A DNA stretch of 64,000 bases, taken from contig JAQTOP010000007.1 of NCBI GenBank assembly GCA_028713285.1, forward strand, positions 1 through 64,000, given 5' to 3'. This stretch comes from Terrimicrobiaceae bacterium (GTDB lineage: Bacteria; Verrucomicrobiota; Verrucomicrobiia; Chthoniobacterales; JAATET01). The position numbers and the translations under genes were made by a program. Below are positions 1-64,000 of this stretch, piece after piece (positions within the stretch are counted from its first letter, which is position 1; every line of letters begins with the position of its first letter). Below the pieces are notes generated by a model. That model was not told where the DNA came from, did not search any database, and saw nothing but the letters and a program-made list of their open reading frames with translations.

Positions 1-1
1 C

Positions 2-442
2 GTGATCGAGCGTGACGGCATCATCCGCCTCATGGGCCTGGACCAACCCCTCGACATCTTCCGACGGCCCAACGAACTCGACATCGCCAGCTTCGATGAA
101 GTCTGGGAGCGCGCCACTCCCCTGGATGATGGCACCCGGTTGCCCGACGCGATCGACCTCCTTGTCACCAAGCAGCTCACAGGCCGCGCCAAAGACCAGA
201 TGGACATCCTCTTCCTCGAGCAAAAAGCCGAGGCCGAGAGCCTGGGAAAACTCCCCACCGCCACCGCGCAGGAAGTCCGCGCCTTGCTGGGTCGCTTCCT
301 CACTCCGAACCTCGCCGCCGCAGCCTGCCGCCACTCCGACCCCGGCGTGCGCAAACTCGCCCTGCGCTATCTCGAGGAACTCGCCGCGGAGGGAGACCCC
401 TTCGCCGGCGACCTCCTCCGCGATCTCCGGGCGGGCGACTGA
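2..442 (+). CDS. hypothetical protein, possibly 5' truncated by window edge
   Basis: Open frame from window edge to TGA; acidic/helical composition; no family recognised. Confidence 0.5.
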   Translation: MIERDGIIRLMGLDQPLDIFRRPNELDIASFDEVWERATPLDDGTRLPDAIDLLVTKQLTGRAKDQMDILFLEQKAEAESLGKLPTATAQEVRALLGRFLTPNLAAAACRHSDPGVRKLALRYLEELAAEGDPFAGDLLRDLRAGD

Positions 443-501
443 TCACTTCCCCGCTTTTCCTGATTTCCTGATTTCCTCGCCCATCGTATTCCCCATTCCG
501 A

Positions 502-1086
502 ATGACCGAAGTCCTCGACCTCTTCCGCAAGACCGGCGCGCTGCTCCATGGCCATTTCGTGCTGCGCAGCGGGCTGCACAGCCGCGAGTTTTTCCAATGC
601 GCGATCCTGCTCCAGCACGCCACCATCGCGTCGCATGTCTGCGGACTGCTTGCCGACAAGCTGCGCGCGTTTGCGTGCGATCCTGCGGCGTCCACTCCGG
701 CCACGATTATGTCGCCGGCGGTCGGCGGCATCGTCGTCGGGCAGGAGGTTGCCCGCCACCTCGACACCCGCCACATCTTCGTCGAGAAGGACGGCCAAGG
801 CGGCCTCGTGCTGCGCCGCTTTTCCATCCAGCCCGGCGAGCGGTTTATCGTCGCGGAGGATGTCGTGACGCGCGGCGGACGCGTGCAGGAAACCATCGAC
901 ATCATCCGCGCGCACGGCGGCGTGGTCATCGCCGCCGGCAGCATCGTGGACCGCAGCGGCGGCCAGCTCCCGGACTTCGGCTGCCCGTTCGTTTCGCTCG
1001 TGCAAATGACGCCCGAGACGTTCGCTCCCGACGACCTTCCGCCCGACCTCGCCGCCATCCCGGCCATGAAGCCGGGCAGTAAATGA
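502..1086 (+). CDS. pyrE: orotate phosphoribosyltransferase
   Basis: PRTase pattern: HFVLRSGLHSREFFQCA, SPAVGGIVVGQEVAR, and FIVAEDVVTRGGRVQETIDIIR PRPP loop. Confidence 0.9.
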   Translation: MTEVLDLFRKTGALLHGHFVLRSGLHSREFFQCAILLQHATIASHVCGLLADKLRAFACDPAASTPATIMSPAVGGIVVGQEVARHLDTRHIFVEKDGQGGLVLRRFSIQPGERFIVAEDVVTRGGRVQETIDIIRAHGGVVIAAGSIVDRSGGQLPDFGCPFVSLVQMTPETFAPDDLPPDLAAIPAMKPGSK

Positions 1087-1124
1087 TCCGTGAAAATGCG
1101 CGCGATACGGGACACCATTGCAGG

Positions 1125-1799
1125 ATGGCGATTACGATTTATCAGATGCCGCACAGCCCGTATTGCATCCCGATCACGCAGGCGCTGATCGCGTGCAACG
1201 TGGATTTTCTCACGATCGACGTCACCCCGCACACGAGAGAGGAAGTCATCGCTGCGAGCGGCGGGAAATTCTACCAGGTGCCGCTGCTGACCGATGGCGC
1301 GCGGGTCATCGGCGAATCCCGCGCCGATTCGCTCGACATCGCCCGCTACATCGACCGCAAATTTGCGCGCGGCCGCCTGTTCCCAAAGGTGTTCGAGTCG
1401 GCAAATTTCTGCCTCACGCGCTATGCCGAAAACGAACTCGAGGGCGCCGGCTTCAGGCTCTCCGATCCCTTTTATATCGATTCGATCACCGATCCGGTCG
1501 CGCGGACGCTCGTCGTGCGGCACAAGGAACGCGCCTTCGGCCGCGGCTGCGTCGAGGCGTGGAGGCGGGACCGCAAAGCCCTCGCGGAGAAGTTCGACGC
1601 GCTCCTCGGTCCATTCGAGACCACCCTGCGCAACAGTCCGTTCCTGCTCGGCGAAGCCCCTGTTTACGCGGACTTCGCGCTCTTCGGCGTGATCGGTAAC
1701 GCGACGTGGAACGGCTGGAACCGCCTGCATCGCGACCGCGTCTCCCTCGCCGCGTGGCGAAAGCGACTCACCGGTTTCCGATTTTCCACCAAAGGTTAG
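1125..1799 (+). CDS. glutathione S-transferase family protein
   Basis: MAITIYQMPHSPYC thioredoxin-like N-terminus, VPLL..GARVIGES substrate loop, helical GST C-terminal domain; internal ATG at 1125 preferred. Confidence 0.75.
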   Translation: MAITIYQMPHSPYCIPITQALIACNVDFLTIDVTPHTREEVIAASGGKFYQVPLLTDGARVIGESRADSLDIARYIDRKFARGRLFPKVFESANFCLTRYAENELEGAGFRLSDPFYIDSITDPVARTLVVRHKERAFGRGCVEAWRRDRKALAEKFDALLGPFETTLRNSPFLLGEAPVYADFALFGVIGNATWNGWNRLHRDRVSLAAWRKRLTGFRFSTKG

Positions 1800-1801
1800 G
1801 C

Positions 1802-3208
1802 TCAACGCCCGATCTTTCGCAGCGGCAGGCCCGAAAGCAGGTTCGATTCGATTTTTTCGAGCGACACGCCCTTCGTCTCCGGCACGAAGAGCAGGAAGAA
1901 GACGATGAACAGGACGTTGAGCGCGCCGTAGAGCAGGAATGTGTTGCCGTTGCCGAGCGTCATGAGCAGCGTGAGGAACGTCTGGCCGACGATGGCATTG
2001 GCCACCCAATTCGTCGCGGTGCTGAAGGTGACGCCGAGGTCGCGCCCGGCCAGCGGATAGACTTCCGAGCAGATCACCCAAATGATCGGGCCCGCGCTCA
2101 TCGCGAAGCCGATGATGAAAAGCAGCAGCGCGAACATGGCGGGGTAGCCCAGGCTGGGATCCTTCTCGACGCCGATGTTGAAAAGAATTCCGACCGTGAT
2201 CATGGCAGAGCCCATGACGACGAAGCCGGCATACATGATGGGCTTGCGCCCAAGGCGGTCCACGAACGCAATGGCGATGAACGTGGCCAGCACATTCGTC
2301 ACGCCGACGATGACCGTGCCCCACATTTGCTGGATCGTGGTTTCAAAACCCGCGATCTGAAAAATGCGCGGCGCGTAATACATGATGACGTTGATGCCGG
2401 TGAGCTGCTGGATGATTTGCAAGCCGACGCCGAGGCCGATGGCCCGCGCGAAATTCCGATTCGTGAGCAGCATCTGGAATCCGCTTTGCTTCACCAGGAG
2501 GCTGTCCTCGATCTCCTTCACCTCGGAGGCGATCTGCGCATCGTCGAGATGCATGCGCGTGAAGACCGCGATCCCGCGTTCCTTGAAGCCTTTTAGAAAC
2601 AGCCAGCGCGGACTTTCGGGCAGAAAGAGCACCCCCAGGAACATGACCGCGGCCGGGATCGCGATTACTCCAAGCATGATGCGCCAGTGGCCGCCGGTCA
2701 CTCCGCCGAAGGTCGCGTAGGACGCCAGCCAGGTGTCGCTCAGAAATGCGAGGACGATGCCGATCGTGATCATGAGCTGATACATCGAGATCATCGAACC
2801 GCGGATCACCTGCGGCGAAATTTCGGAAAGGTAAAGCGGCGCGGTGAACGACGCCACGCCCACGGCGATGCCCAGCAGGAATCGCGCGGCGATCAGCCAA
2901 TGCTCCGAATGTGCGAAGGCGCACAGCAGCGACCCGACGATAAAGATGATCGCGCTGATCAGAATGGTCTTCCGTCGTCCGAAGCGGCTCGAGAGAAAGC
3001 CGCTGATGAGCGTGCCGGCGACCGCGCCCCAAAGCAGCGCGCTGACGACATACTGGATGATGTCGTTGGAAATCTTGAATTCCGTCTGGATGAAACTCTG
3101 CGCTCCCGAGATGACCCCGACATCCAGGCCGAAAAGCAGGCCGGCAAGCGCCGCGGTGAAGCCGATGAAATAGACGATGAACTTCGGTTTTCTGACAGGG
3201 GGAGTCAT
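1802..3208 (-). CDS. sugar porter family MFS transporter
   Basis: FGLDVGVISGA, RFGRRK, PESPRWL, DRLGRKP, and PETKG motifs of the sugar porter family. Confidence 0.9.
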   Translation of the reverse strand: MTPPVRKPKFIVYFIGFTAALAGLLFGLDVGVISGAQSFIQTEFKISNDIIQYVVSALLWGAVAGTLISGFLSSRFGRRKTILISAIIFIVGSLLCAFAHSEHWLIAARFLLGIAVGVASFTAPLYLSEISPQVIRGSMISMYQLMITIGIVLAFLSDTWLASYATFGGVTGGHWRIMLGVIAIPAAVMFLGVLFLPESPRWLFLKGFKERGIAVFTRMHLDDAQIASEVKEIEDSLLVKQSGFQMLLTNRNFARAIGLGVGLQIIQQLTGINVIMYYAPRIFQIAGFETTIQQMWGTVIVGVTNVLATFIAIAFVDRLGRKPIMYAGFVVMGSAMITVGILFNIGVEKDPSLGYPAMFALLLFIIGFAMSAGPIIWVICSEVYPLAGRDLGVTFSTATNWVANAIVGQTFLTLLMTLGNGNTFLLYGALNVLFIVFFLLFVPETKGVSLEKIESNLLSGLPLRKIGR

Positions 3209-3279
3209 CCGCCTTGCATACATCCCGGCCCCGCGCAATCCAAGCATTCAAACGGCCGGGCGGCGCATCGCCTCCGCGA

Positions 3280-4458
3280 TCACCTGAACCAGTGGCCGGA
3301 AAAAATGAGGAAGCCGAAGCACACGCAGTTGAACGTGAGCGCCGTGCCGAGCGCGCGGCTCGTTCGCGTGTCGGCGAGCCAGCGGGCGGTTTTGTTCCAC
3401 CGCTTGAAGCGGTCGTGGATGACCTGCAGCACGCCATGGTAGAGGCCATAGACAATGAAATGCCGCTCGAGCCCATGCCACAAACCCATCGTCAGGAAGG
3501 TCACGAGCAGGCCCGAGTGGGTGGCATGCACCGGGTTCTTGATCCAGCCGCGTTTCGTGATCCAGAGGAAGTAGCGCATGAACACGAAGTCGCGCAGCCA
3601 GTGCGAGAGCGTGATGTGCCAGCGATTCCAGAAGGCCTGGATGTCCGGCGCGAGAAAGGGCAGTTGGAAATTTGGCGGCGTGCGAATGCCCAGCAGATAG
3701 CTGAAGGCGATGGCGAAGGCGCTATATCCCGCGAAGTCGAAGAACAAATAAAAACTATACGCGTAGGTGTAGGAAACCATCGGTCCAATGCCGGTGGCGG
3801 ATTCGGCCGGCAGCAACCATGCCTGATAAATCCAGGCTGCGAGGACGAACTTGTAAAGCAGCGCGGTGAAGAAGCAGGCCGCCGCGTGGTCCATGTCCCG
3901 CACGAATTGCCCCGCCGGCCGCGGCGCGTCCCAGTCCATTTCGAAGCGCCGGTAGCGGTCGATCGGACCCGACGAGATTGTGGGAAAGAACAACAGAAAC
4001 ATGAGGTAAACCGACGCGCGCAACTCACGCACCGTTCCCTCGTGGATGCACACCAGCGCATCAATCGCGCGGAAGCTCAGGTAGGAAATGCCGACGAAGC
4101 CGACGAGGCTGCCGCCGCCGTGCTCGGGCAGCAATTTCGCCAGCAGCAGCGGCGCGAGCGAGAGCAGCAGCGCGGCGGTGAGCCACTGCTTCGAGACGCC
4201 GCGGCGGCGAAGCGCCAGGTAGATCCGCGCGACCAAAAATTGCGCGGCGGCGAAGGCGCAGAGCGTCGCGAGCTCCTGCCAGAAAGGATCGCCGACCTTG
4301 CCGTTGACGGGCCACGCGTATTGGACGACGAGCATGATCGCCGTCGCGAGGGCGATCCATCCTTTCACCTTCCGGCCCATCAGGCCGAGGACGACCGAGG
4401 GTCCGACGACGATGGCAATGAGGATGCCGAGGTAAACGAAATCGGCATACGGGGCCAT
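3280..4458 (-). CDS. dltB: MBOAT O-acyltransferase, DltB (D-alanyl transfer)
   Basis: MBOAT signature (FFDFAGYSAFAIAFSYLLGI, FWNRWHITLSHWLRDFVF, GLWHGLERHFIVYGLYHG) adjacent to dltA/X/D/C. Confidence 0.88.
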   Translation of the reverse strand: MAPYADFVYLGILIAIVVGPSVVLGLMGRKVKGWIALATAIMLVVQYAWPVNGKVGDPFWQELATLCAFAAAQFLVARIYLALRRRGVSKQWLTAALLLSLAPLLLAKLLPEHGGGSLVGFVGISYLSFRAIDALVCIHEGTVRELRASVYLMFLLFFPTISSGPIDRYRRFEMDWDAPRPAGQFVRDMDHAAACFFTALLYKFVLAAWIYQAWLLPAESATGIGPMVSYTYAYSFYLFFDFAGYSAFAIAFSYLLGIRTPPNFQLPFLAPDIQAFWNRWHITLSHWLRDFVFMRYFLWITKRGWIKNPVHATHSGLLVTFLTMGLWHGLERHFIVYGLYHGVLQVIHDRFKRWNKTARWLADTRTSRALGTALTFNCVCFGFLIFSGHWFR

Positions 4459-4461
4459 GGC

Positions 4462-5955
4462 TCAGGCGCGGGCGGGGGTTTCGAGATCGGCCTGCAGCGC
4501 CTTGCGATCCGCCTTGCCATTGGCGTTCGTCGGGAATGCTTCGCGGAAGATCCACTTCTTCGGGATCATGTAGCCGGGCAGGCTCGAGGCGAGGTCCCGC
4601 CGCAACCGCTGGGAAAGCTCGAAATCGGATTCCCCGTTGCGGCCGGTCGCCAGCACGAAGGCCGCCATTCCCTCGACCTGTCCGTCTCGACGGAGCGGCA
4701 GCACCACGGCATTGCTCACACCCGCGAGCTGGCGGAGGTTCGCTTCGACGTCCTCAAGCTCGATGCGATGGCCGCCGATCTTCACCTGATGATCCATGCG
4801 ACCGTGGAAAAACAGCAGGCCGTCCCGCGCGCTTGCGAGATCGCCCGTCGCATAGCCGCGCAACCCGTCGATTTCGAAAAACCGCTCCGCCGTAAGGTCG
4901 GGCCGCCCGAGATAGCCCAAACCGACGCTCGGGCCGGCGATGAGCAGCTCCGCGCGCTCGCCATCCGCCACGGGCCGGCGATCCGGTCCGCCGGCATAGA
5001 CGCGCACGCCTGGCATCGCGCCGCCCAGCGGAACGGTCTCGTGGCGCGCAAGCAGCTCACGCGTCACACGGATCGAAGTCACCGCGACGGTGGCCTCCGT
5101 CGGGCCATAGGTGTTCCAGACTTCCGCGTCGGGAAAGCGGTCGAGCAATTGGCTGGCGAGCTGGTGCGGAAGCGCCTCGCCGCAAAATAGGAAGCGGCGC
5201 AGGCGCGGCAGGAGCGCCTGTTGGAGACGCGGTTCCGCGGCGCAGTAGGCGGCGAACGAGGGCGTGGAGACCCACACGGTGGGATTCGTCCTCTCGAGCA
5301 GCGCGAAGAGTTCCTTCGGCGCGGCGAGAATGTGCCGCGGAATGGAAACATGCCGCCCGCCCAGCAGCAGGGACGGGTAGAGATCCATCACCGACACATC
5401 GAATGTGAACGGCGTCTGGCCGAGAAACGTTTCGCACTCCGGCTCAAATCGTTGCTCGGCGATGAGCCAGTTCAAAAAGGAGAAGACGCATCGCCACGTG
5501 ATGACGACGCCCTTCGGCTCGCCCGTACTGCCGGACGTGAACAGGATGTAAAATGGATCGTCCAGCTCCGCCGGGCACGCCGTGGTCCTTTCGAGCGGGC
5601 CAATGGCGATCTCGCGAATTGCTGCGGGCGTCAATTCGGCCACGGGTTGCACTACCTGCCGGATGCGCTCCAGCCGCTCGGCGGGCAATTGATCGTCCAC
5701 CGGCACGTAAGCGCGCCCGGCCATTGCCGCGCCAAGAAAGCCGGCGAGCATTCCGGGCTCCTTGTGGCCGATCAGCAGAATCGGCGCCTTGCTTCCACCG
5801 GGCAGCGTGCGGAAATGCGCCGCCAGCCGCAGCGCCGTCGTCCACAGCGCGCCGCGCGTGATGGATTCCGCGCCGTTCGTGTAGGCGATCTCATCGGGGC
5901 TCCTTTTCGCGAAGGCCTCGATGCGGCCAAGAAAATCTGCGGGGGTCGTCAGCAT
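4462..5955 (-). CDS. dltA: D-alanine--carrier protein ligase (AMP-binding)
   Basis: Adenylation motifs FTSGSTGEPKGV, NTYGPTEATVAV, GYLGRPDLTAERFF, YATGD, NANGKADR; operon context. Confidence 0.88.
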   Translation of the reverse strand: MLTTPADFLGRIEAFAKRSPDEIAYTNGAESITRGALWTTALRLAAHFRTLPGGSKAPILLIGHKEPGMLAGFLGAAMAGRAYVPVDDQLPAERLERIRQVVQPVAELTPAAIREIAIGPLERTTACPAELDDPFYILFTSGSTGEPKGVVITWRCVFSFLNWLIAEQRFEPECETFLGQTPFTFDVSVMDLYPSLLLGGRHVSIPRHILAAPKELFALLERTNPTVWVSTPSFAAYCAAEPRLQQALLPRLRRFLFCGEALPHQLASQLLDRFPDAEVWNTYGPTEATVAVTSIRVTRELLARHETVPLGGAMPGVRVYAGGPDRRPVADGERAELLIAGPSVGLGYLGRPDLTAERFFEIDGLRGYATGDLASARDGLLFFHGRMDHQVKIGGHRIELEDVEANLRQLAGVSNAVVLPLRRDGQVEGMAAFVLATGRNGESDFELSQRLRRDLASSLPGYMIPKKWIFREAFPTNANGKADRKALQADLETPARA

Positions 5956-5959
5956 GGGC

Positions 5960-6106
5960 TCAGAACGCTTGATAGATGAAGGGCGGGGTCGTGTAGTTCC
6001 CGCGCGTCTGGAAATAAATCACGGCCAGGAGAATCGCCGCGTAGTAGAATAGCAGCGCGAGCAGCCGAAGGCGCGGATGTTTGATCTTCCACAACAAGGC
6101 GTGCAT
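5960..6106 (-). CDS. dltX: DltX, small membrane protein of the D-alanylation pathway
   Basis: 48-aa ORF MHALLWKIKHPRLRLLALLFYYAAILLAVIYFQTRGNYTTPPFIYQAF between dltD and dltA: one TM helix and C-terminal FIYxxF-type motif. Hidden in the ORF track as the tail of 5960..6961. Confidence 0.8.
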   Translation of the reverse strand: MHALLWKIKHPRLRLLALLFYYAAILLAVIYFQTRGNYTTPPFIYQAF

Positions 6107-6123
6107 GCGGAGCAGCGGGCGGT

Positions 6124-7344
6124 TCAGAGCGTCTTCCTCACGCTGCCGAGCCGGCCGTGGTAGAACGCGTCCGCGGCGCGATTGATGTAAATCCAGCCCT
6201 TGGGATTCGGATCCGCGAAACCAAAGAACTCGGGGTCTTCCTGGTGGCTTTTGAAATCCACAACGGGGAACCCGAATTTCTGCGCGAATTTGTGAACTTC
6301 GCCGTAGTAGTCCTGCCACGCAGTGGGCGAGGTTCCGAGCGCGCGGAAATAGCGGGCGTTGATCGGCGTGGAGACGATCAGCGGTTTCGCGCCGTATTGG
6401 TGGAGCACCGCGAGCATCAGGTCGTAGTCCTCCCATTCCTTGCTTGCACGCAGCCTTTGGACGAACTGCCGGTCGTTCGTCTTGTAGAGATAGGCCCGCG
6501 GCCTGCGCTCGACCTTTTTCCAGAGCGTCGAGCGGAATCCATACGGGTTGTCGCCCGACAATTGGCGGAATTCCTTCGCGCCATGGGCAAGGTCCCGCTG
6601 CCAGTCGATTTGCTCCGGCCTGGGGGCTGGCAGATCCACATGGAAGTGGCTGAGCGAGTGCTCGAATCCCACCCACGTGAAGACCGGATCGAGGACTCGC
6701 TGCACGCCAAGAAAACCGGTTGCCAGCCAGCTGACGACCGGTCGCACCGCATGGCGGGTCGGAGAGTCCTCGCAATTCACGGCGACGAATTGGGAAAGGA
6801 AGGCATTTTTCGCGAGACTGCCGGGATAGTCGGCCATGCGGCGCGCCAGCCGCTGTTTGATCGCCGGATCCAGATCGGGCGAAGCCAGCGCCGCCAGAGC
6901 GAGCTCGACGGAGAAATTTCCGTCGTAGGTCGGGACATTCGCCTCGGGGCGGAAAAACCATTCCGGCGTGAGGATCACGATGAGTCGTTTCCCGCGCAGG
7001 CGCTCGCCGAGCGCCGCAAATCGCTCCGCAATCAAGAGGGAGGTCACTCCACGGTCGCCGCTCGGGGCGACCCGAAAGCCGGTCGGCATCGAGGCGAAAA
7101 AGCGGTCGATGCGATTGTGCTGGGGATAGACCAGCTCGCAGCTTCCGTAAACGGGCAGGTAATCGCTGCGCTCCAAAACGCGTTCATCGGTCTCGAGTCC
7201 CAGCCGACTGGATTTCACATTCGCGAGCGCGAGCTGGTCGAAATGCCGGTCGAGCTTCGCCAGCGCATACGCCCGCACTCCGCCGATGACCGCGATGATA
7301 AAGAGAATGGCCGCGCAGGCAGCGAGCAGGCTGGGAGATTTCAC
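6124..7344 (-). CDS. dltD: DltD-like protein
   Basis: N-terminal TM anchor, YGSCELVYPQ, ILTPEWF; located between dltC and dltX. Confidence 0.82.
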   Translation of the reverse strand: MKSPSLLAACAAILFIIAVIGGVRAYALAKLDRHFDQLALANVKSSRLGLETDERVLERSDYLPVYGSCELVYPQHNRIDRFFASMPTGFRVAPSGDRGVTSLLIAERFAALGERLRGKRLIVILTPEWFFRPEANVPTYDGNFSVELALAALASPDLDPAIKQRLARRMADYPGSLAKNAFLSQFVAVNCEDSPTRHAVRPVVSWLATGFLGVQRVLDPVFTWVGFEHSLSHFHVDLPAPRPEQIDWQRDLAHGAKEFRQLSGDNPYGFRSTLWKKVERRPRAYLYKTNDRQFVQRLRASKEWEDYDLMLAVLHQYGAKPLIVSTPINARYFRALGTSPTAWQDYYGEVHKFAQKFGFPVVDFKSHQEDPEFFGFADPNPKGWIYINRAADAFYHGRLGSVRKTL

Positions 7345-7347
7345 CGA

Positions 7348-7587
7348 TCAAAGGCGGCTGCGGACATTTTCGACGATGTGTTGCGGCGTGTCCCAGGCCG
7401 CGGCGTCGAAATCCGTGAGGGGCACGTCCACCCCGCATTGCTGCGACACTCCCGCGAGCAACCGAACGATGCCGATGGAATCCAGCAGACCGCTGTCGAA
7501 GAGCGGCAGCGAGGGATTCCTGCGAACCTCGTCGGTTTGAACGATCTCTTCCAGCAACCCGAGCACGGTTCCTTCCACATCACACAT
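7348..7587 (-). CDS. dltC: D-alanyl carrier protein
   Basis: 79 aa; LFDSGLLDSIGIVRLL phosphopantetheine site and DFDAAAWDTPQHIVENV C-terminus. Confidence 0.85.
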   Translation of the reverse strand: MCDVEGTVLGLLEEIVQTDEVRRNPSLPLFDSGLLDSIGIVRLLAGVSQQCGVDVPLTDFDAAAWDTPQHIVENVRSRL

Positions 7588-7655
7588 TCGAGTCCCTTCT
7601 TTGGCACAAGTCCGCGATTTTGCAAATCCGAGAGCGTCCCCGCCCGGAGACGGCG

Positions 7656-8813
7656 TCAGGTCCCGAGCAAATCCGCGCAGACTTTCGCTGCGTCGAAATG
7701 CTTCCCGGCGAACGCCCGCGCCGCCGTCGAGTGCCGTTCGTAATCCCCCGCGACCGCCGCAATCCCGCGCACCGCGCCGTCGAGATCGTCAAAAGCCAGC
7801 GCGCCTTCCCCGGCGGGGAGGTGCTCGCTCCAGCCCGTATCCTGCACGACGACGGGCCTGCCCAGCGCGAGGTAGCAGGCGCTGCGGCAACTGAACCATC
7901 CGCTGCGCGACTTCACGTAGCCGTTTTTTGCGATGCTCCATTCGGCCTTCGAGTTCGCCAGGAAATCGTGATACGTCGCGTAGTCCGGCAGGTGGACATC
8001 GGGTTCGATGATCGTCCAGCCCGCATCGTTCAACCGCTCGGTGGGCCGGTTGCGCCCGATGCCCTGGCCCATCGCGAGCACGAAGCGCTCGTTCGTATGC
8101 CGCGGCAGATCGACGAACCGGAGAAACTCGATGTCCTTGTTGCCGTAGGCCTCGCCGGCGAATTCCTGCGGCTTGTAGCTCGCCCAATTCATCACCGTCG
8201 TCCACGCGTCGCGCGCGACGTGATGCGCGCTCGGGGGCAGCAAATTCCTGCGCCACCAGTCGATGGCGATCGGCTGCACGGTTGGTTTCCATGCGATGCC
8301 GGCCGTCGGCACCTTGCAGCCGACGCGACCGACATTGAGGCCAAAGGTGAAATGCTGTTGGTGCGCGAGCACGTGGTCGCGATGCCGGCCGGGCTCGGTG
8401 AGTCCGATGTGGGTGAACATCGGATCGCCATCGACGAAGAGCTTGCACGGCACCGCCGATGTGACGTCGCGCAGCCAGCACGCGCCGGAGACGTTCACCA
8501 GCACGTCCGCCTCGCGGATCACGCGATCCGCATCGTCACCGGCAGGACCATGGTATTTGCCATCCGCCTCGTTGCGGTAGATCCACCGGTCGCCGAGGTC
8601 GAACTCGTGCATCACGCGCTCGAGGTAATTCACGTTATACGAGCAATCCGCCGACGGCTCCTCCTTGATCGGATCGTAGGCCCACGTTGCCGTGTCCTCG
8701 AGATACCAGACATCGTGGCCGAGTGCGCGGAAACCGAGGACGTATTGCAGGTAATCCCACGTCACGCCGCCGAAGGCGTATTGGCCGATGAGGCCCGTCA
8801 CGAGAATGCGCAT
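7656..8813 (-). CDS. glycosyltransferase-like protein (paralogue of the 8857-10038 product)
   Basis: GT-B-like MRILVTGLIGQYAFGGVTWDYLQYVLGFRALGHDVWYLED; C-terminal AEWSIAKNGYVKSRSGWFSCRSACYLALGRPVVVQDTG. Confidence 0.6.
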   Translation of the reverse strand: MRILVTGLIGQYAFGGVTWDYLQYVLGFRALGHDVWYLEDTATWAYDPIKEEPSADCSYNVNYLERVMHEFDLGDRWIYRNEADGKYHGPAGDDADRVIREADVLVNVSGACWLRDVTSAVPCKLFVDGDPMFTHIGLTEPGRHRDHVLAHQQHFTFGLNVGRVGCKVPTAGIAWKPTVQPIAIDWWRRNLLPPSAHHVARDAWTTVMNWASYKPQEFAGEAYGNKDIEFLRFVDLPRHTNERFVLAMGQGIGRNRPTERLNDAGWTIIEPDVHLPDYATYHDFLANSKAEWSIAKNGYVKSRSGWFSCRSACYLALGRPVVVQDTGWSEHLPAGEGALAFDDLDGAVRGIAAVAGDYERHSTAARAFAGKHFDAAKVCADLLGT

Positions 8814-8856
8814 CGCCGCAATCTACCCGGCGGCGGGCCGCGCGTCGATTTTGGAA

Positions 8857-10038
8857 ATGACGCCGCGGGTTCCTTCCCGCAAGCTCCGCAGCGTGTCCGG
8901 AAAAATCGTCATCGGCGTCGGCATCGCCTCGCACCCCATCTCCGCCGCCGGCAACACGTGGAACTCGCTCAACTGGGCGCTCGGCTTTCGCGATCTCGGC
9001 TGGGATGTCTGGATCACCGAGGCCATCGACGCCGACCGCTGCATCGACGCCGCATGGAGATCCGCGCCGGCCGAAACGAGTGTCAACGTCGCCTATTGGC
9101 GGGAGATCGTCGGCAAATTCGACCTGCAGGATCGGGCCACCCTGCTCATCGGTGGCGCCGCGCCCGGTCTGGATCGATTCCGCGATTTCTGCGCCGAAGC
9201 CGATTTGTTTTTGAACCTTTCCGGCCACTTCAAGAGCGATGCCGTGACCTTCCCGCGCGCTTTGAAAATCTACCAGGACGGCGATCCCGCGTTCACGCAA
9301 GTCTGGGCCGAAAGCTACGGCGTGGACATGAACTTCGCCGCGCACGACCGCTTCGTGACGGCCGGTTTGCGGCTCGGCCAGCCGGACACGTTCGCCCCGA
9401 CTTGCGGCATCGACTGGATTCCGACCTTCCCGCCGGTGGTGCTTGAATACTGGCCCTACGCGCCGCAGGAGGCCTTCGACCGCTTCACGAGTATCGCGCA
9501 TTGGGAGGGTTGCAAGAGCAGCGAGTGGCGCGGCGAATGGTTCCACGGCAAGCGCGAGGAGTTTGAAAAATTCACAGACGTGCCGCGCGCGGTTTCCCGC
9601 CCCATCGAGCTGGCGATGCACGTGCGCGACCACGCCGCCGAGCTGGGGCCCTTCCGCGAAGGCGGCTGGCGCTTTACCGAGGCCGGACCGATCTGCAGCA
9701 CGATCGAGGCCCACGGCGAATATATCCGCGGCTCGGCGGCGGAGTTCAGCATCGCCAAGGGCGGCTACGTGCTGTCCCGCGCAGGCTGGTTCAGCGACCG
9801 CGCCGTCTGCTACGCGGCTTCCGGGAAGCCGTTGGTCTCGCAGGATACGGGCGTGGGCGATTTGCTGCCGGTCGGCGAGGGCTTCCATCCCTTTCAAACG
9901 CCCGCCGAGGCCATCGCCGCCTGCGAGCGGGTGATCGCCGACTTTCCCGCGCAACAACGCGCCGCCCGCGCCCTGGCCGAGGAATATTTCGACAGCCGGA
10001 AAGTGCTCGCGCGGCTGATCGACCGGCTGAACTTCTAG
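8857..10038 (+). CDS. glycosyltransferase-like protein (paralogue of the 7656-8813 product)
   Basis: AEFSIAKGGYVLSRAGWFSDRAVCYAASGKPLVSQDTG matches the neighbour's C-terminus closely. Confidence 0.6.
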   Translation: MTPRVPSRKLRSVSGKIVIGVGIASHPISAAGNTWNSLNWALGFRDLGWDVWITEAIDADRCIDAAWRSAPAETSVNVAYWREIVGKFDLQDRATLLIGGAAPGLDRFRDFCAEADLFLNLSGHFKSDAVTFPRALKIYQDGDPAFTQVWAESYGVDMNFAAHDRFVTAGLRLGQPDTFAPTCGIDWIPTFPPVVLEYWPYAPQEAFDRFTSIAHWEGCKSSEWRGEWFHGKREEFEKFTDVPRAVSRPIELAMHVRDHAAELGPFREGGWRFTEAGPICSTIEAHGEYIRGSAAEFSIAKGGYVLSRAGWFSDRAVCYAASGKPLVSQDTGVGDLLPVGEGFHPFQTPAEAIAACERVIADFPAQQRAARALAEEYFDSRKVLARLIDRLNF

Positions 10039-10547
10039 AGCTTCGCCTGCTCGTCGAGCAACGCGCGATACACGCGATCCAGCGCGTCGGGCATGATGCG
10101 CGCGCCGGCGATGACCGGCATGAAATTCGAGTCGCCCTCCCAGCGCGGCACGATGTGAAAGTGCAGGTGCTCCGCGCAGCCCGCCCCGCCGGCGGAGCCG
10201 ATGTTCACGCCCACGTTGAAGCCCTGCGCGCGCACGACCGCACGGAGCAATTTTTGCGCGTGCAGGCAGAGTTCCCAAATCTCGAGGGACTCCTGCTCGT
10301 TGAGGTCCTCCATTCCGCCAACCTTTCGATACGGCACGGCCATCATGTGGCCGACCGTGTAGGGGTAGCGGTTGAGCATGAGAAAGGTCGCCTTGCGGCG
10401 CGTGACCACCTGGAACGCGGCGTCGTCCCCGGCATTCGCGGCCGCGAGCAGGAAGTCCCGCGGCGCATCGGGCGGGCGCTGAAAATATTCCACGCGCCAT
10501 GGCGACCACAGCGACTCCAGATGTTCCTTCGGAAAGCCCTCGCTCAT
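10035..10547 (-). CDS. HIT family hydrolase/AP4A phosphorylase-like
   Basis: HIT motif region AEHLHFHIVPRW. Confidence 0.85.
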   Translation of the reverse strand: MSEGFPKEHLESLWSPWRVEYFQRPPDAPRDFLLAAANAGDDAAFQVVTRRKATFLMLNRYPYTVGHMMAVPYRKVGGMEDLNEQESLEIWELCLHAQKLLRAVVRAQGFNVGVNIGSAGGAGCAEHLHFHIVPRWEGDSNFMPVIAGARIMPDALDRVYRALLDEQAKL

Positions 10548-11680
10548 TGCGCGGCGAGATTACCATCCGCCGGCAGGGCGTCGAGCACCGCCCGCGCAGC
10601 CCGCCCGCTCGCGCCCGCGCCCTCGAGCATCGCCACGCCGTCCGCCAGCTCCGCCGCGAGGCGCGCGCGAGCTTCGGCGTCGTTCAGCAGGCGCAGGGCC
10701 TCGTCGGCGAGCGCGCCGGGTGTCGCGGCATCCTGGATGAATTCGCGCACGACCGTTCGCCCGGCGAGAAGGTTGACGATGCCGAGGTGCTTCACCCTCA
10801 CGAGCCGACGGCCGACCTCGTAGGTGAGCCACGCCGTTTTATAGACGAGCGCATGCGGCAGGCCGAAGCACGCCGCCTCGAGCGTGGCCGTGCCCGAGCA
10901 GACGATGCCGGCTCCGGCCCGCTGCATCAGCCCGTGCGCGCCTCCGGCATGAATCTCGATCGGCACGCCGCGCGCCATTTCGCGCATCGTCGCGGCATGC
11001 GCCTCGCTCGCGGCGGCGGATTCGAATCGCACGTCGGGCCGCGATTCCGCCACGCGCCGCGCCGCGCCCACCATCGCCGGAAAAATTCGCTTCACTTCGC
11101 GTTCGCGGCTGCCGGGGAACAGCCCGAGCAGCAGCGGATCGCGCGCGACCGGCAGGCGATCCCTCGCCATCTGCTCGACGATGGGATGGCCGACGAACTC
11201 CGTGCGCAGGCCCGACTGTTCGTAGAGTGGTTTTTCGAACGGGAAGATGCAAAGCATGAGGTCGAGCCACCCGGCCATCTTCGGGATGCGCGCGCGGTTC
11301 CACGCCCAAACCTGCGGGCTGACGTAATAGAGGATTTGCAGACCGGGCTGCCGCGCGCGCAGCGCTTTCGCAAGGCGCAGATTGAAGCCCGGGTAATCGA
11401 CGAGCAGCACGGCGTCGGGACGCAGCCGGGCGATGTCGGCGAGCATGCGATCGAACTTCGCGCGGAAGTAGCCGTAGTGTTTCAGCACGTCCCACAGGCC
11501 CAGCACGCCGGCCTCGGCGATCCATTCATCGAACGGCTCCGCCGCGAGGGGACGCATCGCCGGACCGCCGGCGCCCGCGAATTCGACCGACGGATCGAGT
11601 TTGCGCAGCGCGCGCATCAGCTCGGCGGCGCGCGCATCCCCGCTCGCCTCGCCGGCGACGATCCAGATTTTCCGGGTCAC
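10544..11680 (-). CDS. lpxB: lipid-A-disaccharide synthase
   Basis: VTRKIWIVAGEASGDARAAELMRAL, PQVWAWNRARIPKM, FPFEKPLYE; GTG start at 11680 overlapping the upstream stop. Confidence 0.93.
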   Translation of the reverse strand: MTRKIWIVAGEASGDARAAELMRALRKLDPSVEFAGAGGPAMRPLAAEPFDEWIAEAGVLGLWDVLKHYGYFRAKFDRMLADIARLRPDAVLLVDYPGFNLRLAKALRARQPGLQILYYVSPQVWAWNRARIPKMAGWLDLMLCIFPFEKPLYEQSGLRTEFVGHPIVEQMARDRLPVARDPLLLGLFPGSREREVKRIFPAMVGAARRVAESRPDVRFESAAASEAHAATMREMARGVPIEIHAGGAHGLMQRAGAGIVCSGTATLEAACFGLPHALVYKTAWLTYEVGRRLVRVKHLGIVNLLAGRTVVREFIQDAATPGALADEALRLLNDAEARARLAAELADGVAMLEGAGASGRAARAVLDALPADGNLAAQ

Positions 11681-12627
11681 GGCGGCGCCGGCAGCGATTG
11701 TTTCCTTGGATCCGCCGCCTCGATCCGGCGCGTGATTTCCAGTGCGATCTCGAGCGCGACCGCGCCCTCCCGCCCGGATACGCGCGGCTGCAAGCCGTTC
11801 CGCGCGCAATCGAGGAAGGACGTAAGCTGATTGCGCAGCGCGTCGCCTTTTTGCACCTCGACCTTTTCGCGGCTGATCTTTCCGTTCTCGAGTCGATACA
11901 TCACGCCGGCCTGATTCTGGTAATCGAGCGAGAGGTAAGCGTTCTCTTGAAAGACGCGGATCTTTCGCAGTTTGTCGCTGCTGATTCGGCTGGCGGTCAC
12001 GTTCGCGACGCAGCCATTTTCGAAGCGGAAGCGGACGTTCGCGATGTCCTCGCCCTTGCTCAGCACCGAGATGCCGACGGGATCCATGCTCTGGATGGGC
12101 GAGCGGACGAGATGCAGGATGATCTCGATGTCGTGGATCATCAGGTCGAGCACGACACCGATGTCCGTGCTGCGATTGGGGTAGGGCGAGAGTCGCGTGA
12201 CCTCCAGGAAGCGCGGATTCTCGAGCTTCGCTTCGAGGGCGGCGAGCGCGGGATTGAAACGCTCGATGTGGCCCACCTGCAGCACGCAGCCGTGCTCGTG
12301 TGCGAGGCGCGCCAGCTCGTGGGCATCGGCGGCGTTTTCGGCGATCGGCTTCTCGACGAGCAGGTGCCTGCCGTGAGCGAGGAGGAATTTGCCGATCTCG
12401 AAGTGCGTGGATGTCGGCGTGCAGACCGTTGCGGCATCGACCCGCGCGGCGAAGTCCTCGAGGGATGCCGCCGCGGGCACGCGGAATTTTTTGGACGCGG
12501 CCCGGGCGGCTGCGGGATCCGCATCGTAAACCGCCGTCAATTCGCTATCCGGCAGCTCCGAGTAGGCGCGCACGTGATGCATGCCCATGTGCCCGGCGCC
12601 GACGACTCCCGTGCGAATCCTGCTCAT
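11677..12627 (-). CDS. Gfo/Idh/MocA family oxidoreductase
   Basis: GVVGAGHMGMHHVRAY Rossmann motif, EKPIAENAADAHEL. Confidence 0.9.
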   Translation of the reverse strand: MSRIRTGVVGAGHMGMHHVRAYSELPDSELTAVYDADPAAARAASKKFRVPAAASLEDFAARVDAATVCTPTSTHFEIGKFLLAHGRHLLVEKPIAENAADAHELARLAHEHGCVLQVGHIERFNPALAALEAKLENPRFLEVTRLSPYPNRSTDIGVVLDLMIHDIEIILHLVRSPIQSMDPVGISVLSKGEDIANVRFRFENGCVANVTASRISSDKLRKIRVFQENAYLSLDYQNQAGVMYRLENGKISREKVEVQKGDALRNQLTSFLDCARNGLQPRVSGREGAVALEIALEITRRIEAADPRKQSLPAPP

Positions 12628-13436
12628 GGCTCGACTCCGAAGAGGGTGATCCTGTTGCGCTCGGCGCAGGCGCAGACCTGCTCCCTGCCGAGCAGCAGCA
12701 CGGCGCCGGCCTCGGCCACGATGCCCTGCAATCCCACGCGGGCTGCGGTCTCGACGGTCTGCTCGCCAATCACCGGCACGTCGAAGCGCAGGTCCTGGCC
12801 CGGTTTGGAGACCTTTACCGCGAGGCCGCCGCCACGCCCGAGGCGTCCGCCACGCTCGATGGCGTCGTTGGTGCCTTCGAAGGCTTCGACCGCGAGCACG
12901 GTGCCATTTTTGACGACAACGGTTTGTCCGATGTCGAGCCGGCTCGTCTCCTTCGCGATGCGCACGCCGAATGCGGCGTCCTCGAGCCCGCGATCCTTCA
13001 ATTTCGGACCCGCGATGTGGCCGGCTGGGGCGAGCTGGTCGTCGAGGAATGTGGTGGCCGGAAGCAGCTCGATGCCTATTTTTGCAAGCGCATCGGCGAT
13101 GGCACCGAAGAGCGTCGCGGCGTTGCGTTCCTTGATCGTGGCGAGGAGGAGCAGCGCCTTCACATCGGGGCGCAAATCGAATAGATTTTTCGGGGCGATC
13201 TGGCCGGCCATGATCGCATGCTGCGCGCCGGATGCCTTCGCGGCGTCGAGCATTTTGCCAAGCTGGCCGACGCGCATCCAGGCCGTCGTGTCGCCCAGGG
13301 CGGCGGCCTCCGGGCGCGTCTCACCCTCGAACGCGGCAATGGCAATGTGGGCGACTCCCGCCTTGCGCGCGGCCCGCACGACGAGCTCTGGATAATGGCC
13401 GCTGCCGGCGATGAGGAATAGCCTCGGTGTCTGCAA
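12624..13436 (-). CDS. lpxI: UDP-2,3-diacylglucosamine pyrophosphatase, LpxI type
   Basis: LFLIAGSGHYPELVVRAAR, EAFEGTNDAIERGG, PVIGEQTVE; lies with lpxB. Confidence 0.85.
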   Translation of the reverse strand: MQTPRLFLIAGSGHYPELVVRAARKAGVAHIAIAAFEGETRPEAAALGDTTAWMRVGQLGKMLDAAKASGAQHAIMAGQIAPKNLFDLRPDVKALLLLATIKERNAATLFGAIADALAKIGIELLPATTFLDDQLAPAGHIAGPKLKDRGLEDAAFGVRIAKETSRLDIGQTVVVKNGTVLAVEAFEGTNDAIERGGRLGRGGGLAVKVSKPGQDLRFDVPVIGEQTVETAARVGLQGIVAEAGAVLLLGREQVCACAERNRITLFGVEP

Positions 13437-13505
13437 GATTCAGAAATCTATCGCAAATTGGCATGTGGCTTGTCGAGACATGCACTCGGCGCCCGCGCCG
13501 GGCCG

Positions 13506-14201
13506 TCAGGTGAGCGGTTGAACGGTCGTGTCGTCCGGCACGTTGACGCTCCGCTCGGCGAGGGTCGTGATGATGAGAACCCAGAAAACCTGAATGAGCA
13601 CAGCGACCGGAATCTGGAGCGGCGACGGCATGAAATAGACCAGGCTGACCCCCGGAATCCAAATGCACCACCCGGCAACGATGAGCGGGAAGACGCGCCC
13701 GAAAAAAAATTCGAGGGTCACGATTCCGCGCAGCGACTCGATCCGGAATCTCGAATCGCGCCAATGCAGATATCCGATGACCAGAGGCGCGGCAAAAAAC
13801 GGCGAAAAGAGCAACTGATCGACCGCCATCTTGAGCAGGACGGTACGCAGGTCGCTGCCGCCTCCAAACCACGCCAGTTGCAGGCGGTAGAAACCATCGA
13901 CGATCATTCCCATGCAGCCCCAGAACGGGGCGACGGTGAGAAAATTCCACAGATTCGCACGGGTGAACCGGCCATGCTGGAAGAACGCGATCCGCAGCAG
14001 CTCGGGCAGCAGGGCTGCCGCGATGAGATAGGAGACGAAGGCGAAGGGATATCCCACTTCCTGCTTGAATCGCGCGATGCCACCGAGCAGCCCGCGCGTG
14101 TCATCGCTCCAGAGATAGAGCGCGAGGAAGCCGAGCATCAGCGCCTGGAGGAGCAGACCGGGCATCAGGTTTGTGCGTGCCGCCATCCCCGCCTTCCGCA
14201 T
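13506..14201 (-). CDS. Mpv17/PMP22-like integral membrane protein (tentative)
   Basis: KMAVDQLLFSPFFAAPL and WCIWIPGVSLVYFMPSPLQIPVAVLIQVFWVLIITTLAE resemble the Mpv17 K..DQ....P and W.P..Q signatures. Confidence 0.5.
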   Translation of the reverse strand: MRKAGMAARTNLMPGLLLQALMLGFLALYLWSDDTRGLLGGIARFKQEVGYPFAFVSYLIAAALLPELLRIAFFQHGRFTRANLWNFLTVAPFWGCMGMIVDGFYRLQLAWFGGGSDLRTVLLKMAVDQLLFSPFFAAPLVIGYLHWRDSRFRIESLRGIVTLEFFFGRVFPLIVAGWCIWIPGVSLVYFMPSPLQIPVAVLIQVFWVLIITTLAERSVNVPDDTTVQPLT

Positions 14202-14215
14202 GGCCGAACGAAATG

Positions 14216-15196
14216 TCACGGCCGCTCGAGAAAAATATTCCCCTGTCGGCGGCGCGCATGGCAACCGCCGGGGAGGCTCACCTTCGCGGGGCCCGTTGTG
14301 GCGTCGAGGAGCGAAAGGACGCGCTCGGTTTCCGCAAACCCGGCCTCGTCGATCCCCGAGCGATCCAGCCACCGGCGCACCAGCCGCCGGCGCAGCGCGA
14401 GCGGGACCGCCGTCAACGCCCGCACCGATAAATCGGGCTCGACGCCGAATCGCTCCACCTCGGCGCGCAGCCAGTCGTCCTCGGCGGCGAGGATTCCCGC
14501 TGCGCGCAGGATCGCATCGGGAAAGGATGGACCGAATGCCTCCGCCAGCACCGGCATCACGCGATGACGCATGCGATTGCGCGAATGTGCGAGGTCGCGA
14601 TTGGTGGCATCCTCGCGCCAGGCGAGCCTCTTCGCCTCGAGATAGGTATCGATCTCGTTGCGCCGAATGTGGAGCATGGGGCGCATCATCTTCAACTCAA
14701 CGCCCGCGATTTTCTGGATCGATACCGGGCGCATGCCGGCGATTCCGGACGCGCCGCTCCCGCGCAGAAAATTGAACAGGCAGGTTTCGATCTGGTCTTC
14801 GGCATGATGCGCGAGAAATACGGTGCGGCATCGCTCCCGGCGCGCAACGCCAGCAAAAAATATCCGCCGCATCTCGCGCGCCGCATGCTCGAGGGAAAGG
14901 CCGCGTTCCCGCGCGTAGAGCCGCACTTCGGCGCGACCGGTCACACAGCGGAGACTGAGGCGTCCAGCCAGACGCTCGACGAATTTCGCATCGGCCCGCG
15001 ACACTGCGCCGCGGAGCCGGTGGTCGAGATGGACGACGGTGAGTTTGCGCCAGCCGAGCGCGTGCATGCCGTGGAGCAGGGCGGCCGAGTCGCGGCCGCC
15101 CGAGACGGCGACCAGGGCGCGACGGGTTTTTGGCCATGCCCCAAGACCCGCCGCGAGCCGATCAAGAAACGGATCAGGCAATGCGGTCGCTTCCAA
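14216..15196 (-). CDS. tilS: tRNA(Ile)-lysidine synthase
   Basis: LVAVSGGRDSAALLHGM PP-loop, HLDHRLRG, LAHHAEDQIET. Confidence 0.92.
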   Translation of the reverse strand: MEATALPDPFLDRLAAGLGAWPKTRRALVAVSGGRDSAALLHGMHALGWRKLTVVHLDHRLRGAVSRADAKFVERLAGRLSLRCVTGRAEVRLYARERGLSLEHAAREMRRIFFAGVARRERCRTVFLAHHAEDQIETCLFNFLRGSGASGIAGMRPVSIQKIAGVELKMMRPMLHIRRNEIDTYLEAKRLAWREDATNRDLAHSRNRMRHRVMPVLAEAFGPSFPDAILRAAGILAAEDDWLRAEVERFGVEPDLSVRALTAVPLALRRRLVRRWLDRSGIDEAGFAETERVLSLLDATTGPAKVSLPGGCHARRRQGNIFLERP

Positions 15197-16442
15197 AATA
15201 GCGGTGGAGCGGTTCGGGCAGGCGGATCGAGCCGTCCGGCTGCAGGCCGCTCTCGATCAGTGCGACGTAGAGGCGCGCGAGCGCGGTGCCCGAGCCATTG
15301 AGCGTGTGGCAAAAGCGGTTTTTTCCGGCGGCGTCCTTGAATCGCAGATTCATGCGGCGGGCCTGGTAGTCGCCGAAATTTGAACAGCTCGACACTTCAA
15401 GATAAGCCTGCTGGCCGGGGGACCACACCTCGATGTCGTAGGTTTTTTGCGAACCGAAGCCGAGGTCGCCCGTGCAAAGCTCGATCACGCGGTAGTGCAG
15501 GCCGAGGACTTGAAGCGCATGCTCGGCGTCCGCGGTGAGGGATTCCAGTTCGGTGGCCGATGTCTCGGGCGTCGCAATTTTGACGAGTTCAACCTTGTCG
15601 AACTGGTGCATGCGGATGAGCCCGCGTGTGCCGAGGCCGGCCGAGCCCGCCTCTCGGCGGAAGCACGGGGTGTATGCCGCGAATTTAAGAGGCAGCTCGG
15701 CGAGCGGCACCAGTTCGTCGCGAAGGAGATTGGTCACGGGCACCTCGGCGGTCGGCGCGAGAAACAGCTCCCCGCCATCCACGCCATACATGTCCTCCTC
15801 GAATTTCGGAAGCTGGCCGGTGCCGATCATGCAGTCGCGGCGAACGAGAAATGGCGGGCTGGCTTCTACGTAGCCGTTCGCGCCGGTATGCAGATCGAGC
15901 AGGAAGGAAATCAGCGCCCGTTCGAGCCGCGCGCCAGCTCCCGTAAAGCAGACAAATCCGCTGCCGCTGATCTTCGCGGCGCGGCCGAAATCGAAAAGGC
16001 GCAACCGCTCGCCGATGGCGACGTGGTCCTCCACCCGCTCCAATGCAGGCTTCCCGCCCCACTCGCGCAGGATGGGATTCTCGCCGGATCCAGCACCATG
16101 CGGCACATCGGCGGCGGGCAGATTCGGGATGCAAAGGAGGAGATCGTGCTGCTTTTCGTCGTAGTCGGTCGCGGCGCGATGAAGCGCATCCATGCGATCT
16201 CCGAAGCCCTTCACCTCCGCCTCAATGGCGGAGGAATCCAAACCCTTCGCGCGGAGGGCGCCGATTTCCGCGCTCAGGCGTTTGCGGTCCGCCTGGAGCT
16301 GCTGGAGCTGCGTCTCGGTTTCCCGTCGATGGCGGTCGCACGTGAGCACCGCATCGACCCGCGCGGAAAAATCGCCGCCCCGGCTGGCGAGGCGCGATTT
16401 GACTTCGTCCGGATTTTCGCGAATGAGGCGGATGTCGAGCAT
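15174..16442 (-). CDS. serS: seryl-tRNA synthetase
   Basis: MLDIRLIRENPDEVKSRL, class II motifs FRREAGSAGLGTRGLIRMHQFDKVE, LNGSGTALAR. Confidence 0.96.
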   Translation of the reverse strand: MLDIRLIRENPDEVKSRLASRGGDFSARVDAVLTCDRHRRETETQLQQLQADRKRLSAEIGALRAKGLDSSAIEAEVKGFGDRMDALHRAATDYDEKQHDLLLCIPNLPAADVPHGAGSGENPILREWGGKPALERVEDHVAIGERLRLFDFGRAAKISGSGFVCFTGAGARLERALISFLLDLHTGANGYVEASPPFLVRRDCMIGTGQLPKFEEDMYGVDGGELFLAPTAEVPVTNLLRDELVPLAELPLKFAAYTPCFRREAGSAGLGTRGLIRMHQFDKVELVKIATPETSATELESLTADAEHALQVLGLHYRVIELCTGDLGFGSQKTYDIEVWSPGQQAYLEVSSCSNFGDYQARRMNLRFKDAAGKNRFCHTLNGSGTALARLYVALIESGLQPDGSIRLPEPLHRYFGSDRIA

Positions 16443-16457
16443 GCTGCGAAAAATTTA

Positions 16458-16540
16458 GACAGGATTTACCGGATGAACAGGATTAGAACGGCTGTGCTTA
16501 TTGCTTCCCTGTCATCCTGTAAATCCTGTTAATCCTGTCC
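16458..16540. repeat. imperfect inverted repeat of the (A/T)ACAGGATT word family
   Basis: Left arm GACAGGATTTACCGGATGAACAGGAT (from 16458) vs reverse complement of right arm GACAGGATTAACAGGATTTACAGGAT: 22/26 identical by eye. Confidence 0.8.
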
Positions 16541-16544
16541 AGCC

Positions 16545-17489
16545 ATGGCCGTTCAGTTCCGCGACTATTATCAAACGCTCGGGGTGGCGAAGACCGCGGG
16601 CCAGGACGAAATCAAAGCTGCGTTCCGCAAGCTTGCACGCAAATACCATCCTGACACCGCCGAGGACAAAAAGACGGCCGAGGAGAAGTTCAAGGAAATC
16701 AACGAGGCCTACGAAGTGCTCGGCGATCCGGAGAAGCGGCGCAAATACGACGAGTTCGGCGCGAACTGGCAACAGGGCGCCGAGACCGGCGGCGGCGCCT
16801 GGCGGCAGGCGGGCGGCTTTCCGGGCGGGGCCTCGGCTCGCGGGTTCGACCGGGATGAAGGCGTCGATTTCGAATTCGGAGGCACGGGATTCAGCGATTT
16901 TTTCGAGCAGATGTTCGGAGCCCGCCGGGCGGGATTTCGCGCCGGAGGATTTGATCGCTCGCCGCAACGCGGCAGCGACGTCGAAGCCGATATCATGGTC
17001 TCGCTTGAGGAGGTCTTTCACGGCTCGGCGCGGCAGATTTCGTTCCGGCGGCACGATTTCCCACAGGTGCAAACCTACACGGTGAAGATTCCGAAGGGCG
17101 TGCGGGAAGGTCAGCGTATCCGGCTTGCGGGGCAGGGCGGGGCGGGGGCGGCCGGAGGAAGCGCGGGCGATTTGTATTTGCGGGTCCGACTCCAGAAGCA
17201 TCCGGATTACGAGATCGAAGGCGGCGACCTGTATCGGCAGATCGCGGTGCCGGCATGGAAATGCGTGCTCGGCGGATCGGTGGAACTCGCTACGTTCGAT
17301 GGTACGGCGAAAGTGCGGATCCCGCCTCGGACCCAGGGGGGACAGAAGCTCCGCCTTACCGGCTATGGGCTGCCGAAAGTGGGTGGTGCCAGGGGCGACC
17401 TGTATGCCGTGGTCGTGATCGAGCTTCCGAAGCACCTCAGTGCAGCGCAAGAGGCGCTCTGGAAGAAGCTGGCGGACGATGCCTCGTAA
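16545..17489 (+). CDS. cbpA: DnaJ C-terminal domain chaperone (CbpA-like)
   Basis: J-domain DYYQTLGVAKTAGQDEIKAAFRKLARKYHPD, G-rich linker, substrate-binding domain; no zinc-finger repeats. Confidence 0.88.
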   Translation: MAVQFRDYYQTLGVAKTAGQDEIKAAFRKLARKYHPDTAEDKKTAEEKFKEINEAYEVLGDPEKRRKYDEFGANWQQGAETGGGAWRQAGGFPGGASARGFDRDEGVDFEFGGTGFSDFFEQMFGARRAGFRAGGFDRSPQRGSDVEADIMVSLEEVFHGSARQISFRRHDFPQVQTYTVKIPKGVREGQRIRLAGQGGAGAAGGSAGDLYLRVRLQKHPDYEIEGGDLYRQIAVPAWKCVLGGSVELATFDGTAKVRIPPRTQGGQKLRLTGYGLPKVGGARGDLYAVVVIELPKHLSAAQEALWKKLADDAS

Positions 17490-17501
17490 AAGCAAAACGA
17501 A

Positions 17502-17527
17502 AAGCGCCGGTCTTTCGACCGGCGCTT
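17502..17527. terminator. bidirectional hairpin between convergent genes
   Basis: Perfect 11-bp stem AAGCGCCGGTC-TTTC-GACCGGCGCTT. Confidence 0.8.
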
Positions 17528-17551
17528 GAAATGCTGGACTTTCGGTTCGGG

Positions 17552-18094
17552 CTAGGAAACCGGAGGAGGCGGCAGGTTGTTCTTGCTCGCAACACCTTGG
17601 TAGTAGGTGAAGACCTCGGCCTGGGTGCTGCCCTTCTTGACAGCGAAGGTTTTGATCGAGGTGTAAATGGCATTCGAAGTCGGTGTCGTCCGTGCAGAAG
17701 AAGGAATCCCCTTGAGGAGAGCATTCAGCGCTTTATTGTAAGTCTTATCGTTCAGATTGAATTTCGTTTTTCCGGTGAAATAGCCGGCCAGAAGCTGTTT
17801 GACGACAGAGTTGGTCCCGGCCCCTTGGAGCGCCGCCGGAACAGGCTTCTTGAGAGCCTTCACAATTGATTTCGCGTACTTTTCGGCGTTTTTCTTGTTG
17901 AGTGCGTCCTTGAGGGTTTTCCCATAAAAGCCCGCAGCAGCATTTGCGGCAGCGAGGCCTTTCTTGGTGCCAATCTTCGCCAGGAGTTGAGTATTAAACT
18001 GAGAGGGTGAAACAGCGGCGGCGAAGCTGAGGGGAGCGGCGGCGACCAAGGCGATGGTGACCGCCGTGATGGCTTTAAGAAGTTTGGAATTCAT
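17552..18094 (-). CDS. secreted protein of unknown function
   Basis: Signal peptide MNSKLLKAITAVTIALVAAAPLSFAAA; Lys/Ala-rich mature chain; ends NLPPPPVS. Confidence 0.7.
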   Translation of the reverse strand: MNSKLLKAITAVTIALVAAAPLSFAAAVSPSQFNTQLLAKIGTKKGLAAANAAAGFYGKTLKDALNKKNAEKYAKSIVKALKKPVPAALQGAGTNSVVKQLLAGYFTGKTKFNLNDKTYNKALNALLKGIPSSARTTPTSNAIYTSIKTFAVKKGSTQAEVFTYYQGVASKNNLPPPPVS

Positions 18095-18196
18095 CGTCAG
18101 AGTATGGGTTACGTCGTTTGCATAAGCCTGCGGAGGTGAATTGTCCAGCGAAATCTGTTTTGCTGCAAAATCGTCACATTTCGCCGTTTGTTTCGG

Positions 18197-19120
18197 TCAG
18201 GAAAAGACTCCGAGGGCCCCAGCGCGAATCGTGAAATCGAGCGGCCATTCTTTCAACGCGATGCCGTCAGCGTGGGCGTGGAGCCGACTGGGACCATCAA
18301 TTTTCAACTTTTGCACGGTTAATACGATCAATCGCGGCGTATAAACGCGTCTGCCGAATCGGATCGAAAAGTAATGCCACCAAAGGTCGAGCTTGCTCCA
18401 GCGTTTGAAGATCGTGACCGTAAGGACCCCGCTGTCGGGGCGCGCGTCCGGAGCCACGGCGAAGTTCATTCCGTAGAATGGCCCATTGGAAACCGTGATT
18501 ATGAGGGCATGCAGCCGAACCGTCGTGGCGCCACTCTGCCGCCAGCGGCGGTCCAGCCGCGCGGCGTCGAGGCCGTTTCGAACGAGCGCGTCGCGAATGG
18601 GAGTGTCGAATTTCAAGTCAAAGGTCTGGCGCGGATAGGCAATCGCCCGTCGGGAAAGCTCGATCCACTTTGCGAAACCGCCAGATTTGATTTCCTCCCC
18701 AAGCGGGAACAACGCCGCGTCGAGGCCGATACCCACACATTCGAAAAACAGGCGGCCATTGACGACACCCGCGTCGATGGCGCGAACGACGCCTCCTGAA
18801 ATCACATGAGCGGCCTCCAACGGATCGGCGGGAAGGTTCAGACCGCGGGCAAAATTGTTGTAGGTGCCGCAGGGGATGATCCCGAGCGGGATGGGGGAGT
18901 CGACGAGAGCGGATGCCACGGCCTCTACAGTACCGTCGCCGCCCGCCACGGCGATCCACTCCACGCCATCCTCGATCGCACGCCGCGCGAGCTGCGCTGC
19001 ATCATCGCCTTCCGCAAACTCGTAGAGTTGCGTGCCGGCGGGCAGGCGGCCCAGCAACTGCGTGGGCGGAAATTTCTCCGCGACACCCGCCGAGGCGTTG
19101 TAGATGAGCAGGCCGGGCAT
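18197..19120 (-). CDS. diacylglycerol kinase family lipid kinase
   Basis: AVAGGDGTVEAVASAL and GIIPCGTYNNFARGL. Confidence 0.85.
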   Translation of the reverse strand: MPGLLIYNASAGVAEKFPPTQLLGRLPAGTQLYEFAEGDDAAQLARRAIEDGVEWIAVAGGDGTVEAVASALVDSPIPLGIIPCGTYNNFARGLNLPADPLEAAHVISGGVVRAIDAGVVNGRLFFECVGIGLDAALFPLGEEIKSGGFAKWIELSRRAIAYPRQTFDLKFDTPIRDALVRNGLDAARLDRRWRQSGATTVRLHALIITVSNGPFYGMNFAVAPDARPDSGVLTVTIFKRWSKLDLWWHYFSIRFGRRVYTPRLIVLTVQKLKIDGPSRLHAHADGIALKEWPLDFTIRAGALGVFS

Positions 19121-19153
19121 CCTGGTTTCGACGACGGTTCTGGATTCCCGAAC

Positions 19154-20428
19154 CTAAACGCCCAGACGATCCGCAATGACGGCGCGAAGCCGGTCGCGGA
19201 GGGCTTCATTGTCGATCCGCTCGACCAGCGAATTGAACCGGCCGGCGACGATGAGGCGGGCGGCGAGTTTTTTGGATATGCCGCGAGCCTGCATGTAAAA
19301 AAGCTCGTCCGGGTCGAGCCCTCCCGAGGTGGCGCCGTGGGTGCAGCGCACGTCGTCGTTGAGGATTTCCAGCCCGGGCATGGAGACGGCGATGGCGTCA
19401 TCCGTGAGCAGCAGGTTGCGGACTCTCTGGTAGGCGTCGGTCTGCGATTCGCCTTCCTGCACGCGGATGATGCCGGCGAAAATCGTCCGCGCCGCGTCAT
19501 CGACGACATTTTGATAAAGCAGGTCGCTCGAAGCGTGTTTGGCCGCGTGGTCCTGAAGCGTGTGCTGATCGATCTCTCGCGTGCCGTCGGCCAGGTTCAT
19601 CGAGAGCATCACGCTGCGGCCGCCATCGTGCGCGAGCTTGCTGAGAGATTCGCCCCGGACGTAGCCGCCTCCGAAGTTGGCGAGGAGGGCGGTGGCGGTG
19701 GCGTCGCGGCCGACGAGCGTCGAATTCAAATGGAAGGCAAGCGTGTCGCGGCTCCAATCCTGCACGGCGGCGTAGGTGAGCTGGGAGCCGCGGCCGAGGT
19801 GAAAATCATTGATGCCGCAGGCGAAGGCGCGGGCGCCGTCCGCGCTCTTGAAATGGTCGATGACGGTGACCTTCGCATTGTCGCCGAGAACGATGAGCGT
19901 ATGTGGGAAGACGGAGGAGTTTTCGCCCTCGACCCAATAAAACAGCTCGATCGGGAGCGCGACCTCGACATTTTTCGGCACGTGGACGAGCACGCCGCCC
20001 GTGAGCATCGCCTTGTGGAGACGGGCGTATTTGTGCGAGCCGAGTTCGACGGGCTGCGCCATGAAATAGGCGCGGAAGAGCGCTTCGTGCTCATACGCGG
20101 CCACGTCGAGAGGCTCGACGATCACACCCTCGGGCAGAGCGGGGGCCTCGTGGTGGACGAGCGCGTTGTTGCCAAAAACGAATCGCGCGGCGAAGTCGCC
20201 GAGACCGGTCGAGGCGTTGATCAATTTGCCTTCGCTGGCGATTTCCGGCGCGGGGACAAAGGCGGAGAGGTCGAGGGCCTTGAGGCTGGCAAAGCGCCAG
20301 GCCTCGTCGCGGCGGGTGGGGGCCGGTGTGGATTCGTAGTCGGCGAGGGCGGCGGCCTGTTCGCGCTGGAACCAGTGGGGGAAGGGATTCGTCTCGATGA
20401 CCGCCGGGCTTTCGGGTGCGGTGATCAT
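19154..20428 (-). CDS. sufD: Fe-S cluster assembly protein SufD
   Basis: SufD C-terminal [34 protein letters not shown]-like region ([22 protein letters not shown]); operon with sufB/sufC. Confidence 0.92.
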
Positions 20429-21849
20429 CCCACGCTGCCCTCCATTTCAAGGTCGATGAGGCGCTTGAGTTCGACGCTGTATTCCATGGGGAACTCGCGG
20501 ACGAGATCGTTCACGAACCCGTTCACGGCGAGGCTCATGGCCTGGCCCTGATTCAGGCCGCGCTGCTGCATGTAGAAAATCTGCTCGGCGCTGACCTTGC
20601 TAACGCTGGCCTCGTGCTGGCAGGCGTTCCGATTGCCGCGGGTGATGATGGTGGGATACGTGTCGGTGCGGCTGTGCGTGTTGATGAGCAGGGCGTCGCA
20701 CTCGGTATTGTTCCTACAGCCCCGGTGATGCGGCGGGATATCGACCAGGCCGCGATAGGTAGCCTGCCCGCTGCCAATGCTGATGGATTTCGACACGACA
20801 TTCGACGTGGTCTCGTCGGCGGCATGGATCATTTTCGCACCGGTGTCCTGGTGCTGGCCGTCGTTGGCGAGGGCGATGCTGATGACTTCGCCGCGGGCCT
20901 TGCGGCCCTTCATCACGACGCTGGGGTATTTCATCGTGAGGCGGCTGCCGATGTTGCAGTCGATCCATTTGATCTCGGCTTCCTCGTGGGCGAGGCCGCG
21001 TTTCGTGACGAGATTGAAAACGTTCGCCGACCAGTTCTGGACGGTGACGTATTGGATCTTCGCGCCCTTGAGGGCGACGAGTTCGACGACCGCGCTGTGC
21101 AGCGTGGCGGTCTCGAATTTCGGCGCGGTACAGCCTTCCATATACATCACCTCGGCGCCTTCGTCGGCGATGATGAGCGTGCGCTCGAACTGGCCGAAGT
21201 TCTGCGCGTTGATGCGGAAGTAGGCCTGGAGCGGGTGCTTCACCTTCACGCCGGGCGGCACGTAGATGAACGAGCCGCCGGAAAAAACGGCGCTGTTGAG
21301 CGCGCTGAATTTGTTGTCGCCGGTCGGGATGACCTTTCCGAACCACTTGCGGAAGATTTCCGGGTGCTTTTGCAGACCCTCCGTGCTGCCGACGAAAATG
21401 ACGCCCTGCTCGCCGACGGCGGCCTTGATGTTGGAATACGCGGCCTCGCTGTCGAACTGCGCCTCGACGCCGGCCAGGTATTTGCGCTCCTGCTCGGGGA
21501 TGCCGAGCCGCTCGAACGTGCGCTTCATCTCCTCGGGCACGTCGTCCCACGTGCGGCTGGCCTGCGTGCCCTGCGAGAGGTAATAGCGGATGTTCTCGAA
21601 GACGATGTTGTCGAGGTCGTGCGACGCCCAATGCGTGGGCATGGGCTTCTCGAGGAATTTGCGGTAGGCGTCCTTCCGGAACTCGCGAATCCACGCGGGA
21701 TCTTTTTTGACGTCGCAGATGTAGTCGATGGTCGCCTCGTTGAGACCCACACCGGCGTCGTAGGAGTAATCAACGTCGTAACGAAAATCGCCAACGCTGC
21801 GGTCGATGTCGATCTGCGGTTTTGCGGTTGGTTCGAGGATGGCAGACAT
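20425..21849 (-). CDS. sufB: Fe-S cluster assembly protein SufB
   Basis: [62 protein letters not shown]. Confidence 0.95.
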
Positions 21850-21869
21850 GTCGTTTCTCCAGTTTGTTT

Positions 21870-22634
21870 TCAGGCGAGGGCGGGCTCTGCCGCGGTTTCG
21901 GTGACCCAGTCGTAGCCCCGGGCTTCGAGTTCGAGTGCAAGGTTTTTGTCGCCGCTCATGGCGATGCGTCCGTCCACCATCACGTGGACCCGGTCGGGCA
22001 CGATGTAGTCGAGCAGGCGCTGGTAGTGGGTGATGACGAGGAAGCCGCGATCGGGCGAGCGCAGGGCATTCACCCCTTCGGACACGATCTTGAGCGCGTC
22101 GATGTCAAGGCCGGAGTCGGTCTCGTCGAGAACGGCGTATTTCGGTTCGAGCATGGCCATCTGGAGAATCTCGCAGCGCTTCTTTTCGCCACCGGAGAAG
22201 CCTTCGTTGACCGAGCGCGAGGTGAAGGCGCGCGGAATCTTGAGCGCGTCCATCTTCGCGTAGAGATTCGCGTAGTAGTCGGTGGCCTCGAGTTCCTCGC
22301 CCTCGGCCAGGCGGGACTGGATGGCGGCGCGGATGAAGTTCGCGATGGTCACGCCGGGGATTTCCATCGGGTATTGGAAGGCCAGAAACAGGCCGGCTCG
22401 CGCGCGCTCGTCAGGCCCAGCGATTTCAAAAAGGCTCCTGCCGTCCATGAGCACGTCGCCGCCGGTGACGGTGTAGTCAGGGTGGCCCGCCATGATCTTC
22501 GCGAGAGTGCTTTTGCCGGAGCCGTTTTTTCCCATGATGGCGTGAACTTCCCCCTTCGGCACTTCGAGGGTGATGCCCTTCAGAATCGGCAGGTCGCCGA
22601 TATTGGCGGTGAGGTTTTGGATGGAGAGGCTCAT
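21870..22634 (-). CDS. sufC: Fe-S cluster assembly ATPase SufC
   Basis: [30 protein letters not shown] Walker [18 protein letters not shown] at 22634 inside the longer ORF. Confidence 0.94.
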
Positions 22635-23083
22635 CGGATTTCGGATTTTGGATTCTGGATTTCGGATTTTGCGCAATCGGCACAGATGCCGCGCAGGGAG
22701 ATTTCGTGATGGGTGATCGTGAAGCCGGCGGGCAGGCTCCATTGCTGGCTGCGTTCGGCGGCGAGGTCGATGTCGAAGACCCTGCTGCAATGTTCACAAA
22801 CGAAGTGGCCGTGTTCCTCGAGATTCGGACAAAAGCGGGTCGGTTCGCGGTCCACATGCACCTGCTTCACCAAGCCGCAGGCTACCAGGGTCTCGAGGGT
22901 ATTGTAAACGGTCGCCAGCGAGATGCTCGGCATGCCTTTTTTCGCCCGCAGGAAGACTTCGGTGGCCGTGGGGTGGCTGTGTTCGTCCCGCAGCAGATCA
23001 TACACATGACGCCTTTGCGGGGTGTCGCGGAGGACTCCACCCCGGATCGTATCGGTGTAGTGATCCTGTCGGCTGACTTTCAC
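22631..23083 (-). CDS. Fur family transcriptional regulator
   Basis: [23 protein letters not shown] recognition helix, [21 protein letters not shown]. Confidence 0.9.
22635..22672. repeat. low-complexity GGATTT/GGATTC word repeat
   Basis: cggatttcggattttggattctggatttcggattttg read directly. Confidence 0.85.
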
Positions 23084-23116
23084 ACTGGGAACTTGCCATA
23101 ACCTGGAGATTGATCA

Positions 23117-23148
23117 AGAATAATTCTAAATCGAGAATGGTTCTCGAT
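23117..23148 (-). promoter_or_regulatory. two palindromes upstream of the fur-like/suf operon (candidate operators)
   Basis: AGAATAATTCT (5-1-5) at 23117-23127 and ATCGAGAA-TGG-TTCTCGAT (8-3-8) at 23130-23148, both perfect. Confidence 0.65.
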
Positions 23149-23213
23149 GGCGCTTCCCGACGAGAAGGCCCGCGCGCCGGATTCCCGGCGTCCTGCGCCA
23201 CTCCGCGAGCAAT

Positions 23214-23885
23214 CTACACTCCTGGAGAGGGCCCCGATTCGAAGCGCTTCAGGACGGTGGTGAGATAGACCGGTTCCGGGTGAAATTTCCGATATTTGGT
23301 GATCTCGCGCCTTTCGAGGACCTCGAAACCGTAACGTTCGAAGAGCCTCGATCCGCGCCGGCTGTCGAAAGTGACCATCTGGCCATAGACGGCCTTTTCG
23401 CCTGCGGCACGGAGGTAGGCGAGGTAGCGGTTGACGAGTTCGCGCACGCCGGCGAGGCCTTGCGCCTCGGGCAGAAGGTTCATGTGGAAATGCGCGGTGC
23501 GGCGGGGTGCCGCGGGAACTTCGCGCCACGAATTCCGCAGGACCCAGCCGATAAAATCGCGGGACGCACGCGAGTAGGTCCAATAGCGGCGGGCACCCCG
23601 CGCGAGCAGGCTGAAGTTGAGGAAGAAGTCGTGGAATTGCTGGCGCAGCGGGCGGCGCGAACCGAGGAGGTAGCCCTTCACCACGCCATCATGCATGACC
23701 ACGAACGACGACTCCGGCTCCCAGTCCGTGTAGTAGGAGGTGAGGTAATCGGCGAAAAGTTCGCGATCCTCGAAAACCGGGTCGATGGCCCGGCCCAGAT
23801 AGCCGGTCTCGCAACAAAGCCTGCGCACGGCCTCGCGGTCGCGCGGCTCGTAATTGCGAATCACAATGCCGTCAGGGAGGGACAT
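23214..23885 (-). CDS. GNAT-like N-acetyltransferase
   Basis: IVIRNYEPRDREAVRRLCCETGY, RRGSRLFERYGFEVLERREITKYR. Confidence 0.7.
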   Translation of the reverse strand: MSLPDGIVIRNYEPRDREAVRRLCCETGYLGRAIDPVFEDRELFADYLTSYYTDWEPESSFVVMHDGVVKGYLLGSRRPLRQQFHDFFLNFSLLARGARRYWTYSRASRDFIGWVLRNSWREVPAAPRRTAHFHMNLLPEAQGLAGVRELVNRYLAYLRAAGEKAVYGQMVTFDSRRGSRLFERYGFEVLERREITKYRKFHPEPVYLTTVLKRFESGPSPGV

Positions 23886-23887
23886 TC

Positions 23888-25060
23888 CTACGGGTTGTAG
23901 TCCGCGATGATGGTGCGGTAAATTGAAAACAGCCGCGTAAAAATCGTGCGCCAGGCATAGCGCTCGCGAACGAAACGGCTGGCGGCATCGCCCGCTGCGC
24001 GGAGATCGGTGCGGGTGGCATCGTCGATGGCGGCGGCCAGGGCTTCCGGCGTGTTTTCGCGAGCCCAGTGGGCCTGGTTCGTGAACACGATGCGGTCCAT
24101 GTAACTGCCGCGAATGCCGACGACCGGCGTGCCGCACGCCTGCGCCTCGAGGGTGACGAGGCCGAAGGTCTCGAGGATGCCCGGATGCACAAAGAGATCG
24201 GCCGCACGATAGATGCGGGCCAGCTCCCGGGCGTCGCCGCAATACGGCATCCAGCTCACCGCGCCGGTTGCCGACTGGGCGCGTTCGATCTCGGCACGGC
24301 GCGTCCCGTCGCCGACGGCGAGCAAATGAAAACGCCCCGGTGCGCGGGCATGCAGCGCCTCGAAGGCGGCGAAGAGCGTCTTCACGTTTTTTTCGGGCGC
24401 GAGCCGGCCGACGTAGAGCAGCAGCGTGCGGTCGCCGGGAATCTCGAGCGAGTGCCGCAGCGCGCCGGGCCCGGGTTCGGCGGGGGTGAAGACTTCGGTG
24501 TCCACGCCGAGGTCGGTGTTCGCGATATTTTCCACGCCCCAATCCTCCAGCAATGCCGCAAGCGCCGGGCTCGGGACGAGGGTGCGCTCGAATTTATTGT
24601 AGAGCGCGCGGATGTAGCGGCGGGAGATTTCCTGGGCGATCTCGGTCGGGATGCGTCCAAAATATTTCGAGACCGAGCGGATCGTGGCCTCGGGAAAATG
24701 CGAGTGGTAGAAGCCGACGGCCGGGATGCCGAGCGCGCGGCCCGAGGCGACGGCTTTCCATGCGACTTGATAGGGATCGCCGGACTCGATGAGGTCGGGC
24801 TGTTCGCGCTCGAGGATTTCCTCGACGAGGTGAAGCTTCAGCAGCGCGCGGTAGCGGGAGGTCTTCGAGACCAGCGGGGACTCGATCGTATAGACACGGG
24901 CCTTCGCGTCGCCGGAGCATTCGGTCTTCGCGCCGGGCACGATGAGGATGTGCTCATCGTCCGGCCGCTCTGCGCGCAGGTAGGCGACCTTTTGCTCGAG
25001 ATAGCGCCGCACCCCGCCGCTCACCGGCGAGTAGAACTGGGTGAGATCGCAAAATTTCAA
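23888..25060 (-). CDS. glycosyltransferase family 4-like
   Basis: LLYVGRLAPEKNVKTLFAAFE, FVHPGILETFGLVTLEAQACGTPVVG. Confidence 0.9.
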   Translation of the reverse strand: MKFCDLTQFYSPVSGGVRRYLEQKVAYLRAERPDDEHILIVPGAKTECSGDAKARVYTIESPLVSKTSRYRALLKLHLVEEILEREQPDLIESGDPYQVAWKAVASGRALGIPAVGFYHSHFPEATIRSVSKYFGRIPTEIAQEISRRYIRALYNKFERTLVPSPALAALLEDWGVENIANTDLGVDTEVFTPAEPGPGALRHSLEIPGDRTLLLYVGRLAPEKNVKTLFAAFEALHARAPGRFHLLAVGDGTRRAEIERAQSATGAVSWMPYCGDARELARIYRAADLFVHPGILETFGLVTLEAQACGTPVVGIRGSYMDRIVFTNQAHWARENTPEALAAAIDDATRTDLRAAGDAASRFVRERYAWRTIFTRLFSIYRTIIADYNP

Positions 25061-25072
25061 CGGCAGGAAATT

Positions 25073-25993
25073 CTATTCCCTCGCGGCAAGCCAGCGCTCC
25101 GCATCGATGGCGGCGGCGCAGCCCTGGCCGGCGGCGGTGACCGCCTGTCGATAGACGTGGTCGGCGACGTCGCCCGCGGCGAAGACCCCGGGAATGTTCG
25201 TGAACGTCCCGCCGGCTTGCTTGAGATAGCCGGCTTCGTCGGTGTCGATCTTCCCGCGAAACGGCTGCGTATTCGGCTCGTGCCCGATGGCGACGAAAAC
25301 GCATTTCACCGCCAGCTCGGATTCCGCGCCGGTCTCCAGATTCTTCAACTTCACGCCGCGCACCTCGCCCCCGGCGTCGGTGAGGTATTCCGTCACGGCG
25401 GAATTCCAAACGGGCTCGATCTTCGGATGATTCAACGCGCGATCCGCCATGATCCTGGACGCGCGCAGGGTGTCACGGCGATGGATGAGGTGGACCCTGC
25501 TCGCGAAGCGGGTGAGGAAGGTCGCCTCCTCGCAGGCCGAATCGCCGCCACCGATCACAGCGACCGGAACGTTGCGGTAAAACGCCCCGTCGCATGTCGC
25601 GCAGGAGGTGAGACCGTGGCCAATCAGCTCCTTCTCGCGGTCGAGGCCGGGATAGCGCGGCGAGGCGCCGCTTGCGATGATGAGCGCACGCGTCTCCACC
25701 CAGGCATCGTCCACCTTGAGCCGGTTCACTCCCTCGACGGACTCGAACGCCTCGACCGTGCCGTAGCGGAAACGCGCGCCAAATTTCTCCGCCTGCGCAT
25801 GCATGCGCATGATGAGTTCCGGGCCGTCCACGCCGTCGGGAAAGCCGGGGAAATTTTCGACGGCCGTCGTGGTGGTGAGCTGGCCGCCGGGTTGGCGTCC
25901 CTCGAGGACCAGGGGGGAAAGATTCGCACGCGCCGTGTAGATGGCGGCGGTAAGTCCGGCGCACCCGGTGCCGACAATGATCACGTTTTCCAT
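25073..25993 (-). CDS. trxB: thioredoxin-disulfide reductase
   Basis: VGTGCAGLTAAIYTARA, CATCDG redox motif, GVFAAGDVADHVYRQAVTAAGQGCAAAIDAE. Confidence 0.95.
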   Translation of the reverse strand: MENVIIVGTGCAGLTAAIYTARANLSPLVLEGRQPGGQLTTTTAVENFPGFPDGVDGPELIMRMHAQAEKFGARFRYGTVEAFESVEGVNRLKVDDAWVETRALIIASGASPRYPGLDREKELIGHGLTSCATCDGAFYRNVPVAVIGGGDSACEEATFLTRFASRVHLIHRRDTLRASRIMADRALNHPKIEPVWNSAVTEYLTDAGGEVRGVKLKNLETGAESELAVKCVFVAIGHEPNTQPFRGKIDTDEAGYLKQAGGTFTNIPGVFAAGDVADHVYRQAVTAAGQGCAAAIDAERWLAARE

Positions 25994-26045
25994 GGAGCCG
26001 GCGAGTTAAGCACGAAGGCCGCGGGCTCGACAAAGAAAACTCCTG

Positions 26046-27728
26046 TCATTCCCCGCGCAGCAGCACCTCCTGGGTGCCGGAAACGACCGCAGGCGCAGGC
26101 AGCGGGCCGAGCAGCTTTTGCCACCGGGCCACGGCGGAACGCTCGATCACGAATGCCATCGGCCGGCCCGACGCCCACAACGCGGCGAGACCGGACTCCT
26201 CGAGATACCGCTCGCGCCCGAGGCCAAACTTGCGCGTGAAAAAATCCCCGTCGGGATCCTGCCCGAGCAATGCGACGGGCTGGTCGGAATAAAACAGCAG
26301 GCTGCTCCCCGTATCGATGCCGCCGTCGAAAACAATCGGGGCGTCCGGCGGCAGGCGTTCCCGGAGCACGCCCACCGCGCCGGCCAGCGAGAAATACGGC
26401 GCCACCAGCGCATAGCCGAGCATGGCCGTCACCGAAAAGATCGCCGCCGTCGTCGAGAGCGCGGCGAAGGCGCGGCGAGGCAGGAACCATCCGGCAACAA
26501 GCGCGGCGAGCGCGAGCGCAAAGCAGCCGAGACCGAGGCGGGCCAGGCCCAGCCACACCTCGGGACCGAAGCCGGCGAGGGTGGTCCACGCCGTTGCTCG
26601 ATCGGCCACGGCCGAGGAGGTGCCGCCCGCCGGCGGCGACGCTCCGAGCAGCCAGCCGCATGCGATCAACCCGGCCGCGCAGAGGGCGCCGAGCACGCCG
26701 AGCGCGAGCCGGCCCGGCATTCGCCCGACCGGCCCCGCGACGCACAGGGCGAAGGCGGGCCACATCGCCATCGCGTAGTAATCCTGCCGCTCGCCGACCG
26801 CCAGCAGTGGCAGGACGACGACGCCTGACCATCCCGCGAGAATGGCTGCCTCGCGTTTGGAGATCTCCCATTTTCGCCGTGACGCGAACGCAACGGCACC
26901 GACGATCGACCACGGAAAGAGCCATGCGGCGTGCAGCAAGGCGAATTGCCACGCCGGCACATTCTCGTAGTGCGTGGCCGGCGTCGCGCTGCCGGCGAGG
27001 TGGCCCGCTTGCTCGGCTGATACGAAGTTCGCGAACCAGCCGGGATAACGGGATTCGATGAAAAGATACCAGGGCACATTGATGACGAGGAACGCCGCGA
27101 TTCCCGGGACGCTGGCGAGCCGCGGCAATTGCGGGCGCCACTCCCGCACGGCCGCTCCGGCGAGCGCGACCGTTGCCAGTGGGTAGAGCAGGCCGTGCAA
27201 TCCTTTGGCGAAGCACGCCAATGCCGCGCAGAGCCAGAATCCGAAAGCCCAGCTTCGCCCCCGGGGAGTCTCCAGCATCCGCACTCCGCAATAAATCGCC
27301 CACGCGATGAACGCGCAAAAGACGGGCTCGGGCATGACGATGCGACCCAGCGTCGCCGTGCCGAGACACGTCAATAGAATCACGCCCGCGACGAACCCCC
27401 TCCGCACCCCGCCAAAATGCGCGCCGAGCGCGAACGTCGCCAGCACGCCGGCGGTGATGCCGAGTGCGCCGGGCAGGCGCGCGGCGAACTCGTTGACGCC
27501 GAAGATGGCGAACGACGACGCCATCATCCAATAAAGCAGCGGGGGCTTCACGAGCCGGGGCACGCCATTGTTCTCGGGGATGAGCCAGCTTCCGCCCCGC
27601 GCCATGCGCCTGGCGGCGCCGGCGTATTGACCGTCGGTTTCGTTGTAGAGCGAGCCCACGCCCGCCGGCAAAACCTGCAACAATGCGCAAAGGGCGCAGA
27701 GAACGAGCACCGCACGCCGCACGGTCAC
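26046..27728 (-). CDS. ArnT/GT39-like glycosyltransferase, polytopic membrane protein
   Basis: N-terminal TM then [45 protein letters not shown] start at 27728 overlapping the upstream stop. Confidence 0.8.
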
Positions 27729-28135
27729 CGCAACGAAAAATTCTCGGGGAACCCGGCGGGCAGGCGCACGGGTTTGCCCTGCGGCATTTGCACGAGCGCG
27801 AGCGCCTGGCGGCAGTTCACGAGCAACGCCCCGTCGCGAGGCCGCACGATTTCGAATTCGCACCAGAAGCGAATGCCCGACCATTCGGCGATGCGGCCGT
27901 CCACGCGCAGGGCGTCGCCAAGGAGCGCCGGGCGCTTGTAATCGATCTCGGTCCGCGTGACGACGGGATGGATCCCGGTGCGTGCGATCTCCTCGAAGCT
28001 CATGCCGAGCTGGATCGCGAGCAGCGTCCGCGCCGTCTCGATGAAACGCAGATAGACGATGTTATGCACCACGCCGGCGGCGTCGGTGTCGAAATACATC
28101 ACGGCGATGTCCGTGGAAATCTCGGTGCGGGCCAT
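27725..28135 (-). CDS. acyl-CoA thioesterase, 4HBT/YbgC-like
   Basis: [24 protein letters not shown] hotdog motif. Confidence 0.85.
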
Positions 28136-28146
28136 TGGAATCTGGA

Positions 28147-28232
28147 TTTACCACAGGGGGCACGGAGAGCACGGAGAAAGGACGTGCCAGACGCATTTCC
28201 TCCGTGTCCTCCGCGCCTCCCTTGGGTTAAAT
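28147..28232. repeat. imperfect inverted repeat of the CACGGAG word family
   Basis: Left TTTACCACAGGGGGCACGGAGAGCACGGAGAA vs reverse complement of right ATTTAACCCAAGGGAGGCGCGGAGGACACGGAGGA. Confidence 0.75.
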
Positions 28233-28238
28233 CGAAAG

Positions 28239-29207
28239 ATGCCCTTCACGGAACCCATCCTTTTCGAGCCGCTCCCGATGGAACGCGTCTGGGGCGGCCG
28301 CCGCCTGGAATCCCTGCTCGGCAAGAGCCTGCCCCCCGGCGTGCCGGTGGGCGAATCGTGGGAAATCGTGGATCGCGAGGACGCACAGAGCGTCGCGCAT
28401 GGGGGCGCCCGGGGAGGCGCAACGCTCCACGAGCTGTGGGCCGAATCCCGCGAGGAGATTTTCGGAGCGGCATACGCCCGCCATCCCGCGCCGCGGTTTC
28501 CGATCCTGATCAAACTGCTCGACGCCCGCGAGCGGCTGTCGGTGCAGGTGCATCCGCCGGCCGGCATCGCGCCCGCGCTCCAGGGCGAACCGAAAACCGA
28601 GATGTGGTATTTTCTGGACTGCCTGCCCGGGGCGACGATCTACGCAGGATTGAAGCGGGGCGTGACCCGCGCGTCCTTCGAGGAGGCGATGCTGGGCGGC
28701 GAGGTGGAGCAGACGCTGCATCGAATTCCGGTGCGCTCGGGAGAGAGCATTTTCATCCCGAGCGGGCGCGTGCATGCCATCGGCGAGGGCTGCCTCATCG
28801 TTGAAGTGCAGCAAAACAGCGACACCACCTACCGCGTTTTCGATTGGAACCGCGCCGGCCTGGACGGAAATCCCCGGGCGCTCCACATCGCCGAGTCGAT
28901 GAGTTCGATAGATTTTGAGGACTACGAACCGGCGGTCGAAGCTGGCGGCGGGGAAGATGCCGTGGTCGCCGGATGCGAACATTTTCTGGTCGAGCGCTGG
29001 ATGCTGGATGAAGCGCGGGCCGCCCTCGATGGCGGCTTCTTTGCCCTCTTCGCCGTCGTCGCCGGCCGCGTCCGGTTCGGCGAAAAAATCTTCGAGGTTG
29101 GCGCGTTTTTTCTCGTTCCGGCGGGTGCTGCCGGACGCGATCTCCACCCCCTCGGCGGGCGCGCGGGCGTGCTGCGGATCACCCTGCCGCTGCCCCGTCG
29201 TGGCTGA
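28239..29207 (+). CDS. manA: mannose-6-phosphate isomerase, class I
   Basis: LFEPLPMERVWGGRRL, LDARERLSVQVHP, TEMWYFLD, IPSGRVHAIGEGCLIVEVQQNSDTTYRVFDW. Confidence 0.92.
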   Translation: MPFTEPILFEPLPMERVWGGRRLESLLGKSLPPGVPVGESWEIVDREDAQSVAHGGARGGATLHELWAESREEIFGAAYARHPAPRFPILIKLLDARERLSVQVHPPAGIAPALQGEPKTEMWYFLDCLPGATIYAGLKRGVTRASFEEAMLGGEVEQTLHRIPVRSGESIFIPSGRVHAIGEGCLIVEVQQNSDTTYRVFDWNRAGLDGNPRALHIAESMSSIDFEDYEPAVEAGGGEDAVVAGCEHFLVERWMLDEARAALDGGFFALFAVVAGRVRFGEKIFEVGAFFLVPAGAAGRDLHPLGGRAGVLRITLPLPRRG

Positions 29208-29263
29208 GGAACCCCGGGCCTGACGAAATTTGCGGCGGAAATGCTTGACCTCCCTCCGGCAAA

Positions 29264-29950
29264 ATGAAATCCCAGCCGAAGCTTGTTATGAAACTCCCAG
29301 CCATCTGCACCCTCGCCCTCCTCGCCGCCGCCTCCGCATCCCAAGCCGGCTCCTTCGGCGGCCCGCCGCCCTTCACCGATCTTTCGCCACTCCAGAGCGG
29401 CATCGACGGCAGCTACCAGGCCACGGCCCGCGGCACGAATCTCACCGGCATCATTCGCTTCGCGTATCAGAATGGCGTGCAGAGTCCGGTTTCCTCGGGG
29501 AATCAGTATGCGTTCTTCGTCGCAGGCAACGTGGTGACGGGCGGAGTCGCCGCATCGATCACGGGCAAGAAACTCGCCGGCGTGCTCGGCGGCCAGGATT
29601 TCAGCGTGCCGACGAACAACGGCGGCAACGCGCAGCTCCCGCTCGTCTTCATCGTGCAGGGCAATCGCGCCAACGGCCAGTTCACCGGCAATATGGATTT
29701 GGAGGACAAGCTCTCCGCATTCAACGGCAAGGGAAACATCTCTCCAGCTCCCGCCGAAACCAACACGGTCGTGCTGGTCAATACGAACAGCGGAAGCGTG
29801 TTTGTTGACTCGGGCGGCGGCGGAACGGTGATCATCGACCCGTTCATTATTCCCGGCAGCAGCATCGTGCCGACGGACTTCACATTCGAAGGCGTTCGCA
29901 CGAGTGTCTTCGCGCAGGGCACAGGCACCGGCGCCGCGACGACCAACTAG
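29264..29950 (+). CDS. secreted protein of unknown function, Gly/Asn/Thr-rich
   Basis: Signal peptide LPAICTLALLAAASASQAG; beta-rich mature region. Confidence 0.65.
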   Translation: MKSQPKLVMKLPAICTLALLAAASASQAGSFGGPPPFTDLSPLQSGIDGSYQATARGTNLTGIIRFAYQNGVQSPVSSGNQYAFFVAGNVVTGGVAASITGKKLAGVLGGQDFSVPTNNGGNAQLPLVFIVQGNRANGQFTGNMDLEDKLSAFNGKGNISPAPAETNTVVLVNTNSGSVFVDSGGGGTVIIDPFIIPGSSIVPTDFTFEGVRTSVFAQGTGTGAATTN

Positions 29951-30011
29951 CCCCGTCCAACGCTCCCCACCAGACCGGTTGCGCCAAAGGACTCGGATTC
30001 TGAAACAGGTT

Positions 30012-30542
30012 TTGCCGTCAAGCCCCGCACGTCACCGTGCGGGGCTTACGCTTGTCGAGCTGATCGCCGTCATCGCGATCGTCCTCATTTTGATGTCGCT
30101 TCTGATCGGGGTGGTTTCGCGTTTGCCCGGCGTGGGGGATCGCGTCCGCTGCACGGCGAACCTTCGCGGCCTCGCCGTCGGCCTCAGCGCCTATCTGGAG
30201 GATCAGGGCCACTGGCCCCAGCAACCGCCGTTTGATGCATCCCAGCAGAAGGAATACGAGGATTGGTGGATCAAGGAACTCAAGCCTTACGACATTCCGG
30301 AGGCCATGTGGCAGTGCCCGGCAATCCTGCGCCTCGGCAAGATCCAGCAAAATGGCCGCTCGCCGCGCGTGCATTATTCGCCGACCATGTTCGACGCGAA
30401 GCCCAGCACACCCCGCAAATGGTGGAACATGCCCTGGCTCGTCGAGATCGCCAACGTGCATGGCCACGGCGCGCTCATGATCCTGCCCGACGGCTCGGTG
30501 CATGACTGGGACGACTTCGTTTCAAAGTATCAGCAGAAGTAA
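30012..30542 (+). CDS. type IV pilin/type II secretion pseudopilin-like protein (DUF1559-type layout)
   Basis: HRAGLTLVELIAVIAIVLILMSLLIGVV prepilin N-terminus; TTG at 30012 is a candidate start (alternative ATG 29904). Confidence 0.75.
   Translation: MPSSPARHRAGLTLVELIAVIAIVLILMSLLIGVVSRLPGVGDRVRCTANLRGLAVGLSAYLEDQGHWPQQPPFDASQQKEYEDWWIKELKPYDIPEAMWQCPAILRLGKIQQNGRSPRVHYSPTMFDAKPSTPRKWWNMPWLVEIANVHGHGALMILPDGSVHDWDDFVSKYQQK
30020..30047 (+). other. perfect 12-bp stem-loop within the prepilin leader codons
   Basis: AAGCCCCGCACG-TCAC-CGTGCGGGGCTT. Confidence 0.85.
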
Positions 30543-30557
30543 GGCGCCGCGGGCCGC

Positions 30558-33083
30558 TTACCGCCATTCGTGCTTCGGGTATTGCCGCGATAGCTGCTGC
30601 TTCAGCTTCGGATAGGCATCGGCCCAGAAATTCGCGAGGTCCGTCGTCACCTGCACGGCCCGCATGTTCGGCGCGAGCACCTGGATCGTCAGCGGCACGC
30701 GGCCACCCGCGATGCGCAGCGAGGATTGCAGCCCGTAGAGATCCTGGATGCGCGCGGCGATGAACGGCTCCGCATCCGCCGCATACGTGATCTTCGCGCG
30801 CCTCCCGCCCGGCAGGTCGATGCGCTCCGGCGCGAATTCTTCGACCAGTTGCTGCTGGGGATGGGTGAGCCATGCCCGCACGGTGTCGCGCACCGGGCGG
30901 TCCTTGATGTCTCGATAGCTCGTCGCGCCCGCGCAGGCCTCGTGGATGAGCAGCTCGCGCTCCCCGTCGCCGATCGCGGGCAGGCCAAGATCGGGCATCC
31001 ATGCCGCAAGCCGGTTCACGCGGCAAATCCATTGCTCGATGGCATCGTCCCACTGCCGCAGCACGAGATTTCCCTCAAGCACCTCGCGGGCAAGACAGGC
31101 CGCGGCCTCGGGAGACGGCTCGGCATCGCGGTCGCGGGATTCGAGCGAGAGATCGCGAAAGATTTTCTCCCGCCGCACGACGACCCGGTTTTGCGCCGAG
31201 TCGAAGCACACCTCGCTGCGCTCGCAAAAATCACCGGGAAACAGGTCGCGCAGCCACCCTTCCTCGATTTCGGTCGCAAGGCTCAGCGTGATCTGCGCCT
31301 CCCCGCCGCGCCCCTCGATGTCGTTGATCTCCGCGGCCACGAGCAGCCGGCTGCCCTGCGCGACGCTGGCCCGGGCGAGCAACCCGCGACGGCCATGCAC
31401 GACGTCGCAAAGCAGAGTGCCCATGCTGCGCCGGCGCGCGACCTGATCGGCGAACCCCGCCAGCACGCACCGGGCAATCGCTGCATCCTCGGCGGGGCGC
31501 GCGTCCACGTCCAGGCCCTCGCCCTTCGCGATGCCGAGGAATTGCTCGAACAATTTCCCGACCTGCCTCGCGGCATCGGCATGCACGGCGAGCCGCCGAC
31601 AGGCGTCCACGCGGTAGCCCTGCCGGTCCGCCCACGCCCACGCGCGCATGAGGATTTGAAAATCGGAAATGCCCGTTCCGAACGCCTCTTCGCGCAGTTC
31701 CTCCATGCGTTTTTCGGCACGCAGGAGCATCCCGCGCGATTGGGTGATCGCGGCGATCAGCGCCGTTGCGCGCACGCAGCCGAGCTCCTGCGCGGCAAGG
31801 AACATGCGGGCGTAGCGCGGATGGACGGGGAACGAGAGCATCCGGCGGCCAACGTCCGTGATCGCGGCGTCGTCGATCGCCCCGAGATCGCGCAACAGCG
31901 ACTCGGCCCGCTCCAGTCCGCGCGCATCGGGAGGCTCCAGCCAGCGGAAGCTCCGCAAGTCTCCGACGCCGGCCGCCCTGAGCGTGAGCACAGTTTCCGC
32001 GAGGTCGAGCCGCTTGATCTCGGGCAGGTCTGCGGCGGGCCGCTGCTCGTGGTCGCGCCGCGTCCACAGGCGCAGGCAGCGCCCCGGCGCGGTGCGGCCC
32101 GCGCGGCCCGCGCGCTGGTCCGCCGAGGCGTGGCTGATTTTCTCGATGTAGAGCGTATTGATGCCGCGATGCGGGTCGAACCGCGCGACGCGCGCCAGGC
32201 CGGCATCGACGACGAGCGTCACATCCCGGATCGTTAGCGATGTCTCGGCGACGTTTGTCGAGACGATGATCCGCCGCGCGCCGTCGGCCGCCACCGCGGC
32301 GTCCTGCGCAGCGGGCGGGAGTTCGCCGTGGAGCGGCAATACCGGCACGCCGGCGCCGAGGCGGAATTGGATCGCCTGGATCGTGCGCTGGATTTCGTAG
32401 GCGCCGGACATGAAAACGAGCGCGTTGCCCGGCGTCGCCGGGAAGGCGTCCGCCACGGCTTCCGCCGCGCGCTCCCAGACCGGTTCGTCGCGCGGTTCGC
32501 GATCAAGGAATTCGATCTCGACGGGAAACGTGCGCCCCTCGGACTCGAGGACTTCGCACGGCGCGAGGTAACCGGCCAGCGCGGCGCCTTGCAATGTCGC
32601 CGACATGACGATGAGCTGAATGTCGGGCCGTCCGGACTCCTGCAGGTCCAGCGCGCGCGCCAGCGAGAGATCGCCGAAGAGATGCCGTTCGTGGAATTCG
32701 TCGAACACGATCGCCGCCACGCCGCGCAGCGCGGGATCGGCCAGCATGCGCCGCAGCAGGATGCCCTCGGTCACGTAGAGGATGCGCGTGCGTGCGCTCG
32801 AAACATTGTCGAGCCGGATCTGGTAACCGACCTCCCCGCCCAGCCGCACGCCGCGCTCGGAGGCGACCCGCGCCGCCAGCATGCGCGCCGCGAGACGGCG
32901 CGGCTGCAGGATGATGATCAAGCCGTCGCCCGCCAGGCCGGCGTCGAGGAGCATCTGCGGGACTTGCGTGGATTTGCCCGAGCCGGTGGGCGCGCGCAGG
33001 ATCAGCCGGCATGGCCGCGCGCGGCGCAGGCGCTCGAGCAATTCCTCGCGGATCGCATGGATGGGCAGCAGGGCTTCGCTCAC
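30558..33083 (-). CDS. hrpB: ATP-dependent RNA helicase HrpB
   Basis: LRAPTGSGKSTQVPQML, DEFHER, VMSATLQG, STNVAETSLTI, QRAGRAGRTAPG; GTG start at 33083. Confidence 0.92.
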   Translation of the reverse strand: MSEALLPIHAIREELLERLRRARPCRLILRAPTGSGKSTQVPQMLLDAGLAGDGLIIILQPRRLAARMLAARVASERGVRLGGEVGYQIRLDNVSSARTRILYVTEGILLRRMLADPALRGVAAIVFDEFHERHLFGDLSLARALDLQESGRPDIQLIVMSATLQGAALAGYLAPCEVLESEGRTFPVEIEFLDREPRDEPVWERAAEAVADAFPATPGNALVFMSGAYEIQRTIQAIQFRLGAGVPVLPLHGELPPAAQDAAVAADGARRIIVSTNVAETSLTIRDVTLVVDAGLARVARFDPHRGINTLYIEKISHASADQRAGRAGRTAPGRCLRLWTRRDHEQRPAADLPEIKRLDLAETVLTLRAAGVGDLRSFRWLEPPDARGLERAESLLRDLGAIDDAAITDVGRRMLSFPVHPRYARMFLAAQELGCVRATALIAAITQSRGMLLRAEKRMEELREEAFGTGISDFQILMRAWAWADRQGYRVDACRRLAVHADAARQVGKLFEQFLGIAKGEGLDVDARPAEDAAIARCVLAGFADQVARRRSMGTLLCDVVHGRRGLLARASVAQGSRLLVAAEINDIEGRGGEAQITLSLATEIEEGWLRDLFPGDFCERSEVCFDSAQNRVVVRREKIFRDLSLESRDRDAEPSPEAAACLAREVLEGNLVLRQWDDAIEQWICRVNRLAAWMPDLGLPAIGDGERELLIHEACAGATSYRDIKDRPVRDTVRAWLTHPQQQLVEEFAPERIDLPGGRRAKITYAADAEPFIAARIQDLYGLQSSLRIAGGRVPLTIQVLAPNMRAVQVTTDLANFWADAYPKLKQQLSRQYPKHEWR

Positions 33084-33209
33084 TCCGCCGCAGCTTATCC
33101 GGCGATGCGCGCGCAGGCGAACAGGATATGTCCGCGCGCCCGGAGGGGCCGGAATTTCTGCGCGCTTCGCACTGGCATGGCCGGCCACCTTTATGTAATG
33201 TGCGGCGAA

Positions 33210-34025
33210 ATGCGATTGGGTTTGCGACTTGTCTATACGATCGCCGCGCTGTTGAGCGCCGGACCGTTGATTGCGGCGGACGACGCGCCTCTCACAGCGA
33301 CAGAGATCCAGTCCGCCGTCGTGCTTGACGAAGTATCCCTCCCGACACCGGGGGAATTTTTCGCCGCCATCAACAAACTCGACCGGCCGAACTGGTCGCA
33401 GCTCGCGGCACGCAAGCCGGGTTCCCTGGCCACGACGAACCGCGCGCAGACTTCGCTGAACCTCGGCACGCGCGTCGCCGATGGCTTCATCGCAGTCGAA
33501 GCTCAGGATGGCCAGCAGGTCAAGAACGTCGGCAAGGACATCATCGACCTGGCCAAGGGCCTCGGCGTCTCGCAAAGCATTCTCGCCCGCGGCAACAGCA
33601 TTGGCGATTTCGCGGAAAACAACGACTGGAGCGCGCTCAAGGAGGAACTCGACGCCACGGAGAACGAGGTAAAGCACCAGATGGCCGCGCAACAGGACAA
33701 TGAACTCGTCGTGCTCGTGACCACCGGCGCCTGGCTGCGCGGCATCCAGGCCGCGAGCAGCGTCATCAGCGCGAATTACCAGCCCGAATCCGCCCGTCTG
33801 CTGCGCCAGCCGGCCATCGTCGAGTATTTGATCGCGCGCATGGATGCCCTGCCCGACCGGCTCAAGAACGACCCGCTCGCGGGCAAAGTCCGCAAGGGCC
33901 TGCTCGAGATCAAGGCCGCCGTCGCGCCCCCCACGCCCCCGAGCGCCGATACCGTCAAAACGATCCAGCAGACCTCCACGCAGCTCGTCAACGCGATCAG
34001 CGGTCCCGCGACTCCCGCGCAATGA
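33210..34025 (+). CDS. secreted protein of unknown function
   Basis: Signal peptide MRLGLRLVYTIAALLSAGPLIAAD; helical mature region. Confidence 0.65.
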   Translation: MRLGLRLVYTIAALLSAGPLIAADDAPLTATEIQSAVVLDEVSLPTPGEFFAAINKLDRPNWSQLAARKPGSLATTNRAQTSLNLGTRVADGFIAVEAQDGQQVKNVGKDIIDLAKGLGVSQSILARGNSIGDFAENNDWSALKEELDATENEVKHQMAAQQDNELVVLVTTGAWLRGIQAASSVISANYQPESARLLRQPAIVEYLIARMDALPDRLKNDPLAGKVRKGLLEIKAAVAPPTPPSADTVKTIQQTSTQLVNAISGPATPAQ

Positions 34026-34480
34026 AACGCCTCTTCATCCCGCTGCTCGCCGTTCTCATCGTCGCGACGCTCCGCGCCGGGCCCCCGGCGGCAACCCCCA
34101 CGCCCGCTGCGGATGACGCCTCCGAGGCTCAAACTCGGAGCGCGGCTCTCGAGCTGGCCGGCGCGTTTTCCAACGACGGCTACAAAATCCGTGACGGCTA
34201 CTATTTCGGAACACTCGAGCCGAAGAAGAGCGCGGTGATCGAGGTGAATCTCTTCGCGGGGGACGAGTATTGGTTTTGCGCCGCCGGGGCTTCGCCCGCG
34301 CGCAAGCTGACGGTCCGCGTCTATGATGAAAATGGCAGGCCCGTGGAGCAGCAAAGCTACGGCGATGGCGCCAGCGCGGCGGCAGGAGTGGTCGCTTCCG
34401 CGAGTGGCAAGTATCTGGTGAAGGTCACCCTCGCCGAGGGCGAGACGAGCCCGTTCACCTTCCTGTATTGTTACAAATAA
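34022..34480 (+). CDS. secreted protein of unknown function
   Basis: Signal peptide MKRLFIPLLAVLIVATLRAG; ATGA overlap with the upstream gene. Confidence 0.65.
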   Translation: MKRLFIPLLAVLIVATLRAGPPAATPTPAADDASEAQTRSAALELAGAFSNDGYKIRDGYYFGTLEPKKSAVIEVNLFAGDEYWFCAAGASPARKLTVRVYDENGRPVEQQSYGDGASAAAGVVASASGKYLVKVTLAEGETSPFTFLYCYK

Positions 34481-34493
34481 GCGCCCTTTCCCG

Positions 34494-34958
34494 ATGCCCG
34501 AAGCGCTCACGACTGAAAAAATCGACGGCCCGGGAGTCCGCCACTTCTCAGTCTTCCTGGACAACAAAGTCGGCGCGCTCCTCGAGGTCGTGAGGATGCT
34601 CGGCGAAAACAATATTATCGTCCTTGCTCTCAGCATCCAGGACTCCGCCGAGAGCTCGATCTGCAGGTTCATCGTCAGCGACCCCGACCGCGCCGAGTTT
34701 CTCTTCGAGGAAAACGACATCCCGCACAGCGTCTCCGAGATCATCGTCACCGAACTCAAGGAGGGAGCCGCCGACCTGCCGAACGTCCTCGCCGCGCTGC
34801 TCAAAGCCGAGGTGAACGTCCAGTTCAGCTATCCGCTGCTCATTCGCCCGCGCGGGCGCGCCGTGCTCGCGCTGCATGTCGATGACAACGAATGCGCCTC
34901 GTCCGTGCTGCGGGGCGACGGCTTTCCCGTGCTCAACCAGACCGACCTTTCCCGCTAA
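34494..34958 (+). CDS. tandem ACT domain protein
   Basis: FSVFLDNKVGALLEVVRMLGENNIIVLALSIQDSAESSICRFIVSD. Confidence 0.8.
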   Translation: MPEALTTEKIDGPGVRHFSVFLDNKVGALLEVVRMLGENNIIVLALSIQDSAESSICRFIVSDPDRAEFLFEENDIPHSVSEIIVTELKEGAADLPNVLAALLKAEVNVQFSYPLLIRPRGRAVLALHVDDNECASSVLRGDGFPVLNQTDLSR

Positions 34959-34963
34959 CCCTG

Positions 34964-35659
34964 ATGAACCGCATCGTCCTCGCCCTCGCCGCGCTTATCG
35001 CCGCGACCCATTCCGCCACCGCAGGGATCGTCATCGTCGAAGAGGTCGATCAAACGGGCCCGATGCCCGGCAAGACGCCGATGACGATGACCATCTCCGG
35101 CGACCGGGCGCGCATCGATGTCGGCAGGCAGCTTTCCAGCATCGTCGATCTCAAGGCGGGCACCGTCACCTCGCTCATGCATGCGCAGAAGATCGCGATG
35201 CAACTGCCCAAGGCCGCGCTCGATGCCGTAAAGGAGAAGGTTGCCGCCCGCGGCGAAAAGCCCGACCTCAAGCCGACCGGCAAGAAGGAAACGATCAGCG
35301 GCTTCGCGTGCGAAGAATACACCGGCGCCTTCCAGGGGCTGGACGTGACGTATTGGGTCACCAGGGATGTCGCGAACCAGAAGGAGATCCTCGAGCAAAT
35401 GGGCCGGCTCTCGGGAGACGGCGATCCGTTCAAGGCCGCCCTTGCCGGAGGCGGGGATTTTCCCGGCTTCCCAATTCGCACGACCGTCAAGTCCCCGCAG
35501 ATCGGCGTCTCGACCATGACCGTTCTCTCGATCAAGAACGCGGACGTGCCCGCCTCCCAATTCGAAGTCCCGGCTGATTACAAGACAGTGGCCGTCCCCC
35601 AGATGTCGCAGCCCGGAGGCAACGCGCCCGCGGCTCCCGCCGGGCCGAACGGAAACTAG
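34964..35659 (+). CDS. secreted DUF4412-like protein
   Basis: Signal peptide; MTMTISGDRARIDVG, ISGFACEEYTG. Confidence 0.6.
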   Translation: MNRIVLALAALIAATHSATAGIVIVEEVDQTGPMPGKTPMTMTISGDRARIDVGRQLSSIVDLKAGTVTSLMHAQKIAMQLPKAALDAVKEKVAARGEKPDLKPTGKKETISGFACEEYTGAFQGLDVTYWVTRDVANQKEILEQMGRLSGDGDPFKAALAGGGDFPGFPIRTTVKSPQIGVSTMTVLSIKNADVPASQFEVPADYKTVAVPQMSQPGGNAPAAPAGPNGN

Positions 35660-36087
35660 GCGCCGCAGCCCGTCTTCGCGGCCACCCATTCTTCGACCGG
35701 TCGCCCGCCCGCGACATGCTCGCGCAGCACGCGATCCAGCCGCCCCGGCGTCATCGCGCCATACCACACGCCCTCGGGATAGACGACGAGCCAGGGGCCG
35801 CCGGTGCAGACACGCAGACAGGCGGCCTTCGTGCGCAGCGCGGGCAGGCCGAGATCGCGCACGCCCTGTTTGAGCAGCTCCCACAAAGCCATTCCCGTTC
35901 CGGATTCGCAGCAATCCGGTCCAATGCAAAGAAAGACATGCCGCCTCGCCGCCGCGATTTCGCCAGGCTGGATTTTCGAATTCGCCGGGAAATGCTCGCC
36001 CATCGCACGCATCCTTTCCGCATTCCCGCTCGCGCCGCAACTGCGCATTTTTGCCCAACGCGCCCGCACCGATGGCTTGCGTCGCAC
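35656..36087 (-). CDS. (2Fe-2S) thioredoxin-like ferredoxin domain protein; exact start uncertain
   Basis: HVFLCIGPDCCESG, KAACLRVCTGGPWLVVYPEGVWY. Confidence 0.8.
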   Translation of the reverse strand: MRRKPSVRARWAKMRSCGASGNAERMRAMGEHFPANSKIQPGEIAAARRHVFLCIGPDCCESGTGMALWELLKQGVRDLGLPALRTKAACLRVCTGGPWLVVYPEGVWYGAMTPGRLDRVLREHVAGGRPVEEWVAAKTGCGA

Positions 36088-36112
36088 AGGGGTGCGTCAT
36101 AACGTGCCGCCG

Positions 36113-36658
36113 ATGAGACGCATCCTCCCAGTCCTTGCCTGCCTTGCCGCGGTCGCCACCGCACAGGCCCAGCAGCAGGAGGAAGGCATGCTGCAACGGA
36201 TCGAGAGCGCGAGGCCCGACAGCAAGCAGGTCAACCCGATGCAGAATCAGACCTACAGCTCGGGGACGTTCGCAACGAAAACTTTTGGCGCGAGCGGATA
36301 CGCCGGCGTGAAGAGTGCCGGGGTCAGGACGTTCGAGACCAAGTCCTTTTTTGGCATTAAAAATCCGTGGTTCGGCCGGAAGATTTTTGACACCTATGCG
36401 AGCAGGCTGGATGGCCGCGATGCAATGGAGTCGCGCAGAAAATACCGCACCGACGCCTTTGCCGTGCGGGAGTTTGCCAAGGGCGGCAAGCCGGATCTGC
36501 GCGATGCGGATGCCCGCCTGCCCGCTTCCGCGCAACCCAGGCCCTACCTCATCGCCGGCAAGACCCAGCACGGGCTGGATCGCTTTACCGAAAATCTCCA
36601 CAAGGAACTCACCATCGACGACGTGCGCGATTTGCTGAACAAGGGCAAGGGCGAGTAA
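36113..36658 (+). CDS. secreted protein of unknown function with FxTKxF repeats
   Basis: Signal peptide MRRILPVLACLAAVATAQAQ; FATKTFGASGYAGVKSAGVRTFETKSFFG. Confidence 0.6.
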   Translation: MRRILPVLACLAAVATAQAQQQEEGMLQRIESARPDSKQVNPMQNQTYSSGTFATKTFGASGYAGVKSAGVRTFETKSFFGIKNPWFGRKIFDTYASRLDGRDAMESRRKYRTDAFAVREFAKGGKPDLRDADARLPASAQPRPYLIAGKTQHGLDRFTENLHKELTIDDVRDLLNKGKGE

Positions 36659-36673
36659 GTCTGCTCACGCCCC

Positions 36674-37831
<1,158 letters not shown>

Positions 37832-37855
37832 GCTTGTTCCGTCAGGCCGCAGCGC

Positions 37856-38449
37856 CTACTTGCTGCCCTTCTTCAGCTTGCCCGAGAAGCTGAACGCAAA
37901 CGTGGCAACGTCAGAGGAAAGGGAACCGGTAAACGCGAGCTTGCCGGCGGGATTTCTCTTCGCATCGCCCGCAACGGTAACGACGGAGCCGAAGAAATTG
38001 ACCGCCCCCTGGCCCTTCGCCTTCAAGTCCTTCCCGGAATACTTGATTGGAAGCGAGGTGGAACCGGTGAAGAAGTCCAGGCCCCCGTCTGCGCGGGATC
38101 GCTGGAGCACCGCCACACCGTTCCCACCCTGCAAATTCGCGACTCCGGTCACGACAACGGGACCGGAACCGTCCGAGGCCTGGTAGGTCGCCGAGATGAT
38201 CAGCGTCGCCTTCTTTCCGTTTTTCGCGGCTTTGATCCGAACCTCTCCGGTGCCCGGACAGGAAATCGGATCTCCGAACACCGAACCGGAGATCACGACA
38301 TCGCCCGTGTAGAGACCCGCCGCCCCCTTGAAGTCGGGCGAGGATTTTTTGCCTTTTGCCCAGGTCGCCGGAGCGACTCCCAACAGCGCAGCGGTCAGAA
38401 CCAGCACTCGCGCGAATCCCTTCAATGAAGATCCATCGAACCTGTTCAT
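37856..38449 (-). CDS. secreted protein of unknown function
   Basis: Signal peptide MNRFDGSSLKGFARVLVLTAALLGVAPATWA; beta-rich chain. Confidence 0.6.
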   Translation of the reverse strand: MNRFDGSSLKGFARVLVLTAALLGVAPATWAKGKKSSPDFKGAAGLYTGDVVISGSVFGDPISCPGTGEVRIKAAKNGKKATLIISATYQASDGSGPVVVTGVANLQGGNGVAVLQRSRADGGLDFFTGSTSLPIKYSGKDLKAKGQGAVNFFGSVVTVAGDAKRNPAGKLAFTGSLSSDVATFAFSFSGKLKKGSK

Positions 38450-38635
38450 AGATTTGAAGCAAACCCGCTTCGATGCCACGCAAGACCAAACCCGGCCAAA
38501 ATGCAAGCCCACGACGGGCGGAGACCTTATCGCACGGGCATCTCCGCCGCAATGTCACTCGGCCCAAAGGGTCGCGGCGTGGGCGACGGTTGCGAAGGGT
38601 AGAGCGAGAAACCAGGCGACTCTCCGCATAGGGAA

Positions 38636-39760
38636 TCAGGGCGCGCGCTGGTCGTAAAAGCTGATGGCCGTCACGAGATCGACGGCGCGCTGCAGCACGC
38701 TGTCCCACAGGACGTCGCGGCCGCTCTGCCGCAGGTTCGCCGGGTCCATCTCGGGATTCGTGTTGGCGACCAGCGCGGCCTCGTTGAGGTGCTGACGCTC
38801 GTTCTCGAACACGAACTGGCTCACGCCCTTTTGCTTGCCGAGCGCGAAGATGCGCGCCTGGGTCGCGGGCGCAAGCGCTGCGGCGATGTCGGGCTTCACG
38901 CCGACGGGAAAGATCGGCCCGGCGTCCGGCAGCGCGACCTGCGCGACGGCGACGCGCAGGATTTTTCCGTCGCCCAGCGGGACGTCGGAAAACTCGACAG
39001 CCTCGCCCCGCGTGGTCGCGCCGACGATCATCGCGTTGGCGTTCTGCCGCAGGGTCGCGGCGAGGACCTCGGCGCCGCCGGAGTTTTCCTTGTCGGTGAG
39101 GACGACGAGAATGCCGGAGAAGGCGGGATCCTGATTCGACGTGAGAATCCGTTCCTGCTTCGCGCTCGGTTTTTGGATCGAGAACAACACCTTTCCCTTG
39201 GGGCAAAAGCGTTTTGCGAATTCCGCCGCGATTTCGTAATCCGTCGAGGCCGGTTCCCCGCGCAGATCGAGAATGACGGCCTTGAGCTTCTTTTCGCCGA
39301 AATTCGCCAGCGCCGCGTCCATCTGCGCCAGCGCCTCCCTGTTGAATGCACCGAGCCGCAGGTAGCCGATGCGGGCGTCGAGAATCTCGGCGAGGAATGC
39401 GGGCGGCACGGCCGATTGCTTCACCGCAGCCTCGGTCGTGACGGAAATGCCGGGGGCAAGGCGGTCGATCAATCCCTCGAGCGTCGCGCGGCGGAGTTCG
39501 CGATCACTTGTGCGTCCGGCATCGAGGAAATTTGTGCGCAGGCTTTGGATGGCCTGTTCGAGCTGCGAATCGCTCAGCACGTTGAGAATCTCGCGCGGCG
39601 AAAGCGGGGCGGGCGTCGGGGTCGGAGTTGCGGTCGGCTGAACGACGGGAGGCGTGGGAGCCGGCTGGGCGGGCGAAGGAGTCGCGGGGGGCGGCGTCTG
39701 CGCGGCGGCGACGGAAACGAGCAGGAATGCCGGGACGGCGAGGAGGAGGAGGAGCTTCAC
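38636..39760 (-). CDS. S41-like peptidase-fold secreted protein (catalytic residues questionable)
   Basis: Signal peptide, Pro/Thr linker, IGYLRLGAFNREALAQMDAAL, AVILDLRGEPAS, LVVLTDKENSGGAEVLAATL; GTG start at 39760. Confidence 0.65.
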   Translation of the reverse strand: MKLLLLLAVPAFLLVSVAAAQTPPPATPSPAQPAPTPPVVQPTATPTPTPAPLSPREILNVLSDSQLEQAIQSLRTNFLDAGRTSDRELRRATLEGLIDRLAPGISVTTEAAVKQSAVPPAFLAEILDARIGYLRLGAFNREALAQMDAALANFGEKKLKAVILDLRGEPASTDYEIAAEFAKRFCPKGKVLFSIQKPSAKQERILTSNQDPAFSGILVVLTDKENSGGAEVLAATLRQNANAMIVGATTRGEAVEFSDVPLGDGKILRVAVAQVALPDAGPIFPVGVKPDIAAALAPATQARIFALGKQKGVSQFVFENERQHLNEAALVANTNPEMDPANLRQSGRDVLWDSVLQRAVDLVTAISFYDQRAP

Positions 39761-41019
39761 AAGGCGGCGCCAATGTCGTTGCGGCGGTGCAGATTCGCAA
39801 AATGAATTTCGTCCGCGGCGGCGTAGGCGGCTTCGCGCGCGGCGGTGAGCGTTTCGCCGAGCGCGGTGACGCCGAGGACGCGGCCGCCATTCGTAACGAG
39901 GCCGTCGGAGGATTCCGCCGTGCCCGCGTGGAAGACGACGACGTCCCGATGAGCCTCTGCGCGGTCGATGCCACGGATCGGCTCGCCCTTTTTGTAGGCG
40001 CCGGGATAGCCGCCCGAGGCGAGAACGACGCAGGCCGCGGCGCGCGGATCCCAAGCGATTTCCCGCGAGGCGAGCGTGCCGTCGATGCAGGCGTCGAGCA
40101 GCCCGGCGAGGTCGCTCTCCAGCCGGCGCACGAGCACCTGCGTCTCCGGATCGCCCCAGCGGCAATTGAACTCGAGCACCTTCGGGCCGTCGGCGGTGAG
40201 CATGAGCCCGGGGAAAAGCATGCCGCGAAAATCGAGGCCGTCCGCCCGCGCGCCGACGATGAAGCGGTCGAGGATTTCCTTGCGAATGCGCGCCTCAAGG
40301 GCGGCATCGACCGACCCGGAGGGCGAGATCGCGCCCATGCCGCCGGTGTTCGGCCCCGTGCCGCCATCGCAGGCCTGCTTGTGATCGCGGCAGTCGGGAA
40401 ACAGCGCATAACCCGCGCCATCGACGAGCGCGTGGATCGAGCACTCGACGCCCTCGAGGAATTCCTCGATCACGACGCGCCTGCCGGCCTCGCCGAATGC
40501 GCCGGCGTCCATCGAGCGATAGATCGCGAGTGATGCCTCCTCGGGCACGCGGGCGATCACAACGCCCTTGCCGAGCGCGAGGCCATCAGCCTTCACGACG
40601 AGCGGATATTCCGCGCCCTGGCAATAGCGGTGCGCTTCGCCGCTGTCGGTAAACTCGCGCGACACGGCGGCCGGAATGCCGTGGCGGCGCATGAAATCCT
40701 TCGCGAACGATTTGGACGACTCGAGGCGCGCCGCTGTCGCCGTGGGGCCGAAGGCGCGCAGTCCCGCAGCCTGAAAGGCATCGACCATGCCGGCCGCGAG
40801 GGCATCGTCGGGGCCGATCACCGCGAGGTCGATCTTCCGGCTCCGTGCAAAGGCGATGAGCGCCGCGTGGTCGGCGATGGAAACCGCCGCGTTTTCGCCG
40901 ACGCGTGCGGTGCCGGCGTTGCCGGGCGCGCAGAAAACTTTCGAGACGTTTGACGACCGAGCGAGCTTCCACGCCAGCGCGTGCTCGCGACCGCCGGAAC
41001 CAACAACGAGAATTTTCAT
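39757..41019 (-). CDS. purD: phosphoribosylamine--glycine ligase
   Basis: MKILVVGSGGREHALAWKLA, FMRRHGIPAA, FNCRWGDPETQVLV. Confidence 0.95.
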   Translation of the reverse strand: MKILVVGSGGREHALAWKLARSSNVSKVFCAPGNAGTARVGENAAVSIADHAALIAFARSRKIDLAVIGPDDALAAGMVDAFQAAGLRAFGPTATAARLESSKSFAKDFMRRHGIPAAVSREFTDSGEAHRYCQGAEYPLVVKADGLALGKGVVIARVPEEASLAIYRSMDAGAFGEAGRRVVIEEFLEGVECSIHALVDGAGYALFPDCRDHKQACDGGTGPNTGGMGAISPSGSVDAALEARIRKEILDRFIVGARADGLDFRGMLFPGLMLTADGPKVLEFNCRWGDPETQVLVRRLESDLAGLLDACIDGTLASREIAWDPRAAACVVLASGGYPGAYKKGEPIRGIDRAEAHRDVVVFHAGTAESSDGLVTNGGRVLGVTALGETLTAAREAAYAAADEIHFANLHRRNDIGAAL

Positions 41020-41022
41020 CTT

Positions 41023-41751
41023 CTACGGCGCGCGAAAGAGCACAACCGTCGGGACGGCGGGCAGCGCCTCGCGCGAGAGCAGCGCGGCGGAAGCGTTGAG
41101 GCGAAAGACGGCCGAGTAACCGGAGGCGAAGCGGTTCATCGCGGCGATCGAACCCATCGGGATGATGATCTGCGGACGAAGCTGCGCGATGATTTGCTGG
41201 CGCTGCGAATCGGTGAGATCCGTGCCGCTCGCGGGCAGGAAAAGCACGTCCACTTTGCCGAGGCGAGAGAGATCGGCGGCGGTGGGCAGCGTGCCGAGCT
41301 GGCCGAGGAAGCAGAATCGCAGGCCGTCCATCGACCAGCGGTAGATGACGTTCATGCCATCGACGTCCTGCGTCTCCGGATTCTTGAAAACGGGCACGCC
41401 CTGGATGCGAAGGCCGGCGATGCTGTTCGAGCCGACGCCAACGCTGCCCCGCAGGATGTGCGGAGTGTTATCGACCATGTCCACGTTGTTGGCGCGCGAA
41501 TTCTCGCTGGTGATGAGGATGACCTCCGGATGGAGATTCTTCGGCTGGGCGAAGTCGGTGGCGCCCTCCGCGAAGGGATTTGTGAGCAGCGCGATTCCGA
41601 GCGCGCTCTGGATGCGGAAACACTCCTCGCCATACCAATCGACGCGAATGAGCCGCTGGGGCTGTCCGGTGGCCTTTTGAATGGAGCCGCCGCCGCAACC
41701 GGCGAGGGTGAATGCGAGAGCGGCGGCAAGAAGACAAAAACGGGCAGTCAT
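41023..41751 (-). CDS. MBL-fold metallo-hydrolase-like lipoprotein
   Basis: Lipobox-like LAFTLAGCGGG; RVDWYGEECFRIQ, VDVLFLPASG. Confidence 0.65.
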   Translation of the reverse strand: MTARFCLLAAALAFTLAGCGGGSIQKATGQPQRLIRVDWYGEECFRIQSALGIALLTNPFAEGATDFAQPKNLHPEVILITSENSRANNVDMVDNTPHILRGSVGVGSNSIAGLRIQGVPVFKNPETQDVDGMNVIYRWSMDGLRFCFLGQLGTLPTAADLSRLGKVDVLFLPASGTDLTDSQRQQIIAQLRPQIIIPMGSIAAMNRFASGYSAVFRLNASAALLSREALPAVPTVVLFRAP

Positions 41752-41787
41752 CGAATCGTTCCGTGTTACGTGATGCCGCCCGGCAAT

Positions 41788-42774
41788 TCAAGCGGCGCGG
41801 AGCAGGCCGGCCCGCGCATACCAGACCCGCGTTTCCGCGAGGGTGTCGCGCAACGTGGCAAACGGGCCCGGCGCAAAGCGCGCCTGGAACTCCGCCGCGT
41901 CGAGCACCCAGCGGTCGGGATAAATTTCCCGCGAGCGGTCGCGCGTGAGGCTCGGTGCCGCGGCGCGAAGCCGGGGCGCCGCATCGACGAGCGCGCACAC
42001 GCCGCGCATGAGCAGGTGCGGCAGTGGGACGGTGCGACCCGCGCGGCCCAGAACGTCGGCGGCGGTGCGGATGAGTTCGGTGTCGGTGATCGTTCCGGGC
42101 GCGCTGACCGGCAGGGGCGAAGCGGTGGGCGTCCAGACGGGTTCATCGAGCGCGCGGAAGATGGCGCGCACGAGGTCGCCGACGGCGATCCAACTGTAGG
42201 TCTTCGGACGAAACCCCGGTTTGATCCTCAGCCGCTGCGCGGCCATCTGGAAGAGAGGCAGCGTGGCGCGGTCGCGCGGGCCGAGGATCATCGGCGGCCG
42301 CCAGACGAAGGCGCCGGGCCGCTCGGAGGCGAGACTGCGCTCCATCGCGAGCTTGGATTCTCCATACCAGGTGAGCGGGATGTCGGGATCCGCGGCGGAG
42401 TGCGCCGGCCTGCCTATGGGCGTCGGGCCAGCGGCGCTTTGCGAGGAGAGCACGAGCGTGCGCGCGTTTGCCGGGAGTCGCGTGAGCAGCCGGCGGGTCT
42501 CCTCGACGTTCACGCGGAAGTAGTCGCGACGGTCGCGCGCGAAAAGCAGCCCGGCGCAATGCACGGCGTGGTCGATGTCGCGCGGCGGCGATTCTCTCCA
42601 CGAGGTGATGCGCAAAGACGACGGCCTGGGAATACCCTCCGCAGCAAGCTGGCGCAGAAGTTTTTCGCCGTCGCGGACGGCGGCGACGACTTCGGCGTAT
42701 CGGTTGTCGCGAAGCGCTTCGAGCAGAAGGTTCCGTCCGACGAATCCCGTGGCGCCGGTGAGAAACAGGCGCAT
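41788..42774 (-). CDS. NAD-dependent epimerase/dehydratase (candidate ceramide reductase CerR)
   Basis: MRLFLTGATGFVGRNLLLEAL, extended SDR fold; adjacent to SPT-like and acyltransferase-like genes. Confidence 0.75.
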   Translation of the reverse strand: MRLFLTGATGFVGRNLLLEALRDNRYAEVVAAVRDGEKLLRQLAAEGIPRPSSLRITSWRESPPRDIDHAVHCAGLLFARDRRDYFRVNVEETRRLLTRLPANARTLVLSSQSAAGPTPIGRPAHSAADPDIPLTWYGESKLAMERSLASERPGAFVWRPPMILGPRDRATLPLFQMAAQRLRIKPGFRPKTYSWIAVGDLVRAIFRALDEPVWTPTASPLPVSAPGTITDTELIRTAADVLGRAGRTVPLPHLLMRGVCALVDAAPRLRAAAPSLTRDRSREIYPDRWVLDAAEFQARFAPGPFATLRDTLAETRVWYARAGLLRAA

Positions 42775-42780
42775 CGGTCG

Positions 42781-43914
42781 TCAGGCCGCCGCGGGCAGGG
42801 GCTTTTCGTAAATGCGCCAGGTGCGCTGATGAAACCCGCCAACCTGCGCGCAGGCCGCTAAAATCGGCGTGTTGTTGGCCTCCATCCAGCCGAGTTCCGC
42901 GAAAGGGTAGCGTTTCTTTGCCTCGGAGAATTGCTCGCGCAGCAGCCACGCGTGCAGGCCGTGGTCGCGAAATTTCGGAAGCACGCCGTAAACCATCTGC
43001 CGGCAGGCGGTGATCTTGCGCGTCTTCATCCGCCAGAGGATGACCGGCAGCCGCAGCCAGTGCGGCACACGCTGGAGGCCTGCGAGGATCTGGTTGAAGT
43101 CGGGCAACGTGAGCGCGACGCCGGCGGGTTCGCCATCCTTCTCGGCGATGAGGATGATGTCGGGATCGGCGAAGGAGCGCATGTCGTCGGCCGCGCCGAG
43201 CAGATCCTCCATCGAGATCGGCACGAAGCCCCAGTTGCGCCCGAGCGTGTCGTTGTAAACCTCGTGGACGATCTCGAGCTCCTTCTCCAGCTTCTTGAGG
43301 TTGATCGGGCGCAGGTGGAGTCTGGCACGTTTCTCCGCGCGGTCGCCGAGGCGCTTGAGCCGGTCGGGAACCTCGAGGCGATCCATCGGAAGGTCGAAAC
43401 CGAGAAGCTCGCGAACCTGCTCGAAGCCGGCTCCGAGCACGAGCGATTCATAGTAGGAGGGATTCCATGTGAGGCCGATGCAGGGACCGCGCTTCCCGGC
43501 CTCCCAGACGAGCAGCCCGCATTCGTCGTTGATGCTCGGGCTGTAGGGGCCTCGCATCGACGTGAGCCCCTGCTCGCGCAGGACGGCGGCGGCTTGATCG
43601 AACAGCGCGCGCGCGGTGCCGGCGTTGTCCTCGCAATCGAAGAATCCGAAAAAACCCGTCGTGTCGTGGTAGCGGGCGTTGTGCGAGCGATTGACGATTG
43701 CCGCGATCCGGCCGACGGGACGCCCGTCGCGCCACGCGACGAACGGCAGGATCTTCCCATGCACCCGCTGGAAGGCGGAGTCGGGCCTGAGGTATTTCGC
43801 GACGCTACCGGGAAACGGCGGGATGAAGCCCGGAGCCGTTCCGTGAAGGATCTCCGGCACTCTCTCGAATCGCGTTCGGTCCCTCGGAGTAAGACAGGCT
43901 GAAATCGAAAACAT
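42781..43914 (-). CDS. GNAT-like acyltransferase (candidate bacterial ceramide synthase)
   Basis: MFSISACLTPRDRTRFERVPEILHG...GFFGFFDCEDN...YGVLPKFRDHGLHAWLLREQFSEAKKR; located between SPT-like and SDR genes. Confidence 0.6.
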   Translation of the reverse strand: MFSISACLTPRDRTRFERVPEILHGTAPGFIPPFPGSVAKYLRPDSAFQRVHGKILPFVAWRDGRPVGRIAAIVNRSHNARYHDTTGFFGFFDCEDNAGTARALFDQAAAVLREQGLTSMRGPYSPSINDECGLLVWEAGKRGPCIGLTWNPSYYESLVLGAGFEQVRELLGFDLPMDRLEVPDRLKRLGDRAEKRARLHLRPINLKKLEKELEIVHEVYNDTLGRNWGFVPISMEDLLGAADDMRSFADPDIILIAEKDGEPAGVALTLPDFNQILAGLQRVPHWLRLPVILWRMKTRKITACRQMVYGVLPKFRDHGLHAWLLREQFSEAKKRYPFAELGWMEANNTPILAACAQVGGFHQRTWRIYEKPLPAAA

Positions 43915-45256
43915 TTTTGCGTCGGCCAGGTTCTGAGTAGGCGGGATCGTCGAAGGTGCCAAGCTCCCGCGCGAGGCGGGCGAAGATTTCCAGCACCCGA
44001 TCCAGATCCTCGTCGGTGTGGGTCGCCATGTAACTCGTGCGCACGATGGCCTCGCCGTAACGCACCGCGGGATAGATCGCGGGCGTGGCGAAGATATCCT
44101 CCTCGTATAGGCGCTGGGTGAATTGGAAAGCCCTCGCCTCGCTGCCGATGAGGATCGGCACGATGGGCGTCTGCGTCGTGCCGATCTTGAAACCGATCTG
44201 CCGGAAGCCCTCGTGCATCTTGCGCGTGTTGCGCCACAGCGCATCCATCCGCTCCGGCTCGCTCTGCACGAGCTCGAGCGCCCTGAGCACCCCGCCCACC
44301 ACGGCGGGCGCGAGCGAGGCGGTGAAGATGAAGCAGCGCGCCTTGTGCCGCAGATACTCGATGACCTCGCGCTTGCCGGCGATGAAGCCGCCCATGGAGC
44401 CGAGCGATTTCGAGAACGTGCCCATGACGAGATCGACCTCGTCGTTGAGTCCAAAGTGATGGACGGTGCCCCGGCCAAGCGGGCCGAGCACCCCGAGCGC
44501 GTGGGCCTCATCGATGTAGGTGAGCGCGCCGAATTCCTTCGCGACCTTGAGGATGGGCGGGAGATCGGCGACATCGCCCGACATGCTGAAGATGCCGTCG
44601 AGCACCACGAGCTTGCCGGCGGCCTCGGGCAGGCGCTTGAGGCGATTTTGCAGCGAGACGGCGGAGTTGTGCCGGAAGGGAACGAGCTTCGAGGGGGCGA
44701 ACTGGCAGCCGTCGATGATGCTGGCGTGATTTTCGCGGTCGCACAGGATGGCGTCCTCGTCCTCGACGAGCGTGGCGAGCGCCCCCTGGTTCGCAAAAAA
44801 TCCCGTCGAGAAGAGGAGCACCGATTCGCGCTGCAGGAAGCTGGCAAGCGCCTCCTCGAGGTGCTCGTGGAGGAAAATGTTGCCATTGAGGAGGCGGGAG
44901 CCGGTGCAGCCGGAGCCGAACTTGCGCGCGGCTTCGCAAGCCGCCTCGACCACGCGTTCGTCCTGGGCGAGACCGAGGTAGTTGTTCGACCCGATCATGA
45001 TCTTCGAGGTGCCGTCGCAGACGACACGATCGCCCACCGTGTCGTCGATTCGTCGGAAATACGGATAGAAACCCTGCGCCCGGGCATCGGCGGAGTCCCG
45101 ATAGTCCCGGCACTTCTGTGTTAAGTCTTTCGCCACCTTGGATATAATCGCTCGAACCCTCGCACGAATTTGTGCGGTCGCCACGCATTTCGACTCCAAA
45201 CGCCGCCGCGTATCAATCAAAAACCGGAATGCCCGTCGATTGGCTCCGGTTGGCAA
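43805..45256 (-). CDS. alpha-oxoamine synthase, serine palmitoyltransferase-like; start uncertain
   Basis: GSNNYLGLAQDERV, GSGCTGSRLLNG, YIDEAHALGVLG, VMGTFSKSLGSMGGFIAG PLP-lysine motif, IFTASLAPA. Confidence 0.85.
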   Translation of the reverse strand: MPTGANRRAFRFLIDTRRRLESKCVATAQIRARVRAIISKVAKDLTQKCRDYRDSADARAQGFYPYFRRIDDTVGDRVVCDGTSKIMIGSNNYLGLAQDERVVEAACEAARKFGSGCTGSRLLNGNIFLHEHLEEALASFLQRESVLLFSTGFFANQGALATLVEDEDAILCDRENHASIIDGCQFAPSKLVPFRHNSAVSLQNRLKRLPEAAGKLVVLDGIFSMSGDVADLPPILKVAKEFGALTYIDEAHALGVLGPLGRGTVHHFGLNDEVDLVMGTFSKSLGSMGGFIAGKREVIEYLRHKARCFIFTASLAPAVVGGVLRALELVQSEPERMDALWRNTRKMHEGFRQIGFKIGTTQTPIVPILIGSEARAFQFTQRLYEEDIFATPAIYPAVRYGEAIVRTSYMATHTDEDLDRVLEIFARLARELGTFDDPAYSEPGRRKNVFDFSLSYSEGPNAIRESAGDPSRNGSGLHPAVSR

Positions 45257-45321
45257 GGCGGCGCCATGGAGGTTGCGGCGCCGTCCGATGCGGCGTTAAC
45301 CTCCCAAAAATTGTTGCGATC

Positions 45322-46511
45322 ATGAAGAATTCTCCCCGCTTCCGTCGCGAGTCTTTGGTCTGCGCCGCAGTGGCTGACACTCTTGCCGGACCGACCCTGC
45401 CTGCATCGGGCGGGCGCGGCGACGCCGACCTGAGCTTCGGAGGCGAGTCCATCGACCGGATGGTGGCGACCTTCATGCACGAGAACGCGATCGCCGGGAT
45501 GTCTGTCGCCATCGTGCAGGCCCCTACATCACGCGCGCAACCGGCCACGGCGTGGCCGACGCGGAACACCGCACGCTGGCCTCCACGAACACGCTCTTCG
45601 ACATCGGACAAATGGCGGACGCCTATTTCGCGGTTGCCATCCTGCAACTGGTCGAGTCCGGCGCCATCGCGCTCGACGACCCGATTTCCAAATATCTAAA
45701 CGACCTCCCGGCCTCCGCGCGCGGCGTGACCGTGCGGCAGCTCGTCCAGCATCAATCCGGCCTCCGCGCGGGCGGCGATCCGTCGCCGGCCTTCGAGCCG
45801 GGGACACGCTCTGCGGACAGCCCGGTCGATTACGAGCTGCTCCGGCGCTTGATTGCGAAGGCCGGCGGCGGGAGCTGTGAGAAGTTCGTGCGCGACCACC
45901 GGTTCAAGCCGCCGGGGCTCGACCATACATTTTTCGCAAGCGAACTCGATGGCGTCGCCCGCGAGAAACTGGACGGCGATGCTCGTCATCGGGAGTTTCT
46001 CAAAAATCCGCGGCTCATCGATCCCACCGAACCGGCGACCGGCGCCCCGGCGGAAACAGGCGCGCCCGCGCCCGGCGCCATCTACGCCTCGGCGCACGAC
46101 ATCAGCCGGTGGGACGTGGCCCTCGCCGGCGAGGTGCTCATCAAGGATCCCGCACTTCGCAAGCTGATCTACCACCCCGCCAGCCTGAAGGATGGCCGCG
46201 CGACGCCAACTTCGGGCCCGTGGATTTTCCCCGGCCATCCCGGCCTGATGATCTCCACCGGGAGCGCCCGCGGCTTTTCCTCGCTCCCCAGCCGCTTCAC
46301 GCAGCCCGACGAATTGGTCTGCGTCACGCTGCTCGCAAATCGCGAGGGCATGGACCTCACCCAGCTTGCCCGGAAGATCGCCGGCGCCTACGACGCAAAA
46401 ATCGGCCCGCCGCCGCAGGCGGCCGCGTCGCGCGTGCAGCAAAGCCCCTATCCGGTGGCGGAAACCATCGACCGGCTGGAAAAATTCTCCGCGAACAGGG
46501 AGCGACGGTGA
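45322..46511 (+). pseudogene. beta-lactamase/PBP4*-like serine hydrolase, frameshifted and lacking SxxK
   Basis: ENAIAGMSVAIVQ in one frame, then PYITRATGHGVADAEHRTLASTNTLFDIGQMADAYFAVAILQLVESG in another; shift near 45516-45530. Confidence 0.7.
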
Positions 46512-46810
46512 TGGCGCGCATCGATCACGCGAAGGGCGCGACCGGAGCGGGTCTGGAGCTTCCCCCCACGGAGGAACTCCTCTTCGGAGAAGCCGCCGCC
46601 GGCACGCTTCTCATGCAGGCAGATCCCGCGATCGTTCTCGATCTCCCCCTGCGGGCGGCAGCCTGGGAGGACAAGGGCGAGATCTGGCTCGCCGCGAGCG
46701 ATCCCGCCGAGATCGGCCGCCGCAACGGCATTGCCGGAAAGGACGACCTTCTGTTGAAGATGCGCGCCGGCGTCGATTCCGCGTTGCTCAAGGCCGTCTC
46801 GCCCTGGTGA
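46511..46810 (+). CDS. DUF302-like protein
   Basis: VLDLPLRAAAWEDKGEIWLAASDPAEIGRRNGI. Confidence 0.65.
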   Translation: MARIDHAKGATGAGLELPPTEELLFGEAAAGTLLMQADPAIVLDLPLRAAAWEDKGEIWLAASDPAEIGRRNGIAGKDDLLLKMRAGVDSALLKAVSPW

Positions 46811-46886
46811 CGCCCGACGCGAAGCGGGCGGTCGGGAGGTTACACCGCTTGCCAGCGCAGGGATTCTCGTCCATTGTCCCCGGCCA

Positions 46887-46960
46887 CGGGGCGTAGCTTA
46901 GCTTGGTAGAGCGCCTGGTTTGGGACCAGGAGGTCGCAGGTTCGAATCCTGTCGCCCCGA
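46887..46960 (+). tRNA. tRNA-Pro, anticodon TGG (46921-46923)
   Basis: Acceptor CGGGGCG/CGCCCCG, CCTGG-TTTGGGA-CCAGG anticodon arm, GCAGG-TTCGAAT-CCTGT T-arm, discriminator A; CCA not encoded. Confidence 0.95.
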
Positions 46961-46969
46961 TTTTTTCCG

Positions 46970-47269
46970 ATGCCGCATCGACCACCCGGCTTCCTCACGA
47001 TGTTGCGCAGGTTCCTGCGGGCCTCGGCGCGGGAAAGCGCGGCGGCTCTGCGAGGCGATCCCGGAATGCCCCGCGACGAGATCGCCCGACGCCACGCCCT
47101 CTGCCGGTCCGACGCCTGCGGCCAATACCTCGCGCTCGACGACCGCTGCGCAGAGTGCGGATGCAGCGTCGCGAAGAAGGTCGCCTGGCGCACCGCGGAA
47201 TGTCCGCTCGGGCATTGGAAGGCGCTCACGCCGATCCACATTGCGGAAGACAGGCGCCCTCCGCCTTGA
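46970..47269 (+). CDS. small zinc-ribbon-like protein
   Basis: RHALCRSDACGQYLALDDRCAECGCSVAKKVAWRTAECPLGHW. Confidence 0.6.
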   Translation: MPHRPPGFLTMLRRFLRASARESAAALRGDPGMPRDEIARRHALCRSDACGQYLALDDRCAECGCSVAKKVAWRTAECPLGHWKALTPIHIAEDRRPPP

Positions 47270-47284
47270 TCCCGCGGCGCGCCC

Positions 47285-47680
47285 GTGCGAAACCGGGCTG
47301 CCAAAAATCCGATGCAACGCGCCGTCAATATCCTCGCCGTCCTGTTTCTCATCGCTGCCGGACTTGCGGCGATGGAAGCGGTCAACCTCCTCGCCGGTTT
47401 CCGCCAGACCCGCATTGGAGGCCGGGAGATCACGCAGCCCCACCTGTTCGCCCTGTCGGCCAGCCTGACCTATTGCTGGGCGTTCGCGGCGATCTACCTC
47501 TCACTCGCATGGTCCCTCTGGAATCGGAAAAGGTTGAAGCTCGTCCTGTTTTTTTTGGTCGTTGCGCTGTTCGGATTCAAAACCGGCGCCGTGCTCGCGG
47601 TCGCCACGCTCGTTCTGACCACGCGTCCGGTGGTGCGCGGGAGCTTTCGCGATGGACGCTCGAGCCCATCCGGCGCGTGA
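47285..47680 (+). CDS. small integral membrane protein, unknown function
   Basis: Three to four hydrophobic segments. Confidence 0.5.
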   Translation: MRNRAAKNPMQRAVNILAVLFLIAAGLAAMEAVNLLAGFRQTRIGGREITQPHLFALSASLTYCWAFAAIYLSLAWSLWNRKRLKLVLFFLVVALFGFKTGAVLAVATLVLTTRPVVRGSFRDGRSSPSGA

Positions 47681-47730
47681 AGCGGATTCCATCTGGCGCG
47701 CGTGAAAACCGGCGGTAAGCTTCAAAGTCC

Positions 47731-50397
47731 ATGGCCGCGCCCACCGGAACCATCACCTTTCTCTTTAGCGACATCGAGGGCAGCACGCGCCTTTGGGAGC
47801 GGCATCCCGAGGGGATGCGCGTCGCCCTGCGCCGGCACGACGAGATCGTGCGCTCGGCGGCGGAAACGCACGCCGGCTATGTGTTCAAGACCATCGGCGA
47901 CGCATTCTGCGTGGCATTCGACCGCGCGGGCGATGCCGTGGCCGCGGTCGCCGACATCCAACAGGCATTGCATGCGGGCGAATGGGAGGAAACCGGCCCG
48001 CTGATGGTGCGCATGGCGCTCCACGTCGGGGCGGCGGAGTTTCGCGACAACGATTATTTCGGCAACAGCCTCAATCGCGTCGCGCGCATCCTCGCCGCGG
48101 CCCATGGCGGCCAGGTGCTCCTCTCGCTCCCGGTCGAGGAACTCGTGCGCGACCATCTCGCGCCGGGCGTGCTGCTCCGCGATCTCGGCGAGCGCCGGCT
48201 CCGCGATCTCGTGCGCCCCGAGCATTTGTTCCAGCTCGTGCTCGCGGGCCTGCCATCCGAGTTCCCTCCGCTGCGCTCGCTCGAGGTCACGCCAAACAAC
48301 CTGCCCACCCTGCTGAACACCTTTATCGGCCGCGAGCGCGAGCGCGACGAGGTCAAGCGCCTGCTCGGGGCCACGCGCCTGCTCACGCTCACGGGCACCG
48401 GCGGCACCGGCAAGACGCGCCTTGCCCTGCAGGTCGCCGAGGAAATGCTCGGCGACTATCCCGACGGCGTCTGGCTCGTGGAGCTCGCGACGATTTCCGA
48501 TCCCCACCGCATCGTCGAGGTGGCGGCCGGCGCCGTCGGCCTGCGCGAGGAGCCGGACGAGCCCATGCGGGCCACGCTCATCCGCTTCCTCTGCGGACGG
48601 CGCGTCCTCCTCATCCTCGACAACTGCGAGCATGTCCTCGACGAATGCGCGGCCCTTGTCGCGGAAATCCTGCGCGGCTGCAGCACCATCAAGATTCTCG
48701 CCACCAGCCGCCACTCGCTGGGCATAGCGGGCGAGCACACCTGGGCCGTGCCGCCGCTTTCCGTCCTCAATCCCGCGAACGATTTGTTCCAGGTCTCCGA
48801 TATCGTCTCGACGGTCTCGCAATACGAGGCAGTGCGCCTCTTCATCGACCGCGCCGCGGCGGTGAAGCCCGGCTTCGAGGTCACCCGGCAAAACGCCGCC
48901 GCCATCGCGCAAATCTGCTGGCGGCTCGACGGCATCCCGCTCGCCATCGAGCTCGCCGCCGCCCGCGCCCGCGTGCTCACGCCCGAGCAAATCTCCCAGC
49001 GGCTCGACGACCGGTTCCGCCTCCTCACCGGCGGCGGACGCTCCGTGCTGCCGCACCAGCAGACGCTCCGCACGCTCATCGACTGGAGCTACGACCTCCT
49101 CTCCGAGAGCGAACGCGTGCTCTTTCGCCGGCTCGGCGTCTTCGGAGGCGGACGCACCATCGAGGCCATCGAGGCGATCTGCACCGGCGACGGCGTGGAC
49201 GCCTACGACGCGCTCGATCTCCTGCAGCTCCTCGTGGACAAGTCGCTGCTCAGCGTCGAGACGGACGCCGCCGACGCCACCCGCTACACAATGATCGAGT
49301 CCGTCTGGCACTACGCCCGCGAGCGCCTCGAAGCCTCCGGCGAGTTTCCCGCGCTCCGCGACCGCCACCTCGACTACTTCCTCGCGCTCGCCGAGGAGGC
49401 GCGTCCGCAGCTCGAGGGTCGCGACACCGCGCGCTGGCTCGACCTCGTGACCGCCGATCAGTTCAATTTTCGCCTCGCCTTCGAATGGGCCTCCAGGTCG
49501 GAGGCGAACGTGCAGAAGGGTCTGCGCATCGCCGGCGCGCTCACGCGCCACGTCGAGATTCGCGGCAATCTCGAGGAGGCCCGCGCGATTCTGGACCTGC
49601 TGCTCAACGCCCCCGGCGCTGGGGAGCCCACGCTCGCGCGCGCCTACGCGCTCCTCGGCGCAGGCCGCATCGCCTGGTGCCGCGACAGCTCGGAGGAGGC
49701 GCTCGGCTATTACCGCGAAGGCGTCGCGCTGCTGGAGAGATTCGGCCGCCGGCGCGACGCGATCCTGCAAAGCGCTTTCATGGGATTTCTGGAGCGCAAT
49801 CTCGGCCTGCGCGACGGAGTGGAAGCGCGCTTCCAGCGGGCCATCGACGCGGGGCGGGAATTCAACGACGTCGCGCTCACAGCCGTAGGGTTGAACGGCC
49901 TCGGGAGCTGCGCCGCGGACCGGGGAGATTTCGCCCGATCCCGCCGCCTGCGCGAGGAGAGCCTCGCGATCTATCGAGTCACCGGGGATCAGTGGGTCTG
50001 CGGCTACATGCTCTGGGGCCTCGCGCGCGACTGCGTGGCCGCCGGGGACGCCGTCCGCGCTCGCGACGCGCTCGAGGAATGGACCGCCATCGCCCGCAGC
50101 CTCGGCAACCGCTGGATCACGCCCTACCTGCTGCAATTGTTCGGCGGGGTGCTGCTCATCGAAGGGGACATCGCCGCCGCCGCGCGCACTCTCGGCGCCG
50201 CCGAGGCCGGGCGCGAGGCCCTCGGGATCGCGATGGACGCCACCGATCTTGCCGAATGGGAAGCGACCGTCGCGCAACTCGATGAAAAACTCGACCCCAC
50301 GGCCCGTCTGCGCGAGTGGAACGCAGGCCGCAGTCTCGGCGTTTGGGAGGCCATTGACTTTGCCACGCGCGCCCGGCCCCGCGCCGCCGCCGCCTGA
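47731..50397 (+). CDS. class III adenylate/guanylate cyclase fused to NB-ARC-like ATPase and TPR-like domain
   Basis: TITFLFSDIEGSTRLWE, KTIGDAFCVAF, YFGNSLNRVARI; LTGTGGTGKTRLA Walker A, VLLILDNCEHVLDEC Walker B; helical repeats. Confidence 0.88.
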   Translation: MAAPTGTITFLFSDIEGSTRLWERHPEGMRVALRRHDEIVRSAAETHAGYVFKTIGDAFCVAFDRAGDAVAAVADIQQALHAGEWEETGPLMVRMALHVGAAEFRDNDYFGNSLNRVARILAAAHGGQVLLSLPVEELVRDHLAPGVLLRDLGERRLRDLVRPEHLFQLVLAGLPSEFPPLRSLEVTPNNLPTLLNTFIGRERERDEVKRLLGATRLLTLTGTGGTGKTRLALQVAEEMLGDYPDGVWLVELATISDPHRIVEVAAGAVGLREEPDEPMRATLIRFLCGRRVLLILDNCEHVLDECAALVAEILRGCSTIKILATSRHSLGIAGEHTWAVPPLSVLNPANDLFQVSDIVSTVSQYEAVRLFIDRAAAVKPGFEVTRQNAAAIAQICWRLDGIPLAIELAAARARVLTPEQISQRLDDRFRLLTGGGRSVLPHQQTLRTLIDWSYDLLSESERVLFRRLGVFGGGRTIEAIEAICTGDGVDAYDALDLLQLLVDKSLLSVETDAADATRYTMIESVWHYARERLEASGEFPALRDRHLDYFLALAEEARPQLEGRDTARWLDLVTADQFNFRLAFEWASRSEANVQKGLRIAGALTRHVEIRGNLEEARAILDLLLNAPGAGEPTLARAYALLGAGRIAWCRDSSEEALGYYREGVALLERFGRRRDAILQSAFMGFLERNLGLRDGVEARFQRAIDAGREFNDVALTAVGLNGLGSCAADRGDFARSRRLREESLAIYRVTGDQWVCGYMLWGLARDCVAAGDAVRARDALEEWTAIARSLGNRWITPYLLQLFGGVLLIEGDIAAAARTLGAAEAGREALGIAMDATDLAEWEATVAQLDEKLDPTARLREWNAGRSLGVWEAIDFATRARPRAAAA

Positions 50398-50495
50398 GCC
50401 TGCCCCCGGGCAGAAACGGTCGCGAAAATTCGGTCCGGTGCTTGCAGGCTTTCCGAAACTGGAGTTGGCTCACGGGGTTGCAACCTCGCGAGCCC

Positions 50496-52802
50496 ATGCG
50501 ATTCCACCTGCCCACGCTCCTCGCGTGCATTGCCATCTGCATCGCGTCCCTTCCATCCGGCGCCCCCGCGCAACCGGCCCCGGCCCCTGCGGCTTCCCCT
50601 GCTGCCGAAAAGACGATCTTCCTGATCCGCGGGCCGGACGGGGTCGTCACAGCCATCCGCGCCGTATCCTCCCAGCTCCAGGGCGCGGTGCTCGTGCTTG
50701 TCGGCGCCAACGGCAGCCGCGCCGTGGTGCAGCCCCGAACTGTGATCGGCAAACTGCCCTGGTATTCCGATGAAGAGCTGGCTTCCGGCTCGATCCATCT
50801 CGGCGGACTCGCTGCGGCCTATGAAGCCTCCGCCCTTCGCGTGCCCTCCTTGCGCAAAGCCCTCAATTCCGAAGCCGCCCGCTTCCGCACGATGGAAAAA
50901 TCCCGCGAGGACGAAGTGCTGGGCCGGAAAAAAGCCATCGACGCCCGCATCCAGGCTGCCACGGCGGCAGTTTACGATCCCGCCGCCGGTTATACGATCG
51001 AGGCGCTCGAGGCGCTGTTGCGGGATTCCGATGCCGTCCGCGCCGACATCCCCGACGCCGCGGAGCGCATCGACCTCTGGGCTGCGCCATTCCGCGAGCA
51101 CCTGAAAAAACTCAAGGATGGCAGCCGCTACCTGAACGGCGCCTGGCTCACCGTCGAGGATATGGCGCGGCAGGAGCGAGCCGCGCGCGAGGCCGCATTT
51201 CTCAAGAGCCTGGAATACGAAGTCGAGGGCCTCGCACTCCCGGCGGACGTGGTGGGCTCCGTGCTGAGAACGGCGCTCCTCACGGCGGCAGGAGCGATTC
51301 TTGCCGGCCTCGCATTGATCTGGTTCGCCCGTCAGCGCGCATTGTGGCTCGGAGCGGGGATTCTGCTGCTCGCGGGCGGTCCGGTCGTTCTCGCGGCGAT
51401 GTTTTTCCTGGCCACCCGCGATCCCGGCCACCTCCCTTCGGTGGGTGCCGATGCCGGCGAGCAGCCCCTCGTCGCCGCGCTTTCGCAGGCGGCGGGCGTG
51501 GACGCGTCTCCGCTGGAAAAGCACGATATTCCCGACTCCGCCCTCAACGCTTTCCTGGCACACCATATCAAGGTGCGGCGGCAGGCCGACCCGGGCGGAG
51601 AGGCGGTCGTCCGCGAAGCCCTGGCCGGAACCTTCTCGCCGAACCGGCTCTCGATCTTCGAGCTCGTTCGCAGCCTGGGCCTCAATTGGATCGTGCGCTA
51701 CGACCTGATGATCCACCCGGCCGACGGCAAAACCAATCTCGCCGTGGTGCGGGTGAGGATCGGCGAACTGGACTGCCCCACAGCGCTTTCACAGCAGCTT
51801 TGGAAGAGCCTCGAACCGCAGCTCGCCGCCGTCCTTGCCGCCACGCGGCTCACCGAGCGATTCGCGGTGCAAAGTCCGGTGGACGGCGCGATCCAGCTCG
51901 TCCCCATTACAACAAAGCCGGTCTCCGCCCAGCCCATGCCGGCGCCCGCGGAGCCCGTCGCCGCAAGCCTCCCCGCAGTTCACGCACCGGACTCCGCCGG
52001 CGATCTCCCTCCGATTGGAAAATCGAGTGGACCGAGGCCGATCACTGCGCTCGCCGATTGGGCCAGCGTCGAACCGGTCTTCCGCGATGGCGCCGGCGAC
52101 ATCATCCCTCGCGACCCCGCCGACCCCGCGGCGACCCGGGCGAATTCCTGGGGCCGCAACGACATCGTGCAGGCAAAAGTCACGTCCGATTCGCGAAATT
52201 TCTACTTCTATGTCGAATCCGCCGAGCCGCTCACCGCGCCCAACGACCGTCAATTCAAGGACGAGACGGACACCGCCCTCCCGGTCTCTGCAGGCGGGAA
52301 GACTCGCGGGGATCTCCGAAATTTCGGCCTGACGAAATCCGAGGTCGATGCCCGCCTCGAGCCCTATACGGCATGGATGCAGCTCCTGATCGACGCCGAC
52401 TGCAACGCTGCGACCGGCTGGTTCGGCTACGACTACGTGGTCAACCGCGCGGCCCCGGGTCCGAAGGGCGCGGTGCTCGAGCGCTACGATGCCGGGACGC
52501 ACGCATGGAGCAAGGTCGCGGACGTGGGCATGGTCATCAATCGCAACCGAATGGCCCTGTCGATTCCGCGTTCGCTTTGCCCCGAAGCCGCCGGTTCCCC
52601 GGTAAAGCTGGATTTCAAATGGACGGATAACGTGCCGCTCGACAGGGTCAAGAGCCCGGACGACTTCGCGCTCTATGGCGATGTCGCGCCGAATGCCGCG
52701 CGCAATTATCACTTCGAGCAAGGCACGGGACCCGGCGGCGCGCCCGGTCAACCCGGCGTCATCACGCGGATGAGCCTGCAGAATCTGCCGGCGATCGAAT
52801 GA
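50496..52802 (+). CDS. large secreted/membrane protein, unknown function, C-terminal CBM9-like beta domain
   Basis: Signal peptide MRFHLPTLLACIAICIASLPSGAPAQ; two TM helices mid-protein; C-terminal DIVQAKVTSDSRNFYFYVES...MQLLIDADCNAATGW. Confidence 0.6.
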   Translation: MRFHLPTLLACIAICIASLPSGAPAQPAPAPAASPAAEKTIFLIRGPDGVVTAIRAVSSQLQGAVLVLVGANGSRAVVQPRTVIGKLPWYSDEELASGSIHLGGLAAAYEASALRVPSLRKALNSEAARFRTMEKSREDEVLGRKKAIDARIQAATAAVYDPAAGYTIEALEALLRDSDAVRADIPDAAERIDLWAAPFREHLKKLKDGSRYLNGAWLTVEDMARQERAAREAAFLKSLEYEVEGLALPADVVGSVLRTALLTAAGAILAGLALIWFARQRALWLGAGILLLAGGPVVLAAMFFLATRDPGHLPSVGADAGEQPLVAALSQAAGVDASPLEKHDIPDSALNAFLAHHIKVRRQADPGGEAVVREALAGTFSPNRLSIFELVRSLGLNWIVRYDLMIHPADGKTNLAVVRVRIGELDCPTALSQQLWKSLEPQLAAVLAATRLTERFAVQSPVDGAIQLVPITTKPVSAQPMPAPAEPVAASLPAVHAPDSAGDLPPIGKSSGPRPITALADWASVEPVFRDGAGDIIPRDPADPAATRANSWGRNDIVQAKVTSDSRNFYFYVESAEPLTAPNDRQFKDETDTALPVSAGGKTRGDLRNFGLTKSEVDARLEPYTAWMQLLIDADCNAATGWFGYDYVVNRAAPGPKGAVLERYDAGTHAWSKVADVGMVINRNRMALSIPRSLCPEAAGSPVKLDFKWTDNVPLDRVKSPDDFALYGDVAPNAARNYHFEQGTGPGGAPGQPGVITRMSLQNLPAIE

Positions 52803-53587
52803 TCCTCGAGGCCTGCTGCCAGCTTGCGCTCGAAGCCGCGACTCCGGTGCCTGCGATCTTCATGCTGCGCCCCCGCAGCGGCTGGGGCCAGTGGGTGATG
52901 CGCGAGGAATACGTGATCGAGCCACATCTGCCGATGATCGAATACACGGACGATTTCGGAAATCTCTGCCAGCGAGCGGTGCTTCCCGCGGGCCATCTTT
53001 CCCTGCTGGCAAGTTGCGTGGTCGATACGGCGGATCGCATCGACGTCCAGCGCGATGCGGCCTTCGTACCGATCGATCTCCTGCCCGACCCGATTCTCAA
53101 ATTCCTACTCCCCAGCCGCTACTGCCAGGCGGATCAGCTTGCAGACCTCGCCAAATCCATCGCCGGGAACATCCCGCCCGGTTACGGGCAGGCCGAGACG
53201 GTCACGACCTGGATTCATCAAAACGTGACCTACCGATACGGCACGAGCAATGCCTCCACCTCGGCGCTCGAGACCGCCCGCTCCCATGCCGGCGTCTGCC
53301 GTGACATGGCCCATCTGGGCATCGCGCTCTGCCGGGCGCTCAACATCCCGGCGCGCTTCGTGAGCGGCTTCCTGCATGAACTCGATCCGATGGACCTTCA
53401 CGCATGGTTCGAGGCCTACGTCGGCACACGCTGGTTCACGTTCGACGCGACCCAGGCCGCTCCGAAGGGCAACCGCATCGCGATTGCCTATGGCCGCGAC
53501 GCCGCCGATGTCGCGCTGCTCACTCAATTCGGCCCCCTCAACCTCCGCGAGATCCGGGTGAGCGTCGGTCCGCGCGCCGCCGCCTGA
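52799..53587 (+). CDS. transglutaminase-like family protein
   Basis: ALETARSHAGVCRDMAHLGIALCRALNIPARFVSGF, DLHAWFEAYVGTRWFTFDATQ: Cys-His-Asp triad. Confidence 0.9.
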   Translation: MILEACCQLALEAATPVPAIFMLRPRSGWGQWVMREEYVIEPHLPMIEYTDDFGNLCQRAVLPAGHLSLLASCVVDTADRIDVQRDAAFVPIDLLPDPILKFLLPSRYCQADQLADLAKSIAGNIPPGYGQAETVTTWIHQNVTYRYGTSNASTSALETARSHAGVCRDMAHLGIALCRALNIPARFVSGFLHELDPMDLHAWFEAYVGTRWFTFDATQAAPKGNRIAIAYGRDAADVALLTQFGPLNLREIRVSVGPRAAA

Positions 53588-53630
53588 TCGCGCTTGCCTT
53601 CGCCGACCGCCCGGGCGACGTTGAAAGCCC

Positions 53631-53867
53631 ATGCCTCCGGAGGATTCCCACCTGTCCGAAAGATCGGAGAAGGCCGCGAAAATCATCGCGCAACCCGGCG
53701 GCTTCAAGGTCTGCGAGAGCTGCGATTCCATCGTCACCACCCGGGTCGCGCTCTGCCCGAACTGCAGCGGCTACCGCTTCAACGAGGAGGCCGGCGCCGT
53801 GATCGAGCAGGCGAGAGCCCTCGCCGCTCGCGCGCAGACGACCGTCACCCACCAGGACCTCCAATGA
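53631..53867 (+). CDS. small zinc-ribbon protein
   Basis: FKVCESCDSIVTTRVALCPNCSGYRF. Confidence 0.6.
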   Translation: MPPEDSHLSERSEKAAKIIAQPGGFKVCESCDSIVTTRVALCPNCSGYRFNEEAGAVIEQARALAARAQTTVTHQDLQ

Positions 53868-55483
53868 GCACCAGGGACTACGAGGTCGCGATCATCGGAG
53901 GCGGCCCGTGCGGGCTGCTCACCGCGCTGCTGCTTGCCCGACGCGGGATTCGCTGCGCGATCTTCGAACGCAAACCCGAGCCGATCCAGCACCCCCGGGC
54001 GATGGCAATCAGCCGCCGCAGCGCGGAAATTCTACAGCAGCTCGGGCTGCGCCAGGCGATGGACACGACCGGCCTGGGCCCGCCCGCGTATTCGCTGGCC
54101 ATCTGGTCCGAATCGCTCACCGGAGAGGTTTACGGGCGGGTGCCCTGGCATGCGGATGGCCCCGCGGTGGCTCCCTATTCCGGCTTCCATTGCCCGCAGA
54201 CGACGACGGAACGCGTGCTGCTCGACGCACTCGAGCGGGAAGGCGACGCCAGCATTTTCTTCGACCACGAGATCACGGCCCTCGCAGACGCCGGCGATCA
54301 CGCACGGCTCACCGTGCATCGCGACGGGCGCGGCCAGACCTTCGACGTCACCAGCGCATATGTCGTGGCGGCGGACGGCGCCGGCAGCTCCGTGCGGCAC
54401 TGGCTCGACATCAAGGCCGTTGGGCCCGGCGACCTCGGCCACTTTCTGAACACGTTTTTCCGCGCCTCCTACGGCGCGCATCTGGATGGGCGCCGCGCCG
54501 TGTTGAATCACATTCTGCGTGCGGATCTTTTCGAGGTCTTCGTCGCGGTGAACGGCGACGACCTCTGGCTCATGCACCACTTTCTCCAGCCCGGCGAGCA
54601 TCCCGCCGACTATCCGCCGGAGCGGCTCGCGGAGCTTGTGAAGGCCGCCTCCGGCCTGCCCGGGGTGCCGGTGGAAATCCTTGGCGCAAGCCCGTGGGTC
54701 ATGAGCCCGAAGGTCGCCGCGTCTTTTCGCAAAGGCCGCGTGTTTCTTACCGGCGACGCCGCCGCCCGTCTCTCGCCCGCCGCAGGTCTCGGCATGAACA
54801 CCGGCCTCCAGTCCGCGCACAACCTCGCCTGGAAGCTCGCCGCCGCCCTGCGCGGCGCGCCGCAAAGCCTGCTCGACAGCTACGATGCCGAACGGCGGGG
54901 CCAGGTGATGCACACCTTTGAAACCTCGAACGATTTCGGGTCGGAGACCTGGGAGATCGTGAACGCGGGCCTGGCGGGCGACTTCACGCGCGTGCGCGAC
55001 CTTGTGGCAAACAGCCGGCGCGGCGGTTCCGGCATCGGCCTCGATCTCGGCTGGCGCTACGAGCGCGGCGCATTCATCGCCGAATCCTCGCCGCCGCTCG
55101 AGCCGGAGGACGTCGATACCTACCACCCGAGCGCCACCCCGGGACGCCGCGCGCCGCACGTGCAAATCGAACGCGACGGCCTGTCGCTCTCGACGCTCGA
55201 TCTCTTCGGCCTCGGTTTCGCGCTGCTCGTCGCGGGAGACGCCGCTCCGTGGCGCGCCGCGGTCGATCCGCAGGCAAGGTTCGCCGGCTTCGAACTGGAG
55301 CTTTTCCAGATCGGCGGCGCGGAAGGCTACGCCGACTCCGACGGGCATTTTCAGGGGCTCTACGGCCTGAATCCCGGCGGCGCGGTGCTCGTGCGTCCCG
55401 ACGGCGTGGTCGGCTGGCGCTCAAGAGACTGCGCGCCCGGCGGGCTGGCCCGTGCCCTGGCCGCGATCCTGGCGGGCGGCTGA
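53864..55483 (+). CDS. FAD-dependent aromatic monooxygenase (PHBH-like)
   Basis: VAIIGGGPCGLLTALLLARRG, FLTGDAAARLSPAAGLGMNTGLQSAHNLAWKLAA. Confidence 0.9.
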   Translation: MSTRDYEVAIIGGGPCGLLTALLLARRGIRCAIFERKPEPIQHPRAMAISRRSAEILQQLGLRQAMDTTGLGPPAYSLAIWSESLTGEVYGRVPWHADGPAVAPYSGFHCPQTTTERVLLDALEREGDASIFFDHEITALADAGDHARLTVHRDGRGQTFDVTSAYVVAADGAGSSVRHWLDIKAVGPGDLGHFLNTFFRASYGAHLDGRRAVLNHILRADLFEVFVAVNGDDLWLMHHFLQPGEHPADYPPERLAELVKAASGLPGVPVEILGASPWVMSPKVAASFRKGRVFLTGDAAARLSPAAGLGMNTGLQSAHNLAWKLAAALRGAPQSLLDSYDAERRGQVMHTFETSNDFGSETWEIVNAGLAGDFTRVRDLVANSRRGGSGIGLDLGWRYERGAFIAESSPPLEPEDVDTYHPSATPGRRAPHVQIERDGLSLSTLDLFGLGFALLVAGDAAPWRAAVDPQARFAGFELELFQIGGAEGYADSDGHFQGLYGLNPGGAVLVRPDGVVGWRSRDCAPGGLARALAAILAGG

Positions 55484-57055
55484 CGCGCGATCCTTCACAA
55501 ATTGATCGAGCACCTTCGACAGCCGGTGCAGCATCCACGCTCCCAGCTCGAATGCGTCCGCCAGCGCGGCGATTTCCGCTTCGGCCGATTGCGACTTCGC
55601 CCCGGCCACGATCGCCTTCACATATTCGCCGTGCCGCTTCGTCTGCGCCCGCAATCGTTCGACGGCGCCGGGCTCCGCGGTGTCCGCCGCCGTCCGCGCC
55701 TCCGAGATCAGCTCGTCGAACGCCTTTTCCAGCGTCGCGGTGGCGGACGCCGCCTGCGGCTTGCGCCGGGCTTCGTAGAGCGCGTTGTTGAACTCGCGCA
55801 CGGACTCCTCGATATAGCGCACGAGCGACAGCTCGGCGCGCAGCAGATGCAGCAGGTGCGCGTTCCGCTCGTTCAACGCGTCGGTCGTCGCGAGCCGCGC
55901 ACCATACCGCTCGATGGCCGCGCTCAACTCGCCGAAGGCCGGGTCGCCTTCCGCTTCGCCGTCCTCGCCGAAGCGCGCCAATTCGGGATGCACGCGGATG
56001 GCCGCAAGCAGGCGGGCGAGTTCCTTCGACATGAGTTCGATGCCGGTGGCCGGATCGGAGAGCGCGCTGTCGGAAAGATACTTCGGCTCCGCGAGCGCCG
56101 CGGACGGCTCGCCGGGCAGCCACTTCTCGAGCTGCCGCAGCACCGGCCCGATCGCGCCGGCCATCACCGCGGCGGGCAGGAGATTCGAGAGCAGGAACAC
56201 GAGCGCGAGTTGCAGCTTCAGGTTGCCGCCGAAGGATCCATGCACCGCCGCCAGCACGAGCGGCACGCCGGCCTTCTCCAGAAAAAACAACCCGCCCATC
56301 AGCACGCCGGTCCACAGGCAGAAAATATCCTCGAAGCGAACGAGCCGGCGCGAGGGCCGGTCGAAATTCAGCGCGAGAAACACGCGCAGCGCGATGGCGC
56401 CGAGATTCGTCCCGTAGAGGAGCATCGCCGCCTGCCCGAGCGAAAACGAGCCGACGCCCGCGAGCGTGATGATGAGCATCGCCGCGCCCGTGTTCGATTG
56501 CAGGATCGCCGCCGCGAGGATGCCGATGCCAAACGCGACGAACGGCGCATCGACCGTGACGGCCAGCAGGTGCTGAAACCACGCCTGGCTGCGCATCGGC
56601 GACGCGCCGTCGCCCATGGATTCCAGGCCGAAGAGCACCAGCCCGGCCCCCAGCAGCACGCCGGCCGCCGCCCGCCACGCCGGCTGGCGCACCATGCCGG
56701 AAAAAATGCCCGCGGCGCCGACGAGGTAGGCGACGTAGGGATGGATGTCGAGCGTGACGAGGAACGCGAGCGCCGTGAGGCCGACATTGCACCACAGGAT
56801 CACCGGCGCCGCGCCGCGCGCGGTGATGAGCCCGCTGCGCGCCATGCCCGCGAGGATGAACGTCACCGCCGTCGCGCTCTGCATCAGCGCGCCGAAGCCC
56901 AGCCCGGTGAGCCCCGCCAGCAGCGGGCGCTCGCTCACGCGATGGATCGCGCGGCGAAAGCTCGGCCCGGAAAGCCGGCGCAGGTTTTCCCCGACGAGCT
57001 GGATGCCGAGAAAAAACAGCCCGAGCCCGAGAATGAGCGCGCTCAGGCCGTGCAT
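55421..57055 (-). CDS. Na+/phosphate cotransporter family protein with PhoU-like C-terminus
   Basis: FLGIQLVGENLRRLSG, GFGALMQSATAVTFILAGMA, AILQSNTGAAMLIITLA. Confidence 0.88.
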   Translation of the reverse strand: MHGLSALILGLGLFFLGIQLVGENLRRLSGPSFRRAIHRVSERPLLAGLTGLGFGALMQSATAVTFILAGMARSGLITARGAAPVILWCNVGLTALAFLVTLDIHPYVAYLVGAAGIFSGMVRQPAWRAAAGVLLGAGLVLFGLESMGDGASPMRSQAWFQHLLAVTVDAPFVAFGIGILAAAILQSNTGAAMLIITLAGVGSFSLGQAAMLLYGTNLGAIALRVFLALNFDRPSRRLVRFEDIFCLWTGVLMGGLFFLEKAGVPLVLAAVHGSFGGNLKLQLALVFLLSNLLPAAVMAGAIGPVLRQLEKWLPGEPSAALAEPKYLSDSALSDPATGIELMSKELARLLAAIRVHPELARFGEDGEAEGDPAFGELSAAIERYGARLATTDALNERNAHLLHLLRAELSLVRYIEESVREFNNALYEARRKPQAASATATLEKAFDELISEARTAADTAEPGAVERLRAQTKRHGEYVKAIVAGAKSQSAEAEIAALADAFELGAWMLHRLSKVLDQFVKDRASAARQDRGQGTGQPAGRAVS

Positions 57056-57064
57056 GGGCCAAAC

Positions 57065-57742
57065 TTATTCGCCCGCAAGGCGCGAAAAATCGTGCTCCTG
57101 GAGCTGGCCGATGCGGTCAATCGTCAGGTCGGCGGCGGGGAATTTCGTTTCGATGCCGGGCTCGAGCGCGTAGTGGCCCTGCCGCACGAAAACGGTCGTG
57201 AGGCGGTCGCCCCAGATTTTTTTCATCGCGGCGAGGATGCGGAGCTTGTCGTCGATCATCACGTAATGCTTCGCGGGATGGATCATCTCGACGTGCGCGA
57301 GTTCGTCCTCCTTGTGAATGTAGATGAGCACGTTCCGCCGCACCGCGGCGAAGAGCCCGGAGCGCTCGGCCTTGCGCGGCTGGAAGACCGCGTCGCCATC
57401 CGAGAGGATCGCGACCGTGCCCCATTTCCAGCAATGCTCGATGGCGTCGAGCGACTCGGGGAAAAGCCGGTTCGCGAAGGGATAATCGACGAGGTAGGAG
57501 GACAGGCGCAGCAGCCGCGCGTCGTGCATCTCGAGCTTCCGGTAGCGCTGCAACGCGCCGAGGTAATCCGCATAGCCGAGCTCGACGCGCAGCTCCTCGA
57601 AAATCTCCCAATACTTCACGGACGCCTCCGCGCCATAGCGCTGAACGAGCGTGTGCCGGATGTCCTCGGTCACGCGGTCGTTGTTGAGCAGCGTATTGTC
57701 GATGTCGAACAGGAAGACAACCGGCTCGGGAGGCTTGCTCAT
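57065..57742 (-). CDS. HAD family hydrolase
   Basis: VVFLFDIDNTLLNNDRV, AILSDGDAVFQPRKAERSG, HYVMIDDKLRIL. Confidence 0.88.
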   Translation of the reverse strand: MSKPPEPVVFLFDIDNTLLNNDRVTEDIRHTLVQRYGAEASVKYWEIFEELRVELGYADYLGALQRYRKLEMHDARLLRLSSYLVDYPFANRLFPESLDAIEHCWKWGTVAILSDGDAVFQPRKAERSGLFAAVRRNVLIYIHKEDELAHVEMIHPAKHYVMIDDKLRILAAMKKIWGDRLTTVFVRQGHYALEPGIETKFPAADLTIDRIGQLQEHDFSRLAGE

Positions 57743-57831
57743 GGCGGCAAAGACTAGTTCGCCCGGGAAGGCGTTGCAAGGACGCCCCCGTTCCCGCCGG
57801 CATGGTTCCTCCGCAGATTTGCACCGATTGG

Positions 57832-57864
57832 TTGACACGATGGTAATGCGCACTATTTTCGTGT
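57832..57864 (+). promoter_or_regulatory. candidate sigma70 promoter and operator for the toxin-antitoxin pair
   Basis: TTGACA (57832-57837), 16 nt, TATTTT (57854-57859); inverted repeat ACACGA...TCGTGT at 57835-57840/57859-57864. Confidence 0.6.
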
Positions 57865-57866
57865 GA

Positions 57867-58085
57867 ATGAAGAATGTCACCCTATCCGCGGAGGAGGAAT
57901 TGATCCGCAAAGCCCGCGGCGTCGCGCAACAGCGGTCCACTTCGCTGAACGAGCTTTTCCGCGCCTGGCTGCGCGATCTCACGCGTCAATCCGGCCACAA
58001 AAAAAACTACGACCGTCTGATGGAACGTCTCGAATCCCGCCGGAGCGGCCGGCATTTCGGCCGGGAGGAAATGAATGCCCGTTGA
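57867..58085 (+). CDS. VapB-like antitoxin
   Basis: RHH-type MKNVTLSAEEELIRKARGVAQQRSTSLNELFRAWL; overlaps the downstream PIN toxin. Confidence 0.8.
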   Translation: MKNVTLSAEEELIRKARGVAQQRSTSLNELFRAWLRDLTRQSGHKKNYDRLMERLESRRSGRHFGREEMNAR

Positions 58086-58497
58086 CGTCTTTTTCGATAC
58101 GAACATTTTTGTTTACACCTTCGACGCCAGTGCGCCGGAAAAACGGCGGCGGGCCCGCTCCCTCGTGCGGGAGGCATTGGAAAAAGGGACCGGAGCCATC
58201 AGTTGGCAGGTCGCGCAGGAATTTCTAAACGTCGGGCTGCATAAATTTGAAAACCCTTTCACCGCCGGCGAGGCGTCCGACTACCTCGACCAGGTGCTGC
58301 TGCCCCTGTGGAAGGTTTCCGCGTCACCGGAACTTTTCCACGAAGCCATTCTGATCCAGCGCCAGGCCCAATACCGCTTCCACGACAGCCTTATCGTCGC
58401 CAGCGCCGTCCATTCGGGAGCATCCACCCTTTACAGCGAGGATCTGCAGGCCGGACGGACATTCGGAAAGACGAAGATCGTCAATCCCTTCGCGTGA
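58075..58497 (+). CDS. PIN domain toxin (VapC-like)
   Basis: DVFFDTNIFVYTFDASAPEKR, ISWQVAQEFLNV, YRFHDSLIVASAVHSGASTLYSEDLQAG. Confidence 0.9.
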   Translation: MPVDVFFDTNIFVYTFDASAPEKRRRARSLVREALEKGTGAISWQVAQEFLNVGLHKFENPFTAGEASDYLDQVLLPLWKVSASPELFHEAILIQRQAQYRFHDSLIVASAVHSGASTLYSEDLQAGRTFGKTKIVNPFA

Positions 58498-58603
58498 GGA
58501 ACCTCCCGCCCGGCAAAATGCAAGTCCAGGCGCCGACGTCGCGCGCCATCGGCAATCAAAACAAACGCGTGCAGTGGCCTGCCGTTTCGGCATAAAACTC
58601 GCC

Positions 58604-58840
58604 ATGCCCACCGTCGCGGAAGCGCCACCGCCACTCTCCCCGTTCGATCAAATTCGCGCCGGCCTTCGCGACCTGTATCTCTCCGATCCCCGCCCATGGA
58701 TCGTCGGCTTCAGCGGCGGCAAGGATTCGACGATGGTTGCCTCGGTGGTTTTTGAGGTGGTCGCCGGCATTCCGGACGAACTTCGCACGAAACCGATTGC
58801 TGTGCTCAGCACGAATGCTCCCCCATCAAATACCGTATGA
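58604..58840 (+). pseudogene. truncated DndC-like (PAPS reductase/PP-loop) N-terminal fragment
   Basis: [59 protein letters not shown] then premature APPSNTV*. Confidence 0.75.
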
Positions 58841-60975
58841 CTGACGTAGTTTCTGTTGTTGGACGCGAGTTGCAGTCACCGCAATTGAGCAAATCGTTGC
58901 AGGCGGCTTCGTCATTGCTGCATAACTTGATCGAAGATGCGTCGTATGTCGGCGAAGTGTTCTCGCTCGGTTACAATGAGGCGCTGGTACAGATTCACGA
59001 TCATCATCGCCAGAGAGTCGGCGGAATTCCGGCGCTGGCGTTTCTTGTCGCCACGCGAATTACGCCGGGGCGCGTGAGCGATGTGCGCGAGGAGGATTCG
59101 TCCGTCGTTCTGCTGCGCGTGCTCGACCAAGCGCCGCTTCCAAACGCCGACGAAGCACTCCGGGTGCGAGTGGAAAATGCGCAACGGGTGAGCGGCGAGC
59201 TAGACCGAAGCTGGGACCATCGCGAGGTGATGGACCCGACGACGCATCACTTGCTTTCTTATGCCGGTATTCGCTGCCGTGTGCTCGGGACTTTTTACAT
59301 CTCCAACATGAACGACGGGGAAGGCGGCGACTATTACCGACTGATGTTCGGCTCAGACCTCAGCAACTACTACCCGAATCGCGGGCTCAAGGTGTTCAAG
59401 CCGCGAGCTGATCGTTTGGGGCAGATCGTGAATTACCGTGACCCGCGGATTCATACGTCCACTGGCCCGGTAGCGATGGTGCATGTTGGCCAAGTGCGCT
59501 ATGCCTCGACCAATCGCCCTTTCCAACAGGTGAGCAGCGTTCCGGTGCAACTTACACCCACAGACCTGCTCGGCCAAAAGACGGCGCTTTTCGGCATGAC
59601 ACGCAGCGGCAAATCGAACACCACGAAAATCGTTTTGCAGTCTATCTTCGCGCTCCGCTGGACGCAGCAGCCGCCGATGCGGATTGGGCAAATCGTCTTC
59701 GATCCGAACGGCGAGTATGCGAACGAGAACACACAAGACGCCGACCACGGGCTTGCTCCGAATGCGATCAAGAACGTGTGGGCGTGCGGGCCACCCGGCC
59801 AGCAGACAGACTTGCAGAACGAGGTCGTGACCTACGGCATCATGCCCTATCCGAACGATCCGAATCGGCGGCTGATGCTTCTGAATTTCCATCTCGATGC
59901 GAACTTGCAGGTCGGGAAAGAGATCATCGACGCAGCGCTTTCTGATCACACGGGCAACAAATACATTTCCAATTTCTGTGACGTGCGATTCGAGCTGCCA
60001 GATTCCGAGGATCGCTCGGCGGCGACGCGCTTCAATCGACGTCTACTGTGTTATCGTGCGTTGCTTTACAAGGCAGGGCTATCGACACCCGCCGACCTTC
60101 GCCCGGTCACACGCGACCTCTTCAATCAAAAACTATTGAAGGCGATGCGTGAACCCGACGGCGCGGATCGAAATGCTTATCCGACCTGCGCGACAATCCT
60201 TGCGAAGCCGAGCCCAAGCTGGGGCGAGGTCGTCCAAGCATGCGAACAACTCCGCGAATTCATTGCAGACAAAAAATCGGGCTTTGGACCGTTCGATGAC
60301 AAGTATGTGGAAAGTAGTTCATCCGGCTCTTGGGCAGACGACGATCTGAAAAAGATTCTCGGAATGTTCCAATACGCTAACGGCGCACACCTCGTCGGCC
60401 GCCTTGCAGAGCAACACACTCCTTCTACTGGCAGCGACTACGCAGACGACATTTACAACGACCTCGTTGCCGGCAAGCTCGTGATCGTCGATCAATCGAG
60501 TGGCGATCCCGACTTGAACAAAGCTGCCGCAGACCGGGTGATGGCGCGAATCTTCGATGGAAACCGGTCGCGTTTCCGTGCCGCCGACGTGCCGCCGGAA
60601 ATCCTCGTCTATGTCGAAGAAGCACACAATGTCCTGCCGTCGGCGACGGAAGCAGACCTTCAAGACATTTGGGTGCGCACGGCGAAGGAAGGAGCGAAGT
60701 ATAAACTCGGATTGGTCTATGCGACGCAGGAGGTCAGCTCGATTCAGAAGAACATCCTGCGCAACACCGCCAACTGGTTCATCGGCCACCTGAACAACAC
60801 CGACGAGACGCGGGAATTGAAAAAGTTCTACGACTTCGCGGATTTCGAGCAGAGCATCCTGCGCGCCCAGGATCGCGGCTTCATTCGGGTCAAGACGCTT
60901 TCAAATCCTTATGTCGTGCCGGTTCAGGTTGAACGGTTCTCGATCATGTCCGCACCGGCCACACCGCAAAGCTGA
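58837..60975 (+). CDS. HerA-like DNA translocase/ATPase (DUF87)
   Basis: [18 protein letters not shown] Walker [14 protein letters not shown] Walker [37 protein letters not shown]. Confidence 0.88.
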
Positions 60976-60978
60976 CCG

Positions 60979-62322
60979 ATGCCCTACGAAGGTGAATATG
61001 CCGGTTATCGCTCGCTGCGACGAATCGCTGAGACGGCGCGCGTGCAGCAACTTTTACGGCGCTCTCGCGTTCTGCCAGCGGAGTCTCTCGGCACCCCAGC
61101 GGCACCCGTCTCTGCACCGGTCGCGCCGGAATCATTGCCGGAGTTCACCGTCGCGGTCGATGGCTCGTATGCCGAGGTCGATGTCCGAAACGGCTACCCC
61201 GGAGCAAAGGTTGGCTATTGCAGCGTAGCGAGTGTGCTTGTGAATCTCCGCGCGGTGGACCGTCTCGACGAATCCCGGCCCGCCGATCCCGTGGAATTCC
61301 GCCGCACAGAGGAAGCCGCGGCGGTGGATGCTGCACTGCCTGGCTCAAACGTCATCACTCGCGATCATTCCTCGGCAAGGGATTCGTTCCGCGAAGCAGT
61401 CTTCGATGTGTTACACGACGCAATTGTTGACGAGGAAGACCGCACGCCACTCCTCGACACCTACGAAGCGTTGCTGGCTTTCAAACCGGGGCAGCGTCCA
61501 CAAGTTTGCCCTTACGATTACGACGGATGCGACGAGCATCTAACCGTCGCGCGAGGATTGAGCACATGCGCGTGTCCGCGCCGTCGCCCCATATACTCGA
61601 CTGACGCGCTTCGCGTGCATGAGCGGTTCAACGATGTCGGAACGAACGGCGAAGTTTTTGGAGTCGTGATGCAGATTTGGGAGCGTGTCCTTCTCGTTCA
61701 TTTGCTCCGCTGTTTCGAGCGTCGCGGCTGGCTTGATCGCGCAAGTCGACTCGCTTTCTTCCTTGATGGGCCATTAGCGGTGTTTGGTCCTCCAGCATGG
61801 CTGAGTGCTGCGATCCAAACCGAACTTCAACGCCTCAATACCAAGGTTCGCGCGCAGACTGGGACCGATCTTGTGATTCTCGGGGTCGAGAAGTCGGGCG
61901 GCTTCGTCACCCACTTCGACGAAATTGATCAGATGGAAGACAACTCACCGCGCTTCCCTCCGCGCAGTTACTTCATGCTCACCGACCACTACATCAAAGA
62001 GCGCGTCATCTTTTCCGACAGCCCGAAGCGATACGGAGCCGACACTTACTTTGGTCGGAAGTTCTTCTACAAGACGGCGAGCGGAGCGCGCATTGTCGCA
62101 AGCATTCCGTTTCTGACGCCAGAACAGGACACCCTCGATATCGACGACGTCGCGCTGTATCCGCAATTTTCTACGGCCTGCGCCCTATTGGATAAGCTCG
62201 TGACGTCGCGTTACCCGAATGCGCTTTCGCCACTCGTGTCCGCACACGCGCAGGCGGCTATCCCGCTACATCTCGGTGCAAAAGTGCTTCAGCAACTCGC
62301 GCGGGCTCTCATGCGGCCATGA
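60979..62322 (+). CDS. NurA domain nuclease
   Basis: FTVAVDGSYAEVD, LAFFLDGPLAVFGPPAWLS, YFMLTDHYIKERVIFSDSPKRYGADTYFGRKFFYKT. Confidence 0.82.
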   Translation: MPYEGEYAGYRSLRRIAETARVQQLLRRSRVLPAESLGTPAAPVSAPVAPESLPEFTVAVDGSYAEVDVRNGYPGAKVGYCSVASVLVNLRAVDRLDESRPADPVEFRRTEEAAAVDAALPGSNVITRDHSSARDSFREAVFDVLHDAIVDEEDRTPLLDTYEALLAFKPGQRPQVCPYDYDGCDEHLTVARGLSTCACPRRRPIYSTDALRVHERFNDVGTNGEVFGVVMQIWERVLLVHLLRCFERRGWLDRASRLAFFLDGPLAVFGPPAWLSAAIQTELQRLNTKVRAQTGTDLVILGVEKSGGFVTHFDEIDQMEDNSPRFPPRSYFMLTDHYIKERVIFSDSPKRYGADTYFGRKFFYKTASGARIVASIPFLTPEQDTLDIDDVALYPQFSTACALLDKLVTSRYPNALSPLVSAHAQAAIPLHLGAKVLQQLARALMRP

Positions 62323-63425
62323 GCAGCAAGGGATCGGGCATTGGAGCTTACGACACCGCAGAGCGCCGGTGGGCTGGCGTTGGGCCTTACTACGCAATGT
62401 TTCCTGCTGCTTTCGCGGATTGCGTTGTAAAGCGATACAGCGATCCCGGTGATACGGTGCTCGACCCCTTTGCAGGCCGGGGCACGTCGTTGTTTAGCGC
62501 CGCGGTGCAAAAAAGGTTTGGTGTTGGTGTGGAGGTCAATCCGGTCGGCTGGGTTTACGCACAGGCGAAGCTGCATGCCGCAGCGCAGGACGATGTGCAA
62601 GAGAGGCTAAAGGCAATCTCACGCTCAGCCTGGCGCTTTCGAGCCGAAACGGAGCGATTGCCAGCGTTCTATTCGCACTGCTTTTCGGGTCCGGTGCTCG
62701 CCTTCCTCTTAGCGGCTCGTGCGATGCTGAACTGGCGTCGCAGCAAAGTCGATTGGACCACGGCCGCACTTCTATTGGTCAATCTTCACGGAAAGCGTGA
62801 TGCTTCTTTATCAAATCAAATGCGGCAGACGAAATCGATGTCGCCGCAGTATGCCATCGAGTGGTGGCACGCCCGCAAACTCAGACCACCGAAAGTCGAT
62901 CCGTTGGAATTCATGGAAAGACGTCTTGCGTGGCGCTACGCGCACGGGAGACCGACGCTGTGCGGTTCACGGGTGTTTCTCGGGGACAGCGTGCGACGCC
63001 TTCCCGCTCTAGCCGAGCAAGGCGAGATTGAGGCACGGTTGCTTTTCACATCCCCGCCATATTGCGCCGTGACCAACTACCACTATGACCAATGGCTACG
63101 CCTCTGGATGCTCGGCGGTTCGCCTGAACCACGCACCGTGAGCGGCTCATCGCGCGGGCGCTTTTGGAATAGTGGCGCCTACGAGCATCTCTTGCGTGAT
63201 GTCTTTGCCAAGACTAACGAGCTGCTCACGGACGACGCGACTGTTTACGTCCGCACTCATAAGCGTGAACTTACCTATACCATCACACGTCGCGTGCTTC
63301 GTGAGGTTTTCCCTGAAAAGCGGATGCGCACTTTCTCGCGCCCATTCACAACTCCGACACAAACGAGTTTGTTCGGCGATGTTCCAGATGACACAGGTGA
63401 AGTCGATCTGATTTTGAAGCCCTAA
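62319..63425 (+). CDS. DNA methyltransferase (amino-MTase; TSPPY catalytic motif)
   Basis: DTVLDPFAGRGTSLFSAAVQKRFGVGVEVNPVGWVYA AdoMet motif; LLFTSPPYCAVTNYHYDQWLRLW. Confidence 0.88.
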   Translation: MSSKGSGIGAYDTAERRWAGVGPYYAMFPAAFADCVVKRYSDPGDTVLDPFAGRGTSLFSAAVQKRFGVGVEVNPVGWVYAQAKLHAAAQDDVQERLKAISRSAWRFRAETERLPAFYSHCFSGPVLAFLLAARAMLNWRRSKVDWTTAALLLVNLHGKRDASLSNQMRQTKSMSPQYAIEWWHARKLRPPKVDPLEFMERRLAWRYAHGRPTLCGSRVFLGDSVRRLPALAEQGEIEARLLFTSPPYCAVTNYHYDQWLRLWMLGGSPEPRTVSGSSRGRFWNSGAYEHLLRDVFAKTNELLTDDATVYVRTHKRELTYTITRRVLREVFPEKRMRTFSRPFTTPTQTSLFGDVPDDTGEVDLILKP

Positions 63426-63517
63426 CATGGATGAACCACGGATTAGGTTGTCGCGATAAACTATTCTGTGTGCCTCGAGATTGGGATGTCCCGGCACCAC
63501 GGGGGGTGTCCAGAAGT

Positions 63518-63932
63518 TCACACCTCGGCGAGGGAATTGAACGTGATGCCTTGCGCCCATTCCTTTCGACACAGTTCGGCATCCAGCGTGGCAAGCCGCA
63601 GGCCATACCTGCGCGCAAGGGTGACCAGGTGCGCGTCGGTGGTGCCGTGGCGGCTGCCAAGTGCCGCAGGCAGGCGGGCCGGACCTGGTGGCGTCTTTGA
63701 GGAAGTGATGCGCGGAAATTTTTACAAGGTCTTCCAGTGCGACTCTGGCCTCGGAGTAGCTGGCCCCGTAGGCGGCACTCATGCTGACCCGTAGGAAGCC
63801 CATTTCCGAAGTCGAGCAGGTGGCGAAGCGGCCAGAATCGTCGAGCCACGGATTTGCCTCCCGATGTTTGCGGTGACTGCTCCACGCGCAGGCGACGAGC
63901 ACATTTACATCGAGCAGGCTGTCAGTCGTCAT
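63518..63932 (-). pseudogene. frameshifted PIN domain toxin (VapC-like)
   Basis: MTTDSLLDVNVLVACAWSSHRKH...LEDLVKISAHHFLKDATR in one frame; LPAALGSRHGTTDAHLVTLARRYGLRLATLDAELCRKEWAQGITFNSLAEV* in another. Confidence 0.75.
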
Positions 63933-64000
63933 CCCGAAGCGACCGGATGACACCGGGCGTCATTTCAGGCGCTCCGCCTGATGCAACGAGGACGCGGCGG

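Follow-up and report, generated by a model that had tools for sequence, protein, structure and literature searches.

A dlt operon in the Terrimicrobiaceae DNA analysed here (the window, a stretch of 64,000 nucleotides) encodes all five Dlt proteins, and in its DltD the catalytic serine and histidine have been replaced by cysteine and aspartate. Reading these sequences, we consider it probable that the system transfers D-alanyl groups on a diderm envelope by a pathway with a rewired last step, in which DltD would serve as an adaptor or as a Cys transferase.

The five genes are consecutive open reading frames on the minus strand, spanning 7587-3280 with intergenic gaps of 3 to 17 bp (Table 1). 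In profile searches each product had a match to its Dlt family, that of DltX scoring under the cut-off, and matches of the operon products to solved structures were to DltA, DltB, DltC, and DltD. The first-pass annotation of this DNA had described a complete Dlt set on one strand in the order C-D-X-A-B, and this is what we find. It was silent on the replacement of the DltD active site, on a second dlt operon in the host, and on published Gram-negative dlt systems. A search for direct repeats flanking the cassette gave just a chance-length 8-mer at the cassette ends.

Table 1. Positions of the dlt genes, the two replaced DltD codons, and the neighbouring genes in the window.
Feature	Position	Strand	Description
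dltC	7348..7587	-	D-alanyl carrier protein of 79 aa; the DSIG motif contains the Ppant site
dltD variant	6124..7344	-	406 aa, GTG start, SGNH/DltD fold, Cys69 + Asp378
dltX	5960..6106	-	48-aa membrane microprotein, C-terminal FIYQAF
dltA	4462..5955	-	497-aa D-alanine--DltC ligase
dltB	3280..4458	-	392-aa MBOAT
Cys69 codon TGC	7138..7140	-	Ser nucleophile position; GSCE in place of GxSE
Asp378 codon GAT	6211..6213	-	catalytic His position; ADPNPKGW in place of xHxxxKGW
glycosyltransferase-like gene	7656..8813	-	upstream of dltC; neighbour outside the Dlt system
sugar-porter MFS transporter	1802..3247	-	downstream of dltB; TIGR00879 above cut-off

Alignments indicate that DltA, DltB, DltC, and DltX retain their known functional residues. 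DltC scored 74 bits against TIGR01688 (cut-off 52) and 75 against NF003464 (cut-off 68), matched PDB 1dv5 with an E-value of 2e-16, and keeps the Ppant serine in its DSIG motif. DltA passed NF003417 (500 bits, cut-off 476) and missed TIGR01734 (495, cut-off 560). When it was aligned to 7r27 and 3dhv, Asp186 and Cys258 corresponded to two D-alanine-contacting residues of the L. plantarum enzyme, Asp198 and Cys270 (PMC9338922). DltB scored 407 bits against the TIGR04091 equivalog, above the cut-off of 375, matched 6bug and 8jem (E 1e-66), and has His281 and His328 in correspondence with the active-site histidine pair when aligned to 6bug. The near-invariant columns that deviate (4 of 79 in DltA, 4 of 59 in DltB) do so mostly conservatively or in one species only. 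The score of DltX against PF12459 was 16 bits, under the cut-off of 25, and its identity is supported by its position between dltD and dltA and by the C-terminal FIYQAF. This sequence, which includes Tyr45, fits the FXYXXF acyl-shuttle motif defined for DltX (PMC12148441) and aligned with that of other non-Bacillota DltX proteins; three near-invariant positions in the membrane segment differ. From homology we infer both that D-alanine is the substrate and how DltX functions. An alanine racemase family match was found in the host genome.

By family and by fold the second product of the operon is a DltD. It passed PF04914 (151 bits, cut-off 22.7) and missed TIGR04092 (132, cut-off 150). An AF2 model made with an alignment containing 33 DltDs had a pLDDT of 91.6 and a pTM of 0.91, replacing an earlier model from a two-row alignment (pLDDT 48) that was set aside. 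Foldseek returned DltD 6o93 as the best match to this model, with DltD structures at TM 0.72-0.74. The Ser-His-Asp catalytic triad is missing from this protein. That triad is present in S. pneumoniae DltD and is reported to be conserved among Gram-positive orthologues (PMC4792211). Alignment to solved DltD placed Cys69 at the serine of GSSE and Asp378 at the histidine before KGW/RGW. The acid aspartate is also absent, in a shortened loop, at a position that is less conserved across DltDs in general.

Among the DltDs surveyed, the Cys and Asp pair is confined to the window protein and one orthologue (L099) from a congener (G390), which is about 67% identical to it and has the same pyrE-to-glycosyltransferase neighbourhood. 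All of the other DltDs in a first survey (72/72) have both Ser and His. A wider survey of Bacillota, Chloroflexota, and Chthoniobacterales found Ser at every readable nucleophile position and His in all untruncated proteins, and full-length DltDs from additional phyla had Ser in all cases, with the His motif captured for part of the set. Sequencing error is excluded as the source of the two residues because both are present in the second species at this level of identity. DltD has 13 near-invariant columns, and both the window protein and its orthologue deviate at exactly two of them, the nucleophile Ser and the catalytic His. Comparison of the window operon with L099 gave a dN/dS of 0.20 for DltD and similar values for the other four genes (0.25 for DltA, 0.16 for DltB, 0.12 for DltC, and 0.22 for DltX), indicating that DltD is under purifying selection and that the operon is not decaying. 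Conservation and predicted structure thus describe a DltD that is maintained and folded but whose active site has been replaced.

The host is likely a diderm that has lipid A and lacks a wall teichoic acid polymerase of the usual kind. Contig C140, which contains the window, belongs to a 3.5-Mb genome (G000) that is 98% complete, in which LpxC is encoded on two other contigs and no TagB/TagF-type polymerase (PF04464) was found. The first-pass annotation had placed two lipid A enzymes in the window. LpxB at 11809-10544 stands (225 bits, cut-off 190), and the open reading frame at 13436-12624 is likely LpxI, with a score of 134 bits that is below the cut-off of 400. The assignment of a complete Dlt set to a diderm genome is thereby upheld. 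The acceptor that the first-pass annotation put forward, an envelope glycan or LPS, is a candidate.

The host genome contains a second complete C-D-X-A-B operon (L010, contig C116) with an orthologue (L100) in the congener G391. The DltD of L010 is canonical, with GSSE and His present. Identity between the two operons of the host is 47% for DltB, 49% for DltA, and 30% for DltD. They fall on separate branches in both the DltB and DltD trees, leaving a recent duplication unsupported; the window branch is long, and its position deeper in the trees is unsure. In G000 and G391 the L010-type operon sits at ilvB-priA. In G316, a congener that has no dlt, ilvB and priA are about 70 bp apart, and the glycosyltransferase gene and MFS transporter are adjacent, forming an empty site. 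Since the flanks of each cassette lie together in G316, both operons look like blocks that were gained or lost as a unit. The neighbouring glycosyltransferase pair was considered as a partner of dlt and was excluded, being present in 4/4 congeners including G316. DltD occurs in three of the four genomes of the host family, which is represented by a single genus in the set.

A phylum-wide sample, with PF04914 above cut-off in 1/390, had suggested extreme rarity of DltD. This was corrected by a search at the level of the order, where 56/214 Chthoniobacterales genomes (about a quarter) contain DltD; outside the order it is nearly absent in the phylum sample and in the class. We surveyed gene order at 80 plus about 70 loci. 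Firmicutes loci have the order X-A-B-C-D and most Chthoniobacterales loci have D-C-X-A-B, some with two dltD genes. The order C-D-X-A-B was found in Chloroflexota, in the window genus, and in one other member of the Chthoniobacterales. The departure from the Firmicutes order pointed out in the first-pass annotation is therefore real, with the addition that the window order is common to Chloroflexota too.

Going by the residues that are kept and by the mechanism published for Gram-positive bacteria, DltA would activate D-alanine and load it on DltC, and DltB would move the D-alanyl group across the membrane onto Tyr45 of DltX. In the published relay, the Ser-His-Asp site of DltD takes D-alanyl from DltX and hands it to the polymer. 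Because Ser is replaced by Cys69, His is replaced by Asp378, and the acid Asp is lost, the terminal step here would be something other than Ser-His-Asp chemistry. DltD is most likely a partner with a structural or acceptor-presenting role, or a Cys-dependent transferase with different chemistry, and D-alanyl would pass to an acceptor in the envelope straight from DltX or via the altered DltD.

The presence of the canonical L010 operon in the host raises the question of whether the window DltD is a pure pseudoenzyme, with the L010 DltD carrying out the final transfer for both operons. Pseudoenzymes typically lose Ser, His, and the acid Asp together, and the joint loss of these residues fits this explanation. 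However, G390 has the variant operon, and neither a second DltB nor a second DltD was found beyond the L099 operon in its genome, which is 84% complete, so that a canonical DltD might have escaped assembly. In addition, its ilvB site, which in G000 and G391 is home to the canonical operon, is occupied by another gene. We regard supply from L010 as rather unlikely and, as a canonical DltD seems to be lacking in G390, favour a DltD that is an adaptor or has altered chemistry. Within this favoured explanation, one sub-case is that the variant DltD works as a Cys transferase, forming a D-alanine thioester on Cys69 and passing it on, possibly to an amine acceptor. In its favour, both species have specifically a Cys, and no random residue, where the nucleophile is expected. 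Thioester chemistry favours transfer to amines, which would suit such an acceptor. By contrast, the usual His base is missing, an Asp near the Cys is not expected to activate it, and we found no precedent among DltDs, making this specific form of the proposal unlikely.

It could also be that this is an ordinary Gram-negative dlt operon in which the active-site changes are neutral or the operon is decaying, as the patchy distribution of the cassette within the genus might suggest. Yet the five genes are intact with dN/dS of 0.12-0.25, and the substitutions fall at exactly two catalytic columns and are common to two species, so we judge this improbable. Lastly, alginate and PatAB systems likewise combine an MBOAT (here DltB) with an SGNH protein (here DltD), and an alginate acetylation-type MBOAT system was the alternative that the first-pass annotation had named. 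Acyl-CoA-using MBOAT systems operate without a carrier, a ligase, or a separate DltX (PMC12148441). The window encodes a DltB above the equivalog cut-off, a carrier protein, an amino-acid ligase, and a separate DltX, which exclude such a locus for practical purposes.

Gram-negative dlt operons are already known (PMC3544676, PMC5541007). In the open-licence literature that we searched, we did not find a DltD lacking Ser and His or a spread of dlt across a diderm order. The final D-alanylation step in the window system probably works differently, and we suggest, tentatively, that a dlt lineage has dropped the Ser-His-Asp chemistry of DltD in favour of a finish on a diderm acceptor that is Cys-dependent or free of catalysis by DltD. 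If this is true, the triad-free lineage represents a second way of completing transmembrane D-alanylation. A recent model of envelope acylation describes a relay from MBOAT to acyl-tyrosine to SGNH triad, and a conserved operon that keeps all but the triad offers a direct test of whether the triad is necessary and of the non-catalytic role of DltD. With Dlt common in a diderm order, the question of what is D-alanylated in Gram-negative bacteria becomes wider than Dickeya and Bordetella.

The window system is like Firmicutes dltXABCD, which D-alanylates teichoic acid, in having the five proteins, the FXYXXF motif of DltX, the Cys and Asp of DltA, the histidine pair of DltB, and the Ppant serine of DltC. 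It differs in gene order (C-D-X-A-B versus X-A-B-C-D), in a DltD that lacks two triad residues, Ser and His, and in having a diderm host in which no TagB/TagF-type gene was found. PatA/PatB peptidoglycan O-acetylation is similar to the window system in its relay from MBOAT to acyl-Tyr to SGNH protein, but uses acetyl-CoA as donor, has the shuttle motif fused to the MBOAT, and has no carrier protein (PMC12148441).

The Dickeya/Pectobacterium dlt and Bordetella dra loci, the latter as cited in PMC4448142, resemble the window system, by their published descriptions, in belonging to LPS-bearing hosts. Dickeya has a dltBAC operon plus a separate gene, "dltD (or pbpG)", and its dltB mutant is polymyxin-sensitive, surviving this peptide less well (PMC3544676). 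By analogy with that mutant, a role in peptide resistance is plausible for the window operon. A Dickeya dltD mutant is said, in a secondary citation, to remain resistant (PMC5541007). This mutant is of little weight here, as the gene may not encode a PF04914 DltD given that it is also called pbpG (PMC3544676). The Chloroflexota C-D-X-A-B and Chthoniobacterales D-C-X-A-B loci are, like the window operon, non-Firmicutes layouts, and they keep the Ser and His of DltD. The L010/L100 operon has the same order, C-D-X-A-B, as the window operon, but occupies another insertion site and encodes a DltD with normal Ser and His.

The genome that contains the window (G000) carries another complete dlt operon, at locus L010, in the order C-D-X-A-B and with a canonical DltD. 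It is flanked by ilvB on one side and priA on the other, with a beta-lactamase-like gene adjoining. In the congener G390, the ilvB site is occupied not by dlt but by a gene for an SGNH-like membrane protein 357 aa long with the motifs GDSRSE and DGSHP, which makes this site a possible hot spot for genes involved in envelope acylation.

Coordinates of the features described
Feature	Location	Positions
Second dlt operon	G000, contig C116, L010	5061-9548
SGNH-like membrane protein	G390, contig C55, L245	4796-5869
Glycosyltransferase-like pair	window	7656-10038
Oxidoreductase	window	11677-12627

Two paralogous glycosyltransferase-like genes in the window are divergently oriented and have poor family matches; each of the four genus members carries the pair. 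The gene that separates lpxB from the lpxI-like gene encodes an oxidoreductase resembling UDP-GlcNAc 3-dehydrogenase (213 bits, below the cut-off), a finding that would fit a diamino-sugar lipid A.

Genomes G459 (loci L131, L132, L154, L171) and G594 (L196, L204, L212, L215-L217) each contain four to seven DltD genes, many of them distant from dltABC. Tandem dltD genes were observed in other genomes (L138, L142, L145, L147), and the Anaerolineales dlt operons L021 and L028 have an extra dltA immediately 3' of dltB.
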